A stretch of DNA of 50,522 nucleotides from Oscillospiraceae bacterium (lineage in GTDB: Bacteria; Bacillota; Clostridia; Oscillospirales; Oscillospiraceae). This document shows positions 1 through 50,522 of the stretch, in pieces. Position 1 is the stretch's first letter; each line of letters opens with the position of its first letter. The notes under the pieces are model-generated. The model ran no database searches. It was not told the DNA's origin and worked only from the letters and a program-made list of their open reading frames with translations. Both the position numbers and the translations under genes were made by a program. The stretch is taken from positions 1-50,522 of the forward strand of contig JAGARK010000010.1 of the NCBI GenBank assembly GCA_017622295.1, given 5' to 3'.

Positions 1-647
1 ATTACTTTCCGATATGGAACAAACTGAGTATTCCTCAGCAGAATAAATTATCCGGAGCTTTGATGACCAAAACGGTTTCCAAAGGAACGATTATTCATAA
101 TGGCAGCATGGACTGTACCGGTCTGTTATTGGTGAAGTCTGGTCAACTCCGTGCGTACATTCTCTCAGATGAGGGGCGGGAGATCACGATTTATCGGTTG
201 TTTGACCGGGACATGTGTTTGTTCTCTGCCTCCTGCATGATGCGCTCCATCCAGTTTGATGTGACAATCGAAGCAGAGAAGGATACCGAGTTTTGGATTA
301 TTCCTTCCGAGATCTATCAGAATATTATGTCGGAGTCTGCACCGGTGGCCAATTATACCAACGAGTTAATGGCTACCCGGTTTTCCGATGTCATGTGGCT
401 TATCGAACAAATCATGTGGAAAAGCCTGGATAAGCGGGTCGCGGCCTTCCTGTTGGAGGAAGCCTCCATTGAAGGAACTGACAAGCTGAAAATCACCCAC
501 GAATACATTGCCAACCATCTGGGATCTCATCGGGAGGTTATTACCCGAATGCTCCGCTACTTCCAGAATGAAGGCATGGTCAAGCTGTCCCGTGGTGTTA
601 TCGAAATTACCGCCACAGAGAAACTGGAAGAATTAAGTGATCAATGA
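1..647 (+). CDS. Crp/Fnr-family transcriptional regulator (5' end cut by window)
   Basis: The frame is open from base 3 to the TGA at 645-647, so the start lies outside the window. Residues before the internal TTG/ATG at 60-65 (reading YFPIWNKLS) match the usual N-terminus of this family, so a start at 60 is unlikely. The visible part holds a cyclic-nucleotide-binding-like beta barrel (motifs GLLLVKSGQLRAY and DEGREITIYRLF) and then a C-terminal winged helix (ITHEYIANHLGSHREVITRML). No cysteine cluster typical of an Fe-S Fnr is visible in the part seen. It faces copA tail to tail with a shared terminator, so it is not in the copA operon. Its ligand and targets cannot be read from the sequence. 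Confidence 0.9.
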   Translation, partial: YFPIWNKLSIPQQNKLSGALMTKTVSKGTIIHNGSMDCTGLLLVKSGQLRAYILSDEGREITIYRLFDRDMCLFSASCMMRSIQFDVTIEAEKDTEFWIIPSEIYQNIMSESAPVANYTNELMATRFSDVMWLIEQIMWKSLDKRVAAFLLEEASIEGTDKLKITHEYIANHLGSHREVITRMLRYFQNEGMVKLSRGVIEITATEKLEELSDQ

Positions 648-652
648 TCAAA

Positions 653-685
653 AGCCAGCCGTTGCAATGCAGCGGCTGGCTTTTT
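653..685. terminator. Bidirectional intrinsic terminator between crp-like gene and copA
   Basis: A 9-bp perfect stem (653-661 with 673-681, AGCCAGCCG) is followed by a T run on the plus strand at 681-685 and by TTTT on the minus strand. It lies between two convergent stop codons. Confidence 0.85.
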
Positions 686-690
686 GCGTA

Positions 691-900
691 TTATGCAATT
701 TCGGTAAGCTGATAGCCTGCCTCCTCAATGGTTGCCTTGAATACTGCATCAGGCACATCACCGCTGTGCGTTACCTTGGCGGATTTATCCTCCAGGCTTA
801 CGGTTACTTCTGCGACGCCCGGAATTGCTGCCAATGCCTTCTGCACATGCATTACGCAATGATTGCACATCATACCTTCAATTTTCAATGTCTTTTCCAT
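691..900 (-). CDS. Possible internally initiated CopZ-like copper chaperone inside copA
   Basis: Codons 778-846 of copA would by themselves encode a 69-residue HMA protein starting [15 protein letters not shown], the size and layout of a free CopZ chaperone. The ATG at 898-900 is preceded by AAGGAG (909-914) with an 8-nt spacer, as good a ribosome site as those of real starts in this window. The inference is that one mRNA may give both full-length CopA and a soluble chaperone that feeds it. E. coli copA is known to yield both a pump and a chaperone by a different route (ribosomal frameshifting). The alternative is a simple ancestral copA-copZ fusion whose old start site is no longer used. Confidence 0.45.
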
Positions 901-3231
901 AGGCTTTTCTCCTTCCGGCGGTACCGATGCAGTGACATCGATACGGCTGATTGTTTTGTTATGTTTCGGTTTGAACCACCGCAGACGCAGGGCATTGGTT
1001 ACCACAAACACGGAGCTGAAGCTCATGGCAAAAGCGCCGATCATGGGATTCAGCTTCAAGGCGAAGGGCAGGAAGAACAATCCTGCTGCCACCGGAATGC
1101 CGATGATGTTGTAGATAAAGGCCCAGAACAGATTCTGCTTGATATTGCGGATGGTGGCCTTGCTCAGCTGGATGGCAGTAACCACGTCCATCAGATCGCT
1201 TTTCATGAGAACGACATCTGCCGATTCCATGGCAATATCTGTACCTGCACCGATGGCGATACCCACATCTGCTCTGGCCAAAGCCGGAGCATCGTTAATA
1301 CCGTCACCAACCATGGCGACTTTTTTACCTCCTCTCTGCAAGCGGCGGATTTCCTGCTCCTTATCCTGCGGGAACACCTCTGCCACGACCCGGTCAACAC
1401 CCACCTGACGGCGGATGGCTTCTGCAGTTCTGGCATTGTCACCGGTGAGCATAACCACTTCGAGTCCCATATCGGACAGCTGTGCAACCGCCTGTGCACT
1501 GGTGGGCTTCACCACATCTGCTACGGCGATAACACCCAGAAGTTTACCGTCTTTGGCAAAGAACAGAGGAGTCTTTCCGTCGGATGCCAGTTCTTCTCCC
1601 CGCATCATAAGTTCACCACCGGGAACATCGTGGGTTTCCATCAGTCGGCGGTTACCGGCAAGAATCCGTTCTCCGTGAATGGTTCCGGTGATTCCCTGTC
1701 CGGGGATCTGCTCGAAATCGCTGACGGGCAGGCTGGTATAACCGGTTTTCTCCGCTTCTGCGACGATGGCATCTGCCAGAGGATGCTCCGACAGTTTCTC
1801 CAAAGAGGCTGCAATCTGTAGCAGCTCCTGCTTCGAGATTTCTCCGCCCAGCAGGATGTCTGTTACAGCAGGAGTTCCCTGGGTAATGGTGCCGGTTTTG
1901 TCCAGAACCACTGTGTCAATACTGTGGGCAGTCTCCAGTGCTTCTGCGGATTTGATCAGGATACCATTGGTGGCACCTTTGCCGGTTCCTACCATGATGG
2001 CGGTAGGAGTTGCCAATCCCAACGCGCAGGGACAGGAAATGACCAGGACGGAAATGCCGATGGAGAGCGCAAATTCCAGTCCGTAGCCTGCGAGCAGCCA
2101 CGCGATGGTGGCGATTACCGCAATTGCGATGACAATGGGAACAAACACACCGCTGACCTGATCTGCCAGCTTAGCGATGGGTGCTTTGGAGCTGGTAGCT
2201 TCGTCTACCAGCCGAATGATTTGGGCAAGGGTGGTGTCGTCGCCCACCTTGGTAGCCTGCATTTTGATGAAGCCTGACTTGTTGATGGTCGCACCGATGA
2301 CCTTATCACCAATGTGCTTTTCTACCGGGATACTCTCGCCGGTTAAAGCAGATTCGTCCACAGAGGAGCTGCCCTCTACAACGGTGCCGTCTACCGGAAT
2401 GGATTCCCCGGCTTTGACAATGAGGATATCTCCAAGCTGCACATCGTCCACCGGGAGCTGAAACTCCTGTCCGTCCCGCTCTACGGTGGCAATCTTGGGT
2501 GCCAGATTCATCAACTTGGTAATAGCATCGGAAGTTTTTCCCTTTGCACGGGCTTCCAGTGTCTTGCCCAGAGTGATGAGGGTCAGGATCATACCTGCGG
2601 ACTCAAAGTACAGATCCATCATAAAGGTATGGACCGTCTCCATGTCCCCGTGCCCCATACCAATGCCGATCTTGTAGATCGCATAGATGCCGTAAACGGT
2701 AGCCGCACCGGAGCCGATGGCAATCAGTGAATCCATATTGGGAGAACCCTTCAGCAGAGTACGAAAACCTACCTTAAAATATCTGTTGTTTACGATAAGT
2801 ACCGGCAGCAGCAGGAGAAACTGGGTAAAAGCAAAGATGACAGCATTTTCCATGCCCAGCAGCCATCCAGGCAAAGGCCAGTTCATCATGTGCCCCATAG
2901 AGATATAAAACAGAGGCACGGTAAAAATTGCCGATAGTAGGAGCCGCTGCTTCATAGACTTGTATTCTGTCCGGGCAGTGCTGGTTTCCTGTTTTGATTC
3001 AGTTTTGCGCTGAGGAGCAGATTTGGGAATCGCACCATAGCCTGTATTCTCAACCGCCTCCACGATCCCGGCAGTGCTCAGCTGCGCCTCATCGTAGGAT
3101 ACCACCATGCTGTTTTTCAGCAGGTTGACGGAGACATCCTTCACGCCCGGCAGCTTCACAACACAGCCCTCTACTCTGGAGGAGCAGGCAGAGCAGGTCA
3201 TGCCTGTAATATCAAACTGTTCTTTCTTCAT
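691..3231 (-). CDS. copA: Copper-exporting P1B-type ATPase with N- and C-terminal HMA domains
   Basis: This integral-membrane pump exports Cu(I) using ATP. The 846 residues run as follows: an N-terminal heavy-metal-associated domain with CSAC at 13-16; membrane helices; an actuator domain with TGES; the CPC transport motif at 400-402; the phosphorylation site DKTGT with Asp444; GDGIND at 642-647; and a last membrane pair carrying YN and MSFSS, the signature of Cu(I) rather than Zn/Cd pumps. A second HMA domain (MCNHC, Cys789/Cys792) sits at the extreme C-terminus, which is unusual. That domain starts at an in-frame ATG (Met778) with its own Shine-Dalgarno, described separately. The main start ATG at 3231 is preceded by AGAAGGAGG. 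The gene is alone on its transcript. No CsoR or CopY gene is adjacent. Confidence 0.97.
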
Positions 3232-3300
3232 ATCGATTTCCTCCTTCTGAGAGAAGTTTATTTTCTGATAGGATTATAACGGATTGGGCGGGGGCTTTCC
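3232..3300 (-). promoter_or_regulatory. copA promoter/leader
   Basis: Reading toward copA, TATAAT lies about 40 nt before the ATG (plus-strand positions about 3275-3281). No good -35 hexamer is found 17 nt further upstream; the spacer is the GC-rich GCCCCCGCCC. A weak -35 with a GC-rich spacer fits an activated or metal-controlled promoter, but no clear operator palindrome is visible. Confidence 0.45.
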
Positions 3301-3323
3301 GTGATGACATCACCTTTGCCCAA

Positions 3324-3361
3324 CAAAAAACCACGCTCTCTGAGCTTCAGAAAGCGTGGTT
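3324..3361 (-). terminator. Intrinsic terminator of the nucleotidyltransferase transcript
   Basis: On the minus strand the stem AACCACGCT / AGCGTGGTT (3353-3361 with 3329-3337) is followed by TTTTTTG. It lies 73 bases past the stop of the minus-strand gene ending at 3434. Confidence 0.85.
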
Positions 3362-3433
3362 GCTACTTTACGATTTACTTTTCCATGTGTTTCTTCATCT
3401 TAGTCCTTGTAGCGATCTTCTTTTCAGACCAGC

Positions 3434-4630
3434 TCAAAGTCCGATCTCCTTATATATCCGCTTCAGCTTCAGTACCTTTTCCTCGTCGGCAGTGAGAATG
3501 TCCTTCGTGTGGCCGGCAAAGCGGCCCCATTCTTTTCTGCTGTCGATCAGCCGTTGGGCCCAGGCAACCGGCAGCAGCCAGCGCTGCTTTTCGAGATAAG
3601 TATACTTGTTCGTCAGCACCTTTGCGGGAGGAAACGCGTGATACATCAGCGTTTTGAATCGGGAGACTTCCTCTTCATTGCGGTTCTGCTGCTTCAGAAA
3701 CACCGTTCCCCGATCCCGGCCCACATAGCCGTAGACACCGCCGGAGAGGGTGAACTCCAGGAAATCCTCCATCACTTCCTCCGCCACCGGCTCCGGCACG
3801 ATGGGACTTTCCACGCCGAACCAGCGCTCTACAGCTGACAGCGCCACATTGGCAAAATCTGTCAGGCAAAGCTTTTCCAGTTCGCCCCGGATCCAGTTCC
3901 AGTCGATGGAGTCGCCGAAATGGCGGATAAAGAAAGCCAGGTCCAGATACATCCGAATGCCTGCGCCGGAGGCGCTGATGTGCTTGGCGATATGAGTCAG
4001 CAGGTACAGGAAGTGAAATTCCGGTGTAAATTCCAACGCATGATTCAGCCCCACCACCTGAGCGGGACGCACATGCTCCCAAATATGACTGTAATAGTTT
4101 ACATAATCCGCCTTGTCGGAAACATCGATCTCCATCACATCGGTATGGATCTCGTAATACTCGCTCTCGCGCAGATAGGAATAGACCGGCTCCCAGGTAT
4201 CTCTGGGCTCGTAGCCCAGGGACTTCATCAGAACGTCGCTTCTTTCCCGGTCCGCCCTGCGGATCACAAAATCCACGTCGCTGAAGGTTCTGAATTCGGG
4301 GATCGGATAGTAATCCCGAACCACGAAGCCCTTGAACAGAATAAAATCGATTCCATTCCGGTCAAATTCCGCGGCCAGCTGCCGCATCAGATCGCTCCGC
4401 TGGGCATACAGCGCAATCTCCTGATGGCACAGCCGGCGCAGAGGAGGCCGCAGCTCCGCAGGTATCCGATCCGGGTGATTCATATATACAGAGCACAGGA
4501 TGCCAACAGTGGAATTGATATGCGCCAGGCTGATCAGGCTGTCCCATTCCTCTGCCCTGACAGGCTCCGGTGCCGTCCTCTGCACAAAGGAGCGCAGCGC
4601 GGACAGATATTTTAAAGAACTCTCGATCAT
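3434..4630 (-). CDS. Nucleotidyltransferase-fold protein (NTP_transf_5 type)
   Basis: This 398-residue cytoplasmic protein resembles the uncharacterised nucleotidyltransferase family often found in polysaccharide and peptide-natural-product loci. The recognisable core is FILFKGFVVRDYYP (Lys100-Gly101) followed by FSDVDFVI, whose Asp118-x-Asp120 pair would bind metal and nucleotide. The rest is helical and shows no domain I can name. It is the second gene of a two-gene minus-strand unit behind a GT2 (12-base gap) and ends in a terminator. A role in activating or tailoring a polysaccharide unit is inferred from position only. The donor and acceptor are unknown. Confidence 0.75.
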   Translation of the reverse strand: MIESSLKYLSALRSFVQRTAPEPVRAEEWDSLISLAHINSTVGILCSVYMNHPDRIPAELRPPLRRLCHQEIALYAQRSDLMRQLAAEFDRNGIDFILFKGFVVRDYYPIPEFRTFSDVDFVIRRADRERSDVLMKSLGYEPRDTWEPVYSYLRESEYYEIHTDVMEIDVSDKADYVNYYSHIWEHVRPAQVVGLNHALEFTPEFHFLYLLTHIAKHISASGAGIRMYLDLAFFIRHFGDSIDWNWIRGELEKLCLTDFANVALSAVERWFGVESPIVPEPVAEEVMEDFLEFTLSGGVYGYVGRDRGTVFLKQQNRNEEEVSRFKTLMYHAFPPAKVLTNKYTYLEKQRWLLPVAWAQRLIDSRKEWGRFAGHTKDILTADEEKVLKLKRIYKEIGL

Positions 4631-4642
4631 GCAATAACCTCA

Positions 4643-5608
4643 TCACCAGACTCTGCGCAGCAGCAGGTAGACCCGAATGGCCAGGCATGTCAGGGAAAAC
4701 CCAAACGCGCCATGAAATCTGGCGATCATCCTTGTTTTTTTGTCCAGTCCCCATTGCAGCAGGCGGACATTCTGCCGCAGGATTCGTTTCTTTTCCGCTG
4801 ACAGGCGGTGATAATTTCCCATGCAGATGCCGTATTCAAATGCCACCATGCCTGCCACCGCCCTTGGGTGGGCTGCACCGTCCCGGGCGGCATATTCGCC
4901 CCATTCCCGGACGATATTCACCAGATCATTGGGCCCATCGGGATGGCTGCTGCGGGATTCTCCCTTGTGCTGGGTGTAGGCGTAGGCATCCAGATTCAGC
5001 AGGCAGATGGTCTGTACATAGGAAAAAAGCTGCAGCACCCAGTCAATATCCTCGCCGATGATATCCTCCCGGAAGCGGATTTCGCGATTGACAAGCAGCT
5101 CCCGCCGGACGCATTTGTTGCAGGCGGAGGCCAGATTCTGGCCGTCCCGCACCAGATCCTGATAAATATCCTTTAGCGCCAGTACCGTATCTTCCTGACG
5201 GAACCGGGGCTTTGTATACCGGGTCAGAACATGACCGTCCTCGGTGACCTTCACCATTTGAAACATAAACGCATCCGCAGGCTCCGCGTCGATCCGGCGG
5301 TTCAGCTGCTCCAGAAGGTTCGGGCATACCCAGTAGTCATCCGCATCCATATAGAGGACGTACTCGCCCCGGGCCTGTGCCAGTCCGGCGTTTCTGGCCG
5401 CACCGGTGCCATGATGCGCCGTGGTCACCAGCTGAAACCGGTCATCCCGAGCGGCATATTCCGCCGCAACTGCGCTGCTGCCGTCGATAGAACCGTCGTC
5501 CACGATTACGGCCTGGTAATCACCAAAGGTCTGATTCAGAACACTCTGAAGGCATCTGTTCAGCGTTGCCTCGCCGTTATAAACCGGTATGATGATGGAT
5601 ATACGCAA
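4643..5608 (-). CDS. Family 2 glycosyltransferase
   Basis: A GT-A inverting glycosyltransferase of about 321 residues. It has the nucleotide-binding DDGS (37-40) and the metal-binding DADD (88-91). The C-terminal part beyond residue 250 is helical and weakly hydrophobic, so the protein may sit on the membrane. Start choice: a perfect AAAGGAGGT (acctcc on the plus strand at 5616-5621) lies 7 nt before the TTG at 5606-5608, and the product then begins MRISIIIPVYNG as family members do. The upstream ATG at 5641 would put this ribosome site inside the coding region. It is transcribed with the nucleotidyltransferase from its own promoter, divergent from the HTH-UDP-glucose dehydrogenase gene. Confidence 0.9.
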   Translation of the reverse strand: MRISIIIPVYNGEATLNRCLQSVLNQTFGDYQAVIVDDGSIDGSSAVAAEYAARDDRFQLVTTAHHGTGAARNAGLAQARGEYVLYMDADDYWVCPNLLEQLNRRIDAEPADAFMFQMVKVTEDGHVLTRYTKPRFRQEDTVLALKDIYQDLVRDGQNLASACNKCVRRELLVNREIRFREDIIGEDIDWVLQLFSYVQTICLLNLDAYAYTQHKGESRSSHPDGPNDLVNIVREWGEYAARDGAAHPRAVAGMVAFEYGICMGNYHRLSAEKKRILRQNVRLLQWGLDKKTRMIARFHGAFGFSLTCLAIRVYLLLRRVW

Positions 5609-5644
5609 AACAGATACCTCCTTTGTTTGTTTTTTCTCCAATTT

Positions 5645-5673
5645 AGTATAGCTTATTTTCTTGAAACTGACAA
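5645..5673 (-). promoter_or_regulatory. Promoter of the GT2-nucleotidyltransferase unit
   Basis: On the minus strand TTGTCA (5668-5673), a 17-nt spacer and TATACT (5645-5650). The start codon is about 40 nt downstream. Confidence 0.75.
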
Positions 5674-5681
5674 CCAGATTT

Positions 5682-5710
5682 TAAACCGTCATTTGTTCTT
5701 AAAAATAACA
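5682..5710. promoter_or_regulatory. Candidate operator between divergent polysaccharide promoters
   Basis: The 12-mer TAAACCGTCATT (5682-5693) also occurs exactly at 30142-30153 in the promoter of the main polysaccharide operon. Directly next to it is an imperfect palindrome, TGTTCTTAAAAATAACA (5694-5710). Both lie between the two divergent -35 boxes, where a regulator could control both directions. The binding protein is not known. The HTH domain of the adjacent fusion protein is a candidate. Confidence 0.4.
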
Positions 5711-5734
5711 GCATGCGCTCGCATTCGTTCCCTG

Positions 5735-5763
5735 TTGACTTTCTGTGTTATATTTTGTATCAT
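5735..5763 (+). promoter_or_regulatory. Promoter of the HTH-UDP-glucose dehydrogenase gene
   Basis: TTGACT (5735-5740), a 17-nt spacer and TATCAT (5758-5763), with GAGGT before the ATG at 5821. The promoter and ribosome site lie upstream of the HTH-coding part, which supports translation of the whole fusion. Confidence 0.8.
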
Positions 5764-5820
5764 AGTTTTTAGATTTTTGCTATTTTCGTTGTATTCAGCA
5801 ACAAACTGTGAGGTTAATAT

Positions 5821-7296
5821 ATGACTGTTTTTTCCATTGAACGTCTTTCTGAGATCCTATCCGGCAGGCGGCGCACCCTGAAGCTGAGCCAGGCCGAGCT
5901 GTCTAAGCTGACGGGCCTGAATCGGGCTACCATCAGCAAGATCGAGCAGAAGGACTACACCCCTTCCATCCCCCAGCTGCAGGCCCTGAGCCAGGCGCTG
6001 CATTTTGATATCACCGAGATCTTTGTTGAAGAGAAGGCCCCTGCCGCAGCAAAGGCCTGTCCTGCCAGAAAGTTCAACATCGCCGTAGCGGGCACCGGCT
6101 ATGTAGGCTTGTCCATCGCCACATTGCTGGCCCAGCACAACCGCGTCACCGCCGTGGACATCATCCCCGAAAAGGTGGCACTGATCAACGACCGCAAGTC
6201 CCACATTCAGGATGAGTACATCGAGAAGTATCTGGCAGAGAAGGACCTGGACCTGACGGCCACCCTGGACGGCGCTGCCGCCTATGCTGATGCGGATTTT
6301 GTGGTCATCGCCGCACCCACCAATTACGACAGCAAGAAGAACTTCTTCGACTGCTCCGCCGTGGAGGCTGTCATCGAGCTGGTTCTGAAGGTCAACCCCA
6401 AGGCCATCATGGTCATCAAGTCCACCATTCCCGTGGGCTATACCGCCTTTGTCCGGGAGAAGTACCATACCGGAAACATCATCTTCAGCCCCGAATTCCT
6501 GCGGGAATCCAAGGCTCTGTACGATAACCTCTACCCCTCCCGGATCATCGTCAGCTGTGACGATGAAACCGCCGAAGCCGCTCACACCTTTGCTGCGCTG
6601 CTGCAGCAGGGGGCCATCAAGGAGGATATCGACACCCTCTTTATGGGCTTTACCGAAGCGGAAGCCGTCAAGCTCTTCGCCAACACCTATCTGGCCCTCC
6701 GGGTCTCCTACTTCAATGAGCTGGATACCTATGCCGAATCTAAGGGCCTGAACACCCGGCAGATCATCGACGGTGTATGCCTGGATCCCCGCATCGGCAG
6801 CCACTACAACAACCCCTCCTTCGGCTATGGCGGCTATTGCCTGCCCAAGGACACCAAGCAGCTGCTGGCCAACTTCCGGGATGTGCCTGAGAATCTGATC
6901 CAGGCCATCGTGGAATCCAACCGCACCCGCAAGGACTTCATCGCCGACCGGGTCCTGGAGATCGCCGGCGGTTACGAAGCCAATGATCACTGGGACATCA
7001 CCCGGGAGAAAGAGGTAGTGGTAGGCGTATACCGCCTGACTATGAAGCAGGGCTCCGACAATTTCCGCCAGTCCTCCATCCAGGGCGTTATGAAGCGCAT
7101 CAAGGCCAAGGGCGCCACCGTGGTCATCTATGAGCCCACCCTGCCCGCAGGCTCCACCTTCTTCGGCAGCCGGGTCATCGGCGACCTGAAGGAGTTCAAG
7201 ACCGTTTCTCAGGCCATCATCGCCAATCGTTATGATGCCTGCCTGGACGACGTTGCTGACAAGGTCTACACCCGTGACATCTTCCGCAGAGATTAA
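5821..7296 (+). CDS. UDP-glucose 6-dehydrogenase fused to an N-terminal XRE-type HTH domain
   Basis: Residues about 9-68 form a Cro/C1-type helix-turn-helix ([22 protein letters not shown]). A short Ala/Pro-rich linker (70-83) follows, then a complete UDP-glucose dehydrogenase from about 85 to 491. The enzyme part has the NAD motif GTGYVGLS (91-98) and the catalytic cysteine in [11 protein letters not shown] (Cys340). Stand-alone enzymes of this type are about 390-410 residues, so nothing is missing and the HTH is extra. The enzyme oxidises UDP-glucose to UDP-glucuronate with two NAD+, and the next gene encodes the matching 4-epimerase. No internal start codon with a ribosome site separates the two domains. 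I infer a dual enzyme and DNA-binding regulator that could report precursor or NAD state to polysaccharide promoters. The enzyme call is secure; the regulatory role is untested. Confidence 0.93.
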
Positions 7297-7307
7297 GGAG
7301 ATACGCC

Positions 7308-8393
7308 ATGCAGAAAATTGATTTGCAGAATAAAACCGTATTTGTCACCGGCGGCATTGGCTTCATCGGTGCCAACCTGATCCTGAAGCTGCTGCGTGAA
7401 GTAGAGCCCATCACCATCGTGTCCGTGGACAACCGCTCCGACTACTACGACGTTTCCATCAAGGACTGGCGTCTGGAGGAAATCAAAAAGGAGGCTGCAA
7501 AGCATCCCGCCTCTTCCTTTGAATTCATCCTGGGCGATATCTCCGACCGGGCCCTCATTGACGAGGTTTTTGCCCGGTTCCAGCCCGATGTGGTGGTAAA
7601 TCTGGCCGCCCAGGCCGGTGTCCGCTACTCCATCGAAAACCCCGACGCCTATATCCAGTCCAATATCATCGGCTTCTACAACATTCTCGAAGCCTGCCGC
7701 CACTCCTATAACGGCGGCAAGAAGGGCGTGGAGCATCTGGTGTATGCCTCCTCTTCCTCCGTCTACGGTACCAACAAGAAGATTCCCTACTCCACCGAAG
7801 ACAAGGTGGACAATCCCGTGTCCCTCTACGCCGCCACCAAGAAGAGCAACGAGCTGTTTGCTCACTCCTACTCCAAGCTCTACAACATTCCCTCCACCGG
7901 TCTGCGGTTCTTCACTGTCTACGGCCCCGCTGGGCGGCCCGACATGGCCTACTTCGGTTTCACCAACAAGCTGTTGGGGGGCAAGACCATCGAGATCTTC
8001 AACTACGGCAACTGCCGCCGGGACTTCACCTATGTGGATGACATTGTGGAGGGTGTCATGCGGGTCATGCAGGGTGCCCCCGATCAGGCCACCGGCGAAG
8101 ACGGCCTGCCCCTGCCCCCCTACGCGGTCTACAACATCGGCAACTCTGCTCCTGAGAATCTGCTGGATTTTGTCCAGATCCTCCAGGAGGAGCTGATTCG
8201 GGCAGAGGTTCTTCCTGCCGACTATGACTTTGAGGCCCACAAGAAGCTGGTCCCCATGCAGGCTGGCGACGTGCCCGTGACTTATGCGGATACCGAACCC
8301 TTGGAGCGGGACTTCGGCTTCAAGCCCGCCACTTCTCTGAGAGAGGGTTTGCGCAAGTTCGCCCAGTGGTATAAAGAATTTTACAAAATCTAA
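7308..8393 (+). CDS. UDP-glucuronate 4-epimerase (SDR family)
   Basis: An extended short-chain dehydrogenase of 361 residues. It has the N-terminal Rossmann motif TGGIGFIG (about 15-22), the active-site YAATK (Tyr-x-x-x-Lys), and the DNRSDYYD and RDFTYVDD segments typical of NAD-dependent UDP-glucuronate/galacturonate epimerases. It would convert UDP-glucuronate, made by the preceding gene, to UDP-galacturonate in the cytoplasm. AAGGAG precedes its ATG, 11 bases after the dehydrogenase stop, so the two form an operon. Length is normal. Specificity for glucuronate rather than glucose is inferred from the neighbour and overall resemblance. A general GalE-type activity is the main alternative. 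Confidence 0.88.
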   Translation: MQKIDLQNKTVFVTGGIGFIGANLILKLLREVEPITIVSVDNRSDYYDVSIKDWRLEEIKKEAAKHPASSFEFILGDISDRALIDEVFARFQPDVVVNLAAQAGVRYSIENPDAYIQSNIIGFYNILEACRHSYNGGKKGVEHLVYASSSSVYGTNKKIPYSTEDKVDNPVSLYAATKKSNELFAHSYSKLYNIPSTGLRFFTVYGPAGRPDMAYFGFTNKLLGGKTIEIFNYGNCRRDFTYVDDIVEGVMRVMQGAPDQATGEDGLPLPPYAVYNIGNSAPENLLDFVQILQEELIRAEVLPADYDFEAHKKLVPMQAGDVPVTYADTEPLERDFGFKPATSLREGLRKFAQWYKEFYKI

Positions 8394-8397
8394 AAAA

Positions 8398-8436
8398 ATC
8401 TGCAGAGCCCACTTCAAGACTCTGCAGATTTTTTAT
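8398..8436. terminator. Bidirectional terminator between epimerase and VanZ-like gene
   Basis: An 11-bp perfect stem AATCTGCAGAG (8398-8408 with 8421-8431) has T runs on both strands. Its right arm overlaps the last codons of the convergent VanZ-like gene. It ends both the uronate operon and the 21-gene polysaccharide operon. Confidence 0.9.
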
Positions 8437-8980
8437 TCAGTTTTCTATGCCTATCTGCAATTATGATGACGATACCAGCAATCAAACAGCCAATAAGCGT
8501 TCCCAGGGAATTACTGATCAGGTCATCGATCTCCGCCGTACCACAGCGGAGCAAGAACTGTAAAATCTCAATGCACAGCGACAGCACCACGCCAAGCAGC
8601 AGTCCCTTAGGGAATCTCCCGCGTTTCACAATCAGGCTGCTCAGTGCTCCCACCGGTATAAACGCTGCAATATTCACAGCAATCTGGATCGCCATCCCCG
8701 CATCTCCGGTGGTCAGAACATCCCGATAGGAATACAAGACCTCAAAGTTGTATCGGTCATAATCCAGGGATCGTCTGCCGAGCACCGTCAGAAACAGCAG
8801 CACAAGCACATAATCGACAAGGAGCCAGCTGGTGGTGCCCCTGTCCTTGTCTATCGTGCCAGCTCTGCATCCCTGCCGAATCCGCCTGAACGCATACCAG
8901 CTGACCAATGCCAGAATAATAACCGTGCTGTATGCCCGCAGAGGAAAATGCAGGAACATCGTTTTGATTGGGCTTAGCAT
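8414..8980 (-). CDS. VanZ-like membrane protein
   Basis: A small integral-membrane protein of the VanZ family with four or five hydrophobic segments. Family marks are visible: NIAAFIPVGAL, SLCIEILQF and the acidic loop GTAEIDDLISNSLGTLIG. VanZ proteins lower teicoplanin binding in enterococci, but relatives are common in polysaccharide loci without resistance genes, and their biochemical role is unclear. Two starts are possible: GTG at 8998 (after GGGAGCAAG) or ATG at 8980 preceded by GGGAGGGG. I use the ATG. It is the last gene of the long minus-strand operon, and its GC content returns to the genomic level after the AT-rich genes upstream. Confidence 0.85.
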   Translation of the reverse strand: MLSPIKTMFLHFPLRAYSTVIILALVSWYAFRRIRQGCRAGTIDKDRGTTSWLLVDYVLVLLFLTVLGRRSLDYDRYNFEVLYSYRDVLTTGDAGMAIQIAVNIAAFIPVGALSSLIVKRGRFPKGLLLGVVLSLCIEILQFLLRCGTAEIDDLISNSLGTLIGCLIAGIVIIIADRHRKLNKKSAES

Positions 8981-9009
8981 AATCCCCTCCCATATCACCT
9001 TGCTCCCGT

Positions 9010-10059
9010 TTATCGAGATTCTTGACGCAGCATGGACTTAACCGTTTTTTTGATTTTCTTAACAAATCTTCTTTTTCTTCGACGCAATTCTTCCCTCTGA
9101 TGTTCTTTCCAGATCCCTCTGAAATCGCCATCACAGATTTGTTTATAGTACCTTTGGTTCTTTTCATTTAAGCCGGATACATCCAGTTTCTCCTTAAACA
9201 AATTGCAAACAGGATCCTGCACAATTGTCCGGATAATGTCTTTTGAGCCATCCCGAGACCGCAATTCGTTTTCAATGCCAATAACCACCCACGAAAAAAC
9301 ACGAAGCGGCATTTGGGAATGAAGTGTATCACACGGGATTAGTTCGTTAACCATAGTGATGATTTCTTTTCTTCGTTCCCAGTAATTCTTAACATATGAA
9401 CTCGTCATAGAATTGGCTGCAGGAATATAATGATACAGATAATCATTAAATCTGATTGAAATCGTTTCGGCTTTCACGGCAACCTCAAACGAAAAAAGCA
9501 AATCAAGACCATTTCTAACCGATGGATGGAATTGAATATTATTCCGAACTAGGAACGTCCGCTTATATAGACGCATCCACGTGTTATGGAAGATGTGGTT
9601 TACCTTCCCCTCGGAATCTATATAACTTAATAGTGCCGGAAAAATCACACGATTGATACCACATCTATCATATAGTCCATCAGGGATTTGTTCGTAGTGT
9701 TTCTGACTATCTCCTCTAAAGAAATTGAAGATAACCATATCAGCCGTTTCATTCTGTAATCGTTCCACAGCATCTGCTTCAATCCAGTCATCAGCATCAA
9801 CAAACCATACATACTCTCCATGGGCAACTGAACATCCGTAATTCATCGCTACCGCAGGGCCGGAGTTTTCCTGATAAAAATACTTCACTCGCGAATCCGA
9901 CAAATATCCCCGGCAAATATCCGCACTCCCATCCGTAGAACCATCGTTTATAATGATAATCTCTATATCCTTATAGGTCTGCCCAACAACGCTCTTCAAA
10001 CATTTCTGCAAATAATTCTCAGCATTATATACTGGAATGATAATACTAATTTTTGGCAT
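9010..10059 (-). CDS. Family 2 glycosyltransferase (AT-rich cassette)
   Basis: A 349-residue GT-A glycosyltransferase with ISIIIPVYNAENYL at the N-terminus, INDGSTD (Asp39) and FVDADDW (88-91). The C-terminus is rich in Arg/Lys (RRRKRRFVKKIKK), which may hold it at the inner membrane face. ATG at 10059 is preceded by AAGAGGTAAG, four bases after the upstream stop. DNA here is clearly more AT-rich than genes further right, and the gene belongs to the island 9.0-12.42 kb that looks acquired as a block. Sugar donor and acceptor are unknown. Confidence 0.9.
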   Translation of the reverse strand: MPKISIIIPVYNAENYLQKCLKSVVGQTYKDIEIIIINDGSTDGSADICRGYLSDSRVKYFYQENSGPAVAMNYGCSVAHGEYVWFVDADDWIEADAVERLQNETADMVIFNFFRGDSQKHYEQIPDGLYDRCGINRVIFPALLSYIDSEGKVNHIFHNTWMRLYKRTFLVRNNIQFHPSVRNGLDLLFSFEVAVKAETISIRFNDYLYHYIPAANSMTSSYVKNYWERRKEIITMVNELIPCDTLHSQMPLRVFSWVVIGIENELRSRDGSKDIIRTIVQDPVCNLFKEKLDVSGLNEKNQRYYKQICDGDFRGIWKEHQREELRRRKRRFVKKIKKTVKSMLRQESR

Positions 10060-10063
10060 ACGC

Positions 10064-10858
10064 TTACCTCTTAGATATTCTTTGCTTTAGCCGATTGTAG
10101 CGTTCTACTCCCAATAGCTGATATAAAAATCTGGAAGGCGCATGTATCAAGCGTTTAATCTGCTTTTTTCTCTTTTCCTGATTTCTTTGCTTGATTCTTT
10201 CTTTTCGCATACGTTTTCTATCCGAATCCATCCACGAACCATCATAATGATGTATGCTATAAGTATTGGGCGTAATTATTGTGGTTCCCAGGAAGTAATC
10301 TTTTGGACAGAAATACTCTGTTGAGAAGATCCGAATATTTCTCTCCAGCGTTTGGTTAACGTTTTCCTTTCTTAACCCGTGCCGGAGAAATACTTCCGTA
10401 TTTCGAACAGGGCAGCTTGTGAGGTCAATACTTTCATCCTCTTTAACAAAAGGAATTTCACAATAATCACACATCATCTCACCGAGAATTGGCATGCCAG
10501 CGACCGCACCAAAGCCCAATCCTGTAGCAATACAATTTCCAAATTCAAAACCAAAGAATGCATCAAACTGAAGCAAATCATCCAGACTTCGAAGCACCTC
10601 AACATCGGTATCCATATAGATACCGCCATGATCATATACAACTTTCAGTCGCACATAGTCTGTTACAAAGGCCCATTTCTTTGCCTCATATGCCTGCCGT
10701 ACGTACAATGGCATTACAGAAAGGTCAAAATTATCTTCATTCCACTCGATGATTTCGTAACCTTTACAATACTTTTCCCAGCTTTTAATGCATTTCTTTG
10801 CAAGGGGGGATAGGGGATTACGTCCGAACCAGCAATAATGCAATTTTCGGGGTATCAA
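10064..10858 (-). CDS. DXD-containing glycosyltransferase (GT32/capsule type)
   Basis: A cytoplasmic glycosyltransferase of 264 residues related to the OCH1-like and capsular polysaccharide sugar transferases. It begins IPRKLHYCWFG, has FVTDYVRL (Asp67) and the DXD catalytic motif in GGIYMDTD (78-85), and is complete in length. Start choice: the upstream gene stops at 10863-10865 and GGGGG lies 7 nt before the TTG at 10856-10858, giving the usual IPRKLHYCW N-terminus. The ATG at 10906 would overlap the previous gene by over 40 bases and has no ribosome site. It is part of the AT-rich cassette. Such enzymes often add galactose or mannose, but the specificity cannot be told. Confidence 0.85.
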   Translation of the reverse strand: MIPRKLHYCWFGRNPLSPLAKKCIKSWEKYCKGYEIIEWNEDNFDLSVMPLYVRQAYEAKKWAFVTDYVRLKVVYDHGGIYMDTDVEVLRSLDDLLQFDAFFGFEFGNCIATGLGFGAVAGMPILGEMMCDYCEIPFVKEDESIDLTSCPVRNTEVFLRHGLRKENVNQTLERNIRIFSTEYFCPKDYFLGTTIITPNTYSIHHYDGSWMDSDRKRMRKERIKQRNQEKRKKQIKRLIHAPSRFLYQLLGVERYNRLKQRISKR

Positions 10859-10862
10859 TTGC

Positions 10863-11753
10863 TCACCCCCATTGATCATATATTTTTTTATACAACCGCA
10901 TTCCAAACAAACGCAGCCATAACCTCACCGGATTCATGTGCAAGTATTTCGCAATTTGAAAAAGTGTTTCCTTATTCCGCAATGCATTGTAATACTTCTT
11001 AATTGCTTCCCATTTTTCTAAACCTTGTAGCTTTTTATATTGAACAGATTGGTAAAGATACAATCCATATCCCTGAGGATTTTTCAGCATAAGCTGAGAA
11101 TAACGAGCAGTTAAACCATCAGGCAGGTAATTGCACACCATGGAAATCTTGTTGTAGAATCTTAACAAGTATCCATCTGCTGCAATTTTATCCCAAACCA
11201 CACACTCAGTCAGGAAATTTTCCCCACAAAACTCGGGAAATGGGTATTTTTTTAAAATCTCAGTATAAAACACCTCTGATTTGTCCCCTGAAATATTGTT
11301 CTTTTTTCGTTCCAATGCACTGATATCCAAGGTAGTACCACTAAATGTGGTACCAATAGGCTGATCAAGCGAATACCCTTTCATGCCACATACGCCAGCA
11401 AATCTTCTTCTTTCTTCAAGAGGAATCGTTTTTTCAATTATATCAACACCTTCCAACGCATCATCAGTAAGATAGTCATCAGAATCGACGATAAAAAACA
11501 ATTCTCCTCTTGCCAATTGGACACCAACATTAATGGCCCGATGTTTACCGCCATTGGGTACCTTTTTATAGATAATCGGAAAAGGTGTTGCAGACCTCAT
11601 AAACTCTGCACACAGTGTTTCGGTCTCGTCCGTAGAACCATCGTCTATCACAATCCATTCAAAATCTGTGAAGCTCTGACGTATCAAGGAGTCAAATAAA
11701 TTCTTGATAATATAAGCTCGGTTATATGTAGGCGTAAAGACTGTAATACGCAT
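10863..11753 (-). CDS. Family 2 glycosyltransferase (AT-rich cassette)
   Basis: A 296-residue GT-A enzyme with ITVFTPTYNRAYII, IDDGSTDET (Asp37-Asp38) and IVDSDDYL (90-93). It has no membrane segment and is close in layout to the capsule GT2 enzymes that act on lipid-linked intermediates. ATG at 11753 starts immediately after the exporter ATPase gene and the stop overlaps the ribosome site of the next gene, so translation is probably coupled. It is part of the AT-rich block. The acceptor is unknown. Confidence 0.9.
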   Translation of the reverse strand: MRITVFTPTYNRAYIIKNLFDSLIRQSFTDFEWIVIDDGSTDETETLCAEFMRSATPFPIIYKKVPNGGKHRAINVGVQLARGELFFIVDSDDYLTDDALEGVDIIEKTIPLEERRRFAGVCGMKGYSLDQPIGTTFSGTTLDISALERKKNNISGDKSEVFYTEILKKYPFPEFCGENFLTECVVWDKIAADGYLLRFYNKISMVCNYLPDGLTARYSQLMLKNPQGYGLYLYQSVQYKKLQGLEKWEAIKKYYNALRNKETLFQIAKYLHMNPVRLWLRLFGMRLYKKIYDQWG

Positions 11754-11755
11754 AT

Positions 11756-13030
11756 TTATCTCTCCCTGATTTCCACAACTTCCATATCATTAAAATGGAC
11801 ATGTCCCCAATACTTGGATAACCACTTTAAAGATGCATTCATTTTTTCTACAATTTCAAAATTCATTGCCGGATCAACGCGATCAACACCAATTTGATTC
11901 CCCAGTTTATCATACTCATATGTAAGCGCAACCGCTTTATATATACCGGGAGCCAAATTACATGTACTCATCTTAGTATGTAAATCATATAATTTCCCAT
12001 AATTACCATTAATAGTTTGATCTGAAAACATTGTACCCACAATCATCCCATCTCCTGAAAACAGTTCAAATCTAAATCCAATCTGTTTGCAGTTCGCATT
12101 GCATCTACAATGAAGAATAAACTCTAATTTTTCTCCCTCTTGTAATACATTATCCTCTCGGTTGACAATAGTAAGCCCCATCAACTGCAATTTTCGAGAT
12201 TCATACGGAGATCGTGCAATTCCGGAATAATCAAACTTTGTACTTCTTATGCCATCTTGCTTCATGTATACAGAAATAGCTGCTTCTACATCGCCTTCAA
12301 AAATCAGTTTTCCTTTCTCCAGTACTATACATCTGTCACATAGCTGCCGAATTGTATTCATATTATGGCTGACATAGAGAATTGTTTTGCCGGAATCGGC
12401 AATTTCTCTCATTTTTCTAATGCACTTATTCTGGAATGCCATATCGCCCACGGCCAGCACCTCGTCCATGATCATGATCTCGGAATCCAGGTGGGCAGCC
12501 ACAGAGAAGGCCAGCTTGACATACATTCCGGAGGAATAACGCTTGACAGGAGTATCGATGAACTGGCGCACCTCGGAAAACTCGATAATTTTCTCCATTT
12601 TTGCGTCAATTTCCTTCTTGCTCATACCAAGGATTGCGCCGTTCAAGTATATATTTTCCCTGCCGGTCAACTCACCATGAAAGCCGGTACCCACCTCCAG
12701 CATGGAGGCTACCCGGCCATTCAGGTAGATATCGCCGCCGGTGGGGGCCGTAATGCGGGTAATCAGCTTCAGCAGGGTGGATTTTCCCGCGCCGTTGTGG
12801 CCAATGATGCCTACAGCCTCACCCTTCTTCACTTCGAAGGACACACCGTTCAGGGCCATAAAACGTTCATCGGAGTCAACTCTCGTCTGGCCAATCTTCA
12901 GGGTCGGATCCTCCTGATGCTTCCGCTTCGCCCGCCATCTTTGCAGTTCGTCACGGAGCGTGGTGCCACCGATGGCGCCAAGACGATATTCCTTGGTCAC
13001 ATTTTCAACTTTGATCATCAGTTCGTCCAT
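11756..13030 (-). CDS. wzt: Polysaccharide ABC exporter ATPase with C-terminal cargo-binding domain (Wzt type)
   Basis: The 424 residues contain a complete ABC ATPase: Walker A GHNGAGKST 77-85, signature YSSGM 165-169, Walker B IMIMDE 185-190 and switch His222. A beta-rich C-terminal domain of about 160 residues follows, of the kind that in E. coli Wzt recognises the cap of the polymer to be exported. It works with the permease encoded just upstream. Start: AAAGGAGGT precedes the ATG at 13028-13030; the GTG nine bases earlier would include the ribosome site. Base composition changes sharply near 12,420 (about residue 203): the ATPase part is 52-62% GC in sampled lines, and the rest including the cargo domain is about 33-38%. 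The gene therefore looks like a recombinant. Confidence 0.95.
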   Translation of the reverse strand: MDELMIKVENVTKEYRLGAIGGTTLRDELQRWRAKRKHQEDPTLKIGQTRVDSDERFMALNGVSFEVKKGEAVGIIGHNGAGKSTLLKLITRITAPTGGDIYLNGRVASMLEVGTGFHGELTGRENIYLNGAILGMSKKEIDAKMEKIIEFSEVRQFIDTPVKRYSSGMYVKLAFSVAAHLDSEIMIMDEVLAVGDMAFQNKCIRKMREIADSGKTILYVSHNMNTIRQLCDRCIVLEKGKLIFEGDVEAAISVYMKQDGIRSTKFDYSGIARSPYESRKLQLMGLTIVNREDNVLQEGEKLEFILHCRCNANCKQIGFRFELFSGDGMIVGTMFSDQTINGNYGKLYDLHTKMSTCNLAPGIYKAVALTYEYDKLGNQIGVDRVDPAMNFEIVEKMNASLKWLSKYWGHVHFNDMEVVEIRER

Positions 13031-13044
13031 ACACGCCACCTCCT

Positions 13045-13911
13045 TTACACCGTATCCATGAATGTTCTTTCAATCCTGTTAAACAGCATCAGACCAATAA
13101 AGAAAACCGCAGCCGTGAATACAAGACTCAAACCATAATACCCCCAGTTAAAGTAACCGGTACCGAAAAATGCCAGACGCATGGTGGTGACCACCGGAGT
13201 TACAGGGTTCAGCATATACAGACTCATATACTTCTCCGGAATCAGAGCCAGACCATAAGGAATCGGAGTCAGGTACTGCCACAGATGCAGACCGAAGCCC
13301 ACCAGCATGGCAAGGTCGCGATACTTGGTGGTCAGGCTGGAAATGATAATACCCACGCCAGTACTGAGCATCACCAGCTGCAGTACCAGCACAGGAAGCA
13401 GCAGCATATACACAGAAAGATGTATCTCTGCCAGGCCCAGCAGCGCATAGACCAGCGCGATCACACAGAACATCACGATTTGAATCCCAAAGGAGATCAG
13501 ATTGGCCAGAGCTGTGGCAATGGGTGTGGCGATTCTCGGATAGTAGACCTTGCCCATAATGGCTCTGTTGGTAATGAAAGTGTTGGAATTTGCAGTAACC
13601 GTTGCGGAAAAATAGGACCAGGTGATGGTACCGATCATATAAAACAGAAAAGAGGGCATCTGCAGCGCCTCTCCCGCCACATCGGAAGTGGTCAGTCCTG
13701 CAAGGCTGCCGAAGATGATGGAGAAGACCACCGTGGTCATCAGAGGCTGAATCACCGCCCACAGAGGGCCCAGAATGGTCTGCTTATACTTTGCCGTAAA
13801 GTCACGCTTCACAAACAGTCCGATCAGGTCCCGGTATTCCCAGACCTCTTTAAAATCGATCCGGATCGCGCTGTTTGCGGGGGTAATATGCGTTTTCCAG
13901 GTTTGCTGCAT
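13045..13911 (-). CDS. wzm: Polysaccharide ABC exporter permease (Wzm/TagG type)
   Basis: A 288-residue ABC-2 type membrane permease. It has a cytoplasmic N-terminal stretch with EYRDLIGLFVKRDFTAKYKQTILGPLWAVIQP, typical of polysaccharide and teichoic-acid exporters, and then about six membrane helices. With the ATPase just downstream (14-base gap) it would move lipid-linked glycan across the cytoplasmic membrane. Base composition is at the normal level for the window, unlike the 3' half of its partner gene. The cargo could be a full-length polymer or an oligosaccharide; see the finding on the Wzy-like gene in the same operon. Confidence 0.94.
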   Translation of the reverse strand: MQQTWKTHITPANSAIRIDFKEVWEYRDLIGLFVKRDFTAKYKQTILGPLWAVIQPLMTTVVFSIIFGSLAGLTTSDVAGEALQMPSFLFYMIGTITWSYFSATVTANSNTFITNRAIMGKVYYPRIATPIATALANLISFGIQIVMFCVIALVYALLGLAEIHLSVYMLLLPVLVLQLVMLSTGVGIIISSLTTKYRDLAMLVGFGLHLWQYLTPIPYGLALIPEKYMSLYMLNPVTPVVTTMRLAFFGTGYFNWGYYGLSLVFTAAVFFIGLMLFNRIERTFMDTV

Positions 13912-13929
13912 ATTTCTTACTCCTAACTG

Positions 13930-15117
13930 TCAGCCGATCATGGCCTCCCATTGATCAGCGATTCTTTCTATACTAAGCTGTTCCCGGGCTCTGGCCGCTT
14001 CCTTGGAAAGCCGCTGGGCCAGTTCGGGATTTTCAGCAATTTCTTTCATTCCGTTATAAAGTGCTTGCGCGTCACGAACCGGCACAAGGAGGCCGTTCTC
14101 GTGATGGCGGATCATCATCCGGGCGCCGCCGCCTTCGCAGTCCGTGCAGACGCAGGGTAGGCCGATGGCCAGGGCCTCCAGCATGGAATTGGACAATCCC
14201 TCGAAGTCGGAGCTGCACACATACATGGCCGCGTCCCGGATCTGTTCGTGGACATCCGGGGCAAAATCCTCAAAGAAAATGGATTTCTCCAAACCTTTGT
14301 CCTTCGTCAGGGCCATCAGGTTTTCCTTTTCGTCGCCCCGACCATAGACGCGCAGCGTGTAATCCGGATAATCCCGGAGGAACAGTTCAAATGCATCGAT
14401 CAGCAGGGGGATATTCTTCTGCTTGTTCAGACGGCAGAAATTGACAACTTCGTGCCGCCGTTCGCCCTCGAAAGGCACCGGAAGCCCATCCTTCAGGGGG
14501 TTGGGGATCACGGCGGTGGGGCAGCGAAGCCAGGTGTAATAGTCCCGCTCCTCCTCAGTCTGAAATACCGCAGCCTTGCAGCGCCGGCAGATCCGGTCCC
14601 GTATCTTCATAATATTGGCAGGCATATCCGGTCGGACAGGATTGTTCCGCTCGCAGAACACAGTCTTGACATCCAGCCCCTTGGCAGCCATCAACATAGA
14701 AATATTGGAGCGGATCAGAAAGCCAAAGGCTGTACATCCGGGGTTCTTCCGCAGATATTCCCGATAAGGCAGCGCGTAATTGGCATAGAAGTACATCCGT
14801 GTCTCATTGGCCCTGGGATAGGTATGACAACCGAATTTACGCAGCATCGGATTCCAGAATCGCACCTGCAGATGCATACACCGCTGAATCAGTTTCCGTG
14901 CCAGCTTGCCGCCAAGTGTGGTCACAGGCATATCCTCTGCGTGATAAAGCGTCACGCCCTCCGGCAGCGGATAAGCAATGGGTCGCTTGTTCAGCATCAG
15001 AATATCAATATTGTATCCTCTCGCCTGCAGCTGCGTACACAGAACGGAAACGACCCGCTCCGCACCGCCGCCCCCCAGGGAATCAATAAAAAACACGATT
15101 TTCTTTCTTTTCATCAT
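13930..15117 (-). CDS. Family 4 glycosyltransferase
   Basis: A 395-residue GT-B retaining glycosyltransferase. The N-terminal glycine-rich loop is FIDSLGGGGAERVV. The C-terminal nucleotide-sugar site has VNFCRLNKQKNIPLLIDAF and the EX7E motif in FEGLSNSMLEALAIGLP. No membrane segment is seen; this class binds the membrane peripherally. The ATG at 15117 overlaps the TGA of the preceding GT2 (ATGA), which indicates translational coupling. The donor is unknown. Confidence 0.9.
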   Translation of the reverse strand: MMKRKKIVFFIDSLGGGGAERVVSVLCTQLQARGYNIDILMLNKRPIAYPLPEGVTLYHAEDMPVTTLGGKLARKLIQRCMHLQVRFWNPMLRKFGCHTYPRANETRMYFYANYALPYREYLRKNPGCTAFGFLIRSNISMLMAAKGLDVKTVFCERNNPVRPDMPANIMKIRDRICRRCKAAVFQTEEERDYYTWLRCPTAVIPNPLKDGLPVPFEGERRHEVVNFCRLNKQKNIPLLIDAFELFLRDYPDYTLRVYGRGDEKENLMALTKDKGLEKSIFFEDFAPDVHEQIRDAAMYVCSSDFEGLSNSMLEALAIGLPCVCTDCEGGGARMMIRHHENGLLVPVRDAQALYNGMKEIAENPELAQRLSKEAARAREQLSIERIADQWEAMIG

Positions 15118-16085
15118 TTCTCAATCATGCGGAGCAGCTTGTTCTCCGCTCTGTAAAACAGATTTGCCAATCTGCCGGAGCACTTGATCTTCAGCTTTAT
15201 ATCGCCAAATCCCCGGTGGGACATGACATCCTTCTTAAATTTCCGAAGCTGTCCGGCCACATTTTCCCGGTCAGCTTCGGACAAAAGATTATATTTTCCC
15301 AACACGTTCTTTGCGGCCCGAATCAGGTACATCTTGGCCACTTCTCCACTGGCCTTTCCCGTCCGATATAACGCTGAAAGCTCGAAATAAGTCTGCAGCA
15401 TGCTGTCATAGCCACGCAACGCACCGGAGGATGTCATGATGGACGCAGGACGAACCCGCCGGGCATAGAGCTGCTCATGACAGTGGGCGATTCGGCCATC
15501 GGCGTTGAACACCAGAAACGTAAACAGTTCATCCTCGTGGATGATCCCTTCTTTGAACCACAGCTCGTTATCCAGCAGATAATTGGTTCTGAAAAACATC
15601 AGCGGCACCGCAGTACGGTATTCCTCATTGTTTAGCAGCCGCAGCAGCATTTCCCGGCCATTTCCCGGCGGATAGGCGGCTTGGCGAATGTATTTGGAAG
15701 TTGACCCATCCTTGTCGCATTCATCAAAGAACACACGACTGTCAAAGAATACCACACCGGCTGTTTCCCGTTCAGCCAAACCGAGCAGATCCTCCAGCGC
15801 ACAGGGCTCAATGTAATCATCGCTGTCCAGGAAGTAAACATACTCCCCCCGGGCGGCTCGCAGACCGGTGTTCCGGGCAGCGGACAGGCCGCCGTTGGGC
15901 TGATGAATAACCCGAATACGGGAATCCTTCAGCGCGTACTCGTCACACATTTCCCCGCTGGAATCCGTAGCGCCATCGTCCACCAGAATAATCTCATAGT
16001 CCGTATAACTCTGGCACAGGACACTGTCAATGCACTCTGCCAGATATTTTTCTACATTGTAAACCGGGATAATGACACTTATCAT
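15114..16085 (-). CDS. Family 2 glycosyltransferase
   Basis: The GT-A domain begins MISVIIPVYNVEKYL, with DDGATDSSG (Asp36-Asp37) and FLDSDDYI (87-90), followed by a C-terminal helical region; 322 residues in all. I place the start at the ATG 16083-16085, five bases after the upstream stop and behind AGGTG, because the longer open frame to 16151 lacks a ribosome site and would overlap the previous gene. It belongs to a run of four similar GT2 genes (9-20 kb), probably arisen by duplication and divergence. Confidence 0.9.
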   Translation of the reverse strand: MISVIIPVYNVEKYLAECIDSVLCQSYTDYEIILVDDGATDSSGEMCDEYALKDSRIRVIHQPNGGLSAARNTGLRAARGEYVYFLDSDDYIEPCALEDLLGLAERETAGVVFFDSRVFFDECDKDGSTSKYIRQAAYPPGNGREMLLRLLNNEEYRTAVPLMFFRTNYLLDNELWFKEGIIHEDELFTFLVFNADGRIAHCHEQLYARRVRPASIMTSSGALRGYDSMLQTYFELSALYRTGKASGEVAKMYLIRAAKNVLGKYNLLSEADRENVAGQLRKFKKDVMSHRGFGDIKLKIKCSGRLANLFYRAENKLLRMIEK

Positions 16086-16089
16086 ACGA

Positions 16090-17190
16090 TCACCTGCGCC
16101 GAAGCGTCTTGTAAACACGGTTGATCCCGGGCAGCGAAATGATTCTCGCAATGGCGGGATACACTTTTTCCTTTTTTAGTCGCTGAAGCTCCAAATGGCG
16201 AATCAGCTTACTGGCATCTCCCCCGGAAATCAAACGGAACAAATCCGAATACTCCCGGTTCATGCCCTCTGCTGTGATTTTCCCGATGCTGCTGCGGCAC
16301 AGGGAATCCTCCAGAACCTCCCGGATCAGCTGTACCCGTTTCCGCTTATCATCCAGTCGCATTTCATTGCGGATGACCATGGTGCAAAAATAGAACACAC
16401 ACACATCCATTGCCTGTGAAAAATCATATTCTTTGCACCCGAAAGTAAGCTGCTGCAGATATTTCATCAGTTCCCGGATGGATTTCCACATTTCCCTGGA
16501 ATAATTCCGGGACTTGGAGGATGCATTGGGTCGGTTATGGTACAGACATTCATTCAAATAGTAATAATTCTTCGAATTGATGGTACAGGCCACGGAGAAA
16601 CCCAGATCCTCACAACGTCTGCTCTTGTCGAAGAAGCGAATATGATTCTCCTCAATAACACTTCTGCGGCAGATTCTCAGCCAGTTGCACCATCTCAGGT
16701 TACGGAAATTCCCCTTGGGGGTCACGCAGGGAAGCAGATAGGGAAAAATCTCCCGTTTCATATCCTCCAAAGTGAAATATCCCTCCCGGGGAAAAATATA
16801 TTCATAGGCACCGGGACATTCCTCTTCAAAGGTTCGGCAGAACACCATATCCACATCCCGCTCAACAGCCGTCCGGTACATCTTCTCGTACATATCCGGC
16901 TCCACCCAGTCATCGGAATCGATAAAACCGATGTATTCGCCCCGGGCATGCTCCAGGCCAACGTTCCGGGCCGAGGCAGAACCGCCGTTTTCCTTGTGGT
17001 AATATTCCAGGATGTCGGGATATCTGGCCGCAAATTCCTTACAGATCGCAGCGGAACTGTCTGTAGAGCCATCATCCACCGCAATGACCTGGATCTCCTT
17101 TAGTGTCTGATTGCATACACTTTCCAGGCACTGTCCAAGATATTTTTCGATATTGTATACAGGAATAATGACGCTTACCTTTGGCTGCAT
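16090..17190 (-). CDS. Family 2 glycosyltransferase
   Basis: A 366-residue GT-A enzyme: VSVIIPVYNIEKYL, AVDDGSTDSS (Asp39-Asp40), FIDSDDWV (91-94), then a basic, helical C-terminus ending RRR. The start is ATG 17188-17190 with GAGG 6 nt upstream, eight bases after the previous stop. An open frame continues upstream to 17391, but only through the 3' end of the preceding gene. Its position inside the operon suggests it adds one sugar of the repeat unit. Its specificity is not readable. Confidence 0.9.
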   Translation of the reverse strand: MQPKVSVIIPVYNIEKYLGQCLESVCNQTLKEIQVIAVDDGSTDSSAAICKEFAARYPDILEYYHKENGGSASARNVGLEHARGEYIGFIDSDDWVEPDMYEKMYRTAVERDVDMVFCRTFEEECPGAYEYIFPREGYFTLEDMKREIFPYLLPCVTPKGNFRNLRWCNWLRICRRSVIEENHIRFFDKSRRCEDLGFSVACTINSKNYYYLNECLYHNRPNASSKSRNYSREMWKSIRELMKYLQQLTFGCKEYDFSQAMDVCVFYFCTMVIRNEMRLDDKRKRVQLIREVLEDSLCRSSIGKITAEGMNREYSDLFRLISGGDASKLIRHLELQRLKKEKVYPAIARIISLPGINRVYKTLRRR

Positions 17191-17198
17191 AGAAAACC

Positions 17199-18245
17199 TC
17201 ACTTCTTGCTTTTCATGTGATCGGAATACCATTGATAGGCATCCAGCGTCCGGGCCAGCAGGAAGGTATTGCCTGCCATAATCAAACTGCCCAGCAATCT
17301 GTAATAGGGATTGATTTCTCCCCGATACTGTGCGGGGTACAACCCGCGGAAAAAGGAATCGACGGACACTTCTTTGATAAATTTCTTCCATTCATCCAGC
17401 TTTCCTGCCTTCTTAGAGGCGTGATAGCCGGTGGTCAAAATCCCCAGGATATTGGGAATCCGCCGCAATTTCGCTTTTTTTTCAATTTCTGCATCCATGT
17501 TCCAAAGCGGAAGATATTCATCCTCCCGGCAGTAGATCGTTCGGAATGCGTTGTAAAATTTCAGTTTTGGATTGTTTGAGATGCTTCCAGGTGCCCAGCG
17601 GTAATGAACAAGAGGTTCTCTGATATAGCCGATGCGTTCGGCGTTGGTCAGCATGGGATAGGTCTGGAACATATCCTCACCCCGACAGATATCCGATTTC
17701 CAGACAGAATAATCCACATCGACATCCACAATCCTCCGGGACGCCGCCTTGATCCAGATGGCGTTCAGATCTCTGCCGATCAGGATCTTCCGGTAAAGCT
17801 CCTGCTTTCCCTTTCCTTCAAACACGAAGCCCGCTGGATGGTCAAAAAGTACGATCTCCTGATTTCGGGTGGGATCTTCCTTACCCGCAATGTAGTTGAA
17901 CAGCACCAGATCGCAGTTTTCATTTTCGATCATGCCTCGAATCCGCTCCAGCACCCGATCCGACAGCCAGTAGTCATCGGAATCCAGGCAGAGGAAGTAA
18001 TCACCCCTTGCCTCCCGGAACCCACGACGCCGGGTCATCATCAGACCTTCATTAGCCTTGTGGATCACCCGGATATTGGGATATTGGGCAGCATACCGGT
18101 CGCAGATCTCTCCGGAACGATCGGTAGAACCATCGTCCACCAGGACGATCTCATAATCCTTCTCTGTCTGGTTCAGAACAGACTGCAGGCATTCATCCAG
18201 ATATTTCGATGTATTATAAACCGGGATGCATACACTGAACAGCAT
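17199..18245 (-). CDS. Family 2 glycosyltransferase
   Basis: A 348-residue GT-A enzyme with FSVCIPVYNTSKYL, LVDDGSTDRSG (Asp37-Asp38) and CLDSDDYW (88-91). Between the two motifs it carries NEGLMMTRRRGFREARGD, almost the same as in the enzyme encoded at 18812-19888, and their middle parts (WIKAASRRIVDVDVDYS versus WIRAIKREILDFETDYS) also align. The two are paralogues separated by one acetyltransferase gene. ATG 18245 follows GGAAAATAAAC, two bases after the acetyltransferase stop. Confidence 0.9.
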   Translation of the reverse strand: MLFSVCIPVYNTSKYLDECLQSVLNQTEKDYEIVLVDDGSTDRSGEICDRYAAQYPNIRVIHKANEGLMMTRRRGFREARGDYFLCLDSDDYWLSDRVLERIRGMIENENCDLVLFNYIAGKEDPTRNQEIVLFDHPAGFVFEGKGKQELYRKILIGRDLNAIWIKAASRRIVDVDVDYSVWKSDICRGEDMFQTYPMLTNAERIGYIREPLVHYRWAPGSISNNPKLKFYNAFRTIYCREDEYLPLWNMDAEIEKKAKLRRIPNILGILTTGYHASKKAGKLDEWKKFIKEVSVDSFFRGLYPAQYRGEINPYYRLLGSLIMAGNTFLLARTLDAYQWYSDHMKSKK

Positions 18246-18247
18246 GT

Positions 18248-18808
18248 TTATTTTCCTTTCACAGACGCTGGGATACCAACAATCAAGCTTCCATTCTCGT
18301 TAAAATCCTTGTTTACAACCGCGTTGGCGCCAATTATGCAGTCATCGGCAACAGAAATACCACCAATCACCACCGCACCGGCTCCTACATCTACACGGTC
18401 GCCCAACACAGGCGTCTTACCTCCGCGGTCACCTTTGTTGCCAATGATATTGTTGCCGTGGATCACACAGTCATCACCCAAATGCCCGCTGATCACCACA
18501 CCGCCGTGCCAAATATTCAAGCGTCTTCCCAGGACGCTCTTGTTGGAAATCTCCACGCCGGATTTTTCGCAGTAAATATTCCGTTGACGGAAATAATAGC
18601 GGAATGCGAATTTCGCGAAATACCACTGTATTCTTCCCAGATCCGTACGGGCTCTCTGCTCTGACCAATACTGCCACATTCTGAAACTGGCCAACGTTTT
18701 CCAAATCAAGTACCGCTTCTGATGGGAGTATTTCATGCGCCGGTACTGTTCCGGTACATACAATTTTCTTTCTTCTTCAATAATGCTCTTTACTTCTTCC
18801 CGAGTCAT
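18248..18808 (-). CDS. Hexapeptide-repeat acetyltransferase (serine-acetyltransferase-like)
   Basis: 186 residues. The N-terminal half is helical; from about residue 85 a left-handed beta-helix is visible as repeated hexads (VEISNKSVLGRRLNIWHGGVV, VISGHLGDDCVIHGNN, DRVDVGAGAVVIGGISVADDCIIGANAVV). The family uses acetyl-CoA. CysE makes O-acetylserine, but truncated relatives within polysaccharide operons O- or N-acetylate sugars. Here it lies between two GT2 genes, so sugar acetylation is much more likely than cysteine synthesis. It could also be the missing WbpD-like step of the diamino-uronate route encoded in the same operon. Confidence 0.8.
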   Translation of the reverse strand: MTREEVKSIIEEERKLYVPEQYRRMKYSHQKRYLIWKTLASFRMWQYWSEQRARTDLGRIQWYFAKFAFRYYFRQRNIYCEKSGVEISNKSVLGRRLNIWHGGVVISGHLGDDCVIHGNNIIGNKGDRGGKTPVLGDRVDVGAGAVVIGGISVADDCIIGANAVVNKDFNENGSLIVGIPASVKGK

Positions 18809-18811
18809 ACA

Positions 18812-19888
18812 TTATCCCCGCTTTCCATTCCCGGATCCGGCGCTTTTTAATTTAAGCAGTCCCGCTTCCAGCCTCAGGACCATCCGAAGCAGCACCAAAT
18901 TCTCCGTTTGTACCCCATATACCAAGGCAGGAACAAGGATCGACATATATCTGGAATGAGCGTATTTCTTCTGATATTTCTCCCGGCTCGCAATAAAATC
19001 CGGAGCAGCTTTCAGCCCCATGATCATCTCCGTCAACGAGCCGGGCAATTCACCCTCCTGGGCACTGAACAGCCATCTGACATAGTTACAAAGATGTTCT
19101 AAATGCTGGGTATAGAAACGCGCTTCCACTTCACTTGAAACATGCCATATCCTCAGATATTTCTCCGTATGGATAAAGAGGATCTGCGAAGCGCGCCAGC
19201 TATCCGCTGTGACTTTGGCTGTAATGCTGTCATCACCTTTCCGATAATAATACAGCGGTGCGTTGATACAGGCGATTCTCTTCGCATTTGTATACAGAAG
19301 CAGTACCTGAAGCGCGTCCTCACACATATTGCGGATACCGCAGCTGCTGTAATCTGTTTCAAAATCCAGGATCTCACGCTTGATCGCGCGTATCCACATC
19401 ATGTTGACATCTACAGACAGCAGCCGTTTTTCATAAATACGCTGTTTGGCCGTACCCTCATACAGTTCGCCATCGTTCAGCTTCAGCCGGGATGGCGTGT
19501 GGTCCCCCTGATCATTGAAATATTCAAAATTGTACAGCACCATATCCGCGTCGGTTTTCGCTATGGTTGCTGTCACCTGAGCCAAAAGGTCTGGTGATAC
19601 ATAATCATCGGAATCCACGCAGATAAACCAGTCTCCCTTCGCTTCCGCAAATCCTCTTCGCCTGGTCATAAGCAGGCCCTCGTTCCCTTTGTGGATCACA
19701 CGAATCCTGTCTGGATATTCCTCTGCATAGCGGTCGCAGATGGCGCCGCTGGAATCCGTGGAGCCGTCATCCAGCAGCACGATCTCAAATTCACAGCCGG
19801 TTTGCAGGAGCAGAGAATCCACACACTTTTTCAGATATTTTTCCACATTGTATACAGGTACTAAAAAAGATACGAACACGCCTTGCAC
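18812..19888 (-). CDS. Family 2 glycosyltransferase
   Basis: A 358-residue GT-A enzyme: VSFLVPVYNVEKYL, LLDDGSTDSSG (Asp40-Asp41), CVDSDDYV (92-95), and a C-terminus ending in a small basic helix. A GTG start at 19888 follows GAAAGG; another GTG three codons later is possible and would not change the domain. It is a paralogue of the enzyme encoded at 17199-18245 (shared MTRRRGF segment and similar acceptor region). It is tightly packed in the operon. Confidence 0.88.
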   Translation of the reverse strand: MQGVFVSFLVPVYNVEKYLKKCVDSLLLQTGCEFEIVLLDDGSTDSSGAICDRYAEEYPDRIRVIHKGNEGLLMTRRRGFAEAKGDWFICVDSDDYVSPDLLAQVTATIAKTDADMVLYNFEYFNDQGDHTPSRLKLNDGELYEGTAKQRIYEKRLLSVDVNMMWIRAIKREILDFETDYSSCGIRNMCEDALQVLLLYTNAKRIACINAPLYYYRKGDDSITAKVTADSWRASQILFIHTEKYLRIWHVSSEVEARFYTQHLEHLCNYVRWLFSAQEGELPGSLTEMIMGLKAAPDFIASREKYQKKYAHSRYMSILVPALVYGVQTENLVLLRMVLRLEAGLLKLKSAGSGNGKRG

Positions 19889-19908
19889 CCCAGCCTTTCA
19901 AAACCGTT

Positions 19909-20820
19909 TCAGTCTTCTCTGCTCAATCTGATCCAAGAACCCATACGAAAGTCCCACTCGTCCGGGGTAATCCTGGCAAAACCGCCCACATGATAGAATG
20001 TTAACTCGCCCACATAAACTTTTCCCTGAACAAAGTAAAAATCCACCCGCAAATGCGGAATATCCTTTGCCAGAGTCTCCGCAAGACGCTTCATTTCATC
20101 AAAACACACCGGCTTTTGTGGCGGCACATCTGCCGGAGGATCCTTCGCCCGAATCGGCAAATGCTGAAAGTTCATATCAAAGAAATCTGTACGAGGCTCT
20201 TTGCCAATATCTCTAGAGATATACATAACCTTGGCGACGCCATGGAAGCAGAAGAACTTGTAGTCAATCAGCGCATCATTCTCTGTATCTTCCAGATACG
20301 TTTCCGCCACAATGCGGGGTTTTACATTCTTATAGGGCCATTCTCTGTGCCGGAGATATAAATTCTCATGTAACCCCTTCCGAAGCTCTGTTTTCACCAC
20401 ATCATGATCAAGCTTTGATTTGTCCCGACATATACACATACCGGTGCCGGAATTGTGATTGCACTTGAGCACAAACTGATCCGGCAACGCGTCAAAATCA
20501 ATGTCATCCGGATCATCCCATACGCCCAGCAAGGGGATCAGATATTCTTCTCCCAGCTTTTCGGCAATATACTCACGCACCTTGTACTTATCTACCAGCT
20601 GGGTATACAGCGGATTGCGGTCATACAGCTTCAGCCACTGGAGCTTCTCGCTGAAAAGCTGCGGATCCTCCAGGTTTAGGGGTCTGCCCATCCGGGCGCG
20701 GTATACCTTCTTCAGATACGCCTCGTCCGGCATACGGTTATATACGCCCGCCTTGGCCAGTCTTACCGTCCGATAATCCTGGTCTGTCAGAATTCTTTTC
20801 AGCGTTTTCCATCTGCTCAT
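19909..20820 (-). CDS. TupA-like ATP-grasp protein
   Basis: 303 residues resembling the TupA-like ATP-grasp family, named after a Bacillus protein needed for teichuronopeptide, a wall polymer that joins polyglutamate to polyglucuronate. Recognisable parts are FSEKLQWLKLYDRNP, LVDKYKVREYI, FVLKCNHNSGTGMCI (ATP-grasp glycine loop) and the C-terminal VDFYFVQGKVYVGELTFYHVGGF with its metal-binding acidic/His residues. ATP-grasp enzymes usually join a carboxylate to an amine, so a uronic acid carboxyl could be amidated here. The family is also often annotated as a glycosyltransferase without proof. AAGGAG precedes the ATG at 20820. Confidence 0.85.
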   Translation of the reverse strand: MSRWKTLKRILTDQDYRTVRLAKAGVYNRMPDEAYLKKVYRARMGRPLNLEDPQLFSEKLQWLKLYDRNPLYTQLVDKYKVREYIAEKLGEEYLIPLLGVWDDPDDIDFDALPDQFVLKCNHNSGTGMCICRDKSKLDHDVVKTELRKGLHENLYLRHREWPYKNVKPRIVAETYLEDTENDALIDYKFFCFHGVAKVMYISRDIGKEPRTDFFDMNFQHLPIRAKDPPADVPPQKPVCFDEMKRLAETLAKDIPHLRVDFYFVQGKVYVGELTFYHVGGFARITPDEWDFRMGSWIRLSRED

Positions 20821-20834
20821 ATGGTTTCAGCTCC

Positions 20835-21977
20835 TTACCTCATAGGCTTGCCACGCCAGTAGTCCAGATGCTCCTGACAGACCTTTCGGTTATCCCAGGA
20901 GGTCATATCCACATACCGTTTTCCGGTTCCGTGAACGCGGGTATATTCGATAATGGTCTCTGCCCACTTTTCCGCACCGTCCGCCAGAGGCAGGAACTCG
21001 CAGATTCCGCAGTCGCAGTTGCGGGATATATCCGTGGATACAAAGCAGGGAACACCCATGGCCTGGGCCTCCAATGCCACATTGGGTAGTCCCTCCTGAA
21101 GGGATGGGATCAGCATGATGGTGGAGCGGGACAGGGCCTCCGCCACATTGGTATCCTGGGGCAAAAATGCCACACGATCGGCGATGCCGTTCTCTTCGGC
21201 AAATTTTTTCAGATTGGGCAGGTAATCATCATCGGCCGTTCTGGGATAGCCGATGAATGTCATGGTAGAATCCGGCCTGCGCTTTGCCAGCTCATGAAAA
21301 ACCTCCAGTGCAAACTGCTGGTTCTTTCTGCTGCTGTAGCTGCCCACCAGGATCAGACGGATCCCACCGTCATCCACCACCGGGTACCTTCCGGGGTCAA
21401 ATTTTTCCAGATCCACCGTGGGATTTTTGACCACGATGCCGTTATTCTTACCAAACATATATGCAACCGCAAACTCTGTGACACCAAACCGGTGTGTGGC
21501 AAAGCGATTCAAAATCCGCGCGCACAGCCAGAGATAGGCCCGCACGTAGAGTCTGTCCCGGTATTCTTTGCGAATCGGCTTGTTCACATGACAGTGGGCA
21601 ATACGCACCGGAATTCCCGCTTTTTTGGCGGCAACAATACAGGGTGCGTTCAAAATCAGATGTCTCGCATGAATTGCGTCATAGGGCTCATGTTCCGCAA
21701 AGAACCTTGTCATTTCACGCTGCACATGGAAATAATTCGTGACGATGGACAGCGCTCTCTGGATTTTGGTTTTCTTCCGGTGGAGGGGGATTCTGAAAAT
21801 CTTACCTTTCTGAGAAAACTCTTCCTCATAAAAGCCAACAACATCCGAAAACAACATTACATCTGTATATACATCCTCTTCAGACAAAATTCTGGTGGGA
21901 TACATGACATCTGCCTGAATGCCCCCTTTTTTAAAATCCGCAATTATCTGCAGAACACGAACTTTCTTATTCTCCAT
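20835..21977 (-). CDS. Family 4 glycosyltransferase
   Basis: A 380-residue GT-B enzyme. Near the N-terminus, VLQIIADFKKGGIQADVM is the acceptor-side glycine loop. IRLILVGSYSSRKNQQFALEVF opens the donor domain, and EGLPNVALEAQAMGVPCFVS carries the EX7E catalytic pair. The layout resembles EpsF/CapM-type capsule enzymes. ATG 21977 follows GAGGAAAAACT, 11 bases after the polymerase stop. The donor sugar is unknown. Confidence 0.9.
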   Translation of the reverse strand: MENKKVRVLQIIADFKKGGIQADVMYPTRILSEEDVYTDVMLFSDVVGFYEEEFSQKGKIFRIPLHRKKTKIQRALSIVTNYFHVQREMTRFFAEHEPYDAIHARHLILNAPCIVAAKKAGIPVRIAHCHVNKPIRKEYRDRLYVRAYLWLCARILNRFATHRFGVTEFAVAYMFGKNNGIVVKNPTVDLEKFDPGRYPVVDDGGIRLILVGSYSSRKNQQFALEVFHELAKRRPDSTMTFIGYPRTADDDYLPNLKKFAEENGIADRVAFLPQDTNVAEALSRSTIMLIPSLQEGLPNVALEAQAMGVPCFVSTDISRNCDCGICEFLPLADGAEKWAETIIEYTRVHGTGKRYVDMTSWDNRKVCQEHLDYWRGKPMR

Positions 21978-21988
21978 AGTTTTTCCTC

Positions 21989-23215
21989 TTAATAATCATC
22001 TGACGAACGTCCCTCTGTCTGGAGTTTTCTGAAAGAAGTCGTCTGGTTTGCGATAAAGGTTCCCAGCAGAATACACGGCGCGTCCTTGTACATATATGGA
22101 ATACCCACTGCCACAAAAAGAGTCATGCATAGGTACACAAAAATCTCCTTCTGCTTCAGCCGGGCATAGCTTCCCTTTTTGTTTGCCCGTATCAGGTAAA
22201 TCTGTTTTCTGAAAATACGGTAATAGGGATAAAGATACAGCAGGCCGATTATACCAGAGCAGCACAGTGGCTCAAAATAGGTTGAATGGGTGTAGTTTCC
22301 ATAGTATTTATCGAACTGATTAAAGCCCAAGCCAAAGATTGGATGGGACATAAATGCTTCAATTGCCCATTTAATCAACTGAATGCGGTTTTCATCGGAT
22401 GCTTCCGCGCCCTCAACACCTCTGCCAAACAGTCTGGTATACAGATTGGTCTCGCCCGCATAGGGCAAAAGGTTCTCACTGATAAAGCGGAATGCCACAT
22501 AACCGATTACTGCAACCACAATTATTTTTTGAATGCTAAGCTTTTTGACGTAATCCGGGAAGCACAAAACCAAGAGCAGTCCCAGCATGATCACAACTGC
22601 GTAAATACTCTTTCTGGAGCCTGCCAGAAAAATCACGACCAGGCAGCAGATGAATCCCGCCGTTTTCAGAACAGACAGCAGGAAGGAAGATCGGCCCCGC
22701 CGGCCCCAGGCAAAAAGAGTCGCAAAACAGCCAAAGGCCATAATAGCGCCGGCATCGTTGGCGCTCAGATTTGCGCCGGAAGTCAGATTCAGTTTCTGCC
22801 GGTAATCACCGGTTACCGAAATGACACTGATGGCAAGTGCAAATGCTGTGACAGCCATCAGCTGAATACCGAATCGGACGGAGCCCTCCCGCTCGCAGAT
22901 ATAATACACCATAAAAATGATTGCCACGCGCTGCACATATTTGATGATGTCGCTGATATATCCCGTTCCACTAACGCCTGCAACAACCCATGCCGTGGTG
23001 ATCAGGGACAGCACAGCGTATACGAGCCAACACTTGATTTCCGTACCGATATAGACATAGCGTCTTTTCCAGATGTCTACACCGACACACAAGCTGGCCA
23101 GTGCCAGAAACAGCACCGTACCGCCGGGAATAAAGGTGCCCCGGATGACGTAGTAGCAATAATAATTCAGGAAAATTCCATATAATGCGGCCTTTGCCAC
23201 ATCGAGTATCTTCAT
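21989..23215 (-). CDS. Wzy-like polymerase / O-antigen-ligase family membrane protein
   Basis: 408 residues with about ten membrane helices. Two features place it in the O-antigen ligase/polymerase family: the segment FLAGSRKSIYAVVIM, and a large outer loop followed by HPIFGLGFNQFDKYYG then THSTYFEPLCCSGIIGLLYLYPYY, the usual WaaL/Wzy C-terminal signature. It would polymerise lipid-linked repeat units, or transfer finished glycan, on the outer face of the membrane. ATG 23215 overlaps the previous stop (ATGA-type). No Wzx flippase lies in the window; the only exporter is the Wzm/Wzt pair, an unusual pairing. Confidence 0.85.
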   Translation of the reverse strand: MKILDVAKAALYGIFLNYYCYYVIRGTFIPGGTVLFLALASLCVGVDIWKRRYVYIGTEIKCWLVYAVLSLITTAWVVAGVSGTGYISDIIKYVQRVAIIFMVYYICEREGSVRFGIQLMAVTAFALAISVISVTGDYRQKLNLTSGANLSANDAGAIMAFGCFATLFAWGRRGRSSFLLSVLKTAGFICCLVVIFLAGSRKSIYAVVIMLGLLLVLCFPDYVKKLSIQKIIVVAVIGYVAFRFISENLLPYAGETNLYTRLFGRGVEGAEASDENRIQLIKWAIEAFMSHPIFGLGFNQFDKYYGNYTHSTYFEPLCCSGIIGLLYLYPYYRIFRKQIYLIRANKKGSYARLKQKEIFVYLCMTLFVAVGIPYMYKDAPCILLGTFIANQTTSFRKLQTEGRSSDDY

Positions 23216-24375
23216 AGTGATAACTCCATAAACTTCACAATTCGCTCCGCCCTCATGCCAATGCTCAGCTGCTTGGCGGATTTCAGCGCACCTTTAGCCA
23301 GTTCCCCGCGCAGCTGAGAATCCTCATAAAGCTTTTGAATGGCCTCCCGGATCTGGCCTACATCCTCAACGTCGATGCGCAGAGAATTCCCTTCGTTCAG
23401 AATATCGTCGTTAAAGGGAAGATCCGAGGAGATTACCGGCAGGCCGCAGGACAGGGCCTCCACGATGGCGTTGCAGCAACCCTCGCCCCGGGTAGGGAGG
23501 ACAAACACATCCGCTGCATTCAGATACTTTGCCACATCATCGTTGGCAATTCTGCCCTTGAACAGGATCCGATTACAATCCGGCTCCATCGGGCCCTGGC
23601 CCAAGAAAACCGAATACACATTTTCGCAGTATTTCAGTGCTTCGTTCAGTCGATCTGCACCTTTGTTGGCGGTAAAAGCACCCGTGTAGACTAGAATAAA
23701 TGCCTCTTCCGGAAAGCCCAGTTCCTTGCGGCAGACGGCCTTGTCCATTTTGCGGAACTTGTTTTCGTCCACGCCATTGGGAAATACACCGGTGTGCATA
23801 TTGTCGTCAATAAAGCCGCACTCCAGAAGCAGGCGCTCATTATTACCGGAAACGCATACAATGCCGGAAAGCTTTTTAATGATCTCCTTCCAGCCATGAT
23901 AGGCCATGCCGGTGGCATAGGGTTTGCTGCCCTTTTCCAACCGCAGGGAATTCTCTCCGCAGGCACAATAGGCAGGAATACCCAGCTTTTCGCCCACCCG
24001 GGCAGCAGTCAAACCGCACTGGTAGATAAAATGGCCATAGACCAGATCCGGGTTCAGTTTTTCCTTTCGGAGCACCTTCGTAACCGCATGCAAATGATTG
24101 TTCATCGATAGGCCCATGGTCTGCTTCCGGGAGGTTAGATGCAGGTAATGGGGCATGTAAATGCGCACCTTGCTGCCCTGGGCCGTGCGCTCTTCCCGGA
24201 AATAGGGTGCAGCGTTGACTTGCCTGAAGGTGCCTTTGTAAATGGGGCGAGGTGCCACGACCACGCAGTCATAGCCCATATCCGCAATGGCACAGATCAG
24301 GTGCTTGGCAAACACACAGCCATTATTGGTCCGGGTGGGATACCAGTCCAGGATGAAGAGAATCTGCTTAGACAT
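23212..24375 (-). CDS. Family 4 glycosyltransferase
   Basis: A 387-residue GT-B enzyme beginning ILFILDWYPTRTNNGCVFAKHL. The donor domain has FILVYTGAFTANKGADRLNEAL and the EX7E region PTRGEGCCNAIVEALSCGLPVI. It has no membrane segment. Start ATG 24375 overlaps the aminotransferase stop by eight bases, and its own stop overlaps the polymerase start, so three genes are translationally linked. The donor is unknown. Confidence 0.9.
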   Translation of the reverse strand: MSKQILFILDWYPTRTNNGCVFAKHLICAIADMGYDCVVVAPRPIYKGTFRQVNAAPYFREERTAQGSKVRIYMPHYLHLTSRKQTMGLSMNNHLHAVTKVLRKEKLNPDLVYGHFIYQCGLTAARVGEKLGIPAYCACGENSLRLEKGSKPYATGMAYHGWKEIIKKLSGIVCVSGNNERLLLECGFIDDNMHTGVFPNGVDENKFRKMDKAVCRKELGFPEEAFILVYTGAFTANKGADRLNEALKYCENVYSVFLGQGPMEPDCNRILFKGRIANDDVAKYLNAADVFVLPTRGEGCCNAIVEALSCGLPVISSDLPFNDDILNEGNSLRIDVEDVGQIREAIQKLYEDSQLRGELAKGALKSAKQLSIGMRAERIVKFMELSL

Positions 24376-25504
24376 TGATATACTCCAATAATTTTCTGCA
24401 CACCAGCTCGATGTCCGAACCCTCCATATAAGGATGGATGGGCAAACTCAGAACATGGCCGCACAGGTATTCCGTCACGGGACAGTCTGCCGCGGCACTG
24501 TCCGTACCGGAGAACGCGCCCTGCAGATGCATGGGCTTTGCGTAGTAGACCATGGTGGGGATGCCTGCTTCCTTCATTTTGGTCTGCAGAGCAACCCGAT
24601 CTACGCCCTCAGGCAAAATAACAGTGTACTGAGCCCAGCTGCTGACCACGCCTTCGGGGATGATAGGCAGTTCCAGGCAGCTGTTCTCCAGCAACCGATT
24701 ATACTTGGCGGCAACAGCGTTCACATCTGCCACCTCATATTTTTCAAAAGCATCCAACTTCGGCAGGAGGATCGCTGCCTGAAGAGTATCCAGACGACTG
24801 TTCATTCCGATGCGGATATTGTCGTATTTGTCGTTACCGTTCTTGCCATGAACGGTCAGACTGCGAATCAGCGCCGCCCATTCATCGTTGTCGGTGAAGA
24901 TTGCACCACCGTCACCGTAGCAGCCCAGAGGCTTTGCCGGGAAAAAGCTGGTGGTGGAAATATCACCGAAGCTGCAGGCCATATGGCCGTCAATGGAACC
25001 GCCAAAGCCCTGAGCCGCATCCTCCATCAGATACAGGCCGTACTTATCGCAGATGGCCCGGATCCGGGAATAATCCGCGGGGCGACCAAACAGGTCAACG
25101 CTGATGACAGCTTTGGGCACATACTTGCCCTCTGCCAGCAGCTTACGGATGGCCGCTTCCAATTTATCCGGATCCATATTGAAGGATTCCCGCTCCACAT
25201 CCACATAGATCGGAGTCGCGCCCTCATAGGCAGGGCACTCGCCGGAAGAGAAGAAGGTAAAGTCCGGCACAAAGATGGCGTCCCCTTCACCGATGTTCCA
25301 GGCCATCAGCCCCAGGGTGATGGCATCGGTGCCGTTGGCGCAGGTAATACAGTGCTTGACGCCCACGTAGTCAGCCAAGCGCTGCTCCAGTTCCTTCACC
25401 TGAGGACCGGAAATAAACCGGGCAGAAGCCAGGACATCGGCAATGCCGGCATCGATCTTTGTTTTTAAAACCTGATACTGTTTTTTCAGATCACGAAATT
25501 CCAT
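24368..25504 (-). CDS. PLP-dependent sugar aminotransferase (DegT family, WbpE-like)
   Basis: 378 residues of the DegT/DnrJ/EryC1 family. The PLP lysine is Lys191 in FFPAKPLGCYGDGG; the phosphate-binding start CITCANGTDAITLGLMAW and the N-terminus FRDLKKQYQVLKTKIDAGI resemble WbpE/WlbC, which aminates a 3-keto UDP-N-acetylglucuronate. The operon also carries a WbpB-like oxidoreductase and a WbpA-like dehydrogenase. Together they fit the route to UDP-2-acetamido-3-amino-2,3-dideoxyglucuronate. It lies three bases from the FemAB-like gene. Substrate assignment is by resemblance and neighbours. Confidence 0.88.
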   Translation of the reverse strand: MEFRDLKKQYQVLKTKIDAGIADVLASARFISGPQVKELEQRLADYVGVKHCITCANGTDAITLGLMAWNIGEGDAIFVPDFTFFSSGECPAYEGATPIYVDVERESFNMDPDKLEAAIRKLLAEGKYVPKAVISVDLFGRPADYSRIRAICDKYGLYLMEDAAQGFGGSIDGHMACSFGDISTTSFFPAKPLGCYGDGGAIFTDNDEWAALIRSLTVHGKNGNDKYDNIRIGMNSRLDTLQAAILLPKLDAFEKYEVADVNAVAAKYNRLLENSCLELPIIPEGVVSSWAQYTVILPEGVDRVALQTKMKEAGIPTMVYYAKPMHLQGAFSGTDSAAADCPVTEYLCGHVLSLPIHPYMEGSDIELVCRKLLEYINV

Positions 25505-25507
25505 TGT

Positions 25508-26476
25508 TTAACTCCGTTCCAATTCTAATGCTTCCTGTTCCGCTTCTTTTCGAATGATTTCAGGATTGTAAATCTTACGGATCCGGTAATAGGGCATAGG
25601 GATACCGCCGAAATCACGGAACGCTTTCGCGATCCGCTTGATCATGCTGCCCTCAAAATCAAAGCCAAGACCCTTTTGGGAAGCCAGTTCAATCCCTCTA
25701 TGCACCAGGCAGGAAAAGGTATTCTCCGCAGAATGGGCCGGAATCGCACCGCCCATCAGTAAATACACATAGCTCGAATCCCAGACGAAAAAAGCCAGGC
25801 TGCTGATCTGCCCCTCATGATTGCGGATACACAAAGTCGTTCCGCTGTTGTGATCCATACAAGCCCGGTATAACCGCATCCACAGATCATAAGAAAAGGG
25901 ACAGGAAAGCCCCTGTTTGGTGTAGATCTTCTCATGCTCCCGGTAAAAAACATCCGGATCCAGCGGCTCAAAGGAAGCGATGTGCTGTATCCCTTTTTTC
26001 ATATCATTACGCAGCTTCGCGGAATAGCCTGCTTTCACCGTTTCCAGATCAGCGGTATCTGCAATCACGTATGTATAGCGCAGAATACACTTAAAGCGAT
26101 TCCAAAAGAAGGGCTGCCAGTTCGTAAAGGTATGGGAATACTGCTGCTCGTATACATCGAGCTTTTGCTCCGCAAGCCAGGCTACAGCCGCGTCAATCAC
26201 CTTTTCCTCAAAAGATGCCTTTTTCTGAAGCTTCGCATGGGGATCGTACCGAAACACAATGCCATTGCTCTGGGTCAGCGGCGCTTTTGTGATATAGCGG
26301 TAACCTCCCCGCAGCTCCATATAATAGGGCATGGCCGCGAGGATCTCATCACCTTTGCGGTAAATCCATACATCCCAGTTTTCTGGACCGCAAATCGCGT
26401 CCATCCACCAGCTTTGACAATAGATGGACACTGGATTTGTCTTTGTAAATGCCTGATAGGCTTCTTTATTTGTCAT
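25508..26476 (-). CDS. FemAB/GNAT-fold acyl- or aminoacyltransferase
   Basis: 322 residues with two GNAT-like halves. The C-terminal half has TLCIRNHEGQISSLAFFVWDSSYVYLLMGGA followed by NTFSCLVHRGIELASQKGLGFDFEGSM, typical of the FemAB-like/BioF2-like acetyltransferase group. Fem proteins move amino acids from tRNA to peptidoglycan precursors; the polysaccharide-locus relatives are poorly studied. Its place between WbpB-like and WbpE-like genes suggests it acylates the 3-amino group of the sugar they make, either with acetate or with an amino acid. No signal peptide or membrane segment is seen. Confidence 0.75.
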   Translation of the reverse strand: MTNKEAYQAFTKTNPVSIYCQSWWMDAICGPENWDVWIYRKGDEILAAMPYYMELRGGYRYITKAPLTQSNGIVFRYDPHAKLQKKASFEEKVIDAAVAWLAEQKLDVYEQQYSHTFTNWQPFFWNRFKCILRYTYVIADTADLETVKAGYSAKLRNDMKKGIQHIASFEPLDPDVFYREHEKIYTKQGLSCPFSYDLWMRLYRACMDHNSGTTLCIRNHEGQISSLAFFVWDSSYVYLLMGGAIPAHSAENTFSCLVHRGIELASQKGLGFDFEGSMIKRIAKAFRDFGGIPMPYYRIRKIYNPEIIRKEAEQEALELERS

Positions 26477-26488
26477 AAAGGACCTCTT

Positions 26489-27562
26489 TTAGCGGAATCT
26501 GCCCTCAAAATCCAGGGTGGAGCAGGCAGTCAGGGGGAATCGGACCGGATGCCCCTTGGCCGCAGACTTATAGATGGCCAGGATCATGGCCAGCGCCTTC
26601 TTGCCATCCTCTGCAGTGACCAGAGGCTCGTGGTCATGCTCGATGGCATGGATCATGTCGGCATAGAGCGGAGTATGACCAAAGCCATAGATATTGGGAG
26701 GATTCTCTGCAAATTCTGCCTTCACCTGATCAGCATCATCCAAGAGGTCAGAGAAGCTCCACTCCTCAATTTTATTGACCGAAGCGCCGCCGGCTTTTAC
26801 AGTGCCCTTTTCGCCAAAGAGATAAAGTGTCTCCTCCAGATTCTTGGGATAGACATTGGTCGTGCCTTCGATCATACCGTAAGTTCCGCCCGCAAACTTC
26901 ACAACCGCCAAGCCCAGGTCCTCGGCCTCAATATAGTCATGCTTCAGACGGTCCGTATAGGCCATGACCTCCACAGGTTCGCTGCCCATCATCCAGATCA
27001 GCAGATCGATGTTGTGGATACACTGGTTCATCAAACAGCCGCCATCCTGAGCCCAGGTTCCGCGCCACTTGGCTCTGGAGTAGTACTCCCAGTCCCGGGC
27101 CCAACGGATGTGAGCCGTTCCATGGAACATGCGGCCAAAACGTCCCGCTTTCCGTGCGGAATAAATTTTTTGAATGGACTTATTAAAACGGTTCTGATGA
27201 CTGACACAAACCTTTACATTCATTTCCCTCGCTGCCGCAATGATCGCGTCTGCATCGGCGATGGACAGCGCAATGGGCTTTTCAATGATCACATTACATC
27301 CTGCCCGGATGCAGTCGATGGCGATCTGAGCATGAAGACCACTTTCGGTACAGACTGCAACCAGCTCAGGCTTTTCTTCCGCCAGAAGCACCTTGTAGTC
27401 GGTATATTTTTTTACGGTTTCTGGAATATTAAACTTTCGAACTTTGTCATCCATACAGCTGACGTCCACATCACACAGCGCCACCAGATCCAGATTATTG
27501 TTTCTTGCGGCCATGATGTGGTTCGGAGAAATTCTTCCGCAGCCGATCAGTGCGTATTTCAT
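26489..27562 (-). CDS. Gfo/Idh/MocA sugar oxidoreductase (WbpB-like)
   Basis: 357 residues. The N-terminal Rossmann fold has ALIGCGRISPNHI, then the family mark VIIEKPIAL and VCVSHQNRFNKSIQ, as in WbpB/WlbA, which oxidise C3 of UDP-N-acetylglucuronate and regenerate their NAD. Start: the ATG at 27560-27562 is one base after the upstream stop and behind GAGGAAC; the longer frame to 27601 would overlap the upstream gene. Together with the dehydrogenase at 28715 and aminotransferase at 24368 it forms a three-enzyme nucleotide-sugar set. Confidence 0.87.
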   Translation of the reverse strand: MKYALIGCGRISPNHIMAARNNNLDLVALCDVDVSCMDDKVRKFNIPETVKKYTDYKVLLAEEKPELVAVCTESGLHAQIAIDCIRAGCNVIIEKPIALSIADADAIIAAAREMNVKVCVSHQNRFNKSIQKIYSARKAGRFGRMFHGTAHIRWARDWEYYSRAKWRGTWAQDGGCLMNQCIHNIDLLIWMMGSEPVEVMAYTDRLKHDYIEAEDLGLAVVKFAGGTYGMIEGTTNVYPKNLEETLYLFGEKGTVKAGGASVNKIEEWSFSDLLDDADQVKAEFAENPPNIYGFGHTPLYADMIHAIEHDHEPLVTAEDGKKALAMILAIYKSAAKGHPVRFPLTACSTLDFEGRFR

Positions 27563-27563
27563 A

Positions 27564-28715
27564 TTACTGTTCCTCTTCAAACATTTGAAAGACAGATGCA
27601 TACTGTCCTTCCCAGGTCATGTATTTCTCAGCATAATCCCGGAGCTTCCGGGTATGCGCCTTGTCGGTGCGCATTTTCAGAGCAAAATTTACGATTTGAT
27701 TCATATCCGGGATCGTATCATCATTAGGGACCCTGATCCAGAATTCTTCCGTTGCGAAGGCAAATGCAGGATCCTCCACCGAACAGACAAAGGGAAGACC
27801 CCGTGCAGCGTACTCCCGGATCTTCAATTCGGATGTGGCATCCATATTCTTCCGATACAATCCCAGAGAGTTGATGCCGATGTCGCACAGATTAAACATC
27901 GTCGTCAGATCGTCTCCGTACAGTTTTCCGTGGAAAATGACCCGATCTTCCAGTTCCAGGTCGGACACCAGCTTCTTCCACTCCGGCAGCATGCCGCCAT
28001 CGTTGCCGCCCACCATATGGATCATTACTCTCTGTCCTCCGGTGTACTGCCGCAACGATTTGATCAGCCGATCATAACCATGCCAGTAACTCATGGACGC
28101 CAACGCCAGAATATGCACCGCGTCGGTATTTTCCCGGGGGCTTCTCAGAGGCATCGCATCCACATTGACGCCGTTGTCAATGTTTATGGCAGGCTTTCCA
28201 TAGAAGGTATCGAAATCCGCATCACCGGTGAAAATGAACGCATCGGGATAACGCATCAATTCCTGCTTCCACAGGTTCGCATACAGGGAAAATATTCTTC
28301 TCGGAATGCTCATGGCCGTTTCGCCGCCCTTGCAGTAGGTGGGAATCTCATAGATGATTTTCGTACCCGCCTTATGAGCGGTACGGCCCACGGTGCAGGA
28401 GCTGCGCCAGATGGGGGCGTCCCGCCAGTAGATGAAATCAAAACGGAGCTTCTCCATGGCTTTCAGCGCCGCCATGTGCATATCATAGTACACCCTGGTA
28501 TGGAAATACATGGGCATATGCGATGCGGCCCTGCCGATTGCTTCCTTCTCCCCCTCATGAACCAGGTAAAAGTATTCCTTGTCAAATACCAGATGGTATA
28601 CGTCCAGATTCAGCTTCCGGAAGGCCGCCAACTGGCCGTCAAACTTTCCCCGGAGGTTAAAATCCTCATAAATGGGGTATCTGACAATATATAAAAGTTT
28701 CTTCTTTTCAGTCAT
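27564..28715 (-). CDS. Glycosyltransferase, GT4-like
   Basis: 383 residues, GT-B-like. The N-terminus is KKLLYIVRYPIYEDFNLRGKFDGQL, the linker YEIPTYCKGGE, the donor domain VHILALASMSYWHGYDRLIKSL and the C-terminal KIREYAARGLPFVCSVEDPAF, where the usual EX7E is altered (SELKIREYAARGLP). It may belong to a divergent GT family. Start: ATG 28713-28715 overlaps the stop of the dehydrogenase (TAATG) behind GGTGGAGA. Function in the pathway is unassigned. Confidence 0.8.
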   Translation of the reverse strand: MTEKKKLLYIVRYPIYEDFNLRGKFDGQLAAFRKLNLDVYHLVFDKEYFYLVHEGEKEAIGRAASHMPMYFHTRVYYDMHMAALKAMEKLRFDFIYWRDAPIWRSSCTVGRTAHKAGTKIIYEIPTYCKGGETAMSIPRRIFSLYANLWKQELMRYPDAFIFTGDADFDTFYGKPAINIDNGVNVDAMPLRSPRENTDAVHILALASMSYWHGYDRLIKSLRQYTGGQRVMIHMVGGNDGGMLPEWKKLVSDLELEDRVIFHGKLYGDDLTTMFNLCDIGINSLGLYRKNMDATSELKIREYAARGLPFVCSVEDPAFAFATEEFWIRVPNDDTIPDMNQIVNFALKMRTDKAHTRKLRDYAEKYMTWEGQYASVFQMFEEEQ

Positions 28716-30046
28716 TACAATCTCCACCAGGTCATGCCGGATTCTTTCAGATCAGCGATGGGGTACAGGCCCTTCACATCGATAAGCACCTTCTCGCTGT
28801 CCTTGAGCCCGGCGCGGAACATCTTATTGAGCTCGTCCAGCTTCATTTCCCGGAATTCATTATGAGCAACCGCAACGATCACACAGTCAGCGTCCCGCAC
28901 ATTCTCCAGAGCGGTCAGAGTCACGCCATACTCATGCATGGCGTCCCGGGCGTTGGCCCAGGGATCGACAACGGTGGGTTCAATTCCATACTCACCCAGA
29001 CGCTTGATGATGTCATCCACCTTACTGTTGCGGGTGTCGGGGCAGTTTTCCTTGAAGGTCAGGCCCAGAATCACCACATGGGCCTTCCTGGGGGCCAGAC
29101 CGGCATTCACCATCTGCTTGATGGCGGCATCGGCCACAAACTGGCCCATAGAGTCGTTGACAATACGGCCGTTGAGAATGATCTGGCTGTGATAGCCCAG
29201 CTTCTCAGCCTCATAGGTAAAGTAATAGGGATCCACGCCGATGCAGTGACCGCCCACCAGACCCGGGCGGAAGCCCAAGGCATTCCATTTGGTGTTCATA
29301 CCGTCCACCACTTCATTGGTGTCAATGCCCATGCGGTCAAAAACCATGGCCAGCTCGTTCATAAAGGCGATGTTGATGTCGCGCTGGCTGTTCTCCACGA
29401 CCTTGACAGCCTCGGCGGTCTTGATGCTGGAAACTGGATAGGTGCCCACTTCAATGACCAGGTCATAGACGCTCCTGATTTCCTCCAGAGACTCGGCATC
29501 CATGCCGGAAACGATCTTGCGGATATTTTCCAGGCGGTGGACCTTGTCACCGGGGTTGATGCGTTCGGGGGAATAACCCACCTTGAAATCCACACCCGCC
29601 TTCAGACCGGACTGCTTCTCCAGGATGGGAATGCAGACATCCTCGGTGACGCCGGGATAGACGGTGGATTCGTAGACCACGATGGCGCCTTTTTTCAGGT
29701 TCCGGCCCACGATCTCGCTGGCGCCGACGACGGGCGTCAGGTCGGGGGTATGGTCGGTGTTGATGGGGGTGGGAACCGCAACGATGAAGAATTCCGCCTC
29801 CTGAAGGCGCTTTTCGTCGGCGGTAAACTGCACCGCAGTGGTACGGATAGCCTCGTTGCCCACCTCGTTAGTGGGATCAATGCCGGATTTATAGAGTTCG
29901 ATTTTCGCCTCGTTCAGGTCGAAACCGATGACGTTCAGTCCCTTGTTCGCAAATGCGACGGCAATGGGCATGCCCACATAGCCCAGACCGACCAGTGCCA
30001 GGGATGTTTCTTTATTCCGCAATCTGTTATAAACTGTTGCTTCCAT
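28715..30046 (-). CDS. UDP-N-acetyl-hexosamine 6-dehydrogenase (WbpA/WbpO/TviB type)
   Basis: 443 residues of the nucleotide-sugar dehydrogenase family: NAD motif GLGYVG (20-25), YESTVYPGVTE, SPERINPGD, and catalytic cysteine Cys268 in GGHCIGVDPYYF. These spellings are those of enzymes that oxidise UDP-GlcNAc or UDP-GalNAc, unlike the UDP-glucose enzyme at 5821. It makes the N-acetylated uronic acid that the WbpB- and WbpE-like enzymes would use. Start: the ATG 30044-30046 has GGAG nine bases upstream; the ATG 15 bases earlier has no ribosome site. It is the first gene of the 21-gene operon. Confidence 0.93.
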   Translation of the reverse strand: MEATVYNRLRNKETSLALVGLGYVGMPIAVAFANKGLNVIGFDLNEAKIELYKSGIDPTNEVGNEAIRTTAVQFTADEKRLQEAEFFIVAVPTPINTDHTPDLTPVVGASEIVGRNLKKGAIVVYESTVYPGVTEDVCIPILEKQSGLKAGVDFKVGYSPERINPGDKVHRLENIRKIVSGMDAESLEEIRSVYDLVIEVGTYPVSSIKTAEAVKVVENSQRDINIAFMNELAMVFDRMGIDTNEVVDGMNTKWNALGFRPGLVGGHCIGVDPYYFTYEAEKLGYHSQIILNGRIVNDSMGQFVADAAIKQMVNAGLAPRKAHVVILGLTFKENCPDTRNSKVDDIIKRLGEYGIEPTVVDPWANARDAMHEYGVTLTALENVRDADCVIVAVAHNEFREMKLDELNKMFRAGLKDSEKVLIDVKGLYPIADLKESGMTWWRL

Positions 30047-30116
30047 GTATGTCGTCTCCATTTACAAATGATTATGCAAGCTAAAATGCCCATACAATCC
30101 CATTATTTCATCTTAT

Positions 30117-30153
30117 ATTATAGTACAACCTACCGGAAATGTAAACCGTCATT
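30117..30153 (-). promoter_or_regulatory. Promoter of the 21-gene polysaccharide operon
   Basis: On the minus strand TTTACA (30140-30145), a 17-nt spacer and TATAAT (30117-30122). The -35 overlaps the 12-mer TAAACCGTCATT (plus strand 30142-30153), which recurs at 5682-5693. A related copy (GAAAGCTGTCATT, 30161-30173) follows exactly 20 bases further on, so two binding sites on one helix face are possible. Confidence 0.8.
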
Positions 30154-30181
30154 CCGTACAGAAAGCTGTCATTTATGCAAG

Positions 30182-30221
30182 AAAAAACTGAACTTTCACC
30201 ATTGCGAAAGTTCAGTTTTTA
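30182..30221 (-). terminator. Terminator of the initiating-sugar operon
   Basis: On the minus strand the stem ACTGAACTTTC / GAAAGTTCAGT (11 bp) is followed by TTTTTTC. It directly follows the GT4 gene ending at 30232 and precedes the promoter of the next operon, so the two operons are separate units. Confidence 0.9.
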
Positions 30222-30231
30222 TGGATATTAT

Positions 30232-31320
30232 TTACAGCTCCGGCCTCAGTGCCCGGAGGGTTGCAGCCACAACCTTTTTCTTGTCGAACAAGGCTTCCAT
30301 GCGGGCCCGGCCTGCCCGGCCCATGGCTTCCCGGTCCGCCCGGTCGGTCTTCAGGAACTGCATCATGGCATTGTACAGACTGTCGGCATCTTGCGGTTTA
30401 CAAAGCAGACCACTGATGTTTTCTGCCACAGCTTCCTTACAGCCGTGAATATCAGATGTAATCACCGGGCGGCCCGTGGCGGCGGACTCCAGATTGGTGT
30501 TCGCCATGCCCTCGTGCCAGCTGGGAAGCACAAAGCAGTGAGCCTGCGCAATAAAAGGACGCACATCCTTCTGAAAACCATGGTAGTTCAGCCAGCCTTG
30601 CGCTGCACCTTCGGCCATTTGGTTTGCATAGTTTTCTTCAAAACCGCCCACCACGTCCAGGGTACAGTCAAAGCCTGCTTCCCGCAAACGCTCCATGGCA
30701 GAAAACAGCTCATCCACGCCTTTTTCCCGCATTACTCTGCCCACAAAGAGAAATCTTACAGGTGTATCTTCCGTGGGATAGGGCATGTAGGCATAGTGTT
30801 CCACATTGACTCCCGCACCGTTCAGCAGACAGCACTTTTCCGGACGGATGATGCCTTCATCCTGAAGGGTCTGCATGTTCTCGGCGTTTTCAAAGAACAC
30901 CACCTTTGCCTTACGAAGCGCCGTTTTGTAAAGGAATATCACCAGTCTACGGAGCATGCCCTGTTTCTGGAATGCTGTGCCCAGACCTGTGATGTTGGCG
31001 GCATAGGGAATGCCCAGCAGACGACAGACCATTCCGCCGTAGACATTGGGCTTGATGGTGTAGGTGATGACCAGGTCTGGCTTTTCCTGCTGTACCAGCC
31101 TCAGATATCGCGCCAGAAGCTTCAGATCCGTCACCGGATTGATTCCCCGGCGCTCCATGGGCGTATCGATAAACCGGCAGCCCATCTCTTCCAGGGGGCG
31201 AACCAGGTCTCCATTCGGCAGGGAGATCACCACTTCGTGGGCTTTCAGCAATTCTGCAATCAGTTCCCTGCGAAACTGATAAAGACCCACATCAAAATTG
31301 GCCAAAATCAGGATTTTCAT
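30232..31320 (-). CDS. Family 4 glycosyltransferase (PglA-like)
   Basis: 362 residues, GT-B. The N-terminus is KILILANFDVGLYQFRREL, the acceptor side has NITGLGTAF, the donor side VRFLFVGRVMREKGVDELFSAM, and the EX7E region PSWHEGMANTNLESAATGRPVI. This matches the PglA-like enzymes that add the first sugar after a bacillosamine-type initiating sugar. It overlaps the PglD-like gene by four bases (ATGA) and closes a four-gene operon with PglC-, PglD- and PglE-like genes. Specificity is inferred from this gene set. Confidence 0.88.
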   Translation of the reverse strand: MKILILANFDVGLYQFRRELIAELLKAHEVVISLPNGDLVRPLEEMGCRFIDTPMERRGINPVTDLKLLARYLRLVQQEKPDLVITYTIKPNVYGGMVCRLLGIPYAANITGLGTAFQKQGMLRRLVIFLYKTALRKAKVVFFENAENMQTLQDEGIIRPEKCCLLNGAGVNVEHYAYMPYPTEDTPVRFLFVGRVMREKGVDELFSAMERLREAGFDCTLDVVGGFEENYANQMAEGAAQGWLNYHGFQKDVRPFIAQAHCFVLPSWHEGMANTNLESAATGRPVITSDIHGCKEAVAENISGLLCKPQDADSLYNAMMQFLKTDRADREAMGRAGRARMEALFDKKKVVAATLRALRPEL

Positions 31321-31925
31321 GCCATTCTCCTGGCCGGTACACCCACATAGGTTCCGGGCTGCGTAATATCCTTGACCACCGCCGCGCCGGCGCCGATCAT
31401 GCAGCTTCCGCAGATATTGATGTTATTGCGCACGCAGGAGCCGATGCCCACATGAGTACCGTCTCCGATGGTGACGGTGCCGCCCAGCGCCGCATTGGGG
31501 GACATGTGGATGAAGCTTCCCACGGTGCAGTCGTGCTCCACGATGACGCCTGTATTGATGATACAGTGACTGCCCACCGTAGCGCAGGCGCTGACCACTG
31601 CCCGGGGCATCACGATGGTGCCCTCGCCGATGGAAGCGGCGGAGGATACAAAGGCCGTCGGATGCACCACGGTTGCCCAGCGTACCTTCATTTTCTCAAC
31701 CAGCTTCCGGCGGTTGCCGTTATGGCCGATGGCGGTCATAAACGGGTGGTCGGCATATTTTTCCCAGTCGTCGGTGCTTCCCAGCACGGGCACCCCCAGG
31801 ACCATCGTTCCGGGTTCCAGACCGTCATCGAGAATGCCGCAGACCTCCCCGCCGGATACCCGGATGCAGTCGATCACCGCCCGGCCATGGCCGCTGCCGC
31901 CGATCACAATAATGCTTTCAGACAT
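31317..31925 (-). CDS. Sugar N-acetyltransferase (PglD/NeuD-like)
   Basis: 202 residues. The N-terminal nucleotide-sugar domain has IIVIGGSGHGRAVID (GGSGHG 9-14); the C-terminal left-handed beta-helix is made of hexads such as ASIGEGTIVMPRAVV, with the catalytic His in NTGVIVEHDCTVG. The family acetylates the 4-amino group of UDP-4-amino sugars using acetyl-CoA. Its partner would be the aminotransferase encoded at 32553. It overlaps both neighbours. Length is usual. Confidence 0.9.
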   Translation of the reverse strand: MSESIIVIGGSGHGRAVIDCIRVSGGEVCGILDDGLEPGTMVLGVPVLGSTDDWEKYADHPFMTAIGHNGNRRKLVEKMKVRWATVVHPTAFVSSAASIGEGTIVMPRAVVSACATVGSHCIINTGVIVEHDCTVGSFIHMSPNAALGGTVTIGDGTHVGIGSCVRNNINICGSCMIGAGAAVVKDITQPGTYVGVPARRMA

Positions 31926-32556
31926 GGTCAGTCTCCTTTGTTCCTTTAAATTCTTCCATATTCACGGCCTTTCCGTCGGAGATGCCTTCCCGGCGGATCA
32001 CAGACTTTGCCGTCAGGAAAACAGTCTTAACGTCCACGGCAAAGCTCAGATTCCGGACATACCAGACGTCCAGCTCAAATTTCTCCTCCCAGCTGATGGC
32101 GTTGCGGCCATGGGCCTGGGCCCAGCCGGTAAGGCCGGGGCGGACATCGTGGCGATGGCTCTGCTCCTCATTGTACAGGGGCAGATAATGGACCAGCAGG
32201 GGCCGGGGGCCAACGATGGACATGTCGCCACGGAGGATGTTCCACAGCTCCGGCAGCTCATCCAGAGAAGTGGAGCGCAGCATTTTGCCGAATTGGGTCA
32301 GGCGGACCTCATCGGGCAGCAGCTTGCCGTTTTCGTCACATTCATTGGTCATGGAGCGGAACTTGTAAAGCTTAAAAAGCTTGCCATTTTTGCCGGGCCG
32401 TTCGTGGCAGAAGATCACGGGGCTGCCCAGTTTGGTCCGCACCAGGATCGCCACCACCAGGAGCACCGGGGACAAAATGATCAGCGCAAGGCCAGACAGG
32501 ACGATGTCCAGCAGCCGCTTGATGTATTTTTCATAAAAAGTCGGTATGTGTTTCAT
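31918..32556 (-). CDS. Initiating phosphoglycosyltransferase (PglC-like)
   Basis: 212 residues, the small monotopic bacterial sugar transferase type. One N-terminal hydrophobic re-entrant helix (LLDIVLSGLALIILSPVLLVVAILV), then KFRSMT, the catalytic Asp99-Glu100 in SLDELPEL, GDMSIVGPRP and RPGLTGWAQ. It transfers a sugar-1-phosphate from UDP-sugar to undecaprenyl phosphate, the committed first step of glycan assembly at the cytoplasmic membrane. With PglD- and PglE-like neighbours the sugar is probably an N-acetylated 4-amino-6-deoxyhexose, although the needed 4,6-dehydratase is not in the window. Confidence 0.93.
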   Translation of the reverse strand: MKHIPTFYEKYIKRLLDIVLSGLALIILSPVLLVVAILVRTKLGSPVIFCHERPGKNGKLFKLYKFRSMTNECDENGKLLPDEVRLTQFGKMLRSTSLDELPELWNILRGDMSIVGPRPLLVHYLPLYNEEQSHRHDVRPGLTGWAQAHGRNAISWEEKFELDVWYVRNLSFAVDVKTVFLTAKSVIRREGISDGKAVNMEEFKGTKETDHV

Positions 32557-33677
32557 GCCAGCACCTTTCTGATCACACCGCAGACCCGGTCCACATCTTC
32601 CATAGTCATTTTCGAATCACTGGGAAGGCAAACGCCCCGGGCGAACAGGTCATCGGACACGGAGATCTCTCCGGCCGTAACATAGATATTCTTCGCGAAG
32701 ACAGGCTGGGCGTGCATGGGCTTCCACAGATGGCGGCCTTCGATGTTCTCCGCATTCAGCGCATCCAGAAGCTCCGCGGGGGTAACACCACAGCCCTCGT
32801 TCAGCAGGATGGAGGTCAGCCAGCGGTTGGATTTTGTGTGTTCCATCTCGGGCTGGAACGTCAGGGGCAGGCCTGCCAGGTTCTCGGCATACCGGGCGCA
32901 GATGGCCCGCTTCTGCTGAACCCGGAGGGGGAGCACCTTCATCTGGCCCCGGCCAATGCCCGCCACGATGTTGCTCATGCGGTAATTGAAGCCGATTTCC
33001 TCATGCTGATACCAGGGCAGAGGTTCCCGGGCCTGGGTCGCCAGCTTCAGGGCGTGCTTTGCATCCATCTCATTGTCGCACAGCAGCATACCGCCGCCGG
33101 AGGTGGTGATGATCTTGTTGCCATTGAAGGACAGAATGCCGTATTTCCCGAAGGTGCCGCATTTTTTTCCATGGTACTCGCTGCCCAGGGCTTCGGCAGC
33201 GTCCTCAATCAGGGGCACATGATGTTTTTCGCAAATCCCTGCGATCCGGTCCAGTCTGGCCGGATTGCCGTACAGATGAACCACAACCACCGCAGCAGGC
33301 TTGCCATATAGCTCAAAAGCTTTTTCCAGTGCATCGGGGTCCATGTTCCAGGTCTCATAGTCGCTGTCGATGAACACCGGCTCTGCGCCCACATAGGTTA
33401 CGGGGTTGGCGGAGGCGGAGAAGGTCAGACTCTGGCAGAAGACCTTGTCTCCGGCCTTCACACCGGCCAAAATCATGCTCAGGTGCAGCGCCGCCGTACC
33501 GGCGGACAGCGCAACGGGATATCCGGCGCCGATGTAGCTTCCCATGGATTTTTCAAATTCATTGACGTTTTCGCCCAGCGGTGCGATCCAGTTTTTTCTG
33601 AATGCGTCGTGGATATACTCCAGCTCATAGCCCTCATCGGACATATGCGGCGTCGATAATGCGATCCGTTTGCCCAT
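32553..33677 (-). CDS. PLP-dependent sugar aminotransferase (PglE-like)
   Basis: 374 residues, DegT/DnrJ family. The N-terminus RIALSTPHMSDEGYELEYIHDAF is typical of PglE/LegC-type 4-aminotransferases; the PLP lysine is Lys188 in SFNGNKIITTSGGG. It would aminate the 4-keto group of a UDP-4-keto-6-deoxy sugar, which PglD then acetylates. Start: ATG 33675-33677 behind TTAGGAG; the frame to 33728 lies in the mRNA leader and has no separate ribosome site. It is the first gene of the initiating-sugar operon and overlaps the PglC-like gene by four bases. Confidence 0.92.
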   Translation of the reverse strand: MGKRIALSTPHMSDEGYELEYIHDAFRKNWIAPLGENVNEFEKSMGSYIGAGYPVALSAGTAALHLSMILAGVKAGDKVFCQSLTFSASANPVTYVGAEPVFIDSDYETWNMDPDALEKAFELYGKPAAVVVVHLYGNPARLDRIAGICEKHHVPLIEDAAEALGSEYHGKKCGTFGKYGILSFNGNKIITTSGGGMLLCDNEMDAKHALKLATQAREPLPWYQHEEIGFNYRMSNIVAGIGRGQMKVLPLRVQQKRAICARYAENLAGLPLTFQPEMEHTKSNRWLTSILLNEGCGVTPAELLDALNAENIEGRHLWKPMHAQPVFAKNIYVTAGEISVSDDLFARGVCLPSDSKMTMEDVDRVCGVIRKVLA

Positions 33678-33687
33678 TTTTGCTGCA

Positions 33688-33728
33688 CTCCTAATTCCAA
33701 ATACTTTTTCGGACGGTTGGAATTCCAA
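33688..33728 (-). promoter_or_regulatory. Structured leader of the initiating-sugar operon
   Basis: The 12-bp perfect palindrome TTGGAATTCCAA (33717-33728) lies in the untranslated leader. A second TTTGGAATT (33693-33701) directly precedes the AGGAG ribosome site (33688-33692). The AAUUCC half of the first can pair either with itself or with the second copy, which would change exposure of the ribosome site. This could be an operator or an RNA switch. Confidence 0.35.
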
Positions 33729-33765
33729 ACTGTCGAAAAGGTCTGATCTCCCTTTTATCCAAGTA

Positions 33766-33794
33766 ATTATAGTATACTTTGACGAAATTGTAAA
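33766..33794 (-). promoter_or_regulatory. Promoter of the initiating-sugar operon
   Basis: On the minus strand TTTACA (33789-33794), a 17-nt spacer and TATAAT (33766-33771). The same -35/-10 pair and spacing as the 30.1-kb promoter, and a related TAAACTGAAATT (33791-33802) at the same place. Confidence 0.82.
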
Positions 33795-33898
33795 CTGAAA
33801 TTAAACACCATCCTGCCGAAAACGGAGGGGGGACCGGACTCTACCCCCGGTAGAATGATTGATTCTCCTATCAGACGACAGATTCCCGGGGGATTTTC

Positions 33899-33928
33899 TT
33901 GACGCTAATCCTGTAAAAATGTTACAAT
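33899..33928 (+). promoter_or_regulatory. Promoter of degV
   Basis: TTGACG (33899-33904) and TTACAAT (33922-33928), spacing 17 or 18. AAGGAG precedes the ATG at 33986. The bases between 33678 and 33985 hold only the two divergent promoters and leaders. Confidence 0.7.
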
Positions 33929-33985
33929 CACAACACCATAATCAAATCTGTCGCACAGGCGGCAGCTTTTACAAGGAGAATCACA

Positions 33986-34837
33986 ATGAGCAATTTCGTA
34001 CTTCTGGCAGAAACCGGTTCCGACCTGCCCAGGGATATCGCCGGGCAGTATGGTATCTACACCGTGCCCATGCATGTGGCCTTCGGCAGCGAGACCCGGG
34101 ACGACGGTACCTTCCCCATTGAAGATGTCTATCACTTCTTCGAATCCACCGGTCAGCTGACCAAAACCAGCGGCTGTACCGTGGGTGACTTCGAGAAGAT
34201 CTTCGACGAAATTCAGGCAGCGCACCCCGGTAAGCACATTCTGCACCTGGCCTACTCCGCCGTCACCACCTGTTCTTACCAGAGCGCGATCATCGCCGCT
34301 GAGGGCCGGGAGGGCATCACCAGCATCGATACCAAGCATGTCACCGCCGGCCAGACCCTGGTGGTCCTGATGATGGCGCGCTTTTTGCAGGAGCATCCCG
34401 ACTGTACCCTGGAAGAGGCTGTGGCCAAGGCAGAGCAGCTGCGAGATGACTGCCGTATGGGCTTCTTTCCCGGTGACCTTGCATATCTGCGGGCCGGCGG
34501 CCGTGTCAGCAACGCAGCGTATCTGGGCGCCAAGATCCTGTCGCTGAATCCTCTCATCGAGCTGCTGGACGGCCACCTGAAGGCCACCAAGAAGTACCGG
34601 GGCAAGATGGAGTCCGTCGCCCCCAAGTTCCTGCGGGATTATGTGGAGAGGAACAACCTGAAGCGGGACATCATCGCCTTCGTCTACTCCGAGGGCCTGA
34701 AGGAGAGCATCAAAGACGAGGTTACCTCCCTGGCAAAGGAGATGGGCTTCCGGGAGATCCTGTGGGTCCGCACCGGCGGCGTCGTGACTACCCACTGCGG
34801 CCCCGGCGGCTTCGGCGTCGGCGGCTTTACCGCCTGA
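33986..34837 (+). CDS. DegV-family fatty-acid-binding protein
   Basis: 283 residues. The N-terminal VLLAETGSDLPRDIAGQYGIYTVPMHVAFG, TSGCTVGDFEKIFDEI and AYSAVTTCSYQSA (Ser/Thr-rich ligand loop), and the later AYLRAGGRVSNAAYLGAKILSLNPLIEL, mark a complete DegV protein. Members bind fatty acids in the cytoplasm; in Staphylococcus the relative FakB hands them to the kinase FakA. No fakA gene is adjacent. It has its own promoter and terminator and is unrelated to the polysaccharide operon it diverges from. Confidence 0.93.
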   Translation: MSNFVLLAETGSDLPRDIAGQYGIYTVPMHVAFGSETRDDGTFPIEDVYHFFESTGQLTKTSGCTVGDFEKIFDEIQAAHPGKHILHLAYSAVTTCSYQSAIIAAEGREGITSIDTKHVTAGQTLVVLMMARFLQEHPDCTLEEAVAKAEQLRDDCRMGFFPGDLAYLRAGGRVSNAAYLGAKILSLNPLIELLDGHLKATKKYRGKMESVAPKFLRDYVERNNLKRDIIAFVYSEGLKESIKDEVTSLAKEMGFREILWVRTGGVVTTHCGPGGFGVGGFTA

Positions 34838-34850
34838 TTACAATCTCTGA

Positions 34851-34877
34851 ACACCACGCCCCCGGCGTGGTGTTTTT
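34851..34877 (+). terminator. Terminator of degV
   Basis: Stem ACACCACGCC / GGCGTGGTGT (10 bp) with a CCC loop and TTTTT at 34873-34877. Confidence 0.9.
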
Positions 34878-34890
34878 GACCTATCCATAG

Positions 34891-34919
34891 TTGCGCCGGG
34901 GCCTCAAATGCGCTACAAT
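34891..34919 (+). promoter_or_regulatory. Promoter of the uridine-kinase-like gene
   Basis: TTGCGC (34891-34896), a 17-nt spacer and TACAAT (34914-34919), with AAAGGAG before the ATG at 34946. Confidence 0.65.
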
Positions 34920-34945
34920 AACGGAAGAAACCAAAGGAGCAAACT

Positions 34946-35509
34946 ATGGAACTGGAATTTCACGAAAATCTGATCGCCCGGATCGATGAACTGATGGCCC
35001 GCCAGGACCGGGTGCTGGTGGCCATCGATGGCTGCTGCGGCGCGGGAAAAACCACCCTGGCCGCAGCGCTTGCCGCCCATTACCGCTGCAATGTGATCCA
35101 CATGGACGATTTTTTCCTGCGCCCGGAGCAGCGGACACCCCAGCGCTACACCGAGCCCGGGGGAAACGTGGACTATGAGCGATTTTTCGAAGAGGTGCTG
35201 TTGCCTCTGAAGGCCGGGAAAACCTTCTCCTACCGCCCCTTCGACTGCAAGACCTTCACCCTGGCGCCCGGTGTTGCGGTGATGCCCGGCAGGCTTACCA
35301 TCATCGAAGGCTCCTACAGCCTCCACCCCTACTTCGGCGAGCCCTATGATCTGAAGATCTTCCTGTCCGTGGATGAGGAACTTCAGCGCCGGAGGATTCT
35401 GGCGCGGCCGGCCCATCTGCACGGGCGGTTTTTCGGGGAGTGGATTCCCATGGAGAATCGCTATTTCCGGGAATTCGCCATCCGGGAAAAGTGCGGCATC
35501 GTCCGATGA
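34946..35509 (+). CDS. P-loop kinase, uridine-kinase-like
   Basis: 187 residues with a Walker A loop GCCGAGKT (29-36), then VIHMDDFFLRPEQRT, the acidic DD motif of the uridine/phosphoribulokinase-like kinases, and TIIEGSYSLHPYF as the strand before the lid. Shorter than classical uridine kinase (about 210), so the substrate may be another small alcohol or nucleoside. It has its own promoter and terminator. I cannot name the substrate. Confidence 0.82.
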   Translation: MELEFHENLIARIDELMARQDRVLVAIDGCCGAGKTTLAAALAAHYRCNVIHMDDFFLRPEQRTPQRYTEPGGNVDYERFFEEVLLPLKAGKTFSYRPFDCKTFTLAPGVAVMPGRLTIIEGSYSLHPYFGEPYDLKIFLSVDEELQRRRILARPAHLHGRFFGEWIPMENRYFREFAIREKCGIVR

Positions 35510-35515
35510 TCTCCG

Positions 35516-35545
35516 GGCAGAACCTCCTGGATTCTGCCTGTTTTT
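35516..35545 (+). terminator. Terminator of the kinase gene
   Basis: Stem GGCAGAA (35516-35522) with TTCTGCC (35532-35538), then TGTTTTT. Confidence 0.8.
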
Positions 35546-35564
35546 GCCACATTCGGCGGCAGCC

Positions 35565-35593
35565 TTGATTTCAGTGCCGATCTGTGATATAAT
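35565..35593 (+). promoter_or_regulatory. Promoter of the LCP gene
   Basis: TTGATT (35565-35570), a 17-nt spacer and TATAAT (35588-35593). Confidence 0.75.
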
Positions 35594-35625
35594 AAAAAAG
35601 TTGTTTTATCCGATCAAGAAAGCGG

Positions 35626-37134
35626 GTGACCGATTTGAAAAATCAAAAAATCGGCGGTCTTTGGAACGGTCTGGCTGCGGTGCTGCTGGGCATTGTGTTC
35701 CTGTCAGAGGGACTGCTGCTATATTGGATCAATCGGCTGAAGATGCTTCCGACGGTGCATTTTACCGTTCTCACAGCAGCGTGTGTCCTGATCTCCCTGA
35801 TCCTGGGACTGCTGCTGATCCGCCGTCAGAAGGGAAAATGGCAAAAGAAGCAGGGGTTCGGACGGCAGGTTCTCGCCTGTGCCCTGAGCCTGGTGCTCAT
35901 TGCCGGCTGCGTTGTGGGCACGATGGCCGTGGCCAAGCTCTATGGAACCATCTCCGCCATCACTTCTGTCAATAAGATCAATGTGCTGCTGGAGATCTAT
36001 GTTCCCATCGACGATCCGGCCCGGTACCTTCAGGATACCGTCGGCTATACTTTCGCCCTGGCGGATACCACCGAGGCAGAGGACGCGCAGAAAGCGCTGG
36101 AGGATCTGGAGCGGGTCATGGGCGCACCGGTCAGCACCGTTACCTACCCCACCAGCTTTGACATCATCGATGCGCTCTACGCCGGTGAGGTGGATGCCAT
36201 CATTCTGGACAGCTCCTATCTGAGCGTTCTGGGGTCTCTGGATGGCTATGCCGACTATGATGAGCGGGTCAGAGCGATCCATGAATATGTCATCGAAAAA
36301 GAGATTGTTGTTCAGGAGCCTGTCCAGAGCAGCGATACGTCCACTTTCCTGCTCTATATCAGCGGCAATGATGCCCGCATGCAGCTTCTGGCTGACGGCG
36401 GCAGCGATGTGAACATTCTGGCTGCGGTGAATCCCGAGGCAAAGCAGGTCCTGCTGGTCAACACCCCCAGAGACTACTATGTGAAAAATCCCGCCGGCAA
36501 CGGCGCCCGGGACAAGCTGTCCCACTGCGGTCTGAACGGCATCCAGAACTGCATCAGCGCCATATCGGGGCTCTATGGTCACGAGATCGACTACTATGCC
36601 CGCATCAATTTTACCGGCTTCCAGACTCTGATCGATGCCGTGGGCGGCGTCACGATCCACACTGACTTCGGCTTTAAAGCGGGCGACTACTACATCAAGA
36701 AGGGCGAAAACCATCTGGACGGTGAGCATGCCCTGGCCTTCGCCCGGGAGCGCAAGAGCCTCGCCGGCGGCGACAATGACCGGGGCAAAAACCAGATGAA
36801 GCTGATCTCCGCGCTGATCGATCAGCTCTCCGCCAGCACGCTGCTGGCCAATTACGCCGAAATTCTGGACAGCCTGGAGGGCATGTTCTCCACCAGCATA
36901 CCGCCGGAGGTCATCTCCCAGCTGGTTCAGGCGCAGCTGAAGGACATGTCCGGATGGGATGTGTTGTCCTTTGCGGTCACCGGCGACGGCGGCAGCGACA
37001 GCTGCTGGGCAGTGGGCGGCGGCTATGGCTACGTCATGTACCCCCATGAGCATATGGTTGATCACGCATCTGCTCTGATCGGCCGGGTTCTGGATGGGGA
37101 GGTTCTGACCCAGGATGATCTGACTGTGAACTGA
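35626..37134 (+). CDS. LytR-CpsA-Psr (LCP) family wall-glycopolymer transferase
   Basis: About 500 residues. Three N-terminal membrane segments (about 10-30, 44-62 and 85-105) anchor an extracellular part. An accessory region follows, then the LCP domain from about 240: VLLVNTPRDYYV (catalytic Arg), DYYARINFTGFQTLIDAVGGVTI, HLDGEHALAFARERKSLAGGDNDRGKNQ. These enzymes move lipid-linked anionic polymers onto peptidoglycan. It lies just beyond the polysaccharide locus and would be a natural ligase for its product, although it has its own promoter. Start is GTG 35626 or TTG 35635; neither has a clearly better ribosome site. Confidence 0.93.
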   Translation: MTDLKNQKIGGLWNGLAAVLLGIVFLSEGLLLYWINRLKMLPTVHFTVLTAACVLISLILGLLLIRRQKGKWQKKQGFGRQVLACALSLVLIAGCVVGTMAVAKLYGTISAITSVNKINVLLEIYVPIDDPARYLQDTVGYTFALADTTEAEDAQKALEDLERVMGAPVSTVTYPTSFDIIDALYAGEVDAIILDSSYLSVLGSLDGYADYDERVRAIHEYVIEKEIVVQEPVQSSDTSTFLLYISGNDARMQLLADGGSDVNILAAVNPEAKQVLLVNTPRDYYVKNPAGNGARDKLSHCGLNGIQNCISAISGLYGHEIDYYARINFTGFQTLIDAVGGVTIHTDFGFKAGDYYIKKGENHLDGEHALAFARERKSLAGGDNDRGKNQMKLISALIDQLSASTLLANYAEILDSLEGMFSTSIPPEVISQLVQAQLKDMSGWDVLSFAVTGDGGSDSCWAVGGGYGYVMYPHEHMVDHASALIGRVLDGEVLTQDDLTVN

Positions 37135-37150
37135 TATTCTGCCATTGCGA

Positions 37151-37180
37151 AACACCGGCCGCTTTTCAGCCGGTGTTTTT
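37151..37180 (+). terminator. Terminator of the LCP gene
   Basis: Stem AACACCGGC / GCCGGTGTT (37151-37159 with 37169-37177), then TTTTT. Confidence 0.9.
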
Positions 37181-37210
37181 CCGTGTTCCAGAAAAATTTA
37201 CATTTATTTA

Positions 37211-37239
37211 TTGACTTGATAAATGTTTTGAATTATAAT
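37211..37239 (+). promoter_or_regulatory. Strong sigma-A promoter of an orphan transcript
   Basis: TTGACT (37211-37216), a 17-nt spacer and a perfect TATAAT (37234-37239). It points away from the LCP gene, toward the 3' end of the convergent adhE, with no open reading frame behind it. Confidence 0.8.
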
Positions 37240-37245
37240 AAGTCC

Positions 37246-37412
37246 ATCGAAATCGCAGAAAACATGGGGTAAATTACTCGCCTGCGCTCATCCGCCTGAC
37301 GGGGCAGATGAATGGCGGCGCGATAATTTTGTTTTCTGTCAATCGTGAGTATGAGACATATTCTTTCTTGAAAAAACAATCCACCCGGCACCATCGGTGC
37401 CGGGTGGATTGT
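37246..37412 (+). ncRNA. Candidate small RNA, about 167 nt, between LCP gene and adhE
   Basis: The promoter at 37211-37239 and the terminator at 37375-37412 bracket a stretch with no convincing gene. The predicted transcript can form a long interrupted hairpin: CAGAAAAC (37256-37263) with GTTTTCTG (37331-37338), AAATTA with TAATTT inside that, then CGCC/GGCG and CATC/GATG nearer the tip. I do not recognise it as SRP RNA (its GGAAG loop is absent), tmRNA, RNase P or a known riboswitch class. The size is in the range of 6S RNA, but the closing stem joins only the first half, so 6S is not supported. Confidence 0.55.
37375..37412. terminator. Terminator shared by the orphan RNA and adhE
   Basis: A long perfect stem AACAATCCACCCGGCACC / GGTGCCGGGTGGATTGTT with a three-base loop. 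TTTTATTT follows on the plus strand and TTTTTT follows on the minus strand, so it ends both convergent transcripts. Confidence 0.92.
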
Positions 37413-37417
37413 TTTAT

Positions 37418-40009
37418 TTACTTGCCGTAGTAGGCGTTCAGATACATCTGCTTGATCTCACGCATCAGGGGATAACGGGGGTTTGCGCCGGTGCACTGGT
37501 CGTCGAAGGCCTGCTCCACCATATCGTCCAGGCGGGCCAGGAAATCGGCCTCATCGATGCCGTAATCCTTGATGGTCTTCTTGATGCCCACCTTCTCCTT
37601 CAGTTCATCCAGAGCGGCGATCAGGTTCTCCAGCTTCTCTTCGTTGGTCTTGCCGCCCAGACCCAGATAATCCGCCACCTCGGCATAGCGGGCCAGAGTA
37701 TGAGGATGGTCATACTGGGAGAAGGTGCCCATCTTGGTGGGAACCTCTGCGGCATTGAAGCGCAGCACCTCGTCGATCATCAGGGCGTTGGCAACGCCGT
37801 GGGGCAGGTGGTGGAAGGCGCCCAGCTTGTGGGCCATGGAGTGGCAGACGCCCAGGAAAGCATTGGCGAAGGCCATGCCCGCCATGCAGGCGGCGGTGCC
37901 CATGTTCTCACGGGCTCTGGGATCGGTGGCGCCGTTTTCGTAGGCAGCGGGCAGATTCTCAAAGATCAGCTTCAGTGCCCGCAGAGCCATACCGTCGGTG
38001 TAGCCGGTGGCCATGACGGAGGCGTAGGCCTCCAGCGCGTGGGTTACGGCGTCGATGCCGGAGGCGGCAGTCAGACCCTTGGGGGCGTTCATCATCATGT
38101 CGGCGTCCACGATTGCCATCTTGGGCAGCAGCTCGTAGTCTGCCAGGGGATACTTAACGCCGGTGCTCTCATCGGTGATAACAGCGAAGGGGGTCACCTC
38201 GGAACCGGTGCCGGCGGTGGTGGGAACGGCCACAAAATAGGCTTTCTTGCCCATCTTGGGGAACTCATAGATTCTCTTGCGGATATCCACAAACCGCATG
38301 GCCATATCCAGGAAGTCGGCCTCGGGATGCTCATAGAGCACCCACATGATCTTGGCAGCGTCCATGGCGGAGCCGCCGCCGACAGCGATGATCACATCGG
38401 GCTCAAAGGTTGCCATCTGAGCAGCGCCGGCCCGGGCGCAGGCCAGAGTGGGATCGGGCTCGACGGAATGGAAGGTATTGTGGATGATGCCCAGCTGGTC
38501 CAGCTTTTCCTTGACAGGCTTCGTGTAGCCGTTCTGATACAGGAAGGTATCGGTGACGATAAAGGCCTTCTTGTAGCCCTTCAGCTCATCCAGAGCCACG
38601 GGCAGGCAGCCCTTCTTGAAGTAGACCTTTTCAGGTGCGCGGAACCAGAGCATATTTTCCCTTCTTTCAGCCACGGTCTTGATATTCAGCAGGTGCTTGA
38701 CGCCCACATTCTCGGAGATGGAGTTGCCGCCCCAGGAGCCGCAGCCCAGGGTCAGGGAGGGGGCCAGCTTGAAATTGTACAGGTCACCGATGCCGCCATG
38801 GGCGGAGGGGGTATTGACCACGATGCGGCAGGCCTTCATCCGGGTGGAGAAGGCGTCCAGCTTGTCGCGGCCGGTGACGGTGTCCACATAGAGGGAGGCG
38901 GTGTGGCCGATGCCGCCGTCCCGGACCAGGATATCGGCCTTATTCATGGCGTCCTCGAAATCAGATGCCCGGTACATGGCCAGCACAGGGGACAGCTTCT
39001 CGTGGGCGAATTCCTCGCTGAGGTCGGTGCTCTCCACCTCGCCGATGAGGATCTTGGTGGCTTCGGGGACTTCCACGCCGGCAAGAGCCGCGATGGTGTG
39101 GGCGGACTGGCCCACGATCTTTGCGTTCAGGGCGCCGTTAATGAGGATGGTCTTGCGGACCTTCTCGGTCTCCTCCTCGTTCAGGAAATAGCAGCCCCGA
39201 TTTGCAAACTCCTCTTTCACAGCGTCGTAGACGGAGTCCAGCACGATGACGCTCTGCTCGGAGGCGCAGATCATGCCGTTGTCAAAGGTCTTGGAGTGGA
39301 TGATGGAGGAAACCGCCAGCAGGATATCGGCGCTGTCATCGATGACGGCAGGCACGTTGCCCGCGCCGACGCCCAGAGCGGGCTTGCCGGAGGAGTAAGC
39401 TGCCTTGACCATACCGGGGCCGCCGGTGGCCAGGATCAGGTCGGATTCCTGCATGATCTTGTTGGTCATCTCCAGAGAGGGCTCGTCGATCCACCAGATG
39501 ATGCCCTGGGGCGCACCGGCAGCGACGGCAGCCTCGGAAATGATCTTCGCTGCAGCCACGGTGCTCTTCTTGGCCCGGGGATGGGGGCTGATCATGATGG
39601 CGTTGCGGGTCTTCAGGCAGATCAGGGCCTTGAAGATGGCAGTGGAAGTGGGGTTGGTGGTGGGGATAACTGCGCCCACCAGGCCGATGGGCTCGGCAAT
39701 GCGCTGGGTGCCGTAGGCGGGATCGGTCTCGATGACGCCGCAGGTCTTGGTATCCTTGTAGGCGTTGTAGATATATTCGGCGGCATAGTGGTTCTTGATG
39801 ACCTTGTCTTCCACTACGCCCATGCCGGTCTCCTCCACGGCCATCTTGGCCAGGCTGATGCGGGCCTTGTTGGCGGCGGTGGCGGCGGCCAGGAAGATCT
39901 TGTCGACCTGTTCCTGGGTGAAGGTGGCAAATTCTGCCTGAGCCTCTCTGGCCTTAACGAAGGCCAGCTCCAGCTCTTCCATATTGGTAACGGGCTGATA
40001 ATTCATCAT
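37418..40009 (-). CDS. adhE: Bifunctional aldehyde-alcohol dehydrogenase
   Basis: 863 residues in two enzymes. The N-terminal acetaldehyde dehydrogenase (about 1-440) has its catalytic Cys248 in FDNGMICASEQS. The C-terminal iron-dependent alcohol dehydrogenase has AVGGGSAMDAAK and the His-containing metal site HSMAHKLGAFHHLPHG. It reduces acetyl-CoA to ethanol with two NADH, a main redox sink of fermenting clostridia, and usually forms filaments (spirosomes). ATG 40009 follows AAAGGTG. It is monocistronic, with a strong promoter and a palindrome upstream that could bind a redox regulator. Confidence 0.98.
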   Translation of the reverse strand: MMNYQPVTNMEELELAFVKAREAQAEFATFTQEQVDKIFLAAATAANKARISLAKMAVEETGMGVVEDKVIKNHYAAEYIYNAYKDTKTCGVIETDPAYGTQRIAEPIGLVGAVIPTTNPTSTAIFKALICLKTRNAIMISPHPRAKKSTVAAAKIISEAAVAAGAPQGIIWWIDEPSLEMTNKIMQESDLILATGGPGMVKAAYSSGKPALGVGAGNVPAVIDDSADILLAVSSIIHSKTFDNGMICASEQSVIVLDSVYDAVKEEFANRGCYFLNEEETEKVRKTILINGALNAKIVGQSAHTIAALAGVEVPEATKILIGEVESTDLSEEFAHEKLSPVLAMYRASDFEDAMNKADILVRDGGIGHTASLYVDTVTGRDKLDAFSTRMKACRIVVNTPSAHGGIGDLYNFKLAPSLTLGCGSWGGNSISENVGVKHLLNIKTVAERRENMLWFRAPEKVYFKKGCLPVALDELKGYKKAFIVTDTFLYQNGYTKPVKEKLDQLGIIHNTFHSVEPDPTLACARAGAAQMATFEPDVIIAVGGGSAMDAAKIMWVLYEHPEADFLDMAMRFVDIRKRIYEFPKMGKKAYFVAVPTTAGTGSEVTPFAVITDESTGVKYPLADYELLPKMAIVDADMMMNAPKGLTAASGIDAVTHALEAYASVMATGYTDGMALRALKLIFENLPAAYENGATDPRARENMGTAACMAGMAFANAFLGVCHSMAHKLGAFHHLPHGVANALMIDEVLRFNAAEVPTKMGTFSQYDHPHTLARYAEVADYLGLGGKTNEEKLENLIAALDELKEKVGIKKTIKDYGIDEADFLARLDDMVEQAFDDQCTGANPRYPLMREIKQMYLNAYYGK

Positions 40010-40061
40010 AATCGTGCACCTTTCTTATTCGATAATTTTTTATCTATTTGTTTGTATCGAT

Positions 40062-40090
40062 ATAATAGCACCGATTTATGCGTTTGTCAA
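40062..40090 (-). promoter_or_regulatory. adhE promoter
   Basis: On the minus strand TTGACA (40085-40090), a 17-nt spacer and TATTAT (40062-40067). Confidence 0.85.
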
Positions 40091-40113
40091 TACCATTCTA
40101 TGCAAGTTCACCA

Positions 40114-40126
40114 ATTTGTCACAAAT
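40114..40126. promoter_or_regulatory. Palindrome upstream of adhE (candidate redox-regulator site)
   Basis: The 13-bp palindrome ATTTGTCACAAAT lies about 24 bases upstream of the adhE -35 box. Rex and Crp/Fnr operators both contain TTGTGA-like halves, but this site matches neither consensus fully. Confidence 0.35.
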
Positions 40127-40132
40127 GTTTTT

Positions 40133-40158
40133 GGAGGTTCTTCCTAGGAAGAACCTCC
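40133..40158. repeat. Perfect 26-bp palindrome
   Basis: Bases 40133-40145 (GGAGGTTCTTCCT) are the exact reverse complement of 40146-40158. There is no T run on the 3' side of either strand, so it is not a standard terminator, though it lies between the end of the nitroreductase gene and the adhE promoter. Confidence 0.75.
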
Positions 40159-40200
40159 ATTCCGTGCAATATTGAATTATTAGCACGTCTATTTCCCGTT

Positions 40201-40929
40201 TTATTCCCGGAAATCTTCCAGATATACATCCACGGAGCGGCTCATCTCCCGGGAGAAGTCGGAATTGAATTTGCGATTGCAGAAGGAGCGCATCCAGTCT
40301 TCGTACTTTCCTTCCGGGGCCTTGGGGCCGAAGAGGGACTTGAGTTCTTCGGGGGCCATGGTGCGGTAGCCGTTTTCGTGGACAATGTGCGCCATGGCTG
40401 CCCGCTCAGGCTTCTGGCGACGCAGCTGCTGGGCCGTGGGATAGCCGAAGACCAGCATCGCCGCCGGGAAGACATAGGGCGGCAGACTCAGGAGCTGCCG
40501 GTGGATCTCACAGTTTTCCATCACATCGCCGATGTAGCACGAGCCGATGCCCAGGCTCTCGGCTGCCGCCACCGCATTCTGAGCGGCAATGACTGCGTCG
40601 GACACCGCCAGCAGGAGATCGCCGCTGCCGGGCTTCCGGGGCTGGCAGCCCGCCGCCACGAAGCCGTCGTACCACTTGCGGCAGTCCGCGCAGAAAATCA
40701 GCACCAGCTTGCCCGTGGCGATGAAGGGCTGATGGTCGCAGGTTTCGGCCAGTTTGTTTTTCAGCTCCTGGTCGGTGATGTCGAGAATGGTATAAAGCTG
40801 CTGATTGCCCGCCGTTGGGGCATTCACCGCCGCCAGCAGGATGGCTTCCTTGTCTTCTGCGGAAATGGGCCGATCCTCATAGACCCGGATGGATTTGCGC
40901 GCATAAAGCTGTCTGAGAACCTCGTTCAT
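40201..40929 (-). CDS. Nitroreductase-family flavoprotein
   Basis: 242 residues of the NADPH/NADH-FMN nitroreductase family: the FMN-binding start LYARKSIRVYEDRPI, NAPTAGNQQLYTILDI, and SLGIGSCYIGDVMEN, followed by FPAAMLVFGYPTAQ. Members reduce nitro groups, quinones or flavins. The true substrate is not inferable. It is the second gene behind the VanX-like lipoprotein gene (12-base gap), probably co-transcribed. Length is normal. Confidence 0.9.
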   Translation of the reverse strand: MNEVLRQLYARKSIRVYEDRPISAEDKEAILLAAVNAPTAGNQQLYTILDITDQELKNKLAETCDHQPFIATGKLVLIFCADCRKWYDGFVAAGCQPRKPGSGDLLLAVSDAVIAAQNAVAAAESLGIGSCYIGDVMENCEIHRQLLSLPPYVFPAAMLVFGYPTAQQLRRQKPERAAMAHIVHENGYRTMAPEELKSLFGPKAPEGKYEDWMRSFCNRKFNSDFSREMSRSVDVYLEDFRE

Positions 40930-40941
40930 GTTTTTCCTCCT

Positions 40942-41664
40942 TTAGCCGACCCCGGAGGGGTCAAATGTCTCGTCCACAGGGTAATCCTGTTCATCTGCAA
41001 AGTGCCACCATTCGGCGCTGTAGGGCCGGAAGCCATACCGGACCATGATCTCTTCCAGAAGCGCTGCATTTTTTGCCGCTTCTTCGGAGCAGTCGGAATA
41101 ATCCCGGTCTGCAAGGGCCGAAAAATCGTCAAAGCCCGTGGGCATTTCCAGCAGCTGGCCGGTTTCAAGCTCCGCCAGCGTCACATCCACCGCGTTTCCC
41201 CTGCAATGGGACCGGTTGCCCGTAACCGGATGGGACACATAAACCGGATCCGGGCAGATATCCCAGAGCTTTTGCTGGGCTGCCACCGGCCGGAAGGCGT
41301 CCCAGATCACAAGCCCCAGCCCCTGTTCCGCAAGCTCATCACACACCAGCTTCAGCTTTTGCACCGTGCCGTAACGAAGGTAGCTTTCCGTGAACTCATA
41401 GATGACCTGGCCCGTAAAATTATTCCCGGTGGCGTAGGCCAGTTCCTCCCGGATCTCCGGGATATAATCCCGCACCGGCACCAGCGCATCCTCGTCAGGC
41501 TCGGTGAGGGCTTGTGTCGGTGGCTGCGTGGGCGCTTCGGTGAATTCCGGCCGGAAGCATTCCGTCGCCGGTACCGGCGGATCGGTCTGAATGGGCTTAT
41601 AAACCTCCTGCCGGCAGCCGCTCAGCAGCGTGAGCAGCAACAGCAGTGGGATCAGTTTCTTCAT
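40942..41664 (-). CDS. VanX-family D-Ala-D-Ala dipeptidase lipoprotein
   Basis: 240 residues. A lipoprotein signal (LLLLLTLLSGC, lipid-bearing Cys17), a Pro/Thr-rich spacer and a peptidase M15D domain. The zinc and catalytic residues are present: His153 and Asp160 in SHCRGNAVDV, Glu218 and His221 in EWWHF, and the substrate arginine in WDAFRP. Unlike the cytoplasmic VanX of resistance clusters, this one would act outside the cell, so recycling or trimming of wall D-Ala-D-Ala peptides is more likely than glycopeptide resistance. ATG 41664 follows GGGAGG with 8 nt between; the ATG nine bases earlier overlaps it. Confidence 0.9.
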   Translation of the reverse strand: MKKLIPLLLLLTLLSGCRQEVYKPIQTDPPVPATECFRPEFTEAPTQPPTQALTEPDEDALVPVRDYIPEIREELAYATGNNFTGQVIYEFTESYLRYGTVQKLKLVCDELAEQGLGLVIWDAFRPVAAQQKLWDICPDPVYVSHPVTGNRSHCRGNAVDVTLAELETGQLLEMPTGFDDFSALADRDYSDCSEEAAKNAALLEEIMVRYGFRPYSAEWWHFADEQDYPVDETFDPSGVG

Positions 41665-41691
41665 CGGCTGCACCTCCCGGTTTTTTTGGAT

Positions 41692-41720
41692 ATTATATCA
41701 CGGAAGGGGAGATAATTCAA
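41692..41720 (-). promoter_or_regulatory. Promoter of the VanX-like / nitroreductase operon
   Basis: On the minus strand TTGAAT (41715-41720), a 17-nt spacer and TATAAT (41692-41697). Confidence 0.78.
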
Positions 41721-41771
41721 ACTTTTGTGGTTTTTGAGGGATTCTTTAAGAAAAATGTAAACTTTTATCCG

Positions 41772-41800
41772 TTGCATCATTGGTTCTTTTATGCTACAAT
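41772..41800 (+). promoter_or_regulatory. Promoter of the COG2426 / HIT operon
   Basis: TTGCAT (41772-41777), a 17-nt spacer and TACAAT (41795-41800), followed by AAAGGTGAT before the ATG at 41829. Confidence 0.72.
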
Positions 41801-41828
41801 GGGTTAAATTCTGTTTAAAGGTGATGAA

Positions 41829-42302
41829 ATGCTCCGCAAATATTTGGTCGTTTTTTTTGTGTCCATGGTGCCGCTGGTTGAGCTCCGTGGCGCAGTCCCC
41901 ATGGCGGCGGCTATGGATCTTGATTACTGGACATCTCTGCTGGTGTGTGTCATCGGCAATATGCTGCCGGTGCCCATCATTTATTTCTTCGCCCGGAAGG
42001 TGCTGCTCTGGGGCGCCGATAAAAAGTATATCGGCAAATTTTTCCGCTTCTGTCTGGAAAAGGGCGAGCGGGGCGGCCGGAAGCTGGTGGCCCGCACCGG
42101 CCGTGGCGGCCTGTTCGTGGCGCTGATGCTCTTTGTGGGCATCCCCATTCCCGGCACCGGTGCCTGGACCGGCACCCTCGCTGCCAGCTTCCTGAACATG
42201 GGCATCCGCTCCACCGCCGGTGCGGTTTCCCTGGGCGTTATCATCGCAGGTATCATCATGGGCGTGGGCTCCCATACCGCGCTTCATGTGTTCGGACTTT
42301 AA
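41829..42302 (+). CDS. Small membrane protein, COG2426 / Sm_multidrug_ex family
   Basis: 157 residues with three or four membrane helices: FFVSMVPLVELRGAVPMAAAM near the N-terminus, then GNMLPVPIIYFFARKVLLW, and a C-terminal pair around FVALMLFVGIPIPGTGAWTG. The family is annotated as small multidrug export, but the evidence is thin and the true role is unknown. The conserved RGA.P and PIPGTGAW elements are intact. It shares a transcript with the HIT gene 18 bases downstream. Confidence 0.85.
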   Translation: MLRKYLVVFFVSMVPLVELRGAVPMAAAMDLDYWTSLLVCVIGNMLPVPIIYFFARKVLLWGADKKYIGKFFRFCLEKGERGGRKLVARTGRGGLFVALMLFVGIPIPGTGAWTGTLAASFLNMGIRSTAGAVSLGVIIAGIIMGVGSHTALHVFGL

Positions 42303-42320
42303 TTTCTGGAGGTAATTACA

Positions 42321-42662
42321 ATGGCTGACTGCTTATTCTGCAAGATCATCGCAGGGGATATCCCCTCCACCAAGGTCTACGAGGACGAGACCATCCTGGC
42401 TTTCCGGGATATCGCGCCCCAGGCGCCCACCCACATTCTGGTGATCCCCAAGGCCCACATCCCTTCCGTTGACGGCATCACCGCCGAAAACAGCGCTGTG
42501 GTGGCCCACATTTTCCAGGTGATCCCCCAGATTGCCGCTGCCGAAGGCCTGACCGGCGGTTACCGGGTGGTCAGCAACTGCGGCGCTGATGCCGGCCAGA
42601 CCGTACATCATCTGCATTTCCATATCCTGGGCGGCAAGCAGCTGGCCCTGGAGATGGCTTAA
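42321..42662 (+). CDS. HIT-family nucleotide hydrolase (HinT type)
   Basis: 113 residues, complete. It begins with CLFCKIIAGDIPSTKVYEDE, and the histidine triad is in TVHHLHFHILGG (His97, His99, His101). HinT proteins hydrolyse nucleoside phosphoramidates such as AMP-lysine. CxxC near the N-terminus (Cys4, Cys7) is common in bacterial members. GGAGG precedes the ATG at 42321. Confidence 0.95.
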   Translation: MADCLFCKIIAGDIPSTKVYEDETILAFRDIAPQAPTHILVIPKAHIPSVDGITAENSAVVAHIFQVIPQIAAAEGLTGGYRVVSNCGADAGQTVHHLHFHILGGKQLALEMA

Positions 42663-42688
42663 GCGAATTAAAAGGACGGCTATTGAAG

Positions 42689-42708
42689 TGACCCCAAAAA
42701 GTTAGACA
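42689..42708 (+). mobile_element. Solo insertion-sequence end (IS3/IS150-like), relic
   Basis: TGACCCCAAAAAGTTAGACA resembles the terminal inverted repeats of IS150-group IS3 elements (TGACCCCA...AGTT.GACA). No matching right end or transposase lies nearby, so it is at most a remnant. Identification is from memory of the family and is tentative. Confidence 0.4.
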
Positions 42709-42733
42709 AATATTTCTAACTCAAATTGTTCAA

Positions 42734-42768
42734 GCAGATGCGCGGAATGCAGAATGCTGAATGCAAAA
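42734..42768 (+). repeat. Short dispersed repeat, copy 1
   Basis: GCAGATGCGCGGAATG (42734-42749) followed by AATGCAGAATGCTGAATGC. A related copy lies at 48745-48827 in a different arrangement: AATGCAGAATGCAGAATTA on the plus strand and GCAGATGCGCGAAATG on the minus strand. The length of the whole unit is uncertain. Confidence 0.5.
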
Positions 42769-42799
42769 TTGAGGTATTTCCTCCTGCAATCCAACCATC

Positions 42800-42827
42800 T
42801 TGACAATTTTCCGAAATCCGTTATAAT
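42800..42827 (+). promoter_or_regulatory. thiT promoter
   Basis: TTGACA (42800-42805), a 16-nt spacer and TATAAT (42822-42827), immediately before the riboswitch. Confidence 0.82.
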
Positions 42828-42853
42828 AATCACAGATCGCAGAACAAAATAGT

Positions 42854-42945
42854 CTTCGGGGTGCCGGACGTTTCCGGCTGAGATTGGATGAATCCGAGTC
42901 CTGACCCGTGAACCTGATACGGTTAGTACCGTCGGAGGGAAAGAT
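42854..42945 (+). promoter_or_regulatory. TPP riboswitch (THI element)
   Basis: The thiamine pyrophosphate aptamer is clear: GGGGTGCC, the pyrimidine-binding CTGAGAT (42878-42884), ACCCGTGAACCTGAT, GGTTAGTACC and GGAGGGAAAG. It lies between a promoter and thiT. A following stem CACATTGCA / TGCAATGTG (42971-42979 with 42992-43000) and T-rich 43006-43017 form the likely terminator that TPP binding would allow. Confidence 0.95.
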
Positions 42946-43030
42946 GCATATATGGGATACCTGTAAGGATCACATTGCACCCAGACGGCTTTGCAATGTG
43001 GTCTGATTTTATTTTTTCGGAGGTATCTCT

Positions 43031-43603
43031 ATGGAAAACCAGAACAAATCCCATCTTCGCATCCGGGCATTGACCGAGGGCGCCATTTTTGTGGCGCTGG
43101 CCTTCGTGCTGAGCTTTGTCAAGCTCTTTGAGCTGCCCAATGGCGGTTCCCTGACCCCCGCCATGTTCCCCATCCTGCTCTATGCCCTGCGCTGGGGCAC
43201 CGGCCGGGGCCTGGGCGCGGGCTTCGTTTTCGGCCTGCTGCAGATGATCTTTGACGGCGCCTACGCCTGGGGCTGGCAGTCTATGATCCTGGACTATCTG
43301 CTGGCCTTTACCCCTCTGGGTCTGGCGGGCCTGTTCAAGGGCAAGGACTGGGGCATTTTCCCCGGCACCGTCGTCGGCTGCGCCGGCCGTTTCCTGATCC
43401 ACCACATTTCCGGCATCACCATCTACCGCATCATCGAGCCCACCTCTGTCCCGGGCCTGGGCACCTATGACAATCCCCATCTGTACTCCCTGGTGTACAA
43501 CGGAAGCTACATGATCCCCAATATGCTGCTGGCACTGCTGCTGGCGCTGCTGCTGTATGCACCCCTGAAGCGCTATTACGCAGGTGCAGACCTTCAGAAA
43601 TAA
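43031..43603 (+). CDS. thiT: Thiamine ECF transporter substrate-binding membrane protein
   Basis: 190 residues, six membrane helices. The family marks are LTEGAIFVALAFVLSFVKLFELPNGGSLT near the N-terminus (the thiamine-binding loop L1), GFVFGLLQMIFDGAYAWGWQS and HHISG. ThiT binds thiamine with very high affinity and delivers it through the shared ECF module, whose genes are not in the window. Expression is controlled by the TPP riboswitch directly upstream. Length and motifs are complete; GGAGG precedes the ATG. Confidence 0.96.
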   Translation: MENQNKSHLRIRALTEGAIFVALAFVLSFVKLFELPNGGSLTPAMFPILLYALRWGTGRGLGAGFVFGLLQMIFDGAYAWGWQSMILDYLLAFTPLGLAGLFKGKDWGIFPGTVVGCAGRFLIHHISGITIYRIIEPTSVPGLGTYDNPHLYSLVYNGSYMIPNMLLALLLALLLYAPLKRYYAGADLQK

Positions 43604-43607
43604 AGGT

Positions 43608-43641
43608 ATCCCGCTCCACATCAGTGGAGCGGGATCTTTTT
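43608..43641. terminator. Bidirectional terminator between thiT and SLH gene
   Basis: A 12-bp stem ATCCCGCTCCAC (43608-43619) with 43624-43635, CTTTTTA on the plus strand. The minus strand has a weaker T run. Confidence 0.88.
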
Positions 43642-44845
43642 ACTGAGCCGTATTGAAAACCGTCACGCCGGGGGCATTGTAAGCCAGACGGCTGAGCTGA
43701 TACATCATCTGCGCCGCTTCACCACGGGTCAGCGCAGCTTCGGGATTCAGACTGATGCCGTGGGTGCTGAGCACCGTCAGGGCGTCGGCAGCCCAGGCGG
43801 GGGCGGCCTCCTCCACCACAGTTTCAACCTCTTCTGCAGGGCTCAGAGTCATGGCGTTCTGAACCATCACCGCGGCCTCGGCTCCGGTGATGGCGGCTTC
43901 TGCGTCGAAGGTGTCCCCCTCGGGCCAGCCAGTCGTCAGGCCGCTGCGCATGGCTGCCGCCAGGTAGGGCTTCAGCCAGGTGGGGGATTCATCGGTGTAG
44001 CCGGTAAATTCAGCATTTTCATCTACAGGGATATCCAGAGCCCCCACCAGCATGGTCAGAAATTCTCCCCGGCTCACCTCCTTGCCGGGGCGGAAGCAGC
44101 TGTTGCCGCTGACCCGCTCTGCCACGAAAATCCCGGTGTTTTTCATCCACTCGGCGGCAAAGCGGCAGCTTTCCCCGGCGGTGTCGGCATACTGCTGGGA
44201 ATCGGTGGGCTTGAGGATGGTGATGGTAACGGTAGCCTCCCGGGAGACGTTCCCGGCGGCGTCCGCTGCGGTATAGGTGAAGGAATCCACACCCACCTTA
44301 TTCTTATTGGGGGTGTAGATGAAGCTGCCGTCCTCCCGGATGGCCACGGTGCCCCGCTTTGGCTGGCGGGTGACGGTGTAGGTCATAGCCTCCCCCTCGG
44401 GGTCCTTGACCTTCAGCATGGCCTCATTGGGCAGGTTTTTATAGGTCTCCAGGGCAGAGTCCTCGGCCACGGGGGCCTGATTCTGTTTGCCCCGGACGGC
44501 GATGGTCATGGACGCACACTGGGCCACATGGTCCTCAAAAATGGGAAGGTAGGTCAGCACCGCATCCCGGTCAGACTCGCTGCGGAGGGGATTGAAGGTC
44601 AGACCGGCAATCTGATCGGCGGTCAGGATATCCCCGGGCTGAATGATCCGGGTACCCAAAGTCACAGAGCCCTCCTGGGGAATCCCCATGACGCAGATTC
44701 CGGCGAAGGAATCCTCAGCGGAAAAATCCCCTGCGGAAAAGCAGTAGCTGCTGTCGCAGTCCACTTCCAGCGCTCTGGCCCCGGAAGAAAGCCCCAACAG
44801 ACAGCACAGCGCCGCCGCCAGGCAAAAGATACGTTTGGCAAACAT
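43640..44845 (-). CDS. Secreted surface protein with cadherin-like and SLH domains
   Basis: 401 residues. A signal peptide of about 25 residues (FCLAAALCCLLGLSSGARA); a central beta-sandwich repeat with GTVAIREDGSFIYTPNKNKVGVDSFTYTAADAAGNVS, the cadherin-like/tandem fold of bacterial adhesins; and two C-terminal S-layer homology domains (FRPGKEVSRGEFLTMLVGAL and ALTRGEAAQMMYQLSRLA). SLH domains bind pyruvylated secondary wall polymers, so the protein is displayed on the wall. The SLH set is short of the usual three repeats. GGAGG precedes ATG 44845. The partner is unknown. Confidence 0.88.
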   Translation of the reverse strand: MFAKRIFCLAAALCCLLGLSSGARALEVDCDSSYCFSAGDFSAEDSFAGICVMGIPQEGSVTLGTRIIQPGDILTADQIAGLTFNPLRSESDRDAVLTYLPIFEDHVAQCASMTIAVRGKQNQAPVAEDSALETYKNLPNEAMLKVKDPEGEAMTYTVTRQPKRGTVAIREDGSFIYTPNKNKVGVDSFTYTAADAAGNVSREATVTITILKPTDSQQYADTAGESCRFAAEWMKNTGIFVAERVSGNSCFRPGKEVSRGEFLTMLVGALDIPVDENAEFTGYTDESPTWLKPYLAAAMRSGLTTGWPEGDTFDAEAAITGAEAAVMVQNAMTLSPAEEVETVVEEAAPAWAADALTVLSTHGISLNPEAALTRGEAAQMMYQLSRLAYNAPGVTVFNTAQ

Positions 44846-44919
44846 AGAAGTAACCTCCTGAAATTGATTTGACGCAGGTAGTGTTTGCCAGCCGAGGGAG
44901 ATTTATTCATTGCAGACAG

Positions 44920-44944
44920 AAAAAGACCCGGCTGAAGCCGGGGC
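44920..44944 (-). terminator. Terminator of the cooT/His-rich operon
   Basis: Minus-strand stem CCCCGGC / GCCGGGT with a TTCA loop and then CTTTTTC, just past the cooT stop. Confidence 0.85.
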
Positions 44945-44951
44945 TTAAAAA

Positions 44952-45149
44952 TTATGCGGGAATCCGCTCCCTGACGATGACGTAGCCATCGACCAGGTTG
45001 GCCTTTTCCAGTTCGCCCTCGATCGCCATCTGACGTTCCATCAGGTCCGTCAGGATTACGAGGCCATCCCGGCACTCGATGCTCATGACGTTCTTCATGG
45101 CGATGGTCTCGGGGGCCATGGTATTCTTATAAACAGTAGACAGGCACAT
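44952..45149 (-). CDS. cooT: CooT-family nickel-binding protein
   Basis: 65 residues beginning MCLSTVYKN. The family binds nickel at a dimer interface through Cys2 and is named for the CooT of Rhodospirillum rubrum carbon-monoxide dehydrogenase maturation; Cys2 is present. It has small beta-barrel strands (VILTDLMERQMAIEGELEKANLVDGYVIVRERI) and no other cysteine near the start. It is the second gene behind the His-rich protein (12-base gap), AAGGAG before the ATG. No CODH gene is in the window, so the client may be another nickel enzyme elsewhere. Confidence 0.88.
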   Translation of the reverse strand: MCLSTVYKNTMAPETIAMKNVMSIECRDGLVILTDLMERQMAIEGELEKANLVDGYVIVRERIPA

Positions 45150-45161
45150 AGTATTTTCTCC

Positions 45162-45596
45162 TTACTTGATATCCAGGGCTGCCATCACGGCCTGCAGACG
45201 CATATTGCCCTTCTCAAAATCAGACACGGCGGCCATGACCTGCTCGAAGGCCATGTGGGAGCCGGCCTTCTCCAGCTGGATGGCCAGATCGGCCAGTTCC
45301 TTGGCGTGGGCGGCGTTATGGCCCACCATGTACTTCATCAGCGCCACCAGTTCCTCCATGGGGGTGTGCTCGCAGCCACCGGCGCAGCCGCTGCAGCTGC
45401 CGCCGCACTCGTGGGAGTGGTGATGCTCCGCGCCGTGGTCGTGCAGATGGTCATGGCTGTGGGGATGCTCGTGGTCGTGGGTATGAGCGTGGGAATGCTC
45501 ATGGGTGTGGGTGTGGCCATCGTGGGTGTGCTCGTGGGTATGGGTATGCTCGTGGTCATGGGTATGACCGCCGATATGATCGTGATGAAGATGCAT
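45162..45596 (-). CDS. Histidine-rich metal-binding protein
   Basis: 144 residues. The first 65 are mostly His with Thr/Asp/Glu/Gly (repeats of HTHEH, HTHDH), followed by a Cys-rich stretch (ECGGSCSGCAGGCEH) and a 75-residue helical domain (TPMEELVALMKYMVGHNAAHAKELADLAIQLEKAGSHMAFEQV). A nickel or copper store/chaperone is likely, given the cooT gene behind it; similar His-rich tails occur in CooJ and hydrogenase-nickel proteins. The Cys cluster could also bind Cu(I) or Zn. AAAGGAG precedes the ATG. It has a strong divergent promoter next to the CsoR-family gene. Confidence 0.85.
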   Translation of the reverse strand: MHLHHDHIGGHTHDHEHTHTHEHTHDGHTHTHEHSHAHTHDHEHPHSHDHLHDHGAEHHHSHECGGSCSGCAGGCEHTPMEELVALMKYMVGHNAAHAKELADLAIQLEKAGSHMAFEQVMAAVSDFEKGNMRLQAVMAALDIK

Positions 45597-45625
45597 GGCA
45601 ATCGCTCCTTTTGTATTTTTCTTTT

Positions 45626-45654
45626 ATTATACCCGTAGGGCCTGATGATGTCAA
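45626..45654 (-). promoter_or_regulatory. Promoter of the His-rich/cooT operon
   Basis: Minus strand TTGACA (45649-45654), a 17-nt spacer and TATAAT (45626-45631). The GC-rich inverted motif ACCCGTAGGG (45631-45640) lies in the spacer, next to the -10, as expected for a metal-sensor operator. Confidence 0.82.
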
Positions 45655-45676
45655 AACATTTATTTCTCCCGAAATA

Positions 45677-45719
45677 TCCCCCTGCAGGGCTTGCGGCAGC
45701 GGGAAAAATGGAGTATAAT
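45677..45719 (+). promoter_or_regulatory. Promoter and candidate operator of the csoR-like gene
   Basis: TTGCGG (45691-45696), a 17-nt spacer and TATAAT (45714-45719). Directly upstream is CCCCCTGCAGGG (about 45679-45690), a GC-run palindrome of the type bound by CsoR/RcnR proteins. Autoregulation and divergent control are inferred. Confidence 0.6.
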
Positions 45720-45751
45720 GCTACAGAAATATTAAAAAGGAGGAATGGGCC

Positions 45752-46093
45752 ATGGGAGGACATTTTGAACACGACCACGAGCATAGCCATACCTATCAGC
45801 ACGCCCACGGCATCGCCCATTCCCACGGCCATGTCCACGAAAATCAGAAGGCGGTCATCAACCGTCTGGCCCGGGCCATCGGCCACCTGGAAAAGGTGAA
45901 GCGGATGGTGGAGGAGGGTTATGACTGCTCCGAGGTTCTGGTGCAGCTGGCGGCGGTCCGCTCCGCCATCGACAATACCGGCAAGGTGATTTTGCAGGAC
46001 CATATGCGTCACTGCATGGTGGACGCCGTGGCGGCGGGAGATTCCGAGGCCATCGAAGATCTGTGCCGCGCCATTGAAAAGTATATGAAATAA
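45752..46093 (+). CDS. CsoR/FrmR/RcnR-family metal-sensing repressor with His-rich N-terminus
   Basis: 113 residues. The N-terminal 30 residues are His-rich (HFEHDHEHSH, HSHGHVH), followed by the all-helical sensor domain (AVINRLARAIGHLEKVKRMVEEGYDCSEVLVQLAAVRSAID). The metal fingerprint is Cys59-His84-Cys88, with spacing equal to the Cu(I) site of CsoR (Cys36-His61-Cys65), plus His87 beside it. The extra His tail resembles nickel/cobalt RcnR-like members. The partner genes are the divergent His-rich and cooT genes. So the metal is either copper by fingerprint or nickel by context. GGAGG precedes the ATG. Confidence 0.9.
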   Translation: MGGHFEHDHEHSHTYQHAHGIAHSHGHVHENQKAVINRLARAIGHLEKVKRMVEEGYDCSEVLVQLAAVRSAIDNTGKVILQDHMRHCMVDAVAAGDSEAIEDLCRAIEKYMK

Positions 46094-46098
46094 ACATT

Positions 46099-46128
46099 CC
46101 CGGCGCACCGCAAGGTGCGCCGGGTTTT
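46099..46128 (+). terminator. Terminator of the csoR-like gene
   Basis: An 11-bp stem CCCGGCGCACC (46099-46109) with 46114-46124, GCAA loop, TTTT. Confidence 0.88.
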
Positions 46129-46139
46129 GTTATTGGGGA

Positions 46140-47111
46140 TTACTTTTCCTCTTTTTCGGGAGCCGGTGTTTCGAAGGAGGTATCAAAGGGCGGCATGGGG
46201 GCCTTTTTCACTCTGCGCTTTCTGGAAGAGCGTTTGATGAGGAGAATCACCAGCACCACAATGGCGGCAAAGATCAGCAGCTGGGGAGAATAGGTCACGA
46301 TCCACACAAAGAGATTCACCAGCTCATCGCCCAGATTTTTCAGATTCTTGGAAAAACCGGAGCCGATTCGCTGCCATACAGTCTGTTCCTCCACCTCGGT
46401 GTAGACCTTTACCTGATCAATGTCCAGATGCACCGTGGCGTAGTCTACCTGATTGCTGAGCACCCGCAGGCGGCTTGCAACGCTTTCCAGCTCGTAGCGC
46501 ACCTCCGACAGCCGGGCCTCGATCTCCAGCAGCTCGGTCATATTCTCAGCCTTCTCCAGCAGCTCCAGCAGGCGTTTTTCCTGAGTTTCCAGGGCTTTGA
46601 CACGGCTTTCGGTGGCCACATAGGTCAGCGTTACATTCTCCTGGCTCTCATTGTAGGAGACCACATTGGAAAAATCCTTCACCTGCTCCACAAAACCATC
46701 CAGATTCTCCGCCGGGATGCGGATGGTCATGCTGGCGCTGCGGTAGCGGTAGGACGCATAGGCACTGCCGTTATAGACATCCTGATACTCGATGTAGCCG
46801 CCCAGAGCGGTGATTTTGCTGCCGATCTGCTCCATAAAGGGATCCAGGTCCTCGGTCTCGGCGTTGATGTTCACGGTGGTAATGAGCTTCTGGTCAACCG
46901 CATTTTCCGGCGCGGCGTTGCCGGCGGCAGAGGAGCTGTAGAGCACCTCCGATTCCATAGCTTCCTCCTGCATTGCCATGTCCATGGCGGCCGGAGCCTC
47001 CATGGCGCCATTGGCATAAGCTTCGCTCTTGGTGGATGCGCCGCAGCCGGTCAGTACCGCGGACATCATCACCAGGATAAGCAGCAGGGCAAGGATGTTC
47101 TTTCTTTTCAT
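46140..47111 (-). CDS. DUF4349 lipoprotein
   Basis: 323 residues. Lipoprotein signal ILALLLILVMMSAVLTGC (Cys23), an Ala/Glu/Met-rich spacer, the DUF4349 core (VDQKLITTVNINAETEDLDPFMEQIGSKI, then a coiled coil ALETQEKRLLELLEKAENMTELLEIEARLSEVRYELE), a C-terminal membrane helix (LLIFAAIVVLVILLIKR) and a basic/acidic cytoplasmic tail. With both a lipid anchor and a membrane helix it is held at the outer membrane face. No function is known for the family. GAGGAGG precedes the ATG. Confidence 0.88.
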   Translation of the reverse strand: MKRKNILALLLILVMMSAVLTGCGASTKSEAYANGAMEAPAAMDMAMQEEAMESEVLYSSSAAGNAAPENAVDQKLITTVNINAETEDLDPFMEQIGSKITALGGYIEYQDVYNGSAYASYRYRSASMTIRIPAENLDGFVEQVKDFSNVVSYNESQENVTLTYVATESRVKALETQEKRLLELLEKAENMTELLEIEARLSEVRYELESVASRLRVLSNQVDYATVHLDIDQVKVYTEVEEQTVWQRIGSGFSKNLKNLGDELVNLFVWIVTYSPQLLIFAAIVVLVILLIKRSSRKRRVKKAPMPPFDTSFETPAPEKEEK

Positions 47112-47294
47112 CGTTTTTTCCTCCTCTCAAAGGTTGTCACTTTGAATATACCACGATTTTTCCCCTTCGTACAGGGGTTTCACTTCTTATACGAATGATA
47201 TAGCAAAAATACTCATGCAAATTGCAGTTTGTCGCACTGTTTACAAAGGTCCCTACGGTGTATTGTATGGGTACACGATAAACTGAAATTTGAT

Positions 47295-47329
47295 ACTCCC
47301 GGACGGTATTCCGTCCGGGAGTGGTTTTT
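47295..47329. terminator. Hairpin downstream of the first DUF1576 gene
   Basis: A 12-bp stem ACTCCCGGACGG (47295-47306) with 47311-47322. Its T run (GGTTTTT) is on the plus strand; the minus strand, which carries the gene ending at 47328, has only a weak T tract. Confidence 0.65.
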
Positions 47330-48656
47330 ATTTGGTTTTCAGATCATGCCGCTCCCGCTTGGTCTTGAAATGCCGCTGGAGGCCGGGAACCATCAGCAGG
47401 CACACCAATGCTGCGGTAAAGCCGCCGTTGTACAGGCACATGGAGCCATGGAGCTCCGGCACCGTGGTAACCATGCAGTAGTGCATCATCGCTGCCACAA
47501 GGCCGTATTTCCAGCCATAGCAGTCGGCAATGGGGCTCAGGCCGTTGGCATAGCACAGACCCACAATGATGGCCTGGGCATTGAGGTGCTGATTGAAGGT
47601 ACCGCCGGTGATGGCGGAGAGCAGGCCGAAGAGCCGGGATGCCACGCCGTAACCCAGCATGATGGGCCAGACATTTCCGGGATGGGAACCTGCGTTGCAG
47701 GTAGCAAGCATACAGAATACCACGCCAAAGGTGACACCGTTGAAATCGGCGCCGATGAGGTTGTAGTAGCCCAGAATGAACAGGCCGTAGACACCCACAT
47801 TCATCAGCATGGTGGCATTGCCATAGGTATCCGCGAAATTCACCACATGGTCCGGGTCCGTCAGCAATTTCCAGTATTGCTTCGGCGTACAGCCCATCAG
47901 CAGCGCGATGAGGATCAGTGCGCCGAACAGCACGATGCAGAAGACATTGGTGATCAGATGAGAGCCCACGGAGAGGGTGGACACCGCATCGGGCACCGCC
48001 ACGCCCATGGCCCGGTACAGCACGCCCTGCATCAGAAAGGCCGTCATGCCCACGGGCAGTGCGGCGGAGTACAGGTCGAAGCCCTTGTGAACGATGGGAG
48101 AATTGGTCAGGCCCGCTGGCAGGAAGAAGCCCACCACGAGACCCACCGCCAATGCCGCCAGCACACCGCTTACGGAGAAGCCGGTCACATCGGCAGTGGG
48201 ATAGCGCACCAGCAGTTCGGAAATGAAGGGTGCCAGACCCGTGGAGAAGAGCATCTGATTGGTGTGGTCGCCGATCTTCTCCCGGCGGAGCACCGCGTGA
48301 AGCACCACGCCCAGCATTGTTGGCCACATATTCACGATATTGATACCCCAGGCGCCGAAGCCGGTGGTCAGGATGGTCACCAGGGTGGCTGCGGAGTCGG
48401 ACTTCTTGCCGGGGATGGCATAAAGTCCCGTGCAGATCAGGCCGATGAGGCCCATATTCAGAAAGGTTGCCGCATAGCCGCCCAGGTCAAAGCAATTGGT
48501 GGAGCCCTTGCTGGGCAGACTGACGATCCTTACGAGGCCCGTAAGCATCTGGGCCCGGTCGGGCATACAGACTGCTGCGATCAGAAAGCTGCAGCTGAAA
48601 AACAGGAAAAACAGCTTTAAAAATGTCTTTTCAGGAAGGGTGTTCAGTTTTTTCAC
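47328..48656 (-). CDS. DUF1576 integral-membrane protein
   Basis: 442 residues with about ten membrane helices. The family is uncharacterised. Visible conserved parts are KLFFLFFSCSFLIAAVCMPDRAQML near the N-terminus, GGYAATFLNMGLIGLICTGLY, GFGAWGINIVNMWP and the C-terminal LYNGGFTAALVCLLMVPGL. GTG start at 48656 follows GGGGAGAG. It is the same length as the next DUF1576 gene, with which it is clearly paralogous. A transport role is likely from topology only. The direction and substrate are unknown. Confidence 0.88.
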   Translation of the reverse strand: MKKLNTLPEKTFLKLFFLFFSCSFLIAAVCMPDRAQMLTGLVRIVSLPSKGSTNCFDLGGYAATFLNMGLIGLICTGLYAIPGKKSDSAATLVTILTTGFGAWGINIVNMWPTMLGVVLHAVLRREKIGDHTNQMLFSTGLAPFISELLVRYPTADVTGFSVSGVLAALAVGLVVGFFLPAGLTNSPIVHKGFDLYSAALPVGMTAFLMQGVLYRAMGVAVPDAVSTLSVGSHLITNVFCIVLFGALILIALLMGCTPKQYWKLLTDPDHVVNFADTYGNATMLMNVGVYGLFILGYYNLIGADFNGVTFGVVFCMLATCNAGSHPGNVWPIMLGYGVASRLFGLLSAITGGTFNQHLNAQAIIVGLCYANGLSPIADCYGWKYGLVAAMMHYCMVTTVPELHGSMCLYNGGFTAALVCLLMVPGLQRHFKTKRERHDLKTK

Positions 48657-48744
48657 TCATATCTCTCCCCATGTTATTATCAGATATATTAAACCATGAT
48701 TCCCAGCCAAAGTCCATAAAAAATTACAGGGCTGATGATTTCAA

Positions 48745-48827
48745 AATGCAGAATGCAGAATTACGGTGTGCGCGAAGCTCACGATTTAAATTGTTTTCGA
48801 AGAAAACTCCTCATTTCGCGCATCTGC
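48745..48827. repeat. Short dispersed repeat, copy 2
   Basis: AATGCAGAATGCAGAATTA (48745-48763) and, on the minus strand, GCAGATGCGCGAAATG (48812-48827), 15 of 16 identical to copy 1 at 42734-42749. It lies in the leader of the first DUF1576 gene and may be a small mobile or REP-like unit. Confidence 0.5.
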
Positions 48828-48849
48828 GCGCTAAACTGCAATTACCCCT

Positions 48850-48886
48850 CTGAAAAAGAAATCGGCCGGCATTTTTGCCGGCCGAT
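48850..48886 (-). terminator. Terminator of the second DUF1576 gene
   Basis: Stem ATCGGCCGGC / GCCGGCCGAT (48861-48870 with 48877-48886), then TTTCTTTTTC on the minus strand. Confidence 0.88.
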
Positions 48887-48897
48887 GATTAGTTATC

Positions 48898-50226
48898 TTA
48901 TTCTGCTTTCAGCGCTTTGCGCTCGATCTTGGTCTTGCAGAACTTTTCCAGCACAGGTACCAGAATCAGGGCGATCACCGCTGCGGTGAAGCCGCCGTTG
49001 TACAGGCAGTAGCCGCCGTGCATGTTGGGCACGGAAGTGACCAGCAGGAAGTGCATCAGACCCGCCACAGCGCCCCAGAACCAGCCGTACTTGCTGGCAA
49101 CGGGGCTCAGACCGTTGGCAAAGCACAGACCCACGCAGATCGCCTGGGCGTTGATGGTCATGGCATAGCTTCCGCCAGCCAGTGCGCTCAGCCAGCCAAA
49201 TGCAGTAGAGCCCACCACATAGCCCAGAATGATGGGCCATACATTGCCGGGGTGGCTGCCGGAATTGCAGCAGCAGAGCATACAGAAGATGATGCCGAAG
49301 GTGATGGAATTGAAGGTCGCGCCGATGATGTTGTAGTAAGCCAGAATAAACAGGCCGTAGACACCCACATTCATCAGGAACACAGGGGTGCCCAGCTTGC
49401 TGGAAATGCTGGCTACATGATCGTCAGCGGTCAGCAGGTTAACATAATCCTTAACCTTGCAGCCCATGGCCAGGGCAAACACGATGCACAGACCGAACAG
49501 GATGATGCAAAAAATGTTCGTAATGCTCTGAGATGCCACCTGAAGCGTTTCCGCAGAAGGAGCCGCGGGCAGATCAATGCCCATGGTTTTGTACAGAGTT
49601 GCATTCAGGAAGAAGGCAAAGAAGCAGATGGGCACAGCTGCGGAATACAGGTCAAAGCCCTTGTGGACCGCAGGGGCGTGACCGAGACCTGCAGGCAGCA
49701 GGAAGCCGATGAACAGGCCCACCAGCAGGGCCACACCCAGACCGGGCAGATTGAAGCCCACCACCTCGGCGTTGGGATAGCGCACCAGCAGATCAGAGAT
49801 CAGGGGCGCGATGCCGGTGGAAAACAGCATGGCGTTGACGTTCATCTTCTCCTTCTTCACCAGGCAGTACAGTGCCACACCCAGAATGGGGGGCCACATG
49901 TTTACCGCATTAATGCCCCAGGCGCTGAAGCCGATGGTCAGGATAAAGCCGAAGGTGGACACATTGTTGGCATCAGCCTTCAACAGCGCGAACAGCGCCA
50001 CATAACAAAGACCTACCAGACCGATGTTCAGGAAGGTAGCTGCATAGCCGCCCAGGGCGAAATCATTGGTGGAGATCTTGGCGGGATTGCTGAGGATCTG
50101 CCACAGGCCGGAAACCATCTGCGCCCGGTCGGGCATACAGATCGCCGCGACGATGAATGCGGCGCTCACAAATCCGAAGAACAGCTTCAGAAAACTGGAT
50201 TCGGAGAGGTTTTTGATTTTATTCAT
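48898..50226 (-). CDS. DUF1576 integral-membrane protein (paralogue)
   Basis: 442 residues, the same length and layout as the gene at 47328: LKLFFGFVSAAFIVAAICMPDRAQMV, GGYAATFLNIGLVGLCYVALF, GFSAWGINAVNMWP, NSGSHPGNVWPIILGY and LYNGGFTAAVIALILVPVL. The differences are scattered, so this is an old duplication. ATG 50226 follows GAGGTGAT. The folD terminator ends about 18 nt upstream, leaving no room for a promoter of its own. Confidence 0.88.
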   Translation of the reverse strand: MNKIKNLSESSFLKLFFGFVSAAFIVAAICMPDRAQMVSGLWQILSNPAKISTNDFALGGYAATFLNIGLVGLCYVALFALLKADANNVSTFGFILTIGFSAWGINAVNMWPPILGVALYCLVKKEKMNVNAMLFSTGIAPLISDLLVRYPNAEVVGFNLPGLGVALLVGLFIGFLLPAGLGHAPAVHKGFDLYSAAVPICFFAFFLNATLYKTMGIDLPAAPSAETLQVASQSITNIFCIILFGLCIVFALAMGCKVKDYVNLLTADDHVASISSKLGTPVFLMNVGVYGLFILAYYNIIGATFNSITFGIIFCMLCCCNSGSHPGNVWPIILGYVVGSTAFGWLSALAGGSYAMTINAQAICVGLCFANGLSPVASKYGWFWGAVAGLMHFLLVTSVPNMHGGYCLYNGGFTAAVIALILVPVLEKFCKTKIERKALKAE

Positions 50227-50244
50227 AGGATCACCTCAGAAGGT

Positions 50245-50276
50245 AAAAACACGGACGGCACGCCGTCCGTGTTTTT
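50245..50276. terminator. Hairpin terminator between folD and the DUF1576 gene
   Basis: A long stem AAAAACACGGACGGC / GCCGTCCGTGTTTTT (50245-50259 with 50262-50276) with T runs on both strands. It ends folD but lies directly before the ribosome site of the next gene on the same strand. Confidence 0.88.
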
Positions 50277-50287
50277 TGTGATGATAT

Positions 50288-50522
50288 TTAGATCTTTTCA
50301 GCAGCTTCCACAACATGCTTCATCAGCACGGAGGTGGTGACGGCACCGACACCGCCGGGAACGGGGGTAATGGCCTCAACGATGGGCTCGACCTCGTCGA
50401 ACACGCAGTCGCCGGACATGCCGCCCTTGCCCTTGGAGGTGATCTTCTCGGGGTTCCAGTTCATGGAAACGTCGATGACGATCTGGCCCTCGCGGACGTA
50501 GTCAGCGGTCAGGGAGTTCAGA
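50288..50522 (-). CDS. folD: Methylenetetrahydrofolate dehydrogenase/cyclohydrolase (3' part, cut by window)
   Basis: The minus-strand frame from 50522 to the TAA at 50288-50290 reads ADYVREGQIVIDVSMN, then GGMSGDCVFDEVEPIVEAITPVPGGVGAVTTSVLMKHVVEAAEKI, the C-terminal NADP-binding part of FolD. The usual VIDVG and PGGVGP are slightly altered (VIDVS, PGGVGA). The enzyme interconverts one-carbon forms of tetrahydrofolate in the cytoplasm. The start lies beyond the window. Confidence 0.92.
   Translation of the reverse strand, partial: LNSLTADYVREGQIVIDVSMNWNPEKITSKGKGGMSGDCVFDEVEPIVEAITPVPGGVGAVTTSVLMKHVVEAAEKI

Follow-up and report, generated by a model that had tools for sequence, protein, structure and literature searches.

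Organisation of the locus

The stretch of DNA analysed here (50,522 bases; hereafter the window) carries on its forward strand a gene that joins an XRE-type helix-turn-helix (HTH) domain in frame to a complete UDP-glucose dehydrogenase (UGDH). The gene, its parts, its upstream elements and its two neighbours are given below, with the basis on which each was placed in brackets.

4643..5641, - strand: divergent glycosyltransferase family 2 gene, with a 179-bp upstream region in common with the fusion gene (ORF and Pfam)
5694..5710, + strand: candidate distal operator TGTTCTTAAAAATAACA, 17.5 bits, the best match in the whole window (matrix scan)
5735..5740, + strand: -35 box TTGACT (best promoter of a crude scan)
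5746..5762, + strand: weak candidate operator TGTTATATTTTGTATCA, 10.7 bits, second best in the window, between the -35 and -10 boxes (matrix scan)
5758..5763, + strand: -10 box TATCAT, after a 17-bp spacer from the -35 box (best promoter of a crude scan)
5787..5803, + strand: degenerate proximal candidate operator CGTTGTATTCAGCAACA, 8.2 bits, third best in the window (matrix scan)
5810..5813, + strand: ribosome-binding site GAGG, 7 nt 5' of the ATG (read from the sequence)
5821..7296, + strand: HTH-UGDH fusion gene, 491 amino acids, ATG start (ORF and domain searches)
5869..6021, + strand: XRE-type HTH, residues 17-67 (Pfam HTH_3)
5920..5946, + strand: recognition-helix region, residues 34-42, with Ala36 and Ser39 tied to operator letters (co-variation)
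6025..6075, + strand: variable linker, residues 69-85 (consensus of 49 fused proteins mostly x)
6076..7293, + strand: UGDH part, residues 86-491 (domain searches and structure-sequence alignment)
6838..6840, + strand: Cys340 codon (aligned to Cys260 of the S. pyogenes UGDH; invariant in 49 fused proteins)
7308..8393, + strand: epimerase/dehydratase-family gene, 11 bp downstream of the fusion gene (ORF and domain searches)

The HTH_3 match of the window protein scores 39.8 bits against a Pfam cut-off of 23, which identifies the N-terminal part as an XRE domain, and is followed in order by the UDPG_MGDP_dh_N (residues 86-253), central (279-368) and C-terminal (402-478) UGDH domains, all above their cut-offs. 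HTH_3 and the three UGDH domains were matched in all the 49 fused proteins compared (the window's own and 48 relatives; E<=0.001 for the UGDH domains), and R17, E42, P48, Q52 and L60 of the HTH are invariant among them. The recognition helix is presumed to lie at residues 34-42 from the HTH_3 alignment and the general structure of XRE domains. The first-pass annotation of this DNA had described an in-frame fusion of an XRE-type HTH with a complete UGDH carrying Cys340, preceded by a promoter and a ribosome site and devoid of an internal start, and the ORF, Pfam and alignment data agree on each point: TTGACT, TATCAT and GAGG all lie upstream of the ATG, and the HTH/enzyme junction holds no in-frame ATG, GTG or TTG codon, the first later in-frame ATG being that of Met197. 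The HTH, which it had placed at about residues 9-68, is present with narrower limits, the Pfam core being 17-67.

Residues 85-491 align to the short-type UGDHs of K. pneumoniae (3pid/3phl) and S. pyogenes (1dli), the best solved relatives. The 1dli residues used for the comparison (T118, E141, E145, K204, N208, R244, C260 and D264), whose catalytic roles, including that of Cys260, are assumed here, have T202, E225, E229, K284, N288, R324, C340 and D344 as their counterparts in the window protein, and all eight aligned positions are invariant in the 49 fused proteins. The protein falls within the NCBIfam nucleotide sugar dehydrogenase model TIGR03026 (296.5 bits against a cut-off of 189.8); the best-scoring NCBIfam model is the equivalog NF011631 (PRK15057), under which the protein was not filed because its 575.7 bits lie below the cut-off of 757. 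From the conserved domains and active-site residues, the C-terminal part is predicted to oxidise UDP-glucose to UDP-glucuronate, and the gene at 7308-8393 is probably a UDP-glucuronate epimerase, to go by its predicted specificity, within the transcript of the fusion gene. A second nucleotide-sugar dehydrogenase, without an HTH, is encoded in the polysaccharide cluster of the window (28715-30061, - strand); its product is closest to the TviB-type UDP-GlcNAc 6-dehydrogenase, with a score of 458 bits where the equivalog requires 592.

Occurrence and ancestry of the fusion

A GTDB scan with a capped list found the fusion in 44 of the best 80 loci, with carriers in Lachnospiraceae, Veillonella, Anaerococcus, Acetitomaculum, Mogibacterium, Ligilactobacillus, Enterococcus and others. 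Loci were counted as fused where the match began at residue 20 or earlier (L052, whose N-terminus reads N, was left unjudged), and the fused list totals 47 with the addition of the window's own copy (L001) and of L090 and L092. Two of the carriers, named as Alphaproteobacteria (L013) and Spirochaetales (L039), are metagenome bins and may be misbinned. On plasmids, four among the best 15 of 818 matching records cover the HTH (two from E. faecalis, one from E. hirae and one from Butyrivibrio). A sequencing or assembly join as the source of the fusion was rejected because the same fusion recurs in these GTDB loci and on the Enterococcus and Butyrivibrio plasmids. The annotated plasmid copies are named 'nucleotide sugar dehydrogenase', a label that conceals the DNA-binding half of the protein. 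None of the phage matches listed (15 of 38 matching phage records) covers the HTH, and a phage origin of the fusion was rejected on that count.

Within the window's own family, a close UGDH was found in 38 of 300 genomes and the match extends into the HTH in four of the 38; in the family of strain KH1T2, the HTH model was matched in 43 of 397 genomes, three of the 43 being stand-alone HTHs and one an unrelated XRE protein. In a tree of UGDH parts (143 of 149 rows, many inner branches being poorly supported), 54 of the 55 fused rows fall into one 67-row group (support 94) together with 13 unfused rows, and the fused/unfused label changes eight times, against 44.1 in shuffles. This clustering and the small number of label changes suggest one or few fusion events, followed by losses and horizontal spread.

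Some individual loci are worth describing. On the Enterococcus plasmids L146 and L148, transposase genes and surface-polysaccharide genes are found near the fused gene and the operator described below is kept in 11 of its 12 consensus letters, a setting that points to mobility of the fused gene. Fused and unfused ugd genes occur in one locus in L018 (about 4512-7428) and in L047, the L018 pair being divergent and sharing an operator region. In Ligilactobacillus agilis (L174, 1318-2463), an HTH in a 101-residue frame is followed by a UGDH piece, which is probably a decayed second HTH-UGDH copy.

A putative palindromic operator upstream of the fused genes

The upstream regions of the fused genes have in common a 17-bp palindrome, TGTTATTTnAAATAACA, that was first spotted on reading them side by side. 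An early count, with a consensus chosen by eye in the same data, gave 27 of 46 fused against 2 of 61 unfused genes (the fused L026 and the unfused L081 having been excluded for too little upstream DNA) and is superseded by a de novo motif search, a leave-one-out test and 30 later genes. For the de novo search, near-identical upstream regions were dropped, which reduced 54 fused regions to 50 and 89 unfused ones to 82. The fused set returned aTGTTATTTttAATAACATTt with a log-likelihood of 252, against 64-71 in three shuffles, none of which gave anything resembling the palindrome, while the unfused ugd set returned ATGCAGCCgGGnGATGT instead, read as coding sequence. The 50 training regions include L127, L130, L146 and L147, which had earlier served as a first held-out check and are therefore no longer held out.

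Sites were then scored with a symmetric 17-bp matrix within 300 bp upstream. At a score of at least 10, a site precedes 42 of the 50 fused genes (in-sample) and 3 of the 89 unfused ugd genes. One of these three, L018, has its site in the divergent region shared with a fused gene. L079, an unfused ugd gene with a site, was rejected as a regulated partner, its site probably being due to chance because, by eye, it apparently lies inside the end of the neighbouring gene. The leave-one-out test retained a site at p<=0.02 for 41 of the 50 fused genes. Sites scoring at least 14 number 45 in the 14.8 kb upstream of fused genes. The remaining 490 kb of the same loci hold six, a pair of which lie just past 300 bp, and the 599 kb of unfused loci hold three. 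Among 30 fused genes outside the training set, 27 have a site at 10 or above, 21 at 12 or above and 18 at 14 or above, against 2.5%, 0.65% and 0.23% in shuffles, figures to be read with the caveat that AT-rich DNA inflates chance matches and that related genes are non-independent. This set excludes five training duplicates, four stand-alone or unrelated HTHs and two second fetches (L192 and L205), and keeps L203, which is cut by a contig end, and L204. In L204 the fused frame is broken by a stop after residue 171, and operator-like sites of 14.3 and 11.5 bits still stand upstream. The strong sites near L003 and in L151 lie within ORFs.

In the window, only the site at 5694-5710 is strong by itself, a loose pattern being expected to give 1.28 chance matches per window. 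The weight lies on the clustering of the three highest-scoring sites among the 50,522 bases, which stand before, within and after the promoter inside one 110-bp stretch. Multiple sites are frequent elsewhere too: at a score of at least 11, two or three are found in 26 of the 50 training genes, one in 15 and none in nine. A helical period of 10.5 bp is not apparent in their spacing (p=0.35), and the p=0.003 found at 11.0 bp comes from one of five periods tried, so that phasing lends no support to bridging of two operators.

The positions of the sites bear on the direction of the control. A promoter was predicted for 47 of the 50 genes, and 34 of the 70 sites in these genes lie upstream of the -35 box, where they would fit an HTH that activates transcription, or that switches between activation and repression with the metabolite state, from a distal site. 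However, another 28 lie past the -10 box but before the start codon, and eight in the promoter core, which favours blocking, and the second site of the window overlaps its promoter; activation is thus regarded as unlikely.

Gene neighbourhood and regulatory scope

Neighbouring genes were counted for 45 of 47 loci downstream and 42 of 48 upstream, two and six having been taken out manually because they were probably overlap artefacts or fragments or were uncertain; the window's downstream neighbour was entered by hand as the epimerase at 7308, replacing an antisense ORF. The next downstream gene belongs to the epimerase family in 12 of the 45 fused loci and the other loci are mixed. Four of the 45 have a GHMP kinase and three a nucleotidyltransferase in this place, which together could provide a sugar-acid salvage route into the same UDP-sugar pool. 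By crude ORF picking, a same-strand gene lies within 60 bp upstream of 3 of 52 fused genes, compared with 61 of 88 unfused ones, and a divergent gene adjoins 33 of the 52 on the upstream side.

Such divergent neighbours, which share the operator region, are the genes above all expected under the control of a wider regulator that includes polysaccharide genes among its targets, as the first-pass annotation had envisaged; the neighbour is a glycosyltransferase in the window, and in L018 a divergent unfused ugd gene shares the operators. Against this, the upstream neighbours of the fused genes come from mixed families, and the window's polysaccharide cluster has no good site elsewhere: the best three sites of the window lie upstream of the fusion gene itself, and none of its 12 best operator matches falls in 30062-30180, the second region the first-pass annotation had singled out. 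In 20 carrier genomes, TGTTATTNNNAATAACA at no more than one mismatch gave 63 matches, against 50 for a reversed control. Thirteen of the 63, and likewise four of the five exact sites, lie upstream of a fused gene, which leaves 50 elsewhere, the same number as in the control. A wider regulon was rejected on this basis, and control of polysaccharide genes by the fused protein is considered decidedly unlikely. The window's own genome (2.0 Mb, 76% complete) contains three other near-matches. Two of them sit within ORFs, one of which looks transketolase-like by eye (L175; the other is L177), and the third, which does not mark the start of a gene, lies past the 3' end of an ORF that by eye resembles a kinase gene (L176). 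In the 20 carrier genomes, the fused proteins supply 20 of the 21 HTHs that match the fused-HTH model at E<=1e-12, the extra one being that of the 101-residue frame in L. agilis. Because same-strand upstream neighbours are few, the HTH of this model is single and near-matches elsewhere stay at the control level, the fused gene seems to form an independent unit that brings its own control.

Co-variation of operator letters and recognition helix

Among all pairings of an HTH residue with one of the eight half-site positions, compared over 38 genes, the top pair was that of residue 36 with position 4 (z 5.9; gene-level Fisher p=5e-4): position 4 is C in 17 of 22 half-sites of proteins with Gly36 and T in 84 of 98 with other residues. 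In the 30 new genes, C occupies at least half of the half-sites in 3 of 3 genes with Gly36 and 4 of 24 others (p=0.012), the link being weak at the level of half-sites, where those of Gly36 proteins are four C and four T. Residue 39 is Gly in 22 and Ser in 56 of 80 fused proteins. The Gly39 proteins gave a separate de novo motif, TGnTATTTaAAATAnCA (log-likelihood 80.6 against 24-30 in three shuffles), in which position 3 is T in 36%, compared with 91% for Ser39, and this motif accounts for several genes, L004, L005, L025 and L195 among them, which had first seemed to be without a strong site. When sites were picked blind to positions 2-4, both the Gly36 and the Gly39 trends were retained in weaker form, with T in both halves in 3 of 22 Gly39 and 26 of 56 Ser39 genes (p=0.009).

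When each class was scored with its own matrix, fitted to these very genes, a site at p<=0.02 was assigned to 72 of the 80 fused genes and to three or four of the 89 unfused ones. The eight without one in this in-sample count are L003, L029, L030, L035, L051, L066, L092 and L217, among which L030 and L035 are borderline (p 0.023 and 0.027) and L029 and L066 lie no more than 60 bp behind a same-strand gene.

That the fused HTH is a working regulator, probably one that reads the palindrome, is well supported by comparative sequence data. The regulatory role that the first-pass annotation had assigned to the HTH gains support from the conserved, co-varying operator upstream of the fused genes; the polysaccharide genes it had named as targets find no supporting sites. 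The palindrome might instead be bound by another regulator, such as Rex or an unfused XRE protein, with the fused HTH as a passenger. UGDH uses NAD, and the half-site resembles that of Rex, the operator of which, TTGTTAAnnnnTTAACAA, spans 18 bp. Yet the palindrome is 17 bp long with an odd centre, its sites are nearly restricted to fused genes, and 19 of the 20 carrier genomes have no second HTH of the model at E<=1e-12. Rex in particular is thought unlikely because the operator letters co-vary with residues of the fused HTH, and a separate binder of any kind is highly improbable. HTH folds can act as dimerisation modules, and the least probable reading is that the HTH has lost its DNA binding and persists for the sake of folding, dimerisation or localisation; its five invariant residues and the co-variation of the operator with the recognition helix speak against this.

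Stand-alone relatives of the HTH

Related HTHs, 38-44% identical to that of the window, occur in stand-alone XRE proteins of 115-121 amino acids at three loci (L206 3385-5304, L207 1600-3565 and L208 3060-4995), each next to a Peptidase_M78 (ImmA/IrrE-like) gene and to one more gene, whose copy in L206 has no Pfam match. An operator-like site of 15.4 bits lies 63 bp upstream of the L208 protein; of the other two, one has a site of 11.0 bits and one none at 10 or above. No further stand-alone copy was found in the 299 genomes searched of the family to which these loci belong. These three loci, on which the suggestion rests, hint that the HTH and its operator may have come together from an XRE/Peptidase_M78 module. 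In the window the neighbours of the fused gene are a glycosyltransferase and an epimerase, and among the relatives' neighbour families listed (the first 25 of 64 downstream and of 78 upstream) there is no Peptidase_M78.

Proposed mechanism

Acidic capsules, exopolysaccharides and polymers of the wall are made with UDP-glucuronate as a precursor, and to our knowledge the control of UDP-glucuronate supply in gut Firmicutes is little described. The gene in the window is proposed to encode a bifunctional enzyme and regulator that limits its own transcription via the upstream palindromes, a reading to which a probability of about 0.75 is assigned. The fused protein would most likely be a self-regulating 'trigger enzyme' acting as an autorepressor. 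It may dimerise through both its enzyme and HTH parts, so that paired XRE HTHs could bind the 17-bp palindrome or its lineage-specific variants. The operator is often doubled, with one copy 5' of the -35 box and the other past the -10 box but short of the ribosome site, the two perhaps being bridged by one complex. Binding is expected to repress transcription of the gene itself and, where co-transcribed, presumably of the epimerase, and such autorepression would place the supply of UDP-glucuronate under negative feedback. More speculatively, substrate, product or NAD(H) in the enzyme part might alter the DNA binding.

A fuller version, held tentatively and at somewhat less than even odds, is that of a widespread and horizontally moving one-gene circuit. 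Here UGDH would be its own sensor and repressor: its active site would detect UDP-glucose and UDP-glucuronate or NAD(H), and the protein would then let go of the two operators or bridge them, while within each lineage the recognition helix and its operator evolve together.

Comparison with known systems

The first-pass annotation knew of no characterised protein with an HTH-UGDH architecture, which is in line with the literature as far as titles and the openings of abstracts go, subscription journals being mostly outside this scope: no description of the fusion was found there. The fused protein, present in many gut bacteria, looks like a widespread self-regulating enzyme that has so far gone undescribed. 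A central enzyme that seems to carry its own regulator and a defined operator makes the link between metabolite and transcription accessible to experiments on a single protein and a short piece of DNA. Fused genes are spread over many lineages and show ties of operator letters to two positions of the recognition helix, and so constitute a natural data set on XRE specificity.

Each half of the protein has known counterparts. The short-type UGDHs (3pid/3phl and 1dli) align over nearly the whole chain with residues 85-491 and keep the active-site residues; they differ in that the match starts only at residue 85, and no HTH partner was matched in these structures. The HTH of the P22 c2-type repressor (2r1j, 1adr) matches residues 8-61 with an E-value of about 4e-4, P22 c2 being a free-standing repressor of a phage with no enzyme attached. 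The stand-alone XRE/ImmA-IrrE-like modules resemble the fused protein in their related HTH, with a strong operator-like site in one of three, and differ from it in having no enzyme part and a protease-like gene next door.

A DNA-binding domain and an enzyme are combined in NadR, which joins an HTH to a nucleotidyltransferase, and in PutA, which joins a ribbon-helix-helix to proline dehydrogenase. BirA, NadR, PepA, PutA and PyrH are the E. coli trigger enzymes, metabolic enzymes doubling as transcription factors, that are named in PMC8249747. UDP-glucose dehydrogenase is not among the five given there, and the regulation proposed here is deduced from sequence. By its domain content the fused protein is an enzyme with a DNA-binding domain, as a trigger enzyme may be, and it would share with the five a metabolic activity coupled to a role as a transcription factor. 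Membership of the class is not claimed; by analogy, the fused protein would work in the manner of these trigger enzymes.
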